This document shows, in pieces, positions 1 through 35,878 of a stretch of DNA of 35,878 bases. This stretch comes from Nitrospirota bacterium (GTDB taxonomy: Bacteria; Nitrospirota; Nitrospiria; Nitrospirales; Nitrospiraceae), in the NCBI GenBank assembly GCA_020027965.1, contig JAHRHE010000067.1, forward strand, positions 1 through 35,878, read 5' to 3'. Within the stretch, counting starts at the first letter, position 1, and each line of letters opens with the position of its first letter. Made by a program: the position numbers and the translations under genes. The notes under the pieces are model-generated. The model was not told the origin of the DNA. It worked only from the letters and a program-made list of their open reading frames with translations, and did not search any database.

Positions 1-2
1 AG

Positions 3-68
3 CGGCTCCATCAGAGCCTCGGCTATCTCAGTCCGCTGGAGTTCGAACGACGGATCCGTGACCCTTAA
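3..68 (+). pseudogene. IS3-family transposase (OrfB) C-terminal end, cut by the window edge
   Basis: The frame from position 3 reads RLHQSLGYLSPLEFERR and stops at 66-68. This is the familiar C-terminal signature of the IS3-family integrase-type (DDE) transposase OrfB, in which 'RxHxxLGYxSPxEFE' sits just before the stop. Only 21 residues are in the window, so it cannot be told whether the gene is intact to the left. It is followed directly by what looks like the right end of the element (74-98). Confidence 0.75.
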
Positions 69-73
69 CCCGG

Positions 74-98
74 TGTCCACGAAACCCGGGGTAGCTCA
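74..98 (+). mobile_element. Probable right terminal inverted repeat of the IS3-family element
   Basis: The stretch tgtccac..aacccgggg..gctca lies 5 nt after the transposase stop. IS3-family right ends commonly read TGTCCAC-x-AACCCGGGG ending in TCA, the complement of the TGA at the left end. The left end is outside the window, so the pairing cannot be verified. The element would end near position 98. Confidence 0.5.
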
Positions 99-101
99 AC
101 G

Positions 102-133
102 TGACCCCATTATTGACTTGACCCCATCATTGA
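102..133 (+). repeat. Two near-identical 15-bp direct repeats beside the IS end
   Basis: tgaccccattattga (102-116) and tgaccccatcattga (119-133) differ at one base and are separated by 2 nt. They lie directly outside the presumed IS3 end. They could be left over from target-site events or be a small regulatory repeat; the sequence alone does not decide. Confidence 0.45.
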
Positions 134-200
134 TGTGGGAGCAAACTGCGCCAAAAGACGGGTTGAATTTCCTCTCTGTTCGTTAACATCCGAGGTCAAA

Positions 201-923
201 GTGAAAACCAATTGTTATCTCAGCGCTTCAGTTGCCGGCATCCTCTTGTTGATGCTGGCATGTACAAACGAGGCACAGCACCCTGAACTGCCGGCACAGT
301 TGAGAGATAGCCTCGTGCAGGTTGGCACATCCGATGTATTTGTTTCGGCACTGAAAAACATCAGACCCAAGCCTTCAATGGAGAGTGCCGGTTTGCCCTG
401 CGTCAAAAGCTGCGCTACCACCGAAATTCTGTGGGTACAGGTAAGCTACCCCATCACCGTGTGCTACCCGCCCGATTTTCCCACACAGAACATCATAACA
501 ATGTACAAGCAGGGGAAAGAACCCGACAGCCTTGCCGCTATCATTGCCTCGAAAACTCCCGTGAGCCACCAGGTGAATACGCGCATAGGAGCCTACAACC
601 GGTTATTCTGCAAAACACATGGTGGGCCATGGTACGCAGAGATCGTGGATCAGGAACTGTGCAGCAGCTGCGGCCCGGGTCCGCATAAATTTTCTATGAC
701 AATACTGGGTGTTCAACAGAATCTCTACTGGGAATGGTGGGGAACACTGGATGGCCGTCCGCAGGAGGTAGTGTTTTTTGGTGACCCCTGGCTTCGTGGC
801 CAATCCGTTCTGGACTGCGACCCAACTGACCCTACCAACTGTAGCGGAGCTACTCCGCCCGATCAGCCGGCTTTCAGCCCTGCACAGCCGGGTAAAAATC
901 CAGCCAAGAAATTTAGGCGATAG
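201..923 (+). CDS. Putative lipoprotein of unknown function
   Basis: I do not recognise a family. A GTG at 201 gives a 240-aa protein that begins VKTNC and has a hydrophobic stretch followed by the lipobox LMLAC (Cys at residue 21), which fits a lipoprotein exported by Sec and processed by signal peptidase II. An upstream ATG at 135 in the same frame would place about 22 extra residues before the signal peptide, so 201 is preferred. The mature part contains several Cys pairs (CVKSC, CSSCGPG) and a Pro-rich tail (PPDQPAFSPAQPGKNPAKK). Base composition looks less GC-rich than the core genes further right, and it lies next to an IS end, both consistent with acquired DNA. Function is unknown. Confidence 0.6.
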   Translation: MKTNCYLSASVAGILLLMLACTNEAQHPELPAQLRDSLVQVGTSDVFVSALKNIRPKPSMESAGLPCVKSCATTEILWVQVSYPITVCYPPDFPTQNIITMYKQGKEPDSLAAIIASKTPVSHQVNTRIGAYNRLFCKTHGGPWYAEIVDQELCSSCGPGPHKFSMTILGVQQNLYWEWWGTLDGRPQEVVFFGDPWLRGQSVLDCDPTDPTNCSGATPPDQPAFSPAQPGKNPAKKFRR

Positions 924-950
924 GCAGTTTAGGGGCCGATAGGCGATAGG
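914..950 (+). repeat. Pair of 11-bp direct repeats (taggcgatagg)
   Basis: taggcgatagg occurs at 914-924 and again at 940-950. The first copy contains the stop codon of the lipoprotein gene. The pair lies in the otherwise featureless gap 924-1105. It could be a remnant of a small duplication; no function is assigned. Confidence 0.4.
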
Positions 951-1105
951 AAATCCGGTTCATCCGGCATTCCCGCGGAGAAGAATTGTCAAGAATTGGG
1001 CTCAGAGTGTAACTCCGTTGAGTGGTTGGTCGACACCGGCGGGCTCCGGAGCGCATTGACATCTCAGTGCAGTAAGCGGAGACTCTGCCCAACGGGGGAG
1101 ACAAT

Positions 1106-1573
1106 ATGGCGCTTGCACACAACACGCGGAAATGGCTGTTGATGCAGGGGTTCGCATGCGACGCCGATTCAGCCGCCGTCGCCGACCTCCAGCCGTGGCT
1201 TCGTGTCACGCCAGGTCTTAGCACGCTCTGGATTCTTGTGGGCACGGCTCTCCAGTCCCCGGCAGCGCTCTGGGCGTTTTCGCTGATCGCTGCGCTGGGA
1301 GCGCTGAGCCCGTACCATCTCTTCGACGTGGTTTTCAATCAGGTCATACGACGCGTGGTGGAGGCCACGCCTCTTCCCCCCAATCCAGCGCCACGCAAGT
1401 TTGCGATGGGCGCCGCGGCCCTCTGGAGCGCGATCGCCGGTGCCCTCTTCGCGGCCGACCATGCCCTCGCTGGCCTGCTTGCAGGGCTATCCCTCGGGAT
1501 GGCGGGGCTGACGGTGACCCTCAGCCACTTTTGCTTGGGCTCCTGGATATTCCGGCGTCTCACGCGCACCTGA
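1106..1573 (+). CDS. DUF4395-like small integral membrane protein
   Basis: 155 aa with about four hydrophobic segments. The central part ALSPYHLFDVVFN followed by PLPPNPAPRKFA matches the pattern I associate with the DUF4395 family (SPxHPFDxxYN... PLPPNPAPRRFA), a membrane family of unknown function often seen near redox or thioredoxin-type genes. The start is supported by a GGGGGAGA Shine-Dalgarno sequence just upstream of the ATG. No operon partner is evident: an inverted-repeat element follows. Family membership is by memory of the motif; the biochemical role is unknown. Confidence 0.7.
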   Translation: MALAHNTRKWLLMQGFACDADSAAVADLQPWLRVTPGLSTLWILVGTALQSPAALWAFSLIAALGALSPYHLFDVVFNQVIRRVVEATPLPPNPAPRKFAMGAAALWSAIAGALFAADHALAGLLAGLSLGMAGLTVTLSHFCLGSWIFRRLTRT

Positions 1574-1620
1574 CTGCGGGCAGGTCTGGATTCGACAGGA
1601 ACCTGCGCGGACACATTACG

Positions 1621-1706
1621 GGGACATTCTACTTATCAGGCCCACCCCAGAGTTGCCCGAGGAGAAGGCTGCGCATCGCGGCCGCCGCAATTCGGTAGAA
1701 TGTCCC
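1621..1706. repeat. MITE/REP-like element with perfect 12-bp terminal inverted repeats
   Basis: gggacattctac (1621-1632) and gtagaatgtccc (1695-1706) are perfect reverse complements and enclose 62 bp without an ORF. The unit could be a miniature inverted-repeat element or a REP-type element mobilised by a REP-associated (Y1) transposase; none is encoded in the window. It sits 34 bp before the next start codon and could be transcribed as part of that leader. Confidence 0.6.
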
Positions 1707-1740
1707 TTTTCCATCCTGTGGCGTCTCACATCCGTCGCTT

Positions 1741-2031
1741 ATGCGCATCGTGGGCAAGCTCTTGGTGGGTGTCACGCCGTTACTGCTGACCTTCCTGTTT
1801 GCGTGGCTTGTGATGGAAGACTATCTCAGCTTCGGTGGTGGCGAAAAAGAAATCTTCCTTGCCGTTCCCCCTTTGATCTGGTCGTTCCTGTTTCTGGTGT
1901 GCTATCTCGTGTTGTGGTGGCGGAGGCTGGCACCTGGGCGTTCGGTCGTGGTTTCCTCCGCGATAGCGACCGGGCTCGTTGCGTTGGCTTGGGTTGTGCT
2001 TTACGGTGTTATGTGGTTCAGGTTCGGGTGA
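1741..2031 (+). CDS. Small hydrophobic membrane protein, unknown
   Basis: 96 aa with three predicted membrane helices (about residues 4-26, 41-60 and 70-92), charged residues only in the short connecting loops, and a WWRRLAPGR loop giving a clear inside-positive pattern. That pattern supports a real membrane protein over the longer overlapping frame from 1653, which is low in hydrophobic runs. No Shine-Dalgarno sequence is evident before the ATG. No family is recognised. It lies in the accessory zone between the 12-bp inverted-repeat element and the methyltransferase. Confidence 0.5.
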   Translation: MRIVGKLLVGVTPLLLTFLFAWLVMEDYLSFGGGEKEIFLAVPPLIWSFLFLVCYLVLWWRRLAPGRSVVVSSAIATGLVALAWVVLYGVMWFRFG

Positions 2032-2172
2032 GCGGAGGTTGCGGATTGTGCAGCCCTGCAATATTATTCCGTGAGACAGTTCGCCAGCCACCATCAGACA
2101 GGCAGCACGCCCTGACCCGCGACAACGCTGCCCCTCGACCATGGTTGATTCATGTGTCTGAAGGAGGGCAAC

Positions 2173-2985
2173 ATGACTTCAGCAGCCATCCAGTCGCACA
2201 ATATCAAGACAGCCGCCACCTGGAACGCCGGCGGGCAGCAGTACGAGAGAGTCAGCCAGACCATCGCCGACTCGATCGAGCATTGCGTCATTCGCCTCGC
2301 GCCTAGGCCCGGCGAGCGTGTTCTTGACGTGGCGACCGGCACCGGCTTGGCCGCGCGCCGTGTGGCCGCTCGAGGCGCCACGGTCATTGGCGTCGATCTG
2401 GGCGCTGATCTCATTGAGGCTGCCAGGGCTGCCGCCGCTGAGGCCCGGCTGACTATCGACTTTCGAGTCGGCGACGCCGAGAAGCTTCCCTTCGAGGACC
2501 AGAGTTTCGACGCAGTCATTTCAACCTGCGGGGTTATGTTCGTGCGGGATCCTCAGACGGCGGCTACCGAGTTGGCACGCGTTTGCAGGAAGGGTGGCCG
2601 GCTCGGGTTAACGACTTGGCCTGCCGACGGGACCATCGCAGGCCTCTTCAAGATCATGAAACCGTACATGCCGGAGCCCCCCTCGCCACCGCCACCCTCC
2701 CCCTTTGAGTGGGGGAGCAGGGAGAAGGTGAGACAGCTCCTCGGCTCAGCCTTCGATCTGCGTTTTGAGACCGGCACAACAGTGCTCCGGCAGCCAAGCG
2801 GCCTGGCGGTCTGGGAGCTGTTCGTGGCAGGATATGGGCCGACGAAATCGCTGGCGGTGAGCCTCGATCCAGAGCGCCGCGAGAGCTTGGAACGGGATTT
2901 CATCGCTTACCACGATAGTTTCAAGACTGAGCTCGGCATTGCGATGCCTCGCGACTACCTCGTAACGATCGGTATCCGGAAGTAG
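2173..2985 (+). CDS. Class I SAM-dependent methyltransferase
   Basis: 270 aa from the ATG at 2173, which is preceded by a strong AAGGAGGG at a normal distance; an ATG at 2152 overlaps that site and is rejected. Motif I is VLDVATGTGLAARRV, followed by VIGVDLGADLI (motif II acidic residue), the VGDAEKLPFEDQSFD segment and VISTCGVMFV (motif IV region). This is the classic Methyltransf_11/UbiE-like Rossmann core that transfers a methyl group from S-adenosylmethionine. The substrate cannot be inferred. A Pro-rich loop (PPSPPPPSPFEW) follows the core. An attC-like site starts 36 nt after its stop, so this gene could be the payload of an integron-like cassette, though no matching site was found upstream of it. 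Confidence 0.85.
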   Translation: MTSAAIQSHNIKTAATWNAGGQQYERVSQTIADSIEHCVIRLAPRPGERVLDVATGTGLAARRVAARGATVIGVDLGADLIEAARAAAAEARLTIDFRVGDAEKLPFEDQSFDAVISTCGVMFVRDPQTAATELARVCRKGGRLGLTTWPADGTIAGLFKIMKPYMPEPPSPPPPSPFEWGSREKVRQLLGSAFDLRFETGTTVLRQPSGLAVWELFVAGYGPTKSLAVSLDPERRESLERDFIAYHDSFKTELGIAMPRDYLVTIGIRK

Positions 2986-3021
2986 CCTGTCCGTGGGAGA
3001 GGTCTTTACAATAAGACATCG

Positions 3022-3084
3022 GCCTAACCATTCGCTTAACTCGGACGTGCAAAGAACGCGCGCCGGTTAGCGCGATCGTTAAAT
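3022..3084 (+). other. attC-like integron recombination site (candidate 1)
   Basis: The 63-bp segment starts with GCCTAAC, which fits RYYYAAC, and ends with GTTAAAT, which fits GTTRRRY. Inside, cgcttaactcgg near the left pairs with ccggttagcg near the right if two bases bulge out, and cgtgc pairs with gcgcg around a 7-nt loop. Outer core boxes, a long imperfect hairpin and extrahelical bases on one strand are the hallmarks of attC sites recognised by integron integrases. The layout lines up well with the attC of aadA cassettes as I remember it. No intI gene is in the window. Confidence 0.5.
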
Positions 3085-3092
3085 TGCAGGCA

Positions 3093-3443
3093 ATGAGGAA
3101 ACCGTGGTTCGTCTATGCACTTGGCGCTGTGTCGGCGATTCCTCCCTTGGCGACTCTTCTTCTCCTCCTCGGTGGCCCTGCCGTCGTCCAATTCCTGGGT
3201 CTCTCACTCCTCATCGTTCCGGCGGTTGGTGGGGTTGCGACCTGGGTCTTGTTGTTCTACGCCTACTGGGGGCGTCCGCTGGGCTGGCGGGATCTTGTCT
3301 GGATCGTGGTGGTTGGACTCTTCTGGTTTATCACTCTGCCGGCGTTTTGGTACTACAATATCTACAGCCGATCCGATCTACAATCCAACTCGAGGCTACA
3401 GCCGGCGCGCCGCGCGCGGCTGACGTCGAATGTGAGAAGGTAG
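3093..3443 (+). CDS. Small membrane protein in a possible integron cassette
   Basis: 116 aa from the ATG at 3093 (a TTG nine bases earlier is possible). It has three hydrophobic helices (roughly residues 7-30, 35-55 and 66-88). The tail SRSDLQSNSRLQPARRARL is basic and polar, and is encoded by a GC-rich hairpin that resembles a degenerate attC site. The start codon lies 9 nt after the end of the first attC-like site, and the gene runs into the second, which is the usual arrangement for a single-gene integron cassette of about 354 bp. No family is recognised. Confidence 0.6.
   Translation: MRKPWFVYALGAVSAIPPLATLLLLLGGPAVVQFLGLSLLIVPAVGGVATWVLLFYAYWGRPLGWRDLVWIVVVGLFWFITLPAFWYYNIYSRSDLQSNSRLQPARRARLTSNVRR
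3376..3438 (+). other. Degenerate attC-like hairpin (candidate 2)
   Basis: Same length (63 bp) as candidate 1. cagccg (3399-3404) pairs with cggctg (3417-3422), and tcga (3390-3393) with tcga (3426-3429), with mismatches between. The outer boxes are ATCTACA and GTGAGAA, each off consensus by one or more bases. It overlaps the last codons of the preceding gene, as attC sites of cassettes often do. On its own it would be weak; its spacing and length relative to candidate 1 make it worth noting. Confidence 0.35.
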
Positions 3444-3458
3444 CCGGAGGAGATGCTG

Positions 3459-3815
3459 ATGGCAAAGAAACTCGCCATTGCTCTTGCGGTAGTGATGCTC
3501 GCGATCGTGGCGTGGGGGCTGTTCCTTGAGAGCAGTGGCGTCACGATCGTCATCAACGGGCAGGAAGTGACCGGACCTCTCAAGGGCGGGATCGGCGCGG
3601 CGGGACTGGTCGTGGCGGTGATCGCGCTGTTTTGTGCCGCCATCCTCCTGGTGTTTGTCTTCGCGGGAATCGGCGTCATCGTGTTGGGGAGCGTTGTCTT
3701 TGTTGGTGTGATTGCGGCGTGGCTGGCCTTTCCGTTCTTGCTGCCCTTACTCATTCCGTTGGCGATCTTGTGGGGATTCATCGCTATCGCGTGGAGGCAG
3801 CACACATCGTCTTAG
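3459..3815 (+). CDS. Hydrophobic membrane protein, unknown
   Basis: 118 aa. GGAGGAG at 3446-3452 lies 6 nt before the ATG at 3459 but touches the ATG at 3453, so the second is preferred. One N-terminal helix (about residues 3-22) is followed by a short outer loop (LESSGVTIVINGQEVTGPLKGG) and three more long Gly/Val/Leu-rich helices reaching to about residue 112. It starts 15 nt after the preceding gene, so the two may be cotranscribed. No family is recognised; a role in membrane stress or transport would be a guess. Confidence 0.6.
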   Translation: MAKKLAIALAVVMLAIVAWGLFLESSGVTIVINGQEVTGPLKGGIGAAGLVVAVIALFCAAILLVFVFAGIGVIVLGSVVFVGVIAAWLAFPFLLPLLIPLAILWGFIAIAWRQHTSS

Positions 3816-3930
3816 GTTGAACGGACTTCTAACTCATCCCTGACTCCCACCACCGACGTGACGAATGCGGCCGAACCACGGGCCGTTCCAGCGGCGGCTG
3901 AGATAACGCCCTGACCCGACAGGAGCTGAG

Positions 3931-5586
3931 ATGCGCGTTCGCAATGCCAACGGCCCGTTTTCGGTCCGCGCCATCTGCGGGCCGCACGTCGTGATTCTCG
4001 CCTGGGATGTCCGCGAGGCCGACTGGGACGCCTTCACAGCGAGTCTTCTCGGCTTCGCGATCGAGCGCAGCAAGATCAAGAACGGCGTGATCGTCGAGCG
4101 CTACTTCCTCCGCGGGATGAAACGGTTCGAAGACAAAGACAAGGGGCTCCCGCCCGGAACCCCGGTGCCCACCTCGGAGCACCCCGTTCAGTCGTTTCAG
4201 TGGGGCGACTACACCGTGACCCCCGCGCAACGGTACAGATACCGCGTCGTGCCCGTCTACGGTGAGCCCAAGCTCCTCGAACTCAGGGACGCGAGCGCAG
4301 TCACGGTCGACGTGCCCGCGCCCGAATCGCACCTCGGCAGCCACGCCGTCTACTTTAACCGCGGGGCCGCGGCCTCCCAGGCCTACGCCCGTCAGTTCCC
4401 GAACCCGAAGCCTGACGAGACCAAGCCCCACTCTCGCCAGATGCGGTGGCTCTCCCGGGGGCTCTACGAGGCACTGATCGCCTTCATCGGCCGGGCCGAC
4501 GGCCCCGCCTTCGCCCTCCGCAGCGCCTTTTACGAGTTTCGGTATCTTCCGGTCGGTAAGGCCTTGAAGAAGGCCCAGCAGGACGGCGCGGACGTGAAAG
4601 TACTATACGACGAGCCGAACTATGGGGCGGAGAACCGCGCCATGGTCGGCAAGGCCGGGATCAAAGACCTCTGCAGGGAGCGGAGCGGCGCTGAGTCGGA
4701 GAAGCACAACAAGTTCCTGGTCCTGCTCGAGAGCGGCGTTCCGGTGGCGGTCTGGACCGGATCCACCAACATCTCGGCCGGCGGGATCTTCGGGCATTCG
4801 AACGTCGGCCACGTCGTGTTCGATGCCGCTATCGCCCAGCGCTACCTCGACTGCTGGTCCCTCCTGTGGGAGACGCCGGACGTCGCGAATGCGGCGCTGG
4901 CGAAGCGAAACAATCAGGCCACCCCCACGCCGCCGGGTGATCCCAATCCCAACTCGATCACAGCGCTCTTCAGCCCGCGCGACGGTGGCACGCTCCAGTG
5001 GTACGCCGACCGGATAGACGGGGCGCAGGACATTGTGTGTTTCACCGTAGCCTTCACGATCGCGGCGCCCTTCGCCACGGTGCTGAAGAAACGGAACGAC
5101 GTGTCGCGGTACGTCCTCAAGGATAAGAACTCGCCCGGCGACGACGAGATCCGGCGCGACGACGATCTGCTGATCGCAGCGGGCGCCCGGTTCGGGAAGA
5201 ACGATCTCGTCAATTTCCGGGCCGAGGCGCTGACCGGATTCAACAAGAACCAGTACATCCACGACAAGTTCCTGCTCATCGACCCGCTCGGCGACGATCC
5301 GGTGGTCATTACCGGATCGGCCAACTTCAGCTCCGCGTCGACCACCTCCAACGACGAGAACATGCTCGTCATCCGCGGCAACACCGAGGTGGCCGACGCG
5401 TACTTCGGGGAATTCATGCGGCTCTTCGACCACATTTACGCCCGCCACATCATCACCCGGAAGCTCTCGAATGCGGCCAAGAAGAACCAGCGGAACTACC
5501 TGGCGAACGACAACTCGTGGGTGGCCTCCCACCGGCAGGGTCCGAAGGCACGGCGGCGCCGGAGGTTCCACGGCCCCTGGGCATGA
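3931..5586 (+). CDS. Phospholipase D-like (HKD) family protein
   Basis: 551 aa, preceded by an AGGAG about 5 nt before the ATG. The C-terminal two thirds is a tandem PLD domain. The second motif is canonical: H444-D-K446-FLLI-D451, followed by VVITGSANFSSAS. The first is H259-N-K261 followed by FLVLLE, so the usual Asp at H+7 is Leu with a Glu next to it; TGSTNIS follows as expected. PLD enzymes use both motifs to form one active site that cleaves phosphodiesters in lipids or DNA. Residues 1-140 form a separate beta-rich domain not recognised, perhaps fibronectin-like. There is no signal peptide, so the protein is probably cytoplasmic. The next gene begins immediately after. Substrate, lipid or nucleic acid, is undetermined. 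Confidence 0.85.
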   Translation: MRVRNANGPFSVRAICGPHVVILAWDVREADWDAFTASLLGFAIERSKIKNGVIVERYFLRGMKRFEDKDKGLPPGTPVPTSEHPVQSFQWGDYTVTPAQRYRYRVVPVYGEPKLLELRDASAVTVDVPAPESHLGSHAVYFNRGAAASQAYARQFPNPKPDETKPHSRQMRWLSRGLYEALIAFIGRADGPAFALRSAFYEFRYLPVGKALKKAQQDGADVKVLYDEPNYGAENRAMVGKAGIKDLCRERSGAESEKHNKFLVLLESGVPVAVWTGSTNISAGGIFGHSNVGHVVFDAAIAQRYLDCWSLLWETPDVANAALAKRNNQATPTPPGDPNPNSITALFSPRDGGTLQWYADRIDGAQDIVCFTVAFTIAAPFATVLKKRNDVSRYVLKDKNSPGDDEIRRDDDLLIAAGARFGKNDLVNFRAEALTGFNKNQYIHDKFLLIDPLGDDPVVITGSANFSSASTTSNDENMLVIRGNTEVADAYFGEFMRLFDHIYARHIITRKLSNAAKKNQRNYLANDNSWVASHRQGPKARRRRRFHGPWA

Positions 5587-5613
5587 GTGCGTTTGCTGAG
5601 GCATAATAACCCC

Positions 5614-6483
5614 ATGGCCCCCAGGCCACGGTCGCGCGCCGGCAGAGCCGATCCTCGAAAGGCACGGGGAAAGACACGCGCGCGCGCCGGCCGGATTGCG
5701 GCGGTCCGGCGTCCCGCTCGGTCGCGCCGATATGCGCTCCGGGCGATGCTGGCTAAGCCGCTGGCGGTCCAGGTCCTCGTCGGTGCATTCGTCATCCTGG
5801 CGGCGTGGTCGGCGGTCAATGTCGTGTACCAGGTCATCCGCAAGCCAACCGAGCTGTTCTATCCGGTGAGCGGCGGGCTCGCCAAGAGCCCGTCCGTGAC
5901 GTGGGAGCGGTACGCGCCGCTGTTCCGCAAGCATTCGACCGCCGTCATCACGCCCGAGCTTCTGGCCGCGCTCGCCCAGGTCGAGGGCGGGGGCAATCCG
6001 GTGGCGCGCACGTACTGGCGGTGGCGCCCGACGTGGAATCCCTTCGAACTGTACCAACCTGCGTCGAGCGCGGTCGGCATGTACCAGATCACCAATTCGA
6101 CGTTCCGCGAGGCGAAGCGCTACTGCATCCACGACCATGTTGTGGTCGAAGAGGGCCCATGGCACGACATAAGATCGTGCTGGTTCAACGGCCTCTACAC
6201 GCGCATCATGGCCAGCCACGCCATCGAGTTGACGGCAGCGCTGCTGGATCGCGGTGTCGCGAGGGTGATGGGGCGCCAGCGGCTCTCCGCGGCCACGCTC
6301 CAACAGAAGCAGGATCTGGCCGCCGTCATCCACTTGTGCGGAGCCGGGGCGGGCGACGGCTATGCCCGGCGCGGCTTCCAGCTCACCGACGGACAGCGGT
6401 GTGGCGACCACGACGTCAGCCATTATCTCGGGCAAGTCAACGCGATGAAGCGGCAGTTCGCCCGGCTGGCGGCTGACGGGTAA
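5614..6483 (+). CDS. Membrane-anchored lytic-transglycosylase-like (SLT fold) protein
   Basis: 289 aa from the ATG at 5614. A GTG at 5587, directly after the stop of the PLD gene, is the alternative and would suggest translational coupling. The N-terminus is very Arg-rich (about 40 residues) and is followed by one membrane helix (AVQVLVGAFVILAAWSAVNV). The remainder faces outward and has ITPELLAALAQVEGGGNP with the presumed catalytic Glu at residue 124, then SSAVGMYQITNSTF, the GxxQITxxT-type signature of goose-lysozyme/SLT transglycosylases that cleave peptidoglycan glycan strands. Four Cys in the second half (YCIHD, SCWF, HLCGAG, QRCGDHD) may form disulfides. Confidence 0.75.
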   Translation: MAPRPRSRAGRADPRKARGKTRARAGRIAAVRRPARSRRYALRAMLAKPLAVQVLVGAFVILAAWSAVNVVYQVIRKPTELFYPVSGGLAKSPSVTWERYAPLFRKHSTAVITPELLAALAQVEGGGNPVARTYWRWRPTWNPFELYQPASSAVGMYQITNSTFREAKRYCIHDHVVVEEGPWHDIRSCWFNGLYTRIMASHAIELTAALLDRGVARVMGRQRLSAATLQQKQDLAAVIHLCGAGAGDGYARRGFQLTDGQRCGDHDVSHYLGQVNAMKRQFARLAADG

Positions 6484-6498
6484 ACGTGGATCGCACCT

Positions 6499-6580
6499 CG
6501 TGAAGCGTGAAGCGTCACCGAAAACCGTTTTTCGTATCTCGGGAAGAATCGGACTAGATACGCTTCACGAGGAACGAGAG
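6499..6580. repeat. Dispersed hairpin repeat, copy A
   Basis: Contains cgtgaagcgtgaagcg (6499-6514), then cgtatctcg (6533-6541), a 12-nt spacer and ctagatacg, followed by cttcacga. The stem differs from its perfect form at one base. It is the first of six intergenic copies of the same family (see also 7576, 8174, 8677, 13224 and 18233). Confidence 0.75.
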
Positions 6581-6635
6581 ACAAAGAAGGCGCGACGCCC
6601 CCGCTTGGGCAGGCTGACACGAAGGAGGTTGGAGC

Positions 6636-7505
6636 ATGTCCAGCGCAACGCCAATCGACCTTGGCTCGGTGGGTTCGTTGTGGCGGTATCCCGTCAAGTC
6701 CATGATGGGTGAACAGTTAAACGCCGCCGCGGTGATGGAACGCGGCGTGCTCGGAGATCGTGCCTACGCCCTGGTCGATTCCTCCGATGGAAAGATCGCG
6801 AGCGCCAAGAATCCCAGAAAATGGCCGGGTCTCTTCGCGTACCGGGCCACCTTCCTCAAGTTGTCGGGCAGCCACGTGCGGGTCCCTCCGGTCCGCATTA
6901 CGCTGCCGGATGGCACGACCGTGACCAGTGAGCAACGCGATCTCAACCAGGTGCTCTCGAGAGTACTCAAGCGTGAGGTTACCCTTGCCGTCACCGAGCG
7001 CGGCCAGGTAGCCGGAGTGCAGTCGTCAGGGCCCGGTTCCACGACGGCGAAGGCCGAAGAGTACTGGCCCGATATGGAAGGCCTCGACCACCGGGACACC
7101 GTCACCGATTTCGCGCTCCCCACGGGGACCTTTTTCGACTGCGCGACGGTCCATCTCCTGACCAGCGCCACGCTCAACCAGCTCCGGGACTTCTATCCGC
7201 AAGGGCGTTTCGAGGTTCCGCGATTTCGTCCCAACCTCGTCGTGGACCTTGCGGGGGGCGAGAAGGGCTTTGCTGAACAGGGCTGGATCGGTCGCACGCT
7301 GGCCATCGGGGACGAGGTTCGCCTGAGCATCACGGGCCCCTGCGGTCGCTGTGTGATGACTACCCTGGCCCAGGGGGATCTCCCGACCGATAGCGGGATT
7401 TTGCGCACGGCGGTCCAACGCAATCAGGGCGCTGTTGGAGTGTATGCGGCTGTCGTGCGGGGTGGCACGATCCGGCGCGGTGATCGGGTGAGGCTGGACG
7501 CCTGA
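6636..7505 (+). CDS. MOSC domain protein with MOSC N-terminal barrel
   Basis: 289 aa, with GGAGG about 9 nt before the ATG. The N-terminal VGSLWRYPVKSMMGEQL and GVLGDRAYALVD are typical of the MOSC_N beta-barrel. The C-terminal MOSC domain has FRPNLVVDL, the conserved Cys region ITGPCGRCVMTT, and GVYAAVVRGGTIRRGDRV. MOSC domains bind molybdenum cofactor or a sulfur carrier through that Cys; relatives include YcbX, mARC and the C-terminus of Moco sulfurases. The protein is cytoplasmic, with no partner reductase domain fused. It stands alone between two copies of the dispersed repeat, so its partner must be encoded elsewhere. Confidence 0.9.
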   Translation: MSSATPIDLGSVGSLWRYPVKSMMGEQLNAAAVMERGVLGDRAYALVDSSDGKIASAKNPRKWPGLFAYRATFLKLSGSHVRVPPVRITLPDGTTVTSEQRDLNQVLSRVLKREVTLAVTERGQVAGVQSSGPGSTTAKAEEYWPDMEGLDHRDTVTDFALPTGTFFDCATVHLLTSATLNQLRDFYPQGRFEVPRFRPNLVVDLAGGEKGFAEQGWIGRTLAIGDEVRLSITGPCGRCVMTTLAQGDLPTDSGILRTAVQRNQGAVGVYAAVVRGGTIRRGDRVRLDA

Positions 7506-7575
7506 CCCACGGTCAGAGCGTAGATTGGATCAGAAGATGGGGCATTGCTTGACTTGACACTCTCTTGAGCCGTTA

Positions 7576-7625
7576 CTCGTGAAGCGTATCTCGTTAAAGT
7601 CCCGGACTAACGACGAGATACGAAC
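7576..7625. repeat. Dispersed hairpin repeat, copy B
   Basis: ctcgtgaagcgtatctcgtt on the left faces taacgacgagatacg on the right (7608-7622), with one 3-nt insertion in the right arm. The right arm encodes the last residues (VSRR) and the stop of the small minus-strand gene ending at 7607. Confidence 0.7.
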
Positions 7626-7771
7626 AACGCCGCCCGCGGATCGGACCGGCCACCTATTTTCTTTTTATCCTTCTTTTTCTCTGCCGGTGCTTCCGAGAAT
7701 AGCAGCCAGACCAGGATCACAAATCCGACGGCGACCGCCGCAATCGCCAGCCACGTGCCCAGCTTCTCCAC
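7607..7771 (-). CDS. Very small single-helix membrane protein downstream of ybgC
   Basis: 54 aa on the minus strand. The GTG at 7771 follows the ybgC stop TAA with no gap, so translation is probably coupled. The sequence begins VEKLGTWLAI and continues with a clear 22-residue membrane helix (LAIAAVAVGFVILVWLLF), then a Lys-rich stretch (EKKKDKKKIG), an arrangement common in small single-pass proteins. The last residues (VSRR) and the stop come from dispersed repeat copy B, suggesting the repeat landed at the end of the gene and replaced the original tail. No family is recognised. Confidence 0.5.
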   Translation of the reverse strand: MEKLGTWLAIAAVAVGFVILVWLLFSEAPAEKKKDKKKIGGRSDPRAALFVSRR

Positions 7772-8173
7772 TTAGCTATCCCTTCGCGGCGGGGATTGCA
7801 GCGCATCCACCAGAGACTTCTCCAAGCGCTTGACCTTGCCCTGCAGGTCCACGGTCACCAGTTTGGCTGATCCCTCCACGACGACGCGTTGGCTGGTCCG
7901 TTCCAGGATCACATGAGCAAAGGTGAGCGACGTACGCCCGGTCTCAGCAAGCTTCGTTTCGATCGTGAGAACCTCCCCATAGCGGGCGGGTGACCGATAG
8001 TCCACCTCAGCATGAACCACGAGAAATTGTGTGCCCTCCTTGATGAGTCTGGCCACCGATATCCCACGTTCTTCCAGGTATTCTGTCCTGGCCCGCTCGA
8101 AGTACTTCAGGTAGTTGGCGTAGTACACCACCCCGCCGCAATCGGTATCCTCATAATAAATACGAACTTCCAT
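7772..8173 (-). CDS. ybgC: YbgC/FadM-type acyl-CoA thioesterase
   Basis: 133 aa hotdog-fold protein. YYEDTDCGGVVYYANYLKYF near the N-terminus is the 4-hydroxybenzoyl-CoA thioesterase/YbgC signature, with the presumed catalytic Asp at residue 11. VDYRSPARYGEVLTIET and RTSLTF follow in order, and length is typical (about 130). YbgC hydrolyses acyl-CoA thioesters and is linked in many Gram-negatives with the Tol-Pal system; no tol genes are nearby here. The start codon is preceded immediately by three tandem copies of the dispersed repeat, so the usual Shine-Dalgarno region has been replaced by repeat sequence. The 54-aa membrane protein gene follows without a gap. Confidence 0.9.
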   Translation of the reverse strand: MEVRIYYEDTDCGGVVYYANYLKYFERARTEYLEERGISVARLIKEGTQFLVVHAEVDYRSPARYGEVLTIETKLAETGRTSLTFAHVILERTSQRVVVEGSAKLVTVDLQGKVKRLEKSLVDALQSPPRRDS

Positions 8174-8224
8174 CGTATCTCGTATCTCGTGAAGCGTATC
8201 TCGTTAAGCGTATCTCGTGAAGCG
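8174..8224. repeat. Dispersed repeat copy C, three tandem 14-bp units
   Basis: cgtatctcgtgaag at 8181-8194, cgtatctcgttaag at 8195-8208 and cgtatctcgtgaag at 8209-8222 run head to tail, preceded by a partial unit at 8174-8180. The array abuts the ybgC start codon at 8171-8173. Unlike copies A, E and F it has no opposing arm. It is not a CRISPR array: there are no spacers. Confidence 0.85.
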
Positions 8225-8261
8225 CAGGGCGGCGATGAAGATACAGCGACCAAGAGGAGAA

Positions 8262-8645
8262 TTACTTTTTTCTTCGTTCTTCATCTTGTGAGCCTAGCCT
8301 CTTGATTAGGTTCCTCAGCATTCTGGCCTCATGATCCAGATCACCTAGAAGTTGATTCCAGTCTGGCTGGTTGAGGTATCCGAGCTCGAAGGCGACCTCG
8401 CCTTGAGTCTCCAGCTCGGCGCAGGAACCCAAGGCGATGAATAAGAACTGCCTGTATTCCCGGTTGTGAACACGGTTAAATCCTTCAGCCACATTCGAAG
8501 GAATGGACAGGGCAGCTCGCTTCATTTGTCCGACAAGTCCATAGAGCTCCTCTTTCGGAAATCCTTTGGTCACTCGATACACATCCAGCACTATCTTCTT
8601 TCCCAGCTTCCAAACATCCAAGTCACGGAAATTCTTGATTGTCAC
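8262..8645 (-). CDS. Four-helix bundle protein, 23S rRNA intervening-sequence (S23/IVP) type
   Basis: 127 aa from the GTG at 8645. An ATG-like start at 8693 would read through the dispersed repeat (MKRISSEAER), so the internal GTG, which gives MTIKNFRDLDVW, is preferred. NFRDLDVWKLGKKIVLDVY at the start, LVGQMKRAALSIPSNVAEGF in the middle and FLFIALGSCAELETQ later are the hallmark segments of the four-helix bundle family (TIGR02436) first seen in 23S rRNA insertions and related to the Avd accessory protein of diversity-generating retroelements. Its molecular function is not established; family members form pentameric, positively charged barrels. No reverse transcriptase is nearby. The gene lies between inverted copies of the dispersed repeat. 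Confidence 0.9.
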   Translation of the reverse strand: MTIKNFRDLDVWKLGKKIVLDVYRVTKGFPKEELYGLVGQMKRAALSIPSNVAEGFNRVHNREYRQFLFIALGSCAELETQGEVAFELGYLNQPDWNQLLGDLDHEARMLRNLIKRLGSQDEERRKK

Positions 8646-8676
8646 TAGCTCGCGCCTTGTCGTTCGTTCAGCTTCA

Positions 8677-8707
8677 GACGAGATACGCTTCACGCTTCAC
8701 GAACGAC
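8677..8707. repeat. Dispersed repeat, copy D (inverted relative to copy C)
   Basis: gacgagatacgcttcacg followed by cttcacgaacgac is the reverse complement of the arrangement seen in copies A and C. With copy C it encloses the four-helix bundle gene as an inverted pair 452 bp apart. It also lies 5 nt beyond the stop of the CARF gene. Confidence 0.75.
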
Positions 8708-8712
8708 AGCTC

Positions 8713-9990
8713 TTAGAGCACAAGCGTTGGAAACTCAGGGAGCGAGGTGTCGCTCACCCCGGTCAGCTTGACGACAATCTCGTATAGTTGCTGGAAGCGC
8801 TCCGCCTTGACCGGCTCGAACCCGTGTCCCAGCGCCGCTTTCGACGCCGCATCCAGGAGCGGTTTCATCTTGGCCCACTGCGTCAGGTAGGCCTGCCCCA
8901 TCTGATCGCCGAGTCCCGCCAGGGCGCGGAACTGCGCGTGCAGCGGCAGCTTGTATTTTCCGTCTACGTCGTCCAGATAGCAGGTCCGGCAGCTTTCTCG
9001 CAGTGCCTCAGGAAGCTGCTCGGGCTGCACGTCCCAGGTCTTGATCTTGTATTGCTTGAACAACCGCTGCTGCGAGAAGGCTTCGAGGGCGCGCACCAGA
9101 ACCACCATCGCCGCTTCGAGATGGTGGTCTGAGGCGGCGCGGCGACGCGCATGCGCGAGGAGGTCGTAGGCCATGGCTTCCTTGACCTCGTGGGGGTCCA
9201 AGACCAGCTTCTCCAAGAACCCGGCGTTCTGCTTGAGCGCCGGCAGCAACGCCTTGAGCCCCGGGGGAGCGCCCCAGACCGAGGCCATGTCCAGCGCCTT
9301 GATCGACGTTTTGAGCTTGTCCCAGGCCGGCCGGTACTGAAACCGTTCCCACAACCCATAGCCCTCGGAGAGATCCGCCAGGGCCCGGTACAGCGGCTTC
9401 TGCCCACCACTGACCCGCGCCTCGATCTGGTGGAACAGCACGGCCGCGGCTCCGAATGCGCCCCGATTGAAGTGGTCGCAGCCCTCGCCGCGCGAGACGG
9501 CGGCCGCCTCGTCCCAGGGATTGCCCTGCATCCAGACGCGCGGCTGCCCTTCCACGGTGACGACCTCTCCGGCGTCGCCAGCGCCTTCAGTACCACCCGC
9601 GCTCCCCGATTGACTCAAGGCGATGACCCGCGAGGTGTGCGCGAGACTCCCGAGCGCCATGGCGGCTGCCATGGCGGGGGTCGCACCGGTGAGGTCCACG
9701 ACCAGTTCACCGGCCTGCACCTCCCAGGTCCGCATCAGACCGGGGAGCGTTTTCGCCAGCGCCTGGTAGCAGGCCATGAAGCGTTGCGCGTCAGGGGTGA
9801 CCACCCAGTCCCAGCGTCGCGGCATCTGCGCGATGTGTGGTTGCACTGAGGCTTCCACCAGGCTCTTGGCGGACTCCGGCACGAAGAAACAGAGCAGCTC
9901 CGGCTTGAGCCGATTGATCGCATACACGGCGGCCGGCGCGTCGTCCGAGAACGCAATCAGCAACGCCTTGATGGGAGCGTCCCCGCTCAT
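8713..9990 (-). CDS. Orphan CARF-domain protein, TIGR02710/Cas02710-like
   Basis: 425 aa. Residues 5-150 look like a CARF Rossmann domain: KALLIAFSDDAPAAVYAI, then LVVDLTGATPAMAAAMAL with Asp99-Leu-Thr-Gly-Ala-Thr, the segment that in CARF proteins binds cyclic oligoadenylate. The C-terminal half is helical, with AYDLLAHARRRAASDHH and VVLVRALEAFSQQRL, which match the conserved helical region of the TIGR02710 CRISPR-associated family as I remember it. R284-x4-H289 fits the letter of an R-x4-6-H HEPN motif, but the family is not firmly known to be a nuclease. No CRISPR array or cas gene is in the window. A promoter with no leader precedes it (see 10000-10028). Confidence 0.65.
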   Translation of the reverse strand: MSGDAPIKALLIAFSDDAPAAVYAINRLKPELLCFFVPESAKSLVEASVQPHIAQMPRRWDWVVTPDAQRFMACYQALAKTLPGLMRTWEVQAGELVVDLTGATPAMAAAMALGSLAHTSRVIALSQSGSAGGTEGAGDAGEVVTVEGQPRVWMQGNPWDEAAAVSRGEGCDHFNRGAFGAAAVLFHQIEARVSGGQKPLYRALADLSEGYGLWERFQYRPAWDKLKTSIKALDMASVWGAPPGLKALLPALKQNAGFLEKLVLDPHEVKEAMAYDLLAHARRRAASDHHLEAAMVVLVRALEAFSQQRLFKQYKIKTWDVQPEQLPEALRESCRTCYLDDVDGKYKLPLHAQFRALAGLGDQMGQAYLTQWAKMKPLLDAASKAALGHGFEPVKAERFQQLYEIVVKLTGVSDTSLPEFPTLVL

Positions 9991-9999
9991 GTCCGGCGG

Positions 10000-10028
10000 A
10001 CTATAGCACCCCGACCCTGTCCGATCAA
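10000..10028 (-). promoter_or_regulatory. Sigma70-type promoter of the CARF gene, near-leaderless
   Basis: On the minus strand TTGATC (10023-10028), a 17-bp spacer and TATAGT (10000-10005). The -10 ends 9 nt before the ATG at 9990, so the transcript would begin at or within about 3 nt of the start codon. There is no Shine-Dalgarno sequence. Confidence 0.6.
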
Positions 10029-10042
10029 CCGCTCGCGCGGGT

Positions 10043-10071
10043 TTGACAGGGGACGAGCCGTCGCCTAGAAT
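10043..10071 (+). promoter_or_regulatory. Sigma70-type promoter of gmhA, near-leaderless
   Basis: TTGACA (10043-10048, perfect consensus), a 17-bp spacer and TAGAAT (10066-10071). The ATG at 10081 starts 9 nt after the -10, so the leader would be 0-3 nt; no Shine-Dalgarno sequence is present. The -35 box lies 14 bp from the -35 of the divergent CARF promoter. Confidence 0.75.
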
Positions 10072-10080
10072 GCGGCCTTA

Positions 10081-10650
10081 ATGAAAGACCAGGTCATGAA
10101 AGCTTTCGAGGACAGCGCCGAGGTGAAGCGGCGGTTTGCCCGCGAGCACGCGGACCGGATCGTGCAGGTGGCCAAGCTGATCGCCCGCGCCTTGCGGGAA
10201 GAGCGGAAGGTGCTGCTGTTCGGCAACGGGGGCAGCGCCACTGACGCCTCGCACATCGCGGCCGAATTTGTCGGCCGCTACCATCGCGACCGGAAGCCCC
10301 TGCCGGCCCTCGCCCTGGGCAGCGACCTGGCGGCGCTCACCTGCATCGCCAACGACTATGAGTACGCCGAGATCTTCGCCCGCCAGATTAAAGCCCACGG
10401 CCAGAAGGGAGACGTCGCCATCGCAATCAGCACCAGCGGGAACTCACCCAATGTACTGAAGGGGGTGGAGGCTGCGCGGGCGGGCGGGCTGATCACGGTC
10501 GGATGGACAGGTGGAACCGGCGGCAAGCTGGCCGGTCTAGTGGACCATTGTTTCACCGTCCCCTCCACCGTGACCGCCCGAATCCAGGAAAGTCACATCA
10601 CGCTCGGCCACGTCCTCTGCGAGCTGATCGAGGGAGAACTGTTTGCGTAG
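10081..10650 (+). CDS. gmhA: Phosphoheptose isomerase (sedoheptulose-7-phosphate isomerase)
   Basis: 189 aa SIS-domain protein, the usual length of GmhA. LLFGNGGSATDASHIAAEFVGRY is the GmhA signature covering the phosphate-binding loop, LGSDLAALTCIANDY follows, then AIAISTSGNSPNVLKG (second SIS loop) and QESHITLGHVLCELIE with the conserved His and Glu. It converts sedoheptulose 7-phosphate to D-glycero-D-manno-heptose 7-phosphate, the first step to ADP-heptose for LPS core. The adenylyltransferase of the same pathway, rfaE2, is at 22938. An ATG five codons downstream (10096) would give a short leader and is the alternative start. The next gene overlaps its stop. Confidence 0.95.
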   Translation: MKDQVMKAFEDSAEVKRRFAREHADRIVQVAKLIARALREERKVLLFGNGGSATDASHIAAEFVGRYHRDRKPLPALALGSDLAALTCIANDYEYAEIFARQIKAHGQKGDVAIAISTSGNSPNVLKGVEAARAGGLITVGWTGGTGGKLAGLVDHCFTVPSTVTARIQESHITLGHVLCELIEGELFA

Positions 10651-11647
10651 ATCTCGGCGCTCCTTCGACCAACTCCCTCGTTCGGCCCCGCCCCGCGCCC
10701 CCATTTCGCCGATCGACGTCTCCAGGCTGAAGACCTACTCGCTGAGCCGCAGGCACAGCAAGGTGCGCGTCGCCGATTTTTCCGTACCCTGGCGACGCGG
10801 CCGGTCATTCTCCCGTTTTCTTCAGACCCTCCCGGATATCCTGGCCGTCAAGACACTGCGCGCCGTAGTCCAGGCGATCGTGCGCGCGCACCGCCGTGGC
10901 CGTCCGGTCATCGTGGGTCTGGGCGCGCACCCCACCAAGGTGGGCCTGAACCCCGTCCTGGTGGACCTGATGGAGCGCGGCATCGTGACCGCCATGGCGA
11001 TGAACGGGGCCGTGATCATCCATGATTTCGAGCTGGCGCTGATGGGCCACACCTCGGAAGAAGTCGAGGCGGAGATCGATTCCGGCCGCTTCGGGATGGC
11101 GGAGGAAACCGGACGTATGCTGAATGAGGCCGTCGTCCGCGGGAGCAAAGAAGGCCTCGGTCTCGGCGAGGCCGTCGGCACCTACATCAACCTCCACAAA
11201 CGTCAGTTCCCGCATCGTCAGACCAGCCTGCTGGCAACCGGGGCTCGGCTCGGCATCCCCATGACGGTCCACGTGGCATTGGGAACCGATATCATCCACA
11301 TGCACCCCTCAGCAGACGGCGCGGCCATCGGGGCCGGGTCGCTGCTCGATTTTCGGAAGCTCGCGGCAGTCGTGGCAGGAATGGAAGGCGGGGTCTATCT
11401 CAATCTCGGATCGGCCGTCATCCTGCCGGAGGTGTTTCTGAAGACCGTCGCCCTCGGCCGGAACTTGGGGCACGCGCTCACGGACATCACCACGGTGAAC
11501 ATGGACTTCCTCCCCCAGTATCGCCCACTGACGAACGTGGTCAAGCGCCCAACCCAGAAAGGGGGCCGTGGCTATTCCCTCATCGGCCACCACGAGATTA
11601 TGGTCCCGCTGTTGGCCGCGGCCATTGTGGAAGAGATGCGTCACTGA
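10643..11647 (+). CDS. Deoxyhypusine synthase-like (DHS superfamily) protein
   Basis: 334 aa from a TTG at 10643 that overlaps the gmhA stop by 8 bp, with GGGAG 6 nt upstream; this implies translational coupling. After a basic N-terminal 40 residues come RPVIVGLGAHPTKVGLNP, MAMNGAVIIHDFELALMGHT, ALGTDIIHMHPSADGAAIGAG and GGVYLNLGSAVILPEVFLK, and the end reads GHHEIMVPLLAAAIVEEM. The order of motifs and the closing 'PLLAAAIVE' recall PF01916 (eukaryotic DHS ends LVFPLLVAETFA). True DHS modifies eIF5A, which bacteria lack; bacterial homologues include homospermidine synthases and proteins of unknown role. NAD binding is a reasonable inference, substrate unknown. Placement after gmhA hints at an envelope or sugar role. 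Confidence 0.55.
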   Translation: MRRSRRSFDQLPRSAPPRAPISPIDVSRLKTYSLSRRHSKVRVADFSVPWRRGRSFSRFLQTLPDILAVKTLRAVVQAIVRAHRRGRPVIVGLGAHPTKVGLNPVLVDLMERGIVTAMAMNGAVIIHDFELALMGHTSEEVEAEIDSGRFGMAEETGRMLNEAVVRGSKEGLGLGEAVGTYINLHKRQFPHRQTSLLATGARLGIPMTVHVALGTDIIHMHPSADGAAIGAGSLLDFRKLAAVVAGMEGGVYLNLGSAVILPEVFLKTVALGRNLGHALTDITTVNMDFLPQYRPLTNVVKRPTQKGGRGYSLIGHHEIMVPLLAAAIVEEMRH

Positions 11648-11757
11648 GGACGGGATGGGCCCGGAGCAAGTCGGCACAGCGCAGACGCGTGAACGCATAG
11701 GCCGCCGCCACATTGAGGCATCGGCGGAGGCGTCATACCAGAGAGGTGGCACACTCG

Positions 11758-12081
11758 ATGATGCAGAAGCGACAACTCTTCAGGATCAGGATCCACCGAG
11801 TCGGGCAGGTCAGACGACGTTCGGACGTTGCCAAGTGCGAGGTCCTCGACCTGACCGAACGGGGGGTCTGTCTCAGCACCACTCTGACGGTCACGACCGG
11901 AGAAGAGCTCGAAGTGCAGTTCGATCTGACCGGCACCTGTGTCATTCGTTTCACCGTTCTGGTGATGTACGTGGGCCCGTCACAGCTCGGGGCTCTGATC
12001 ACAGAAATCTCGCCCGAGCACCAGGCACACCTCACCAAGTTCATTGACCAGTTGATCGCCATGAACCTGGCGGGCTTCTAG
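11758..12081 (+). CDS. Small PilZ-domain protein
   Basis: 107 aa. GAGAGGTGG lies 8 nt before the ATG at 11758 (a second ATG follows directly). The N-terminus has KRQLFRIRIHRVGQVRRR, then CEVLDLTERGVCLST, which fits the D/N-x-S/T-x-x-G half of the c-di-GMP-binding PilZ signature, and a closing beta-barrel part (LEVQFDLTG..IRFTVLVMYVG). The Arg-x-x-x-Arg half is less clear. It is a single-domain protein, the form that often acts as a c-di-GMP adaptor in motility or exopolysaccharide control. It follows the DHS-like gene by 110 bp and could be cotranscribed. Confidence 0.75.
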   Translation: MMQKRQLFRIRIHRVGQVRRRSDVAKCEVLDLTERGVCLSTTLTVTTGEELEVQFDLTGTCVIRFTVLVMYVGPSQLGALITEISPEHQAHLTKFIDQLIAMNLAGF

Positions 12082-12099
12082 GGCGATCCCGGCCTCAGG

Positions 12100-12114
12100 A
12101 GTCCCTGCGGGACT
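12100..12114. other. Short perfect hairpin after the PilZ gene
   Basis: agtccc-tgc-gggact, a 6-bp perfect stem with a 3-nt loop, begins 18 bp after the PilZ stop. There is no T-run on either side, so it is a weak candidate for a terminator or a processing signal. Confidence 0.35.
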
Positions 12115-12210
12115 ATGACTGTTTACGGAGACGAGGAACGGCACCCTCGGCACATGCTCGCCTGATCGCCCGCGGGCAGATGTCCGACTAAATTGAAGGG
12201 AGAGGAATTG

Positions 12211-13128
12211 ATGGAAACCCCTCCAGGCACCGCAGGAAGCAAGGACTTACCAGGGCAGCCAGTTGTGCCTCTCCTCTGTCTGCTGGCGGCGATCATCCTG
12301 CTCAGCACTGTCGCCCCGGCCATGAAACTGGTCTTTCTCCAAGGTCAGATCACGCCTTTCGGGATGGTGACCGCCAAATTGACAGCCGCGGCAATTATCC
12401 TGGTCGCGGCCGCGCTCTTTCTTGAAGAGAGAGAATTGCAGCTTCTGAATCGGGCTGATCTGGTACGGTTATGCCTGCTCGGGCTCCTGGGGGTTGGCCT
12501 GCCTCACGCGATTGCGGCGTGGGGGCTCCAACTCACCACCGCAACGCACTACATTCTGATCACGACTCTGGCTGCCTCGTTTACGTCGCTCTTCGGCCTG
12601 CTACACAAGAACGAAAAGATTGTCCCGATGATGCTCCTGGGACTTCTCGTCTCCTTTGCCGGGGGTCTGATCGCGGTTTCCGAGAACCTTCAACAATCGG
12701 CGTCGAACTTGCTCTTCGGTGATGCGCTCGTCTTCCTGTTCATGATCCTCATGTCCGCCCAACTCCTGCTCCACTCGGCAACCGCCAAACGCTGCGGAAT
12801 TCTGACCGCCAACTCCGTGATGTTCGGGAGCAGCGCCCTCGCCCTCCTCACCGTTGGTATGCTGTGGCCGGGACCTGCGCGAGTGCGTCTCTCAGTTGTG
12901 AGCCTGGCGTGGCTCATGTACATTGGGATCGCCACCGGGGCCGTCTTCCTGCTGCGCCACCTCGCTTTGCGCTCGGTCGCTCCAGCCGGGGCGGGGGCCC
13001 TCCAGTATCTGGCGCCCGTGTCGGCCGTGCTGCTCGCTTCTGTCTTTCTGGGGGAAGCGCTGGAGCTCCATACGGTCGTCGGCGGAGTGCTGATTCTCTC
13101 CGGCGTGGAGCTTGTCCGGCGGGCCTAA
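12211..13128 (+). CDS. EamA-type drug/metabolite transporter (DMT superfamily)
   Basis: 305 aa from the ATG at 12211, which has AGGGAGAGG upstream at normal distance; a TTG at 12193 overlaps that region and is rejected. Ten hydrophobic helices are arranged as two EamA repeats of five (about residues 20-150 and 165-303). APAMKLVFLQGQITPFGMVTAK in the first repeat and ALQYLAPVSAVLLASVFLGE in the second are typical, the latter being the usual 'LxPVxAxLxGxxxLGE' of the family. It is an inner-membrane transporter or permease; the substrate cannot be predicted. It has no obvious operon partner and is followed by repeat copy E. Confidence 0.88.
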   Translation: METPPGTAGSKDLPGQPVVPLLCLLAAIILLSTVAPAMKLVFLQGQITPFGMVTAKLTAAAIILVAAALFLEERELQLLNRADLVRLCLLGLLGVGLPHAIAAWGLQLTTATHYILITTLAASFTSLFGLLHKNEKIVPMMLLGLLVSFAGGLIAVSENLQQSASNLLFGDALVFLFMILMSAQLLLHSATAKRCGILTANSVMFGSSALALLTVGMLWPGPARVRLSVVSLAWLMYIGIATGAVFLLRHLALRSVAPAGAGALQYLAPVSAVLLASVFLGEALELHTVVGGVLILSGVELVRRA

Positions 13129-13223
13129 CGCTGGGGGCAGCGTCGTTCGTTCCGCCGCAGCTTTAGCGAAGGCGGGCTCTCGCATCTCGGGGCACCCGTT
13201 GCTTCGGGAATGCGACGGGTCCC

Positions 13224-13275
13224 GGTATCTCGTGAAGAATCGGGCGAGATACGCTTCACGAACGACGAGATACGA
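13224..13275. repeat. Dispersed hairpin repeat, copy E
   Basis: gtatctcg (13225-13232), a 12-nt loop and cgagatac (13245-13252) form a perfect 8-bp stem, followed by gcttcacgaacgacgag. It lies just beyond the stop of the response-regulator gene on the minus strand, between two convergent genes, where it could act as a bidirectional transcript end. Confidence 0.8.
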
Positions 13276-13276
13276 G

Positions 13277-15055
13277 CTAGGAGGCGCTGGCCGCGGTGGT
13301 TAGCTCGGCCATGACATTCACAGCCGGGGCAGGCGCGTCCGCCAGCTGAGTGGGGACGAAGATGACGGCCTCCACCAGATTGCCGCCGCCGCGATACTCC
13401 AGCCTGTCGAAACTCAGGATCTTGGCCCTGGCGATTCCCCGTCCGTGGGTGTGAAAGGCTCGCTCCGGAGTCATCTCCAGAAAGGGTTCCCAGTCAAACC
13501 CAGCCCCCTGATCCATGATGATCACATGGATTTCCTGCGGCCGGCGCTCGAACTCGACCGTCGCATAGCGGTTGACGCACTGCGGTAACCGCAGGCGTCG
13601 CTCGACTTCAGCCTCCCAGGCTTGAGCTCGCATGAGCCGGGATTTCTCCGTATAGGTGATGCCCAGGTTCCCGTGTTCAACGGCATTGATCATCAATTCG
13701 ACCAGGCCGGCCCCGGCCTTCTGCGGATCGGGACAGGCATTGGCGATGACGGCCGCCAGGATGTGGGCCTCCTGCAGCGTGCGGAAGCGAAATTGGGCAG
13801 CTTCCATCATCGTCAGAGTCCGGACGGTCATGTGAATCTGTTCCTCCAAGGCCCGGTGAGCCTTCTGGTCGTCCACGGCGGCGCGCACGATGGAGAGCAG
13901 CACGTCCTTGTCGAACGGCTTGGTCAGGTAGTAATAGGCGCCCGCCTGCAAGCCTTCGAGGACATCCGCAGCCGACGTCGCCCCAGTGAGCAGGATAACG
14001 GGCAACATCTGTAACGCGGGATGGGCCTTCATCTTGGCCAGCAGTTGCAGGCCGTTCATCCTGGGCATGATCCGGTCGAGGAGCACCGCGTGAAAGTCCC
14101 GCGGGGCCTGATCGAGGATCTCCCAGGCTTGCTGGCCGCCGGAGGCGGTGACTGTCCGGTAGCCGGCGGCGGTCAGGAACCGGACAAGCAGCTCGAGGTT
14201 CAAGGGTTCGTCATCAACCACAAGCACGGCCGGGCGTGGATCACTCATGTTAGACCCCTCATCGATGTGGGCCCTGCGGAGGACGGCGCCGGATCCGGGG
14301 CCGTCCACCGGCAGCTCGAGGCAGTGTCGGCCACTGAGATTGGCCTGCACCTGTGCGCCGGCAACGGCCTGCTCGAACGCGACCGGACCTTGGCTCACCC
14401 AGTCATCACCGCTCACGACGCCGATACTCAGCGAGAAGGCGATCGGCTCTGCGGCGGGAGGCCTGCGGGCACGGTGGTCCACAGCCGCGCGGATCCGTCT
14501 GGCCGCATCGCGCACCGCCGCCTTGTCGCAAGACGGCAGAATGAAGAGGAACCCTCCGCCGTCATCCCGCCCCGACCTGGGAGACGGACCGGTGAAGGCG
14601 CGCATTCGTCGGGCCGTTTCATGGACCACGTGCTCTGCCACCACAGGTCCGTGTGTCGCCTTGACCTGTTCAAAGGCCTTGTCCATCTCTCGCAAGTGAG
14701 CGAGGTCAGCCATGACGATCACCATCGGACCGGAGTCACTGGCGACGCGGAGCCAGAGGTGGAGACCAAAGCGGTCTTCGGTGTGAGTCGAGTCATCGGG
14801 GGTGGCGACCCGGGTGGGGCCTTCACCGGCGCTCGCGCCCGCGCGGCTCAGCCTCCCGCTGCAGGGGAACGCGACAAGTCCCAGGAATATGACGGTCATA
14901 AGCAGGCTGACGGGCCGCCACCTCGCGCCCGACTGGCCAGGCGCGCATAACGGCAGCCGTTTGCCCTCTTCCCCTCGCCCCTCGCTTCTGGTCTCCTGCT
15001 CCTCACCAGACATGGAAGGCTTCCAGACGATTCCTTGCGATTCCTTAATTGCCAT
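13277..15055 (-). CDS. Response regulator with RsbW-like ATPase and a degenerate GGDEF head
   Basis: 592 aa in one open frame. Residues about 45-65 form one membrane helix. Residues 100-250 resemble a GGDEF domain (VIVMADLAHLREMDKAFEQV, FSLSIGVVSG), but the signature reads D165-G-G-G-F169 in place of GGDEF, so diguanylate cyclase activity is unlikely. A receiver domain follows (VLVVDDEPLNLELL; phospho-acceptor D327 in VLLDRIMPRMNG; the conserved Lys in YYYLTKPFD). The end is a GHKL ATPase of the RsbW type (ELMINAVEHGN, IMDQGAGFDW, GRGIARAKILSFD), expected to act on an anti-anti-sigma partner. An internal ATG at 14248 with its own GAGGGG would give a 323-aa REC-ATPase form (D58), possibly the main product. 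The partner is not in the window. Confidence 0.8.
   Translation of the reverse strand: MAIKESQGIVWKPSMSGEEQETRSEGRGEEGKRLPLCAPGQSGARWRPVSLLMTVIFLGLVAFPCSGRLSRAGASAGEGPTRVATPDDSTHTEDRFGLHLWLRVASDSGPMVIVMADLAHLREMDKAFEQVKATHGPVVAEHVVHETARRMRAFTGPSPRSGRDDGGGFLFILPSCDKAAVRDAARRIRAAVDHRARRPPAAEPIAFSLSIGVVSGDDWVSQGPVAFEQAVAGAQVQANLSGRHCLELPVDGPGSGAVLRRAHIDEGSNMSDPRPAVLVVDDEPLNLELLVRFLTAAGYRTVTASGGQQAWEILDQAPRDFHAVLLDRIMPRMNGLQLLAKMKAHPALQMLPVILLTGATSAADVLEGLQAGAYYYLTKPFDKDVLLSIVRAAVDDQKAHRALEEQIHMTVRTLTMMEAAQFRFRTLQEAHILAAVIANACPDPQKAGAGLVELMINAVEHGNLGITYTEKSRLMRAQAWEAEVERRLRLPQCVNRYATVEFERRPQEIHVIIMDQGAGFDWEPFLEMTPERAFHTHGRGIARAKILSFDRLEYRGGGNLVEAVIFVPTQLADAPAPAVNVMAELTTAASAS
14255..14260 (-). promoter_or_regulatory. 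Internal Shine-Dalgarno sequence for a short response-regulator form
   Basis: GAGGGG on the minus strand lies 6 nt upstream of an in-frame ATG at 14248, which starts MSDPRPAVLVVDDE, exactly where a stand-alone receiver domain would begin. This suggests a second, soluble product from the same gene or a recent fusion of two genes. Confidence 0.55.
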
Positions 15056-15514
15056 GATCCACTGCGCCAGCCCTCCGCGTCTGCCCGATGGGTGAGCGGG
15101 GGCTCGACACCCTCTTACACGTGTTTTTTCGGCTAAATCGACCGAAAACGTTAGTGCCCCTGCAAGGGTGCCCGTGTCGGTCCGGACGCCCTCACGGGGG
15201 GACGGTGCCGCCAGGGAGCATCAGGGGGGGAAAGGCCATTGCCGATACTTCGTGGTCTCGTGCCGTAGGGGTCTCGAGGCTCAAGCCACGCCCGCAAGAT
15301 TCCGATATCACAAGGAATCGGGTGGAAGGCGACTCGCTGCGGCTCGATAGACACTCCCCTGATGAGCCCATTCTCCCCGGTTGAGACCACGCAGGCGAAA
15401 CACGAATCCCGCAAGCTGCGGGCACCGCGGCGGCGGCGCCTACCGGACTCGACTTCCCTTGAGCCCTGTTGAACGGGTCCGGAGCGACACGCCCCGCTTG
15501 AGGAGGACCGTTCC
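15056..15514. other. 459-bp gap between divergent genes, no gene seen
   Basis: No frame on either strand has a plausible protein; the possible reading frames are shadows with no Shine-Dalgarno sequence and odd composition. It holds one hairpin, ttttcgg (15126-15132) facing ccgaaaa (15142-15148) with a 9-nt loop. As the space between the response regulator (leftward) and the sensor-like gene (rightward), it must carry both promoters, but I could not identify convincing boxes. Confidence 0.5.
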
Positions 15515-16225
15515 TTGCGTTGGTGGAAAGGCCTGAAGATGATCATGACGCCGAGGGCTGTGTTGCTCTGGAGCGGGGCCCTGGTCACCTTGACCGGGTA
15601 CATCGGCATCACGAACCTGGACGGCCCATCCCGGGCCGCTCTTGAGGCCCTGCAGGCCAACAGGACGCTCGTTGATCTCCGAGATCGGTCACACCTCATG
15701 TGGGGCCTGGTCACCCATCATGTGGCGGCGCAGTCCACCCGTGACATGGCCGCGCTGGCGAAGGAGATCACGGCAGTTGATGTCGAGCTGGCCAATCGCT
15801 GGAAGGCCTATGAGCCTCTGAGCATCTCCACGGAAGAACGAGAGGCCTATCTCAAGTACCGCGCGAGCTGGTCGGAGTACGTGAAGGCTCGAGATGCCAC
15901 GACCCTGAGGTTGAGCACCGGGAACCGCAAGGCGGACGCGTACGCGACGCACAAGACGATCCTGGAGCCGACGTACCGGCAGGCGATCAGCCACCTGAGG
16001 GAGGCCATTACTGAGCATGATGCCCAGGCCTTCGAACGCTCCACCGCCGGCCGCTTGCGGTATGAGTCTTCGCTGGCCTCCCTGATCTGGCTGAGCCTCG
16101 GCGCGCTGGGCCTGAGCCTGTCGCTGGGGTGGATCCTCGCCCGAGTGATTAGGCGTGGAACGCGCGAGCAGCCCATCGACCACGTGAACAGGGCGACCCC
16201 TCTCATCGTTCCCGCCCGCTCGTAA
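15515..16225 (+). CDS. Four-helix-bundle sensor protein (4HB_MCP-like) without output domain
   Basis: 236 aa from the TTG at 15515, with AGGAGG at 15501-15506, 8 nt upstream; an ATG at 15539 has no comparable site. One N-terminal membrane helix (AVLLWSGALVTLTGYIGI) is followed by about 155 residues rich in helix (ALEALQANRTLVDLRDRS, ITAVDVELANRWKAYEPL, YVKARDATTLRLSTG) typical of the periplasmic ligand-binding bundle of methyl-accepting chemotaxis proteins. A second helix (SLASLIWLSLGALGLSLSLGWILARVI) leads to only about 25 cytoplasmic residues. HAMP and signalling domains are absent, so it is either a truncated receptor or a sensor that signals through a partner. It is divergent from the response regulator. 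Confidence 0.7.
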   Translation: MRWWKGLKMIMTPRAVLLWSGALVTLTGYIGITNLDGPSRAALEALQANRTLVDLRDRSHLMWGLVTHHVAAQSTRDMAALAKEITAVDVELANRWKAYEPLSISTEEREAYLKYRASWSEYVKARDATTLRLSTGNRKADAYATHKTILEPTYRQAISHLREAITEHDAQAFERSTAGRLRYESSLASLIWLSLGALGLSLSLGWILARVIRRGTREQPIDHVNRATPLIVPARS

Positions 16226-16312
16226 GGCGGGACGCCGGCAACCCGGCGCGGATCACCGGGAACACTGCGACCGCCCACGCCATCTGGAGACCTCCCTGAC
16301 AAGTCTGGGCTG

Positions 16313-16340
16313 TTGTTTTCTGTCGGGCCGGGGGTAAGAT
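16313..16340 (+). promoter_or_regulatory. Candidate promoter of the sprT-dinB pair
   Basis: TTGTTT (16313-16318), a 16-bp spacer and TAAGAT (16335-16340), giving a leader of about 45 nt before the ATG at 16393. Both boxes match 4 of 6 consensus bases. No LexA-type palindrome was seen around it. Confidence 0.4.
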
Positions 16341-16392
16341 AGTGCCGGAAACGGCTTGAGGGACTCCCGATCCAAGCGCAGGTCACAGTGCC

Positions 16393-17046
16393 ATGGCTAG
16401 GTCTCGTCCAGGTGCGTGGTCACCCATCCCGTCTACGGTGAAGCCCGGTTCCACGGGTCAGCTGCAAGCCCTCTGGCGAGCGCTCAACGCCCGCTTCTTC
16501 CGCGACACACTCCCGCCGATCAAGATCGAGTGGAGCCCTCGCCTCACCTCCTCGGTTGGGATGTTTGTCAGCCGGGTCGGGCCGACGGCGCGAGCGTTCG
16601 ACCCGCCCGGACCACTCCGTGACCGACGGCTGATTCGGCTGTCTCTGCCGCTGCTCCACCCGCTCTCCGCGATTCCTGGACAGGCAGAACGGGAGGTAAT
16701 CGGCACGTTGGCGCACGAAATGATTCACCAATGGCAGTACGATCTGCTCAAGCGTCCCCCGGACCACGGCCCCGACTTCTTCCGCAAGATGGTGGCGATG
16801 AATCGCGAGGGGCTGGGCATCACGATCCGGCACGGGCTCGACGAGGCTGTTCGGACCTTGGCCCGGTACACCTGGCAATGCGTCCGATGCGGACAAGTCT
16901 ACGAGCGGCAGCGGCGCACGATCCGCCCTCGTGTCCATCACTGCGGGGCCTGTCGCGGGCGCCTCCGCGAGATGCTCGATCGTGAAGGAAACAGTGTCTC
17001 AGTGGGACAGCTTGTCCAGATGAAACTTTCGTTTCTGATCCCCTGA
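16393..17046 (+). CDS. SprT-like zinc metalloprotease-fold protein
   Basis: 217 aa. H108-E-M-I-H112 is the HExxH zinc motif, set in VIGTLAHEMIHQWQYD, and HGPDFFRKMVAMNR downstream supplies the third ligand region (the SprT pattern HGxxFxxxM). The C-terminus carries a zinc ribbon with C163-V-R-C166 and C184-G-A-C187. In eukaryotes the SprT-family protein Spartan degrades DNA-protein crosslinks and works with translesion polymerases; bacterial SprT function is poorly known. The gene is 13 bp upstream of dinB and surely cotranscribed, matching that theme. No clear Shine-Dalgarno sequence is present; the start is placed at the first ATG. Confidence 0.88.
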   Translation: MARSRPGAWSPIPSTVKPGSTGQLQALWRALNARFFRDTLPPIKIEWSPRLTSSVGMFVSRVGPTARAFDPPGPLRDRRLIRLSLPLLHPLSAIPGQAEREVIGTLAHEMIHQWQYDLLKRPPDHGPDFFRKMVAMNREGLGITIRHGLDEAVRTLARYTWQCVRCGQVYERQRRTIRPRVHHCGACRGRLREMLDREGNSVSVGQLVQMKLSFLIP

Positions 17047-17059
17047 ACGGAGGGCGTCG

Positions 17060-18211
17060 ATGCCGCGCTGGGTTCGCCAGATCGTCTTCGGCGATGTGGA
17101 CGCCATGTACGCATCCTCCGCTATCGTGGCGAACCCGGCGCTGGCCGGCAAGCTGGTGGCGGTGGGATCGCCGCCGCCGCGCGGCATCATTACCGCGGCC
17201 AGCTATCCCGTGCGCCGGTTTGGCGTCAGCGCGGCGATGCCGACCGCGCAGGCTCTGCGTCTCTGCCCCGACCTGGTTCTGGTTCCTCCCGACCGCCCTC
17301 TCTATCAGCGCATGCACCAGCGGATGCGCGAGGCGGCCGACCGCTTCTTTCCGGCCACCGAGTGGACCAGCATTGACGAGTTTTACGCGGATGCGACCGA
17401 TCTCCAGAGCGTCTACCCCGATCCGGCGGCGTTGGGCCGGGCCGTGAAGGACGCGCTCTTCGAGGCGACAGGCCTGCGTTGCACCCTGGCCGTCGCGACA
17501 GGCAAGACGGTGGCGAAGGTGGCGGCAGACGCGCACAAGCCTGACGGGCTGGTCGTGATCCCGCCAGGGACCGAGGCGACCTTTCTGGCGCCGCGGCCCG
17601 TTCGGTCACTGCCTGGAATCGGTCCCAAGACTGCGGCTCGCTTAGAGGGGCTCGGCATCCATCGCATCGGCGACCTGGTCGAGCCCCGATGTGAACCCAC
17701 CCTGCGTCAGCTCTGGGGGACCAGGTTGTATGCGCTCCAGAGCCTCGCGCGCGGGGAGGATCACGACCCCGTCCTGCCCGACCGTGAACCGAAGAGCCTG
17801 GGGCACGAGACCACGTTCGATCACGACACGGACGACCTGGCCGTTCTCGAACGGACCTTGCGCGGATTTCTGAGCGAGCTGGCGCATGAGGTGCGGCGGG
17901 ACAGCCTGGCGGCCGGCTCGTTCACCGTGAAGCTCAAGGACGCGAAGTTCAAGGTCACGAGACGACAACGTCATTTTCCCGCCCCCGTGAACTACGATCC
18001 TGCCATGTGGCAGGATATCCGAGCCGCGCTGCGGAGCCTCGTCGTGCCACGTACACGGTACCGCCTCGTGGGCCTCTCCCTCTCCGCTCTGGTCCCCGCG
18101 ACCGAACGCCTCTTCGACCAGCGGACCACGAAGGCCATGGCCGCGATGGACGAGATCATCGAGAAGCACGGCGCCCGCGTAATGCGCTGCGGAGGAATGC
18201 CGGAAGAATGA
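17060..18211 (+). CDS. dinB: Y-family DNA polymerase IV
   Basis: 383 aa with GGAGGG ahead of the ATG. Palm and fingers: FGDVDAMYAS with catalytic Asp12 and probable steric-gate Tyr17, ITAASYPVRRFGVSAAMP, and TSIDEFYADATDL with Asp106-Glu107. Thumb: VRSLPGIGPKTAARLEGLGI (helix-hairpin-helix). Little finger: SLGHETTFDHDTDDL to about residue 360. This polymerase bypasses DNA lesions with low fidelity. Two departures from most DinB proteins are seen: DAMYAS in place of DAFYAS and SIDEFY in place of SIDEAY, so it belongs to a divergent branch but keeps all metal ligands. The C-terminus lacks an evident beta-clamp peptide of the QLxLF type. It is second gene of the sprT operon. Confidence 0.93.
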   Translation: MPRWVRQIVFGDVDAMYASSAIVANPALAGKLVAVGSPPPRGIITAASYPVRRFGVSAAMPTAQALRLCPDLVLVPPDRPLYQRMHQRMREAADRFFPATEWTSIDEFYADATDLQSVYPDPAALGRAVKDALFEATGLRCTLAVATGKTVAKVAADAHKPDGLVVIPPGTEATFLAPRPVRSLPGIGPKTAARLEGLGIHRIGDLVEPRCEPTLRQLWGTRLYALQSLARGEDHDPVLPDREPKSLGHETTFDHDTDDLAVLERTLRGFLSELAHEVRRDSLAAGSFTVKLKDAKFKVTRRQRHFPAPVNYDPAMWQDIRAALRSLVVPRTRYRLVGLSLSALVPATERLFDQRTTKAMAAMDEIIEKHGARVMRCGGMPEE

Positions 18212-18232
18212 ACATGGCTTCGGGGCGTCTCT

Positions 18233-18280
18233 CGTATCTCGTGAAGAATCTTACGAGATACACTTCACGCTTCACGAACA
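18233..18280. repeat. Dispersed hairpin repeat, copy F
   Basis: gtatctcg (18234-18241) and cgagatac (18254-18261) form a perfect 8-bp stem with a 12-nt loop, exactly as in copy E, followed by acttcacgcttcacgaac. It lies 21 bp after the dinB stop and 18 bp before the putative kimA promoter. Confidence 0.8.
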
Positions 18281-18298
18281 ACTGCCTGCAGCTTTCGT

Positions 18299-18328
18299 TT
18301 GAGGGCTGTGCACCCAGTAGGGTAAAAT
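18299..18328 (+). promoter_or_regulatory. Candidate promoter of the KimA-like gene
   Basis: TTGAGG (18299-18304), an 18-bp spacer and TAAAAT (18323-18328, 5 of 6 consensus bases). Transcription would start near 18335, giving a short leader before a GTG at 18356. No riboswitch of the ydaO type fits in so little space. Confidence 0.45.
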
Positions 18329-18355
18329 GCGACCCGGCAGTGCAGTAGGCCATCT

Positions 18356-20128
18356 GTGGGTTCGCTTGTGCCGGCATTCGGAACACGGGGGATGTGGTTC
18401 AAACGCTGGCTGCTCGGTCGGCCCCTAACCACCGCGCAGGCTCCGGAGGAACGGCTTTCGAAACCCATCGCCCTGGCGGTCTTCTCCTCGGATGCGCTGT
18501 CTTCTGTGGCCTACGCCACTGAAGAAATTCTGCTTGTCCTGGTCCTGGCCGGAACGGCCGCGGTGCACGCGTCGCTGGGGATCAGCCTCGCCATCCTCCT
18601 GCTCCTCGCCATCCTGACGGCTTCCTATCGGCAGATCATCTTTGCCTACCCGTCCGGCGGAGGCGCCTATACGGTGTCCAAGGCCAATCTGGGAGTGCCG
18701 GCGAGCCTGACCGCCGGGGCCGCGCTCTTGATTGACTATGTCCTGACCGTGGCGGTCAGCGTCTCGGCCGGCGTCGCTGCGGTCACGTCCGCGCTTCCAG
18801 ACCTGGGCGAGTACCGGGTCAGTCTCGGACTCTTGGCCATTGCCCTCCTGACCTTCGGCAACCTGCGGGGCGCCCGTGAATCCGGAAAGCTCTTCGCGGT
18901 CCCTACCTACCTGTTTATCGCCAGTCTGGGGGTTCTGTTCATCGTCGGAGGCAGTCAGGTGTTGCTCCACGGCCCAGGAGCCCAGGCGACGGCGCCGCCG
19001 TCCCAGGCTCTCCAGGCCATCGAAGAAGCGAGCCTGTGGCTGCTGCTCCGCGCCTTTTCGTCCGGCTGCACGGCGCTCACGGGGCTGGAGGTCATCTCGA
19101 ACGGCGTGTCGGCCTTTCGCAAGCCGAGTGCCGAGAACGCCGCCGCGACCATGATCTGGATGGCGGTCATCCTGGGAAGTCTCTTCATAGGCATCACCGT
19201 CCTGTCCAGTGCCTTCGGATTGCTGCCCCGCCCGGACGAGACCCTGGTTTCCCAGATCGGCCACGTCGTCTTCGGCGAGGGAGTCCTCTACTACTTCCTC
19301 CAGGCCGCGACCATGGCCATTCTTATCCTCGCCGCCAACAGCAGCTTCGCCGGATTTCCTCGGCTGGCCTCACTGCTCGCGCAGGACGACTACCTCCCCC
19401 GCCAGATGACCGGCCTGGGGGACAAGCTCGTGTTCTCGAACGGGATCGTGCTGTTAGGGACTTCGGCGGCGGTGTTGCTGGCGCTGTTCGGGGGCGATAC
19501 GCATGCATTGATTCCGCTGTATGCGATCGGCGTCTTTCTCTCCTTCACTCTCTCCCAGGCCGGGATGGTAGTGTTCTGGCGCCGGCGATGGAATCAGAAA
19601 CTTGGCTGGCAAAAAGCGTTGGCCATCAACGCCATCGGTTGCCTGACGACCGGACTGGCCACGGTCGTGATTGCGGTCACAAAGTTCCAGCACGGGGCGT
19701 GGGCGGTCATCATTCTCCTCCCGTTACTGATCATGATGTTTCGCGCGATCCGAAGGCATTACACCATCGCGGACTGGGCGGTCTCCCTGGACCAGTACTC
19801 GCGCCCGCGAGACCCGAAACGGAATGTCTTCCTCATGCCCATCGGCGGGGTCAATCGGACCGTGATTCTCGCTCTGGATTACGTGCTCGATACCATGTGC
19901 ACGCACGACCTTAGGGTAATCTTTGTGGACACCGATCCGGCCAGGACCACTGAAGTCAAGGCGCAATGGGAGAAGTGGGGCAGAGGTGTGCCTCTGATCA
20001 TCCTGCCGTCGCCCTTCCGTTCCGTCCTGGCCCCCCTCCTGGGGTACATCGAGGAGGTCCGCCAGCAGAACCTGGGGGCCTGGATCACGGTCGTGCTGCC
20101 CGAAGTGGTCCCCTGTTGGAGGGATTAA
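18356..20128 (+). CDS. KimA-like potassium/APC-family permease, C-terminus apparently shortened
   Basis: 590 aa from a GTG at 18356; an ATG at 18392 (MWFKRWLLGRPL) fits the family start better but has only a run of G touching it. RLSKPIALAVFSSDALSSVAYATEEILL is the conserved opening of KimA/YdaO proteins, followed by FAYPSGGGAYTVSKANLG and about 12 membrane helices, then a cytoplasmic domain (NRTVILALDYVLD.., VIFVDTDPARTTEVKAQW). KimA imports K+ with protons and is inhibited by c-di-AMP in Bacillus. Family members usually continue roughly 30-50 residues past 'LPE.VP'; this one ends VVLPEVVPCWRD. Its stop overlaps the stop of the opposing kinase gene by 3 bp. A truncation by mutation is possible. 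Confidence 0.82.
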   Translation: MGSLVPAFGTRGMWFKRWLLGRPLTTAQAPEERLSKPIALAVFSSDALSSVAYATEEILLVLVLAGTAAVHASLGISLAILLLLAILTASYRQIIFAYPSGGGAYTVSKANLGVPASLTAGAALLIDYVLTVAVSVSAGVAAVTSALPDLGEYRVSLGLLAIALLTFGNLRGARESGKLFAVPTYLFIASLGVLFIVGGSQVLLHGPGAQATAPPSQALQAIEEASLWLLLRAFSSGCTALTGLEVISNGVSAFRKPSAENAAATMIWMAVILGSLFIGITVLSSAFGLLPRPDETLVSQIGHVVFGEGVLYYFLQAATMAILILAANSSFAGFPRLASLLAQDDYLPRQMTGLGDKLVFSNGIVLLGTSAAVLLALFGGDTHALIPLYAIGVFLSFTLSQAGMVVFWRRRWNQKLGWQKALAINAIGCLTTGLATVVIAVTKFQHGAWAVIILLPLLIMMFRAIRRHYTIADWAVSLDQYSRPRDPKRNVFLMPIGGVNRTVILALDYVLDTMCTHDLRVIFVDTDPARTTEVKAQWEKWGRGVPLIILPSPFRSVLAPLLGYIEEVRQQNLGAWITVVLPEVVPCWRD

Positions 20129-22335
20129 GAGGACGTGCTGACTGCGTGGCGCTGGCTGTCCTTGCGTGGCGCTTCCAGGACCTCGCGCACCTTGCGCGCG
20201 AGCGCCTCCGGGGTGAACGGCTTCTTGAGGAACTCGACGCCCTTCTCTAGCACGCCGTGTCGACCGATGGCTTCATCGGTATAGCCAGAGACGTAGAGGA
20301 CCTTGAGCGTCGGGCGTTTGGCGAGGAGACAGTCAGCCAACTGTCGGCCGCTCATCCCGCCCGGCATGACCACATCGGTGATCAGCAGATCGATGCTCCC
20401 GTTGCAGCCTTCATAGAGCTCCAGTGCCTGCGCCCCGTTTGATGCCTCCAGGATGGTGTACCCGTTCCCCTCGAGGATCCGTCGCACGAGTGCCCGCACA
20501 CCCACCTCGTCTTCGGCCAGAAGCAAGGTCCCGGAACCCTGCGTCGAAGCGCCGGACGAATCGTCTGGCTCGAAGAGCTCGGCCGTTTCCTGGACCCGCG
20601 GCAGGTAGAGCCTGAAGGTGGTCCCACGCCCCGGCTGGCTGGAGACGAAGATATACCCCCCGCTCTGCTTGGCAATGCCGTAGACGGTGGACAGACCGAG
20701 CCCTGTCCCTTTGCCCGGTTCCTTGGTCGTAAAGAAGGGCTCAAAGATACGGGCCTGAATGTCCGCATCCATCCCTTGGCCGGTATCCCTGACCGAGAGC
20801 ACCACATAGCGGCCGGGGGAGACCGTAACCGGCCCGTAGGGCATGGGCCGCTCCAGATCCACATTCTCAGTCTCAATAGTCAGCTTGCCGCCCTGCGGCA
20901 TCGCGTCGCGTGCATTAACGGCCAGGTTCATGATCACCTGCTCTATTTGCCCCGGGTCCACCTTGATGGAGCCAACGTCCGGCGCCAGCTCCGTGGCGAG
21001 GCGGATATCTTCGCCGATCATCCGTTGCAGCATCTTGCTCGTGTCGGACACCACGGCATTCAGATCCAGTATTTTTGGCTGAAGCATCTGCCGACGGCTG
21101 AACGCCAGAAGCTGCTGGGTCAGTGAGGCCGCCCGGTACCCGGCTTTGCTGATCTCCTGGAGTTCGTCATGAACCGTGTCCTTCGAGCTGCAGCGACTCA
21201 GGAGGCGCTGGGTGTACCCGACGATGATGGTCAGCAGGTTGTTGAAGTCATGGGCGATCCCGCCAGCAAGCCGCCCAACGGCCTCCATCTTCTGCGCTTG
21301 ACGGAACTGCGCCTCGAGCTGCTTGCGCTCGGTGATGTCCAGCGCGATGCAGCCTAAGTACTGCCGACCGGATGAATCCCGAAGAGGGAATTTGAACACC
21401 ATCCAAGAGTGGAGACGGTTGTCCGGCGTGGGCATGGTCTCCTCGAGTTCCTTGGCCGTGCCGGCAGCCAGGACCGCCCGATCGTTGGCGCGCATCTGCT
21501 CCGCGATCGGAGCGGGCCAGAGGTCGAGGTCCGTCTTTCCAGCCCAATCGGGCTTGTTCAGGTTGAAGCGACGCTCGAACGGCTTGTTCGCGTACGCAAA
21601 CCGGCCTTCCTCATCCTTCATGAAAGCCACCGCGGGGCTGTTGTCCATGAAGGCTTCAAAGCGCTCCTCACTTTCCCGCAGGGCTTCTTCCATCCGTTTC
21701 CGCTCGCTGAGGTGCTCGAGCAGACTCATTTTCTCACGTCTCAACTTCCTCGCCGCCTCGGTGGTCACGCCGTAGTAGACGGCCATGATCAGTAGGACCG
21801 GGATCTGTAGGAGGTGGCCCGTTGCCAACGAGCCAATCTCCCCGAAGTCCATATAGAGGCTCGTCGCATACGCGAAGCAGAGGGTCGCCGAGAGACCGAT
21901 CATCTGTTGCAGTGTGGGAGCGAACGCCGCCATCAGGACAATGAGGAAATAGGTCAGGTAGAGATCGGAGCTGGCGTGACCGGACAGGTAGATGACCAGG
22001 GTGGTGACAACCGTGTCGGCGACCGCCAATGATCCAGCCAGCCAGTTCGCCGTCCAGAGGCGGATTGGAATCAACGCCAACGCGACGCTGGTCAAGATCA
22101 ACTCGAATACAATGAACTGCTTGATCCTGAAGCTTACCAGCGCGTTCGTGCTGAACAGGAGCTCGTAGCCGAGTACAACGGTGACAAGGGTGTGCAGCAG
22201 GATAATCTGGTGGCGTCTGGAGATCACGGCGGGATCAGGTTGGTCACGTTGTTCCGGGCGCACCTGGTCCTTCGGAGCCTTGAGCTCCGACGCCTGAACT
22301 TCAGGAAGCCCTGCCTCGATGGTCACCTCTGCCAC
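20125..22335 (-). CDS. PAS-domain hybrid sensor histidine kinase
   Basis: 736 aa from a GTG at 22335, with GAGGGAG 5-6 nt upstream. Layout: six predicted membrane helices in residues 40-195; a PAS domain around 225-345 (RFEAFMDNSPAVAFMKDEEGRF, YLGCIALDITERK); HisKA with the phospho-acceptor H362 in GGIAHDFNNLLTII; HATPase (NLAVNARDAM, SVRDTGQGMD, GTGLGLSTVYGI); and a C-terminal receiver with D654 in LLITDVVMPGGMSG and a conserved Lys in FLKKPF. It is a membrane-bound hybrid kinase whose signal would be sensed by the membrane bundle or the PAS. The 'HDFNN' H-box places it with the soluble hybrid PAS kinases of the HisKA type. Its output regulator is not adjacent. Confidence 0.93.
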   Translation of the reverse strand: MAEVTIEAGLPEVQASELKAPKDQVRPEQRDQPDPAVISRRHQIILLHTLVTVVLGYELLFSTNALVSFRIKQFIVFELILTSVALALIPIRLWTANWLAGSLAVADTVVTTLVIYLSGHASSDLYLTYFLIVLMAAFAPTLQQMIGLSATLCFAYATSLYMDFGEIGSLATGHLLQIPVLLIMAVYYGVTTEAARKLRREKMSLLEHLSERKRMEEALRESEERFEAFMDNSPAVAFMKDEEGRFAYANKPFERRFNLNKPDWAGKTDLDLWPAPIAEQMRANDRAVLAAGTAKELEETMPTPDNRLHSWMVFKFPLRDSSGRQYLGCIALDITERKQLEAQFRQAQKMEAVGRLAGGIAHDFNNLLTIIVGYTQRLLSRCSSKDTVHDELQEISKAGYRAASLTQQLLAFSRRQMLQPKILDLNAVVSDTSKMLQRMIGEDIRLATELAPDVGSIKVDPGQIEQVIMNLAVNARDAMPQGGKLTIETENVDLERPMPYGPVTVSPGRYVVLSVRDTGQGMDADIQARIFEPFFTTKEPGKGTGLGLSTVYGIAKQSGGYIFVSSQPGRGTTFRLYLPRVQETAELFEPDDSSGASTQGSGTLLLAEDEVGVRALVRRILEGNGYTILEASNGAQALELYEGCNGSIDLLITDVVMPGGMSGRQLADCLLAKRPTLKVLYVSGYTDEAIGRHGVLEKGVEFLKKPFTPEALARKVREVLEAPRKDSQRHAVSTSS

Positions 22336-22640
22336 GCGTGCTCCCTCACGCTGGGCCCCGATTCCCAGTCTCCCTGCTGTCGCCGGTGGGCCGACGCAGC
22401 CTGCTCGGGGACTCCCCGCACGTCGCAGTCGGCGGCGTAAAAGCCGCGTACGAAATGTAGCATAAGTTTAGAAAACTCCGTATCTGATTGATAAAACAAT
22501 GCATTCTGTCCTGGGAGAGCGGGGATTGCCCACGGGGACCGCATCGATCCGGTCAGCGGATCCATGGGATCTGCTCGAGCGTCGTTCGCACCGAGGGAAG
22601 GAACACCCGCTTAGCTGGCAGCCGACTCGCGAAGCCCTCG
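22336..22640. other. 305-bp gap upstream of the hybrid kinase, no gene seen
   Basis: No supported gene. An AT-rich part at 22455-22500 (tttagaaaactccgtatctg and neighbouring bases) stands out from the GC-rich surroundings and is the likely promoter region of the kinase, but no boxes with correct spacing were found. The 59-aa gene on the same strand ends at 22641 and may read through into the kinase. Confidence 0.4.
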
Positions 22641-22820
22641 TCAACCGGACTGGTCTGTCGCAGGCCGCACTGAATTCAGGAAAGCTTCGACTTCACGGAT
22701 GACCACCGCTTGCTCGGCCGGAGTCAGTTTGTCCCAGTGTTCCCTGAGCGGCTCGAAGTATCGGCGGATTGAGGTATAGAGGCTGTACGCCTTGCCTCCC
22801 TGCTCCTCGAGATCAGCCAT
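22641..22820 (-). CDS. 59-aa soluble protein of unknown function
   Basis: The sequence starts MADLEEQGGKAYSLYTSIRR and ends VEAFLNSVRPATDQSG. AAGGAGAG lies about 9 nt before the ATG, one of the best ribosome sites in the window, so this small gene is probably real. It is amphipathic and mostly helical (YFEPLREHWDKLTPAEQAVV), acidic at the start, with no membrane segment. It lies upstream of the hybrid kinase on the same strand and divergent from rfaE2. No family is recognised. Confidence 0.65.
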   Translation of the reverse strand: MADLEEQGGKAYSLYTSIRRYFEPLREHWDKLTPAEQAVVIREVEAFLNSVRPATDQSG

Positions 22821-22925
22821 CTCCTGCTCTCCTTTCGGCCCTCAGTCTAAGCTATTCGCACAGGCAGGCCAAGGGCGGCTCTCGCGTTTGTTGCAGAAGA
22901 CTAGGATTTCTACGGGTTCTTCCAG

Positions 22926-22931
22926 TAAGAT
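22926..22931 (+). promoter_or_regulatory. -10-like box immediately before rfaE2
   Basis: TAAGAT ends 6 nt before the rfaE2 ATG at 22938. No good -35 box lies at 16-18 bp, so the call rests on position and on the same layout seen at gmhA, mtgA and murJ. No Shine-Dalgarno sequence is present. Confidence 0.35.
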
Positions 22932-22937
22932 GTCGCC

Positions 22938-23444
22938 ATGACCGACAAGATCCGAGCCAGAGTCGATCTGATTGACGTCCTCGCAAGGCGCCGCGCGAAG
23001 GGTCACCGCATCGTGCTCACGAACGGCTGCTTCGACCTGATTCATATCGGGCACACCCGGTACCTGCAGGCGGCGCGCGAGCTTGGAGACCTGCTGGTGG
23101 TGGGGGTCAACACCGATGCCTCCGTGCGAGCGCTCAACAAGGGCGCCGGACGGCCTATTGTCCCGGAAGCTCAGCGCGCCGAGGTGCTCGCGGCGCTGGC
23201 CTGCGTGGATTACGTGGTCCTCTTCGACGAGCCGGACCCGGCACGCCTCGTCGCCGAACTCCAGCCGGATGTCCTGGTCAAGGGTGGCGATTGGCAGCCC
23301 GATGAGATCATCGGCCGTAAGGTCGTCGAGGCCCGCGGCGGAACCGTGCGCACGATCCCGCTGGTGCCCGGCGTCTCCACCACGGCTCTCGTGGATAAAA
23401 TTAAGCGCCTGAAAGACGTGAAGCCTGACGCGCCTGCGCGCTGA
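22938..23444 (+). CDS. rfaE2: D-glycero-beta-D-manno-heptose 1-phosphate adenylyltransferase
   Basis: 168 aa cytidylyltransferase-fold protein, the size of the free-standing C-terminal half of HldE. IVLTNGCFDLIHIGHTRYL carries the HxGH nucleotide-binding motif, VGVNTDASVRALNKGAGRPI follows, and QPDVLVKGGDW and VPGVSTTALVDKI (the ISTT-like region) close the active site. It transfers AMP from ATP to heptose 1-phosphate to give ADP-heptose for LPS. With gmhA at 10081 it forms part of a split pathway; the kinase half (rfaE1/hldA) and gmhB are not in the window. No Shine-Dalgarno sequence precedes the ATG. Confidence 0.94.
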   Translation: MTDKIRARVDLIDVLARRRAKGHRIVLTNGCFDLIHIGHTRYLQAARELGDLLVVGVNTDASVRALNKGAGRPIVPEAQRAEVLAALACVDYVVLFDEPDPARLVAELQPDVLVKGGDWQPDEIIGRKVVEARGGTVRTIPLVPGVSTTALVDKIKRLKDVKPDAPAR

Positions 23445-23564
23445 AGCGCTCCGGTGCGCAAGCGCGTGAAGCGTTCATCGGGACACCCCACGAGGAAGCT
23501 GGGAAAGAATCTTGACGATCCACCAGTCGCTTTCACCGAATAACGATCCATTGCTCAGGGACCC

Positions 23565-26500
23565 GTGACAACGCTCCGATCGCGCTTCTGGGACCAACTC
23601 CTCCAGCCGATCCACGACGCCCTCTCCAACACCCAGGGCCGAGCAAGTCTGACCGGCTTGCACGGGTCCACGACCGCGTTCGCGCTCACCTTACTGACGC
23701 ACGCTCTGTCGGCATCGATCACGGGTCAGGGGACCAGTCCTGTCCAGGTAGGCGCGGGAGGGGCGCGCGGCGCGGGGCCCCCTCCCGCTCAGAAGGACAG
23801 GCCATGGCTGATCGTGACGGGGTCCGACGAGGACGCCGAGCGGCTGTACAACGACCTTCGGTTCTTCTCTGCAATGGTGGGCCTGTCGCCGGAGACCCTG
23901 GCGCTGTTCCCCGAATGGGAAACGTTGCCGTACGAGGCGACTCCTCCGCACGTCGAGGTGATCGCGCGGCGCATGCGCACCCTCCACCGTCTCGCCGAGC
24001 GATCCCGAACCGTGCTGGTGACTTCCGTGCCCGCGATCGTCCAGCGCCTGCTGCCGCTCCCAGTCTTCGCTGATGCCTGTCTGCGAGTCCGGCCTGGGGA
24101 CACCGTGGAACGGGATGCGCTCGCTTCGCGCCTGCTACGCCTGGGCTATCGTCGAGGGTCGGTGGTCGAGATCCCGGGGGAATTCAGCATCCGGGGCGGC
24201 ATTGTGGACATTTTCTCCACGGCCCACACTGAGCCGCTCCGCATCGAGTTTCTGGGCGACATGGTCGAGTCGGTGCGGCTGTTCGACACGGCCACGCAGA
24301 AATCGACGGCGAAGCTGGACCTGGCCTGGCTGCTGCCGGCTCGCGAACTGCTGTATGCCGCTGAAGGGCCTTTGCGGGCTCCTCTTCCACCAGACGCAGA
24401 GTGGCGCGCTCCCGAGATCTACCCGACCATGCAATCCCTCCTCGACTACTTCCATGCGTCACCCATCCTGATGCTGGACCAGCCGGAGGTCCTGGCCGAG
24501 AAGGCGGCGGCATTCCATGAGGAGGTCGCGGAAGCCTACGCCCGACATGGAGGGGGTACGGGAGGGGCGCGCAGCGCGGGGCCCCCTCCCGTTGAGAAGG
24601 GGAGCACCGAAGACGGTCCCTACCCCACGCCCGACCGGCTGTATCTGTCATGGCCAGAGATTCTGGAGCAGGCTCGCCACTGGTCGCACATGGTCACGGA
24701 CCCCGTGTCGTCTCCGGACGCGTCTCCGGGACCGAGCGTCTCCTTCCCCGTCCAGTCTCCGCAGAGCGTCGGACTGGCGCTGCGTGGCACTCCGTTCCAC
24801 GAAACTCTGGCGACTCTGGAGCGCCTGCGTAGCGTGGGGCCGGTGCTCATCGTGGCGCGCAGCCGCGGGCAGGTGGATCGGCTGATCTCCCTGTTCAACG
24901 AGCATGACCTGCCAGCCGCTCGGTGGAGCCCCGAGGACTGGGCCTCCCACTCCACGCAGAAATGCCCCTTTTACCTGCTGCAAGGCGACCTGTCGGCCGG
25001 CTTCGTGTCAGGCGAGGGACGGCTCGCGGTCATTACCGAGGAGGAACTCTTCGCGAAAGGACTGCGGCACCGTCCTCCCGCGAGGGGCAAGACCGCCACC
25101 TTCCTCTCGTCCCTGGAAGACCTGAATGTGGGCGACTTCGTCGTCCACATCCAGCACGGGATCGGACGGTATCGCGGACTGCGCCGGTTGTCGATCCAGG
25201 GATTCGAGAGCGATTACTTGATTCTCGAGTTTGCCGGGGGCGACAGGCTCTACGTACCGCTGGATCGCCTGAACCAGGTCCAGCGCTACCGGGGAGCGGA
25301 AGGCCACGCCCCCAGGATGGACCGGCTGGGCGGAGCCAGTTGGGCGCGGACGACGGCGCGCGTGAAGAAGGGCATTGAGGAGATGGCCCACGAACTCATC
25401 AACCTGCACGCAAACCGGGAGGTCGTGCAGCGCCTCGAATACGACGGGGACAGCACGCTGACCCATGAGTTCGAGGCGGCCTTCGAGTACGAGGAGACGC
25501 CGGACCAGCTTCGTGCCATCGACGAGATCAAGCGTGACATGGAGTTGCCCAAGCCCATGGATCGCCTCGTGTGCGGGGATGTGGGGTATGGGAAGACGGA
25601 GGTCGCGATGCGGGCGGCATTCAAGGCGGTGGAGTCCAACCGCCAGGTGGCGGTCTTGGTCCCCACCACTCTCCTGGCCCAGCAACATTACGAGAATTTC
25701 TCGCAACGCATGGCTCCGTTCCCCACGCGCGTGGCCATGCTCTCGCGATTTCAGACGCCGAAGGAGACGAACACCGTGCTGCTAGACCTGGCCGCCGGCA
25801 CCCTCGACGTGGTCATCGGGACCCACCGTCTCTTGCAAAAGGATGTCCGGTTCCGCAATCTGGGCCTGGTCATCATCGACGAGGAACAGTGGTTCGGAGT
25901 CCGCCATAAGGAGCGCCTCAAGCAGCTCCGGACTCAGGTGGACGTGCTCACACTGACGGCGACCCCGATCCCCAGAACGCTCCAGATGGCGCTCTCCGGC
26001 GTGCGCGACCTCTCCGTCATCGAGACGCCACCAGCCGGTCGGTTGGCCATCCGCAGCCAGGTGCTCCGCTTCAACGAGACCGTGATCCGCGAGGCGATCA
26101 TCCGTGAGTTGGGGCGAGGCGGGCAAGCCTTTTTCGTCCATAATCGCGTCCAGTCGATGGAGCGGATGGCGACCTGGCTCCAGCATCTGGTACCGGAGGC
26201 GCGGATCGTCATGGCTCACGGGCAGATGGACGAGCGGCTTCTGGAATCCGTCATGCTCAGGTTCCTCCGCCGGGAGACGGACGTGCTGGTCGCCACGGCC
26301 ATCATCCAGTCGGGGCTGGATGTCCCGAACGCCAACACGATCCTCGTCAACCGCGCGGACACGTTCGGGCTCGCGCAGCTCTACCAGCTTCGCGGCCGGG
26401 TCGGCCGAGCGGGCCTCCAGGCCTACGCCTTTTTCTTCATTTCCGATGAAGCCGCACTGACGGGTGACGCGCAAAAGCGTCTTGTGGCGATCCAGGAGTT

Positions 26501-27125
26501 CACGGAACTGGGGTCGGGGTTCCGGATCGCCGCCGCGGATCTGGAAATTCGCGGCGCCGGCAACCTGCTGGGCAAGCAGCAGTCAGGACACATTGCCGCG
26601 GTCGGTCTGGACCTCTATCTCCGGATGATGGAACAGGCGGTGCAGCAGGTGAAAGGTGCCGTGGTCGTCGAGGAAGAGCCGGACCCCACGCTTCACCTGA
26701 ACGTCTCCGCCTTCATCCCGGAGGAGTATGTGGCGGATGCCCATCACCGGCTGACGTGGTACAAACGGCTGTCCTCCAGCCAGCAGGTCGGCGACTTGGC
26801 CTTGCTCCACGGGGAGCTTCAAGACCGATACGGGGCCCTCCCCGACGCCGTGGAGCGGCTGTTTGAGGTGATGCAAGTCAGGCTGCTGGCCAAGGCCCTC
26901 CGGTTGTCCTCCGTCGAGGCGAAGCCGGGCGCGGTGGTGATCACCGTTGACTCCAAGGCCCGGATGCCGGAGGCCGGCATCCGGCAGTTGATGGATCGCT
27001 ACCAGCGTCGGCTGCGGCTTCTGTCCCCCCAGTCCTTCGAGGTCCAGATGCCCGCCCAGGAGTGGCAGGCGATGGTTCCCGAGCTGACGGCGGTCTTGCA
27101 AACCCTTACGGTCTGTGGTACCTAG
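23565..27125 (+). CDS. mfd: Transcription-repair coupling factor Mfd
   Basis: 1186 aa from a GTG at 23565. The UvrB-homology module occupies the first third; the RNA-polymerase-interacting domain begins at LNVGDFVVHIQHGIGRYRGL; the translocase has Walker A GDVGYGKTE (Lys677, Thr678), D772-E-E-Q for the DExx box, TATPIPRTLQM, and AHGQMDE; and the RAD-type TRG motif (FRIAAADLEIRGAGNLLG) and a C-terminal autoinhibitory domain follow. Mfd removes stalled RNA polymerase and recruits UvrA. Two oddities: the DExx box continues W776-F-G where R-F-G is usual, and two Gly/Pro-rich insertions, around residues 60-77 and 328-346, are encoded by copies of one 33-bp palindrome. surA-like genes follow by 34 bp. 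Confidence 0.96.
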   Translation: MTTLRSRFWDQLLQPIHDALSNTQGRASLTGLHGSTTAFALTLLTHALSASITGQGTSPVQVGAGGARGAGPPPAQKDRPWLIVTGSDEDAERLYNDLRFFSAMVGLSPETLALFPEWETLPYEATPPHVEVIARRMRTLHRLAERSRTVLVTSVPAIVQRLLPLPVFADACLRVRPGDTVERDALASRLLRLGYRRGSVVEIPGEFSIRGGIVDIFSTAHTEPLRIEFLGDMVESVRLFDTATQKSTAKLDLAWLLPARELLYAAEGPLRAPLPPDAEWRAPEIYPTMQSLLDYFHASPILMLDQPEVLAEKAAAFHEEVAEAYARHGGGTGGARSAGPPPVEKGSTEDGPYPTPDRLYLSWPEILEQARHWSHMVTDPVSSPDASPGPSVSFPVQSPQSVGLALRGTPFHETLATLERLRSVGPVLIVARSRGQVDRLISLFNEHDLPAARWSPEDWASHSTQKCPFYLLQGDLSAGFVSGEGRLAVITEEELFAKGLRHRPPARGKTATFLSSLEDLNVGDFVVHIQHGIGRYRGLRRLSIQGFESDYLILEFAGGDRLYVPLDRLNQVQRYRGAEGHAPRMDRLGGASWARTTARVKKGIEEMAHELINLHANREVVQRLEYDGDSTLTHEFEAAFEYEETPDQLRAIDEIKRDMELPKPMDRLVCGDVGYGKTEVAMRAAFKAVESNRQVAVLVPTTLLAQQHYENFSQRMAPFPTRVAMLSRFQTPKETNTVLLDLAAGTLDVVIGTHRLLQKDVRFRNLGLVIIDEEQWFGVRHKERLKQLRTQVDVLTLTATPIPRTLQMALSGVRDLSVIETPPAGRLAIRSQVLRFNETVIREAIIRELGRGGQAFFVHNRVQSMERMATWLQHLVPEARIVMAHGQMDERLLESVMLRFLRRETDVLVATAIIQSGLDVPNANTILVNRADTFGLAQLYQLRGRVGRAGLQAYAFFFISDEAALTGDAQKRLVAIQEFTELGSGFRIAAADLEIRGAGNLLGKQQSGHIAAVGLDLYLRMMEQAVQQVKGAVVVEEEPDPTLHLNVSAFIPEEYVADAHHRLTWYKRLSSSQQVGDLALLHGELQDRYGALPDAVERLFEVMQVRLLAKALRLSSVEAKPGAVVITVDSKARMPEAGIRQLMDRYQRRLRLLSPQSFEVQMPAQEWQAMVPELTAVLQTLTVCGT
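23755..23787. repeat. 33-bp GC palindrome inside mfd, copy 1
   Basis: Perfect 9-bp arms cgggagggg and cccctcccg enclose a GC-only loop. The flanks also pair: cctgtcc (23739-23745) with ggacagg (23795-23801). In frame it encodes the segment GARGAGPPP of Mfd. It differs from copy 2 at one base. Confidence 0.85.
24559..24591. repeat. 33-bp GC palindrome inside mfd, copy 2
   Basis: Same arms and length as copy 1, 32 of 33 bases identical, and the arms extend by one more pair (acggg..cccgt). It is read in the same frame as copy 1, giving GARSAGPPP. Neither copy interrupts the reading frame. Confidence 0.85.
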
Positions 27126-27159
27126 AACGGTCAACCCGCGGGTCCAGGAAATCTCTTTG

Positions 27160-27777
27160 ATGACAGCGTGCAGTACGCAGCGTTCAACGTTGACCTTGCT
27201 GGAGGTGCTTCTGGTCGGTTGTCTGCTCGCTGTTTGTCCAGCGGCCTGGCTCGCCGGCTGTGCTCCCGCGCAGGATCCCTCCGTGCTCGTGATCGTCAAC
27301 GGGAGGGTCATCACGGAGGGTGAGTTCGAGTTCCGCTGGTCGGAACTGCCGGAGTCCGTTCGGGCACGATACGAGCGTGAAGGCGGAAAACGAAAATTCC
27401 TCGAGGACATGATCGCCCGGGAGCTGCTCCTGCAGGAAGCTCGCCGACTTGGCCTCGACAAGGATCCGAACTTCCGCGAGCGCACGGAGCGGTACAAGGA
27501 GCAACTGATGCTCGACCATCTGATGAGGACGGCGCTGAGTGAGCCGGTGCAGATTGCGGACGCCGAGCTGGAGGCCTACTACGCCTCCCATTCGACCAAT
27601 GCCGCTGAGAAGGCCGCCCGCGAGCGGCTCCGGCAAGAATTGTACGCCGAGAAGCACCGCCAGCGGTTCGAGGACTATCTCTCGAATCTGAGGAAGACGG
27701 CGACCATACGGATGGCAGAGGCTGCGAAATTTGTGACAGAGGATGCCGGCAAGGTGCCTCGCGTCGCTACCCCCTAA
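27160..27777 (+). CDS. SurA-N-terminal-like lipoprotein (no PPIase domain)
   Basis: 205 aa from the ATG at 27160, with AGGAAA 8 nt upstream; an upstream GTG inside mfd is rejected. The N-terminus is a signal peptide ending AWLAGC, a good lipobox. VLVIVNGRVITEGEFEFRW and KRKFLEDMIARELLLQEARRLGL are the SurA/PpiD N-domain pattern, here ending in a long helical segment (EKAARERLRQELYAEKHRQRF) with no parvulin domain. It is presumably tethered to a membrane and acts as a chaperone for outer-membrane proteins. It precedes a SurA with one parvulin domain and follows mfd, a linkage possibly specific to this lineage. Confidence 0.8.
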   Translation: MTACSTQRSTLTLLEVLLVGCLLAVCPAAWLAGCAPAQDPSVLVIVNGRVITEGEFEFRWSELPESVRARYEREGGKRKFLEDMIARELLLQEARRLGLDKDPNFRERTERYKEQLMLDHLMRTALSEPVQIADAELEAYYASHSTNAAEKAARERLRQELYAEKHRQRFEDYLSNLRKTATIRMAEAAKFVTEDAGKVPRVATP

Positions 27778-27895
27778 GCCCGGCTGCTTCTTGAGCCGTC
27801 CGGACGAGAGCCCGCGTAGACCTTCTCGGCCTCTGCGGACCGAGTGAACGACCTCTAGCATTCGACCACAGGCGTCAATCGTTCTGGAAATTGGA

Positions 27896-28897
27896 ATGCA
27901 AATCAACATGGTCATGACACGACCCCCTTGCGATCCGCAGGCTTGCCAACGCCTCAGTCCCTGTGGCGTAGGTGGCCGGCTCGGTGCTGCGGCCCTTCTG
28001 CTCGCGATCTGGGCCCCCTCCCTGTCGCACGCAGCCCATGTGGCAGACCGCATCATCGCCGTGGTGAACAGCGAGGTCATCACGCTCTCGGAACTGAAGG
28101 CGGAGATCGAACCCGAGGAAGGGCGCCTGCGAGAACGATACCGCGGACCCGAGCTGGATCGACGCCTGCGCCAACTGGAGTACGCGGGCCTGACCAGAAT
28201 GATCGAGCGCAGGTTGCAAATGCAGGTGGCGCAGGTCAAGGGGGTGGACGTCTCGGACGAAGAGCTGGCTGCCGCCGTCCGTGAGCTGAAGCGTCAAGGA
28301 GAGAAAATTGACGATACCAACCCCCGTGAGAAGCAATTCATCAGGGAACAGCTCATGTTGATGAAGGTCGTGGACCGCGAAGTGCGCAGCGGCGTGATGG
28401 TCTCGAGCACCGAGCTGACGCGGTACTACGACACGCACCGTGCCCGGTTCTTGCTTCCGGACGAATACCGGATCAGCCAGATCCTGATCCAGCCCCGATC
28501 CGGCGAAAGCATGGCGGAGGCGCGGAAGAAAGCCGCGGAGGTCCACGCGGCGCTGCAGCAGGGTAAGGATTTCGGGGATCTGGCCCTGCGCCACTCCTCC
28601 GGTACGGAGGCCGCCCGTGGCGGCGCCCTTGGCTTCGTCCGCCAAGGGGAACTCCTCCCGCCGATTGAACGGGCGCTCGCTTCCCTTCTCCCGGGTCTCG
28701 TGAGTGAGCCGGTTGAGACGCCCCTGGGCCTGCACATCATCCGCCTGGATGAGAAGAGGCCAGCCCAATTCCGTCCCTTCTCCGAGGTCAAGGTCGAGAT
28801 CCACAACCTCGTCGCGCAGCAGAAGAGCGAGGACGTCTATCAGGCCTGGATCGGCGAACTCAAGGACAAGGCCTACATCAACATAAAATTGTTCTGA
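27896..28897 (+). CDS. SurA-like periplasmic peptidyl-prolyl isomerase with one parvulin domain
   Basis: 333 aa. The start is chosen at the first ATG (27896); a second at 27911 is equally possible, and neither has a good Shine-Dalgarno sequence. A signal peptide (LGAAALLLAIWAPSLSHA) is followed by the SurA_N domain (DRIIAVVNSEVITLSELKAE, LTRMIERRLQMQVAQ), then one rotamase domain: YRISQILIQPRSGES, DFGDLALRHSSG, AARGGALGFVRQGELLP and PLGLHIIRLDEK. E. coli SurA has two parvulin domains; a single one is common in other phyla. It assists folding of outer-membrane proteins in the periplasm and is probably cotranscribed with the lipoprotein SurA-like gene. Confidence 0.9.
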   Translation: MQINMVMTRPPCDPQACQRLSPCGVGGRLGAAALLLAIWAPSLSHAAHVADRIIAVVNSEVITLSELKAEIEPEEGRLRERYRGPELDRRLRQLEYAGLTRMIERRLQMQVAQVKGVDVSDEELAAAVRELKRQGEKIDDTNPREKQFIREQLMLMKVVDREVRSGVMVSSTELTRYYDTHRARFLLPDEYRISQILIQPRSGESMAEARKKAAEVHAALQQGKDFGDLALRHSSGTEAARGGALGFVRQGELLPPIERALASLLPGLVSEPVETPLGLHIIRLDEKRPAQFRPFSEVKVEIHNLVAQQKSEDVYQAWIGELKDKAYINIKLF

Positions 28898-28923
28898 CCT
28901 CAGCCTCGACCTCAACCTTGATC

Positions 28924-29523
28924 CTAAGAGAGAACATCCCGGATCGCGCGCCATAACTCATCCCGTCCCTCGTGGGTGATGGAGGAATACGGAATGAGCG
29001 GGCACGCCTCCGGCAGGCTGAGGGTCTCGGCGATTGCGGACAGACGGTTGCGGCGCTCGCTCTGCGTCAGCTTGTCGACCTTGGTCGCCACCACGATGAG
29101 CGGGCGGGCAGCCTCTCTCAGCCACTCAAAGGCGGTCGAATCATGACGCTCGAGCCCTCGAGCGTCCACGAGCAAGAGAATGCCCCGCAGGCAGGGGCGG
29201 CCGGTCAGATACCCTTCGATCATGGGGCCCCACTGGGCGCGGACCGACTTGGACACGCGTGCGTATCCGTATCCCGGCAGATCCACCAGATAGAAGCTTC
29301 CCAGACGCAGATCCGCGGTGCGCACCTGAAAGAAATTGAGGATGCGGGTCTTGCCAGGCGTGCCGCTCACTTTGGCGAGGCGTTTTCGACCGAGGAGGGA
29401 ATTGATCAATGACGATTTCCCCACGTTCGAGCGGCCGACGAATGCCACCTCGGACAGATCATGACGCGGAAATTGCTCCCTCTCCAGGCAACTTCTGATA
29501 AAATCCGCAGCGACGATTTTCAT
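28924..29523 (-). CDS. engB: Ribosome biogenesis GTP-binding protein EngB/YsxC
   Basis: 199 aa from the ATG at 29523 (MKIVAADFIRSC), matching the usual 195-200 aa; upstream in-frame starts up to 29634 would add an atypical tail. GTPase motifs in order: G1 GRSNVGKSS, G2 SGTPGKTR, G3 DLPGYGYA, G4 TKVDKL and a G5-like PYSSIT. EngB binds the 50S subunit during assembly and is essential in many bacteria. The gene is divergent from mtgA, whose promoter region would overlap the engB leader. No strong Shine-Dalgarno sequence is seen. Confidence 0.95.
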   Translation of the reverse strand: MKIVAADFIRSCLEREQFPRHDLSEVAFVGRSNVGKSSLINSLLGRKRLAKVSGTPGKTRILNFFQVRTADLRLGSFYLVDLPGYGYARVSKSVRAQWGPMIEGYLTGRPCLRGILLLVDARGLERHDSTAFEWLREAARPLIVVATKVDKLTQSERRNRLSAIAETLSLPEACPLIPYSSITHEGRDELWRAIRDVLS

Positions 29524-29605
29524 GGCCGTCTCTCTGGAGCGGTCAGCCATCAGCATGAGGCGTGAGGTGACCTGATCACGCGAGAGAAAAACCACACGCT
29601 GATAG

Positions 29606-29634
29606 CTGAACGCTGAGGGCTCATCCTGTATCAT
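29606..29634 (+). promoter_or_regulatory. Candidate near-leaderless promoter of mtgA
   Basis: CTGAAC (29606-29611), a 17-bp spacer and TATCAT (29629-29634), ending 6 nt before the ATG at 29641. The -35 matches only 3 of 6 bases, the -10 matches 5 of 6. No Shine-Dalgarno sequence is present. Confidence 0.4.
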
Positions 29635-29640
29635 CGCGCC

Positions 29641-30549
29641 ATGCTGAAGTCAAACCCAGGACGGATCTTTCCCCGTCACCTCTTCGGCCTGCTCATGCTC
29701 GTCATCCTGCCGGTGGCAGGTGTCGCTGGATACTGGATGGCGACGGGCCCGGACGTGTCACGTCTGGCCACACAGAATCCTTCCTCGACGTCGCTGATCG
29801 AGGAGCGCATCGCGGAAGCTCGCGAGCAAGGCCTTCCTTGGAAACCCGACCAGAACTGGGTACCACTGTCGCTCATCTCCCTGCATCTGCAACGTGCGGT
29901 CATCATCGCCGAGGATGCCTCCTTTTACCATCATGATGGGTTCGACTGGGAGGGAATCAGGGAGGCGGCCATGCGGAATCTCGGGAAGGGCAAGCTCCAG
30001 CGGGGAGGCAGCACCATCACCCAACAACTGGCGAAGAACCTCTATCTGTCGCCTGAGAAAAACCTGCTGAGAAAGGTCAACGAGGCCTTGATTACGTGGT
30101 CCCTGGAACGGCGTCTAACCAAGGACCGAATTCTGGAGCTCTATCTCAACGTGGTCGAATGGGGGCAGCACGTGTACGGCGCCGAGGCGGCGGCCAGGCA
30201 TCACTTCGGGAAAGCGGTCAAGGACCTGAGTCCCAAGGAAGCAGCGCTGCTGGCGGCCATCCTCCCTGCACCTCGCCAGCACGACCCGCTCGAGATGACA
30301 CCCTACCTATCCAAGCGCCAGCGGTGGATCCTGAACGTGATGGAGAAGCGATACGGGATCCGGAGGGATGCCACGCCGAAGGGAAGCGCTGACTCGGCAA
30401 TCCCCGAGACTTCGCCTGAACCTCCACCGCTCATACCCCCGGACGTGGAGACGCAAGACCGTTCTGGCGTGACCAGGCAGGAGACGCCATCGTCTGGTTC
30501 GATCTCACCATCGCAGGGGTCTTTGGAATCGCCCGGCCGATCGGAATGA
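29641..30549 (+). CDS. mtgA: Monofunctional peptidoglycan transglycosylase (GT51)
   Basis: 302 aa. One N-terminal membrane helix (LFGLLMLVILPVAGVAGYWMA) anchors the protein, and the periplasmic part is a GT51 domain: VIIAEDASFYHHDGFDWEGI (catalytic Glu in EDASFYHH), RGGSTITQQLAKNLYLS, LERRLTKDRILELYLN and WGQHVYGAEAAARHHFGK. It polymerises lipid II into glycan strands. After about residue 230 there is a Pro/Ser-rich tail of roughly 70 residues (PEPPPLIPPDVETQDRSG) that the E. coli enzyme does not have and that is probably disordered. It is divergent from engB. Confidence 0.94.
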   Translation: MLKSNPGRIFPRHLFGLLMLVILPVAGVAGYWMATGPDVSRLATQNPSSTSLIEERIAEAREQGLPWKPDQNWVPLSLISLHLQRAVIIAEDASFYHHDGFDWEGIREAAMRNLGKGKLQRGGSTITQQLAKNLYLSPEKNLLRKVNEALITWSLERRLTKDRILELYLNVVEWGQHVYGAEAAARHHFGKAVKDLSPKEAALLAAILPAPRQHDPLEMTPYLSKRQRWILNVMEKRYGIRRDATPKGSADSAIPETSPEPPPLIPPDVETQDRSGVTRQETPSSGSISPSQGSLESPGRSE

Positions 30550-30685
30550 AGTACACCGACAGCTTCACGCGGCTGTGACCCAGCGCCGGAACGCTAGCCG
30601 ACCTTCCGGTAGCTACAGCAGCTAGGCGGCCACGTGCTCAAGTGGAGACCATCACCGGGTCGAATAGGCACGCCGCATCTCGTGG

Positions 30686-31117
30686 CTAGTCCGCGTCACC
30701 GATCTCCCCATATTCCCGTTCGCCGAAGATGGCCGAATCGTACCTGTAGTGCTTGAATTCGAGCAGGTTGCGGGAGGGATCTTCCAGGAAGAACGTCGCA
30801 TGTTCCAGACGCGTCCCGGGAAAGCGTCGGCGGGGTTGCTGGAAGAAGCGCAGGCCCTTGGCCTTGGCACGGTCGACCAGCGCTTGCCAGTCCTCTTCGG
30901 ACGTAAACACCAGGCCGAAGTGCCGCGGGTAGATGCCCGGCTGGGCTTGCACCGGCTCCTTCGTGAGGTGGCCCACGAGCTGATGCCCGCTCAGTTCGAG
31001 TGTGATCGCGGACGAGGATTCACGGCCAAGCGTGCAGCCGAGCCCATCCACATAAAATTTCTTCGTCGCCTCCAGATCGGTCACCGGAAAAGCAAGGTGG
31101 AATAAAACTTTAGCCAT
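30686..31117 (-). CDS. VOC (glyoxalase/bleomycin-resistance) family protein
   Basis: 143 aa with GAGGT about 8 nt before the ATG. FHLAFPVTDLEATKKFYVDGLGC is the standard VOC opening with a metal-ligand His at residue 7, HFGLVFTSEEDW begins the second beta-alpha-beta-beta-beta module, and FFLEDPSRNLLEFKHY ends with the expected Glu ligand. Metal-dependent activity is likely but unspecific: glyoxalase, dioxygenase or isomerase cannot be told apart here. It ends with an acidic tail (EREYGEIGDAD). It is followed on the plus side only by intergenic sequence after mtgA. Confidence 0.88.
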   Translation of the reverse strand: MAKVLFHLAFPVTDLEATKKFYVDGLGCTLGRESSSAITLELSGHQLVGHLTKEPVQAQPGIYPRHFGLVFTSEEDWQALVDRAKAKGLRFFQQPRRRFPGTRLEHATFFLEDPSRNLLEFKHYRYDSAIFGEREYGEIGDAD

Positions 31118-31164
31118 CGTCGTTTACCTCATACGCGGCGTCCTGCGTACTCCAAACCCGGTAA

Positions 31165-31434
31165 TCATTCGCCAAAGTATACACTGACGAAGCTGATAAC
31201 GAACGCTCCAATCGCCGTCAGCGTACTTATATGAAATCGCCGATAGTACCGGCGACCCTCCGGAGTCATGGAATTCGTTTCAAGGAAAGGAAATATACCT
31301 GGGAGCCACAGCATCTCCTCAATGAAACACACCTTTAGCCAGCAGTACGTTGAATAAATGAATGCTACCACGGAAACGGATGCGAAGAAGGCAGTAGCGG
31401 TGAATGCAAACGGACTCTGGTGGAAGGAGACCAT
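31165..31434 (-). CDS. Small two- or three-helix membrane protein, AT-rich
   Basis: 89 aa with hydrophobic segments near residues 10-30 (FTATAFFASVSVVAFIYSTY) and 68-87 (LTAIGAFVISFVSVYFG), and a middle part rich in Trp, Phe and Pro (EEMLWLPGIFPFLETNS). Codons are visibly more AT-rich than in the flanking genes, suggesting recent acquisition. The ribosome site is weak. It starts 12 bp after the stop of the isoaspartyl peptidase gene. No family is recognised. Confidence 0.5.
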   Translation of the reverse strand: MVSFHQSPFAFTATAFFASVSVVAFIYSTYCWLKVCFIEEMLWLPGIFPFLETNSMTPEGRRYYRRFHISTLTAIGAFVISFVSVYFGE

Positions 31435-31446
31435 TGTAAAGTTCCG

Positions 31447-32382
31447 CTAGGCGAAGCGGTCAGCAATCACAGGCTCGCCTCTCCCGCCCCAGTAGCCCGC
31501 GGCCATGCGGGGAGTGGTATGCCGGATCGCGAAGCGACCGTTTGGCGAGAGGACCAGCGCGCCGGCCGCGCCGTCGGTCCGACGGATCAGCTTTTCCAGG
31601 ACGAGCCGCGCAGCCGTCGAGGGAGTCACTCCGGCCGCGAGCCGGTTGCAGATCTCCTTCGCCACCGCCATGCGCATGATGCTTTCGCCCCAGCCGGTCA
31701 TCGAGACGGCGCCGGTCTCGTCATCGGCATAGATGCCGCTCCCGATCAAGGGGGTGTCACCAACCCGCCCGGGGAGCATGAGCGCGATCCCCCCGGTTGA
31801 GGCGCCCGCTGCCACGGATCCCTCACGATCGAGCGCCACCGCGCCTACGGTTCCCAGCTTTCCGGCCCGTCCGCTCCGCATCGCGTCATAAAGCCGCAGG
31901 GTCCTCTGAAACGAACCCCGCGCCTGACGAATCTCCGCCGCGGCCCGCGATGCCTTCCACTGTGCGCGCGTCGGGGAGCGTTGTCGCTCCAGTCTAAAGT
32001 GGCGGGCGAAGCGGGTCGCGGGCTCGCCCACCAGCAGCACGTGGGCCGTCTCGTCCATGACGAGCCTGGCCGCGGTAATGGGATGGCGGACCTGCTGGAT
32101 TGCGGCCACCGCGCCCGCCCGGAGCCCGTGTCCGTCCATGAGCGCAGCATCCATCCGCCGGGCGCCGTCGAGTTGCAGGCGTGCGCCGACCCCGGCATTG
32201 AAGAGACCCGACGCCTCCAGAACGCGGATCGTGGCCTCCACCGCCTCGACGGCCGGTCGGCCCTGATGCAACAGCCTATAGCCGGCGACGAGAGCCTCAC
32301 GCAGGCCGGCGCGCTGGGCCGCCGTCATAGCGCGCGTACCTGCGCCACCATGGACCAGGATGAGTGGGGACCGAGGTCTCAA
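31447..32382 (-). CDS. Isoaspartyl peptidase / plant-type L-asparaginase (Ntn hydrolase)
   Basis: 311 aa. The start is a TTG at 32382 that overlaps the stop of the upstream gene in the sequence TTGA, so it is translated by coupling; no Shine-Dalgarno sequence is seen. LILVHGGAG opens the alpha subunit, LFNAGVGARLQLDG follows, and G-T178-V-G contains the Thr that becomes the new N-terminal nucleophile after autocleavage (GTVGAVALD). STGGIALMLPGRVGDTPLIG completes the active site. It removes beta-aspartyl residues from damaged peptides and hydrolyses asparagine. The family is normally about 300-320 aa. Confidence 0.93.
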   Translation of the reverse strand: MRPRSPLILVHGGAGTRAMTAAQRAGLREALVAGYRLLHQGRPAVEAVEATIRVLEASGLFNAGVGARLQLDGARRMDAALMDGHGLRAGAVAAIQQVRHPITAARLVMDETAHVLLVGEPATRFARHFRLERQRSPTRAQWKASRAAAEIRQARGSFQRTLRLYDAMRSGRAGKLGTVGAVALDREGSVAAGASTGGIALMLPGRVGDTPLIGSGIYADDETGAVSMTGWGESIMRMAVAKEICNRLAAGVTPSTAARLVLEKLIRRTDGAAGALVLSPNGRFAIRHTTPRMAAGYWGGRGEPVIADRFA

Positions 32383-32939
32383 TGGAGGAGGATGGTCTTG
32401 GCTTTCCGGAAGGTGGGATCCTGCATGCGATCCAAGTCGGACCGAACGAAGCCGAGACCGGTCACACAGAGCTCGAAATTCTCGGACAGCTTGCGGAACA
32501 GCGGCGTGCGGTCGGTGGATTCGAGGCCCCCGATCTGCGCCACGATCCCGTAAGAGCGCTTCCCCGTCTTGACGTAATCCACGAGAAAATCCTTGTGGTA
32601 AATCAGGCTCGCGGATTTGAGCCGTTTGAGGTATTCCGGGAACAGGCCGGCCATGAACAGCGTGAAGTCACCGATGTGGCGGTGGACTTCTTCCTCGCGC
32701 TCGATCGACTGCGCTTCGAGTAGCACTTCCGATTCGTAAAGCATGTCCACCACGGTCTCAACACGGGCTCCCTCCTTGTTGCGAATGGCGTACAACTGGT
32801 CCGTATGCGTGAACTCTACCAGCAGGTTGGAGACATACTCGGTCACGTTCATGTCGGGCCAGCGCAAGTTGTCGGCAAAGCTTCTCTCGGTCAGCGCGCC
32901 GAAGAGTCGGCGCAATGGATGATGGTCTGGGATGCGCAT
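32379..32939 (-). CDS. Conserved-looking hypothetical protein coupled to isoaspartyl peptidase
   Basis: 186 aa with GGAGAG about 6 nt before the ATG. It is soluble, mixed alpha with no signal peptide or membrane helix. The N-terminal HPLRRLFGALTERSFADNL and DMNVTEYVSNLLVEFTH and the central DFTLFMAGLFPEYLKRLK, FLVDYVKTGKRSY and GLESTDRTPLFRKLSENFE are well-formed globular segments, so the gene is real. I do not recognise a named family. Its last four bases overlap the first of the peptidase gene (TTGA), so the two proteins are made from one transcript and may act together. Confidence 0.7.
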   Translation of the reverse strand: MRIPDHHPLRRLFGALTERSFADNLRWPDMNVTEYVSNLLVEFTHTDQLYAIRNKEGARVETVVDMLYESEVLLEAQSIEREEEVHRHIGDFTLFMAGLFPEYLKRLKSASLIYHKDFLVDYVKTGKRSYGIVAQIGGLESTDRTPLFRKLSENFELCVTGLGFVRSDLDRMQDPTFRKAKTILLH

Positions 32940-33068
32940 TTCTTACTCTCCACGCCCCTCGCTCGAGAAGGTGCTCGCCTCCGCCCGACGGAAACGGCGA
33001 GTTCTCACTACCGACTATTCTACCACCGAATCAGCTGGGGGCAGTATCGGATCCTTCCTAAGAGACCT

Positions 33069-33536
33069 TTAACCGCCCGGACCGGAAGGGAATTTCTCGC
33101 GGCTGTCCAGGATAAAGGTGACCGGCCCGTCGTTCTCCAGAGACACCCGCATCTGCGCGCCGAAGGTCCCCGTCTCAACAGACATTCCCCGGGCTTTCAG
33201 CCCCGTCACCACCTGCTCATAGAGCGTGCGGGCCACCTCCGGAGGAGCGGCCTGGTCGAAACCGGGCCGGCGTCCCTTGTCCATGTCGCCCAGGAGCGTG
33301 AATTGCGAGACAAGCAGCACCTGGCCGCCCAGCTCGGTGATCGACCGAGTCATCTTGCCCTGCTCATCGCTGAAGATCCGCATGCCCGGGATCTTCTCCA
33401 GGACATAGCGGACATCCGCCTCCCCATCCCCCTTGGCCACACCGAGCAGCACCAGCAGCCCGGCAGAGATCTGTCCCACCACCTTGCCGTCCACCTCCAC
33501 CGAGGCGCGCGTCACGCGCTGAAGCACCGCTCGCAT
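33069..33536 (-). CDS. dtd: D-aminoacyl-tRNA deacylase
   Basis: 155 aa from the ATG at 33536 ([13 protein letters not shown]), the normal family start; ATGs at 33542 and 33551 add only a few residues. The two DTD motifs are present: [12 protein letters not shown] (SQFTL) and [10 protein letters not shown] (NDGPVT). The gate residues GMRIFSD and [11 protein letters not shown] are also typical. It hydrolyses D-amino acids mischarged on tRNA. It is on the same strand as murJ and ogt, 61 bp beyond the ogt stop. Confidence 0.95.
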
Positions 33537-33597
33537 AAGCATGCAATGCAAAGTTAAAAGTTACAAATGAAAAATTCCGGATGCCTTCGTTGATGAT

Positions 33598-34194
33598 TCA
33601 TTTTGACCTTTTCATTTTCAATTGTCTCAGCGTGCCTTCCAACTGGAGCAAGCGGCGCTTGGTCCTCAGGCCACCGGTAAACCCGCCCAAGGACGCATCA
33701 TGGGCCACGACCCGATGACAGGGGATGACGATCGGCACGGGATTGGCCCCCAGGGCATGACCGACCGCCCGCGCATGGCGTGTCCCGCCGACTCGAAGCG
33801 CCACCCATTTGTACGATCGGACGCGTCCATAAGGGATGGGGAGGATCGCTCGCCAGACCCGACGCTGGAATGCCGACCCCCCGGACAGGTCCACGGGAAA
33901 GTCCAGCTTACGCCGCTTCCCCTCGAGAAAAGCGACCAACTGTGCGCGAGCCTCCTCCAGCAGAACCGTAAGGCGTGAGGCGTAACCTGTAAGGTGACCG
34001 TTGGAGGAAATCAATGCGCGTCTCATGGCCACTTCCGCAGTTTTCCGCGAAGACTTAGGCAACACAATGGCCTGCACGCCGCGCGGGGATGCGGCAAGAG
34101 CCATCCACCCCCACGTCGTCCGAAAGACGGCGGACGACAGGTTCGAGGTTCGGGGCGCACGGTTCGGGACAACCCTTGAGGTTCTTTGTTTCAT
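33598..34194 (-). CDS. ogt: Methylated-DNA-protein cysteine methyltransferase (Ogt/Ada type)
   Basis: 198 aa. The start ATG at 34194 overlaps the murJ stop in ATGA, showing translational coupling. VFRTTWGWMALAASPRGVQAI begins the N-terminal domain; the DNA-binding part has FQRRVWRAILPIPYGRVRSY and the active-site NPVPIVIPC159-HRVV, whose Cys accepts the alkyl group from O6-methylguanine in one irreversible turnover; GGFTGGLRTKRRLLQLEG closes the fold. The first 20 residues are Arg/Ser-rich and poorly conserved, so the true start could be slightly later. It is paired with murJ only by position. Confidence 0.94.
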   Translation of the reverse strand: MKQRTSRVVPNRAPRTSNLSSAVFRTTWGWMALAASPRGVQAIVLPKSSRKTAEVAMRRALISSNGHLTGYASRLTVLLEEARAQLVAFLEGKRRKLDFPVDLSGGSAFQRRVWRAILPIPYGRVRSYKWVALRVGGTRHARAVGHALGANPVPIVIPCHRVVAHDASLGGFTGGLRTKRRLLQLEGTLRQLKMKRSK

Positions 34195-35837
34195 TGATTC
34201 GTTCCTCCTCCCTCGGACGACGCGCCTCGGGCCCCGCGCCCAATTCTACGCGCGACAATCCCCCAAAGCACTTCCAGCTCTTCGGAGCGCATCAGCGCGT
34301 GGGCTCCGACGTATCCCGTCACGCTCAGCCCGATACCCACGGTCAGCATGACGGCCTTGGCCATCCATTCTCCCTCGCGCGTCCACACCTCCAACCCGCC
34401 CACCCAGAGGCAGGCCAGCACGACCGGTACCACCGCCAGCAGTGCGCGCGCCGCGGAACGTCCGACCGGCCACCAGTCCACGCCGCCCAGCCGTCGGTTC
34501 AGGACCGCCACCAGGATCCCGCCGTTCACCATCGCCGCAAGCGCGGTGGCCAGCGCCAGGCCAGCATGCTGGAGCGGCCGCATCAGCACGAGTGCCAGGA
34601 CCAGATTGGTCGCCACGGCGGCCACGGCCGCCAGCGCCGGTGTGGCGGTATCCTGCAGCGAATAGAACGCGGCCACGATGATCCGTACTCCGGCGAAGGC
34701 CCAGAGACCGACCGCATAGCACAGCACCGCGGCGGCCGTGGCCGCCGTGTCCGCCGCCGAAAATGACCCGTGCTCGAAGAACAGATGCACAATCGGCTGC
34801 CTCAATAAAATTAGCCCGAGCATCGCGGGCAGGATGATGAACAGGATCATGCGTAGGCCGAAGCCCAATGTCGAGCGCAGTTCGTCCAGCGACCCCCTGG
34901 CCGCCTGAGCCGACAGAGTCGGCAGAATGGCCGTGGCCAGCGCCACGCCGAAGATGCCCAACGGGAACTGGATGAGCCGCATGCCGTAGAACAGATACGT
35001 CGGCCCTCCCGCAAAGAACGAGGCCAGGATTGTGCTGACCGTAATGTTGACCTGGGTCACCGACAACCCGAGCAGCGAGGGGACGATCAACGCGCCGATG
35101 CGTCGCACGCCGGGATGCCCCGGTTGGAATCGCCAGCCGAACAGCATGCCTCGCAAACTGAGGCCCGGCAACTGCATCGCGAATTGCGCCGCCCCGCCGG
35201 CCACGACACCGATGGCCACACCCGTGATCGGCTCAGGCAGGGTCGGAGACAGAAACAGAGCGCACCCGATGATGAAGACATTGAAAAAGACCGGCGAGAG
35301 GGCCGGCGCCGCGAACGCCCGCAGCGAGTTCAGAATGCCCATGGCCAGGGCCGCGAGGCTGATGAACAACAAATAGGGAAACATGATCCGAGTCAGCAGC
35401 GTGGTCATCGCGAGCTTCGACGGCTCATCATGGAAACCCGGTGCGAGCAGCCAGACGATCCCCGGCGCCGCCAGGATGCCGATCACGGTGATCAGGGTGA
35501 CGACCGTGAGTAGCGTGGTGAACATGGCGCTGGCCAACTCCCAGGCTTCCCGCTTGGCGCGAAAGGCATGATATTCCGTGAAGACAGGAATGACCGCCGA
35601 GGACATGGAACCCTCAGCGAACAGTTCGCGTAGGAGGTTCGGCACGCGGTAAGCGACGAAAAACGCATCCGCGGCCGGCGTCGCGCCGAACAGACGGGCG
35701 AGAACCATGTCTCGGATAAACCCCAGGATGCGGCTGGAAAACGTGGCCGCGCCGATCAATCCGGCGGCTTTCACGAGCGAGTGGTTCTCGTTCAGCGCGC
35801 GGACCGCAGCTTCCGGCGGGCTCAGAGGATCGGACAT
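34191..35837 (-). CDS. murJ: Lipid II flippase MurJ
   Basis: 548 aa MATE/MOP-superfamily membrane protein with about 14 helices. AATFSSRILGFIRDMVLARLFG and DAFFVAYRVPNLLRELFAEGSMSSAVIPVF are the near-invariant N-terminal MurJ segments, followed by MRLIQFPLGIFGVALATAILPTLS and LRMILFIILPAMLGLILLRQPIVHLFFEHG. MurJ moves lipid II across the inner membrane for peptidoglycan synthesis, which links it functionally to mtgA at 29641. It starts with an ATG at 35837 and has no Shine-Dalgarno sequence; a -10-like box lies 7 nt upstream. ogt is coupled downstream. Confidence 0.96.
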   Translation of the reverse strand: MSDPLSPPEAAVRALNENHSLVKAAGLIGAATFSSRILGFIRDMVLARLFGATPAADAFFVAYRVPNLLRELFAEGSMSSAVIPVFTEYHAFRAKREAWELASAMFTTLLTVVTLITVIGILAAPGIVWLLAPGFHDEPSKLAMTTLLTRIMFPYLLFISLAALAMGILNSLRAFAAPALSPVFFNVFIIGCALFLSPTLPEPITGVAIGVVAGGAAQFAMQLPGLSLRGMLFGWRFQPGHPGVRRIGALIVPSLLGLSVTQVNITVSTILASFFAGGPTYLFYGMRLIQFPLGIFGVALATAILPTLSAQAARGSLDELRSTLGFGLRMILFIILPAMLGLILLRQPIVHLFFEHGSFSAADTAATAAAVLCYAVGLWAFAGVRIIVAAFYSLQDTATPALAAVAAVATNLVLALVLMRPLQHAGLALATALAAMVNGGILVAVLNRRLGGVDWWPVGRSAARALLAVVPVVLACLWVGGLEVWTREGEWMAKAVMLTVGIGLSVTGYVGAHALMRSEELEVLWGIVARRIGRGARGASSEGGGTNQ

Positions 35838-35844
35838 CCCGCGG

Positions 35845-35850
35845 ATTGTA
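35845..35850 (-). promoter_or_regulatory. -10-like box immediately before murJ
   Basis: TACAAT on the minus strand, 5 of 6 consensus bases, ends 7 nt before the murJ ATG. A convincing -35 box at 16-18 bp was not found. The layout matches gmhA, rfaE2, mtgA and the CARF gene. Confidence 0.4.
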
Positions 35851-35878
35851 GCCCGGACTCTTCAGGAATATCTACTGC

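Follow-up and report, generated by a model that had tools for sequence, protein, structure and literature searches.

Two short hairpin-forming segments that enclose a single small gene, with no integrase gene beside them, raise the question of whether this locus is what remains of an integron cassette array. Such a relic array had been proposed in a first-pass annotation. The window, i.e. the whole stretch of 35,878 nt that was analyzed, represents contig C207 of the genome assembly G000 (263 contigs, 3.6 Mb, 97% complete). Integron cassettes sit head to tail. Clusters of attC sites lacking an integron integrase are termed CALIN and have been proposed to be degraded integrons (PMC9024848), and a single attC site lacking an integrase is termed SALIN (PMC12690207). 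The proposal is supported by the match of the first site to attC covariance models, by other attC sites in the same genome and by the failure to find an intact intI gene in the assembly. We assign a probability of about 0.75 to the locus being the remains of a cassette array without integrase, i.e. a CALIN. In kind it is nothing new, but the fossilized remnant of a gene-capture system that is already known.

Two covariance models were used to search for attC sites. Model R1 was built from 11 attC sites of intI-associated arrays in relatives and 7 attC sites of annotated plasmid integrons, and includes no site from G000. Model R2 is broader and draws on 99 attC matches in plasmids and in genomes other than G000. 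Covariation in the attC set behind the models was strong, with 92.6% of the cells paired and 275 two-sided changes versus 94 in shuffles, in an alignment that was itself fitted to the structure.

Site 1 (3022..3084, plus strand, 63 nt) is a real attC site. Its outer boxes, R'' (3022-3028, GCCTAAC) and R' (3078-3084, GTTAAAT, with the crossover at G3078^T3079), fit the consensus sequences RYYYAAC and GTTRRRY. After a 5-nt spacer (3029-3033), L'' begins at 3034 and carries the extrahelical bases T3037, T3041 and A3045, and L' ends at 3071, followed by a 6-nt spacer (3072-3077). The L boxes, GCT(T)AAC..CGG and CCGGTTAGC, form inverted repeats in which the fourth position of L'' is extrahelical, and an inner stem and a variable loop complete the architecture. 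The earlier description of this site, including its length, consensus outer boxes, extrahelical bases and inner stem, was thus accurate. A search with attC covariance models, suggested there as a check, was unambiguous for site 1. With R1 and filters switched off, it scored 33.4 bits over the full model (E 6.9e-7 in the 36-kb window) and was by far the best match, the next-best ones reaching 10.2 bits. In the 3.6-Mb genome it ranked third with R1 (E 7e-5), after sites on contigs C127 and C136. R2, which takes in two relatives of site 1 (L081 and L082), gave 45.9 bits (E 6.1e-10), and the R1 value is therefore the independent figure for this site. Three outer positions of R' and R'' no longer pair properly. 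Judging from its sequence, site 1 still appears to offer what an IntI supplied in trans would require. When either strand of the two sites was folded as a single strand, neither site was more stable than shuffled sequences (z -0.25 to -1.3). Hence, hairpin energy was not counted as evidence.

A DNA search with positions 2940-5600 in 147 genomes of the family identified three stretches 77-81% identical to site 1, each in another genus (G153, G178 and G119). The alignments to G153 and G178 start at R'' and stop either at the GTT core or shortly beyond it, with unrelated flanks. The alignment to G119 extends 9 nt upstream of R'', and the core of this copy is eroded (GTGAGGC). All three genomes contain further attC sites, and in G153 and G119 sites defined by a covariance model share the contig with the site 1 copy. 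No synteny with the searched region was found across the 147 genomes; the genus comprises one genome. Conservation in position among relatives, which according to the first-pass annotation would, if no attC occurred elsewhere, speak against a relic array, was therefore not seen. Copies in foreign surroundings, as these alignments indicate, are the behavior of an attC and not of a positional element. Between 341 and 8802, the contig of the G119 copy (C14, L116) bears one array with seven attC matches, which score 13-60 bits and all lie on a single strand, at least one core being changed to GTGAGGC. This contig is not the one bearing intI in this genome. Since strong and weak sites are mixed in this array, weak beside strong matches seem to be the look of decaying arrays.

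The second site had been described as a degenerate segment of the same length as the first (3376-3438, 63 nt). The degeneracy was confirmed, since the GTT core is changed to GTG, but the site is shorter. The R2 match, the canonical attC register and a homology boundary place it at 3383..3438 (plus strand, 56 nt). R'' (3383-3389, ATCCAAC) fits the consensus and is followed by a 5-nt spacer. L'' reads GCT(A)CAGCCGGCG with the extrahelical A3398 at the fourth position, and L' (CGCGGCTGACG) is separated by a 6-nt spacer from R' (3432-3438, GTGAGAA). R' is without the GTT core and pairs with R'' at 4 of 7 positions. R1 matched the inner hairpin only (10.2 bits, E 0.92), which was considered as a ground for rejecting the site. 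This was overturned by the register, by the homology boundary and by R2, to which site 2 aligned from end to end, ranking second in the window with 14.0 bits and an E-value of 0.13 for 36 kb and two strands (0.0035 within 2950-3950). In a simple box-and-pairing score, 47 of about 71,500 positions scored at least as high as site 2. The homology boundary is given by contig C22 of genome G104. Homology to this contig begins at 3432, the first base of R', and where the window has GTGAGAA, G104 reads GTTAGAC, a consensus R'. Over 229 kb of control loci, the highest R2 match scored 19.4 bits and lay where R1 had already picked a match, and none of the others exceeded 10.2 bits. By position, register and context site 2 is a probable decayed attC, its score alone being not significant, and it would be a decayed attC at most and not a working one.

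The spacing of 354 bp reported in the first-pass annotation is correct when measured from crossover core to crossover core (G3078^T to G3432^T). The cassette-like unit defined in this way (3079..3432, plus strand) contains one ORF. If site 2 is accepted, its layout, an ORF and then an attC, would fit a gene cassette. The gene encodes a hydrophobic protein of 116 aa (3093..3443, plus strand) and starts 9 nt after site 1, as annotated. Its end had been placed inside site 2, but the ORF reads through the entire site and stops just past it (stop codon 3441-3443). The C-terminal residues of the protein (SNSRLQPARRARLTSNVRR) are mostly translated eroded attC. The protein had no match in Pfam, NCBIfam or PADLOC and one weak relative among 196 other genomes of the order.

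Since a cassette gene precedes its own attC, site 2 would belong to the 116-aa gene and site 1 to the gene upstream, which corrects the earlier picture. This upstream gene (2173..2985, plus strand) codes for a class I SAM-dependent methyltransferase (Pfam Methyltransf_11, 4.7e-25). Its stop codon lies 36 nt before R'' of site 1, and it is likely the cassette gene of this site. The gene is rare in the order and has relatives of 78-87% at the amino acid level in Nitrospirota and Rokuibacteriota, with an 87% relative belonging to a Nitrospirota MAG. None of these relatives adjoins an attC (R1 gave no match in 115 kb around them), and they were therefore dropped as proof of cassette travel. A left boundary of the methyltransferase cassette was not found. 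Positions 1-3084 contain only three GTTRRRY motifs (162, 1017 and 3078), none of those upstream being convincing. In the closest relative (L131, MHEO01000040), the heptamer GTTAAAT, identical to R' of site 1, is located 20 nt behind the methyltransferase stop. It was rejected as the trace of an insertion target because nothing else nearby agrees, and it is probably due to chance.

Downstream of site 2, a gene for a hydrophobic protein of 120 aa (3453..3815, plus strand) shares 81% nucleotide identity with the G104 contig over 3432-3779. It is possibly a former third cassette whose attC is gone. R2 recognized no attC behind this gene in the window, and none was found beside or upstream of its G104 relative. 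Searches in plasmids and viral contigs yielded no relatives of the 116-aa and 120-aa proteins. Overall, the layout agrees with two cassettes in succession, to which the 120-aa gene perhaps adds a third.

An intact intI gene was not found in the 97%-complete assembly, and C207 contained no intI match. The search suggested in the first-pass annotation yielded only a C-terminal relic on C127. There, at 13.97 kb (13967-14125), an 82-aa ORF ends in an IntI C-terminus that matches positions 263-315 of TIGR02249 (E 6.8e-27), better than the XerC/D models, and the N-terminal part of the integrase is absent. Tyrosine recombinases encoded on C139 and C171 were rejected as IntI candidates, being ordinary XerC/D-like proteins. 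The search for further attC sites in this genome, likewise suggested there, was successful on C127, C136 and C67. R1 gave five matches within 6 kb on C127 and two within 1.4 kb on C136. With R2, there were six matches on C127 (L049), all in one orientation between 7219 and 13259 with scores from 47.0 down to 16.1 bits and including a site with perfect boxes (13215-13259), two matches on C136 and one on C67. C127 is a relic integron. It also carries small cassette-like genes, and its array has the IntI fragment at the far end.

On C136 (L110, 546-1972), two attC sites are located around a methyltransferase gene, which directly precedes one of them. Upstream of this gene a GTTAGGC represents a possible left cassette boundary, and the contig also carries a frame-broken remnant, in which DNA resembling the start of the methyltransferase gene of the window was recognized by eye. 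At least two attC sites within a few kb and in one orientation are clearly present on C127 and C136, and the window contains one certain and one decayed site. A complete integron has an intact intI next to its array, and the window has none; as in a CALIN, no integrase lies nearby, in an assembly that is incomplete.

The low scores of site 2 in both models, its incomplete R'/R'' pairing and its GTG core would also agree with a SALIN. Site 1 would then be the only attC, and a GC-rich hairpin in the 3'-end of the 116-aa gene would fit the register by chance at site 2. This chance fit would have to account for a match that ranks second in 36 kb, both strands counted, and lies in the same orientation 354 bp behind site 1. 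Its core would also have to coincide with an independently found homology boundary, and the control loci, with one preselected place left out, did not exceed 10.2 bits. We therefore consider the single-site explanation unlikely. An integron unrelated explanation, a dispersed palindromic repeat or RNA element, could draw on the copies of site 1 in three other genera. It was already disfavored and has a negligible probability, because no Rfam family matches anywhere in the window, site 1 combines the full attC architecture with a score far above background, and its relatives in G153 and G119 share contigs with further attC sites.

It also has to be considered that the integron is live and that its integrase and first cassettes are located on another contig or were not assembled. 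The contig begins within a repeated IS-like element, of which it contains the right end (1..99, plus strand). Identical copies of this end are found in C23, C231 and C44, and its translation resembles the end of an IS3-type transposase when read by eye. Thus, the contig breaks 3 kb upstream of the sites and anything farther upstream is out of view. Moreover, the attC sites on C136, C67 and C207 are all near contig starts and in the same orientation, the assembly consists of 263 contigs, and at this completeness it could lack an intact intI that the genome possesses. However, a full intI is absent from what is 97% of the genome, the intI on C127 is a fragment, and an active array would not be expected to contain attC cores that are eroded. 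This makes a live integron very improbable.

For the preferred reading, a cassette array that has lost its integrase, the following course of events can be proposed. The cassettes would once have been inserted head to tail by IntI, which would have recognized attC by its folded bottom strand and carried out the strand exchange at G^TT in R'. Binding of IntI to the folded bottom strand, with the extrahelical bases setting the strand choice, has been described (PMC2727003). The integrase gene may later have been lost, leaving the 82-aa C-terminal ORF on C127. The sites would then have drifted, the outer R'/R'' pairs of site 1 slipping, and site 2 losing its GTT core and being taken over as the 3' coding end of the 116-aa gene. 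Today the cassettes can probably no longer move. That they were mobile in the past, that the array decayed because the integrase was lost and that they are now immobile is what we infer for this locus. It would document integron decay in a little-sampled group, with slipping outer pairs in one site of intact layout, a lost core in the next and a fragmentary integrase elsewhere.

The window resembles described CALINs (PMC9024848) in the single orientation of its attC sites, the absence of an integrase nearby and the units of one ORF. It differs in that one of its two sites scores near background, and with standard settings probably just one attC would be reported. As IntegronFinder 2.0 by default requires two attC sites in order to reduce false positives (PMC9024848), the reporting of this locus depends on the threshold. 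A SALIN (PMC12690207) is what a strict threshold would report here. In contrast to a SALIN, the window has a probable second, eroded site, and attC clusters are present elsewhere in the genome, which points to array decay. Chromosomal integrons of relatives (G070, G068, G138, G160 and others) share the attC architecture and belong to the same order of bacteria, but they possess a full intI next to the array and in the same direction as the cassettes, which the window does not. The CALINs of Candidatus Nitrospira inopinata (PMC9024848) likewise comprise attC sites without integrase, in a different genome.

Near-full-length intI genes were detected in 21 out of 197 genomes of the order, where the arrays follow downstream of intI and run in the same direction. 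An R1 match at an E-value of 1e-3 or better was obtained in 94 out of 144 genomes of the family. Of these attC-positive genomes, 79 were also included in the intI screen, 13 with intI and about 66 without a near-full-length intI, a ratio that is indicative only, given rough E-values from a shortened calibration, a strict intI threshold (E 1e-60) and incomplete assemblies. The occurrence of attC without an accompanying integrase thus seems to be common in the family, and surveys based on intI would miss most of its integron footprint. It might even be speculated that attC cassettes in this family spread and persist mainly via integrases acting in trans or encoded on transient elements, and that the lone cassettes of the window represent a normal, still mobilizable state and not a dying array. 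We regard this as doubtful and distinctly improbable.

Besides the IS-like end, two short dispersed repeats were found in the window. One of 68 bp (994-1061) is about 79% identical to two copies located 1.4 kb apart on C151 and another one on C5, and is not attC-like. The other (6526-6593) has about a dozen copies in the genome, among them those on C141, C158, C66, C42 and C74 and at position 13225 of C207.

Follow-up and report, generated by a model that had tools for sequence, protein, structure and literature searches.

CARF-HEPN proteins are known as the RNA-shredding arms of type III immunity. For Thermus thermophilus Csm6 (TtCsm6; PDB 5FSH, 8JH1), two papers report that RNase activity is abolished by each of the substitutions R415A, N416A and H422A (PMC10897365; PMC4748810), that K137A abolishes both cA4 binding and RNA cleavage (PMC10897365), and that the HEPN cleft is proposed to bind ssRNA (PMC4748810). 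We analyzed a 35,878-nucleotide stretch of DNA from a Nitrospirota genome (the window), one gene of which encodes a protein that has the CARF-6H-HEPN layout in common with TtCsm6 over its full length; it differs from TtCsm6 in sequence (~19% identity), in having no equivalents of R415 and K137, and in not being encoded beside type III genes. The NCBIfam equivalog TIGR02710 scores the window protein, an orphan of the related family f19 (L097) and a type III-like copy (L102) all over its cut-off, whereas RNase and cOA receptor activity are predicted to be lost from the window protein, which also has no CRISPR-Cas linkage. Sequences of the family are already contained in the PADLOC model PDLC01812, which is listed among defence proteins.

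The CARF-HEPN kind is already known, and what is new is its dead and domesticated state as a core gene: far from being an isolated orphan, the gene encodes a Csm6 relative that is retained across the order and is very probably dead as an enzyme and blind to the messenger. None of the papers searched described the loss of the motifs, the status as a core gene of the order or the promoter/ybgC unit. Dead CARF-HEPN proteins in Nitrospira were not mentioned in the accessible portions of the sources searched (including PMC3710099, PMC12669027, PMC11229360, PMC8730458 and PMC4012209), with subscription papers mostly beyond reach.

The original prediction, made from the letters of the window, had described a CARF-like half marked by VDLTGATPAM (residues 98-107) and a helical half resembling TIGR02710. 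The HMM search bore this out, with TIGR02710 scoring 139 bits (curated cut-off: 83.9) over residues 21-410. The Pfam models for Csm6 HEPN and Csm6 6H were both over cut-off (Table 1), the Pfam Csm6 CARF model was under cut-off (E 0.27), and PADLOC CARF1--CARF_HEPN (PDLC01812) scored 722 bits across positions 1-418 of 418. A phmmer search of the PDB with the single window protein returned no CARF match, and a profile of its relatives was needed. The structure was predicted as a monomer by using AlphaFold2 with 48 sequences (window and related loci; mean pLDDT: 83.7; pTM: 0.74). Among solved structures, the top match of the predicted fold was TtCsm6 (Foldseek: 3.7e-13; VIA Z: 20.1, with an rmsd of 8.2 across 385 residues, a large value that probably reflects an uncertain domain arrangement in the model), and the CARF half by itself matched Can2 and Card1 (VIA Z: 13-15; ~2.0-2.6 A rmsd). 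By sequence and predicted fold, the window protein is thereby classed as a CARF-HEPN protein (Csm6/Csx1, TIGR02710).

Table 1. Features of the CARF-HEPN locus, in window positions
Feature	Position	Strand	Evidence or remark
CARF-6H-HEPN orphan gene	8713..9990	-	425 aa, ATG start; TIGR02710 family by model
CARF domain, residues 1-156	9523..9990	-	model secondary structure; VIA CARF matches ~6-158
6H linker domain, residues 157-270	9181..9522	-	PF22205 7.6e-11, residues 174-259
HEPN domain, residues 271-425	8716..9180	-	PF09670 1e-20, residues 273-410
Degenerate CARF motif II, residues 99-107	9670..9696	-	residue 105 is Pro at the cA4-binding Lys position
HEPN catalytic loop, residues 380-390	8821..8853	-	Ala382 replaces Arg of R-x6-H; His389 kept
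Extended -10 promoter TTGATC-17-TATAGT	10000..10028	-	ends 9 nt before ATG; 9/12 matches; leaderless-type
YbgC/FadM-type acyl-CoA thioesterase gene, downstream	7772..8173	-	TIGR00051 104 bits, over cut-off
23S rRNA-intervening-sequence (four-helix bundle) gene	8262..8693	-	PF05635 7.4e-35; between CARF-HEPN gene and ybgC
gmhA-type SIS isomerase gene, divergent	10081..10650	+	best NCBIfam matches are phosphoheptose isomerases, below equivalog cut-offs
GSU2086-family gene, after gmhA	10643..11647	+	NF052581 433 bits

To assess the functional motifs, 102 members from the order Nitrospirales (>43% identity to the window protein) and 17 relatives were aligned in 119 rows. All relatives (17/17) and none of the order members (0/102) carry the Arg of the HEPN R-x6-H motif, and its position in order members is occupied by Ala (98), Ser (2), Val (1) or Thr (1); the Asn following this position is kept in 65 of the 102. 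The motif His (His389) is retained in 95/102 order members, so that by sequence some residual chemistry is possible, and its replacements (Tyr, Gln, Asn, Ala) fall mostly within one part of family f2. L387, G388 and G390 of the same loop are invariant (102/102), with Gly388 standing near the lost Arg. CARF motif II reads D-Y-T-G-G-T-K-x-M in the relatives; its Lys is found in 17/17 relatives and in none of the 102 order members (Pro 73, Ala 22, Ser 5, Val 2), and Gly103, which is Gly in 17/17 relatives, is Ala in 95/102. Order members have also lost the Gly of motif I (position 15; Gly in 94% of relatives) and the loop Arg/Lys at positions 132 and 134, and at position 38 they mostly have Pro (90%) where relatives mostly have Ser (88%). 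Three further messenger-contact regions besides motif II therefore appear altered, where correspondence to TtCsm6 beyond K137 was inferred from spacing. In a profile alignment to TtCsm6, the lost Arg corresponds to R415 (loop R415-H422) and the lost Lys to K137 (numbering in the chain file is one below that in the paper).

The window protein carries neither the R-X4-6-H HEPN motif of Csm6/Csx1 ribonucleases nor the CARF motif II (T-x-G-x-K) of Csm6/Csx1 cOA receptors, and it is very probably dead both as an RNase and as a cOA receptor while being retained as a core gene. On the loss of these motifs, the reading as an RNase still triggered by cOA was rejected.

A match to the CARF-HEPN protein was found in 204/235 Nitrospirales genomes, corresponding to 141/153 genomes of good quality and 34/37 genera. 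This near-universal presence in the order, like the loss of both functional motifs, goes beyond the original prediction. Two of the 204 genomes (G353 and G355) match at E ~4e-32 only, which is the level of the type III-like paralogue, and the orphan gene was therefore counted in 202 genomes; G353 and G355 carry Cas10 and a type III-like paralogue, with neither an orphan-level match nor a ybgC match. The 31/235 genomes that gave no match include one that is 99% complete (G135), so the orphan gene may not be strictly essential. Scanning genome contigs for close relatives gave 57 loci with the record names Nitrospira, Nitrospirae/Nitrospiraceae and, for one locus on a short contig (L058), ‘uncultured Nitrosospira’. 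In a sample of the phylum, 109/295 matched, mostly from Nitrospirales. Phage records held no match to the protein and plasmid records held three weak partial matches (33-38% identity over 20-26% of the query). On these searches and a family-congruent tree, the idea that the gene is mobile or was recently acquired horizontally was rejected; the one row that breaks the congruence is G307, which is labelled f1 and groups with f3.

A maximum-likelihood tree was built from 62 rows, 45 of which form the order clade (support: 100/100); the sister of this clade, with a support of 100, is family f19 from the same phylum, represented by 4 rows at 37-40% identity. Because the tree was rooted for drawing only, the direction of change rests on the intact motifs of the relatives. 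The f19 orphans (L096-L099) resemble the Nitrospirales orphan in that no cas gene was recognized in the stretch read, and differ from it in retaining RNxSxLAHG and D-Y-T-x-G-T-K, both of which the Nitrospirales orphan has lost, and in adjoining other housekeeping genes. The neighbors of L096, L097 and L099 were named by eye as genes that we take to be NAD kinase-like, rho-like, prfA-like, murA-like and his-like, and that of L098 is presumably hem-like; the motif-intact orphans L096, L097 and L099 (in G042, G017 and G054, respectively) lie by the NAD kinase-like and/or rho-like genes. The gene was found in 5/10 f19 genomes (3/4 good ones), and 4/5 gene-bearing genomes have a Cas10 match over cut-off on other contigs; L096, L097 and L099 are candidate cOA-triggered RNases working in trans to Cas10 on other contigs. 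The 13 relatives that are more distant comprise 8 with a Cas10 match no more than 12 kb away on their contig, two (L108 and L112) with none in that range, one (L102) located ~12 kb from a Cas1, and two on short contigs. Together, this supports a path from a type III effector through a motif-intact orphan to a dead core gene on the Nitrospirales stem.

Conservation within the order was then compared between domains. Mean pairwise identity (every third row) was 0.53 for CARF, 0.69 for 6H and 0.66 for HEPN, with mean entropies of 1.46, 0.95 and 0.99 bits, respectively, which makes CARF the fastest-evolving domain and 6H the most conserved. The greater conservation of HEPN and 6H relative to CARF, the conserved loop around the lost Arg and the ssRNA-binding cleft proposed for TtCsm6 would each fit a protein that binds RNA without cleaving it, in which the dead HEPN cleft holds RNA as a regulator or chaperone and CARF is mainly structural. 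The conserved residues could serve the fold and the dimer instead, and we consider this reading possible but rather unlikely.

The surroundings of the gene were surveyed across 85 distinct loci, 82 of which had at least 600 bp downstream and 68 at least 3.5 kb upstream. The LPS heptose neighbor and the separate promoter that had been predicted for the gene were both recovered, as a gmhA-type SIS isomerase gene and an extended -10 promoter, respectively (Table 1). Upstream, the divergent gmhA gene was found in 55/68 loci and the GSU2086-family gene in 61/68; the latter, which has no Pfam match at 0.001, is tightly kept beside gmhA. A -10 with at least 5/6 matches was present in 99/99 distinct upstream regions of the CARF-HEPN gene (loci without a usable start or upstream sequence were omitted from this count, which is 99/107 under another start rule), and 76/99 also have a -35 with at least 4/6 matches. 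In the upstream rows as printed, the -10 is nearly always TATAGT after TGn and its end lies mostly 9 nt before the start. As a control, a -10 of equal quality was found at the first ATG of other long open reading frames in the loci in 101/1576 cases, a control that is loose because many of these reading frames are not genes. By its promoter spacing the CARF-HEPN gene would be leaderless-type, and it is natural to infer that the transcript starts at or next to the start codon and reads on into ybgC, at whose start no -10 was found nearby (0/91). A leaderless-type promoter as a peculiarity of the CARF-HEPN gene was rejected, as the gmhA start has one in 67/69 distinct upstream regions (-10 ending 6-12 nt before the start), giving a divergent pair of leaderless-type promoters; in the window, the gmhA promoter match (10043-10071, +) has 11/12 matches and is stronger than that of the CARF-HEPN gene.

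Downstream, a ybgC-type gene lies on the same strand within 6 kb in 73/82 loci, and in 28 of these the two genes are no more than 60 nt apart. The four-helix-bundle gene matches in 21/85 loci, most of which, the window included, have a CARF-ybgC gap of 440-550 nt, and no ybgC was seen near the CARF-HEPN gene in f3 (G300, L162). Across the 235 genomes, 187 hold both the CARF-HEPN gene and ybgC, 15 the CARF-HEPN gene only, 2 ybgC only, and 31 neither; the Fisher p-value of this table is not functional evidence because physical linkage and assembly gaps inflate it, and many of the double absences are probably assembly gaps. A cleaner case of co-absence than these counts is G369, in which a 325-kb contig keeps a hemL-like gene, gmhA and the GSU2086-family gene at the locus with the CARF-HEPN gene and ybgC missing there, and in which both genes were also absent in a genome-wide search. 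The search for YbgC absence covered seven genomes without the CARF-HEPN gene, and the positive control for the same query was run separately.

This neighborhood would be expected if the protein made direct contact with the YbgC-type thioesterase, as its partner or regulator, in phospholipid or envelope metabolism. The same-strand adjacency, the lack of a -10 at ybgC (consistent with read-through from the CARF promoter) and the co-absence, above all at the otherwise kept G369 locus, all point this way. Linkage and assembly gaps can yield co-absence, however, the four-helix-bundle gene or longer gaps intervene in many loci, and the f19 orphans adjoin NAD kinase-like and rho-like genes (named by eye) instead. 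The CARF-ybgC link may be mere physical linkage, and direct partnership with YbgC is a doubtful, if conceivable, account of the gene.

With D99, T104 and M107 retained, the CARF domain of the window protein may still bind something, and the orphan may bind some ligand other than cyclic oligoadenylate. The residues that replace the messenger contacts are themselves conserved in the order (Pro38, 90%; Ala103, 95%). One could thus imagine a CARF pocket retuned to metabolic sensing of a different adenine-bearing ligand from the neighborhood, for example CoA/acyl-CoA (YbgC-type thioesterase) or ADP-heptose (GmhA pathway), with signaling via 6H/HEPN to a partner in place of RNA cleavage; we hold this to be improbable.

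To assess the link to type III immunity, the source assembly (3.6 Mb; 263 contigs; 97% complete) was searched as a whole, and no match to the Cas10 palm, Cas1 or a SMODS cyclase was found; the window itself holds no direct-repeat array. The earlier statement that no CRISPR locus lies nearby therefore holds genome-wide for these three markers. Across the order, Cas10 was found in 18/235 genomes (14 over cut-off; no match in 217), Cas1 in 80/235 and SMODS in 22/235 (no match in 213), where the SMODS model defines the scope of the CD-NTase search. The linkage to or co-occurrence with Cas10 that characterizes a type III ancillary effector was not found. Set against a gene match in 204/235 genomes, the scarcity of Cas10 gives good support to the proposal that the gene has moved away from type III immunity, whereas the accompanying suggestion of a response to the cyclic nucleotide of another system was not supported, given the absence of the motif-II Lys (102/102) and the SMODS count.

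A separate, motif-intact type III-like paralogue coexists with an orphan-type copy in G127, G250, G218, G262 and G270; the alignment includes the orphan copies from G127, G250 and G270, all of them without R and K. G127, G250, G218 and G270, which carry Cas10, hold this separate motif-intact copy. One of them, G250 (Nitrospiraceae; one 4.7 Mb contig), has, besides the dead orphan, two separate Cas10 loci that are each accompanied by a different motif-intact CARF-HEPN gene.

That the protein is still an immune receptor, sensing a type III or CBASS cyclic nucleotide in trans and having a HEPN domain with a modified active site, would agree with its family assignment by model, with the retention of His389 and with the f19 sister orphans, which keep both motifs and mostly have Cas10 on other contigs. 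The Arg and Lys are nonetheless missing from every aligned order member, most genomes have neither Cas10 nor SMODS (the source genome having neither), and several Cas10 genomes carry a separate motif-intact copy, which makes continued immune sensing distinctly improbable. The coexistence of dead and motif-intact copies in some genomes could also suggest a cyclic-oligoadenylate sponge or a dominant-negative partner restraining active Csm6 copies. Most gene-bearing genomes show no Cas10, the Lys on which cA4 binding depends is absent, and the motif-intact copies are only ~20-26% identical to the orphan, so that hetero-dimers between the two are unlikely; this role is highly improbable.

The loss of both motifs and frame-disrupted copies in a few draft contigs (L006, L050 and L054) might be read as the decay of a relic left by a vanished type III system and now without function, but this has next to no probability unless the draft assemblies mislead. 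Against it stand dN/dS values of 0.047-0.196 (15 informative pairs of 16, the remaining pair being too similar), on which a relic pseudogene was rejected and which indicate strong purifying selection on the sequences compared, and the retention of the gene across the order at a single locus whose promoter is conserved.

On balance, we favor as probable that the gene is a domesticated pseudo-Csm6, the descendant of a type III effector that now serves as a non-enzymatic scaffold or regulator. Under this explanation, a Csm6-like effector of the TIGR02710 kind would have left type III immunity and passed through a motif-intact orphan stage, as in f19, before messenger sensing and RNA cutting were both lost in the ancestor of Nitrospirales. 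The present protein would neither sense cyclic oligoadenylate nor cut RNA; it would still fold, and probably dimerize, like Csm6, and its conserved 6H/HEPN surface may hold a partner protein or RNA. The likeliest setting would be the envelope or lipid work of its neighbors, the YbgC-type thioesterase and the GmhA-type isomerase, and a scaffolding or regulatory role in an envelope or lipid step is put forward tentatively.

Because the binding and cutting residues are lost and yet the locus is kept nearly order-wide, an immune protein has seemingly turned housekeeping. Public models still name the protein ‘CRISPR-associated’, and it stands as a warning that pipelines labelling by model score as ‘CRISPR-associated’ or ‘defence’ count dead proteins. 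The hosts include the nitrite oxidizers Nitrospira moscoviensis and Ca. N. defluvii, which are key to nitrogen cycling. With an orphan sister family and intact paralogues in the same phylum, the gene offers a rare stepwise record of the passage from immune effector to housekeeping protein.
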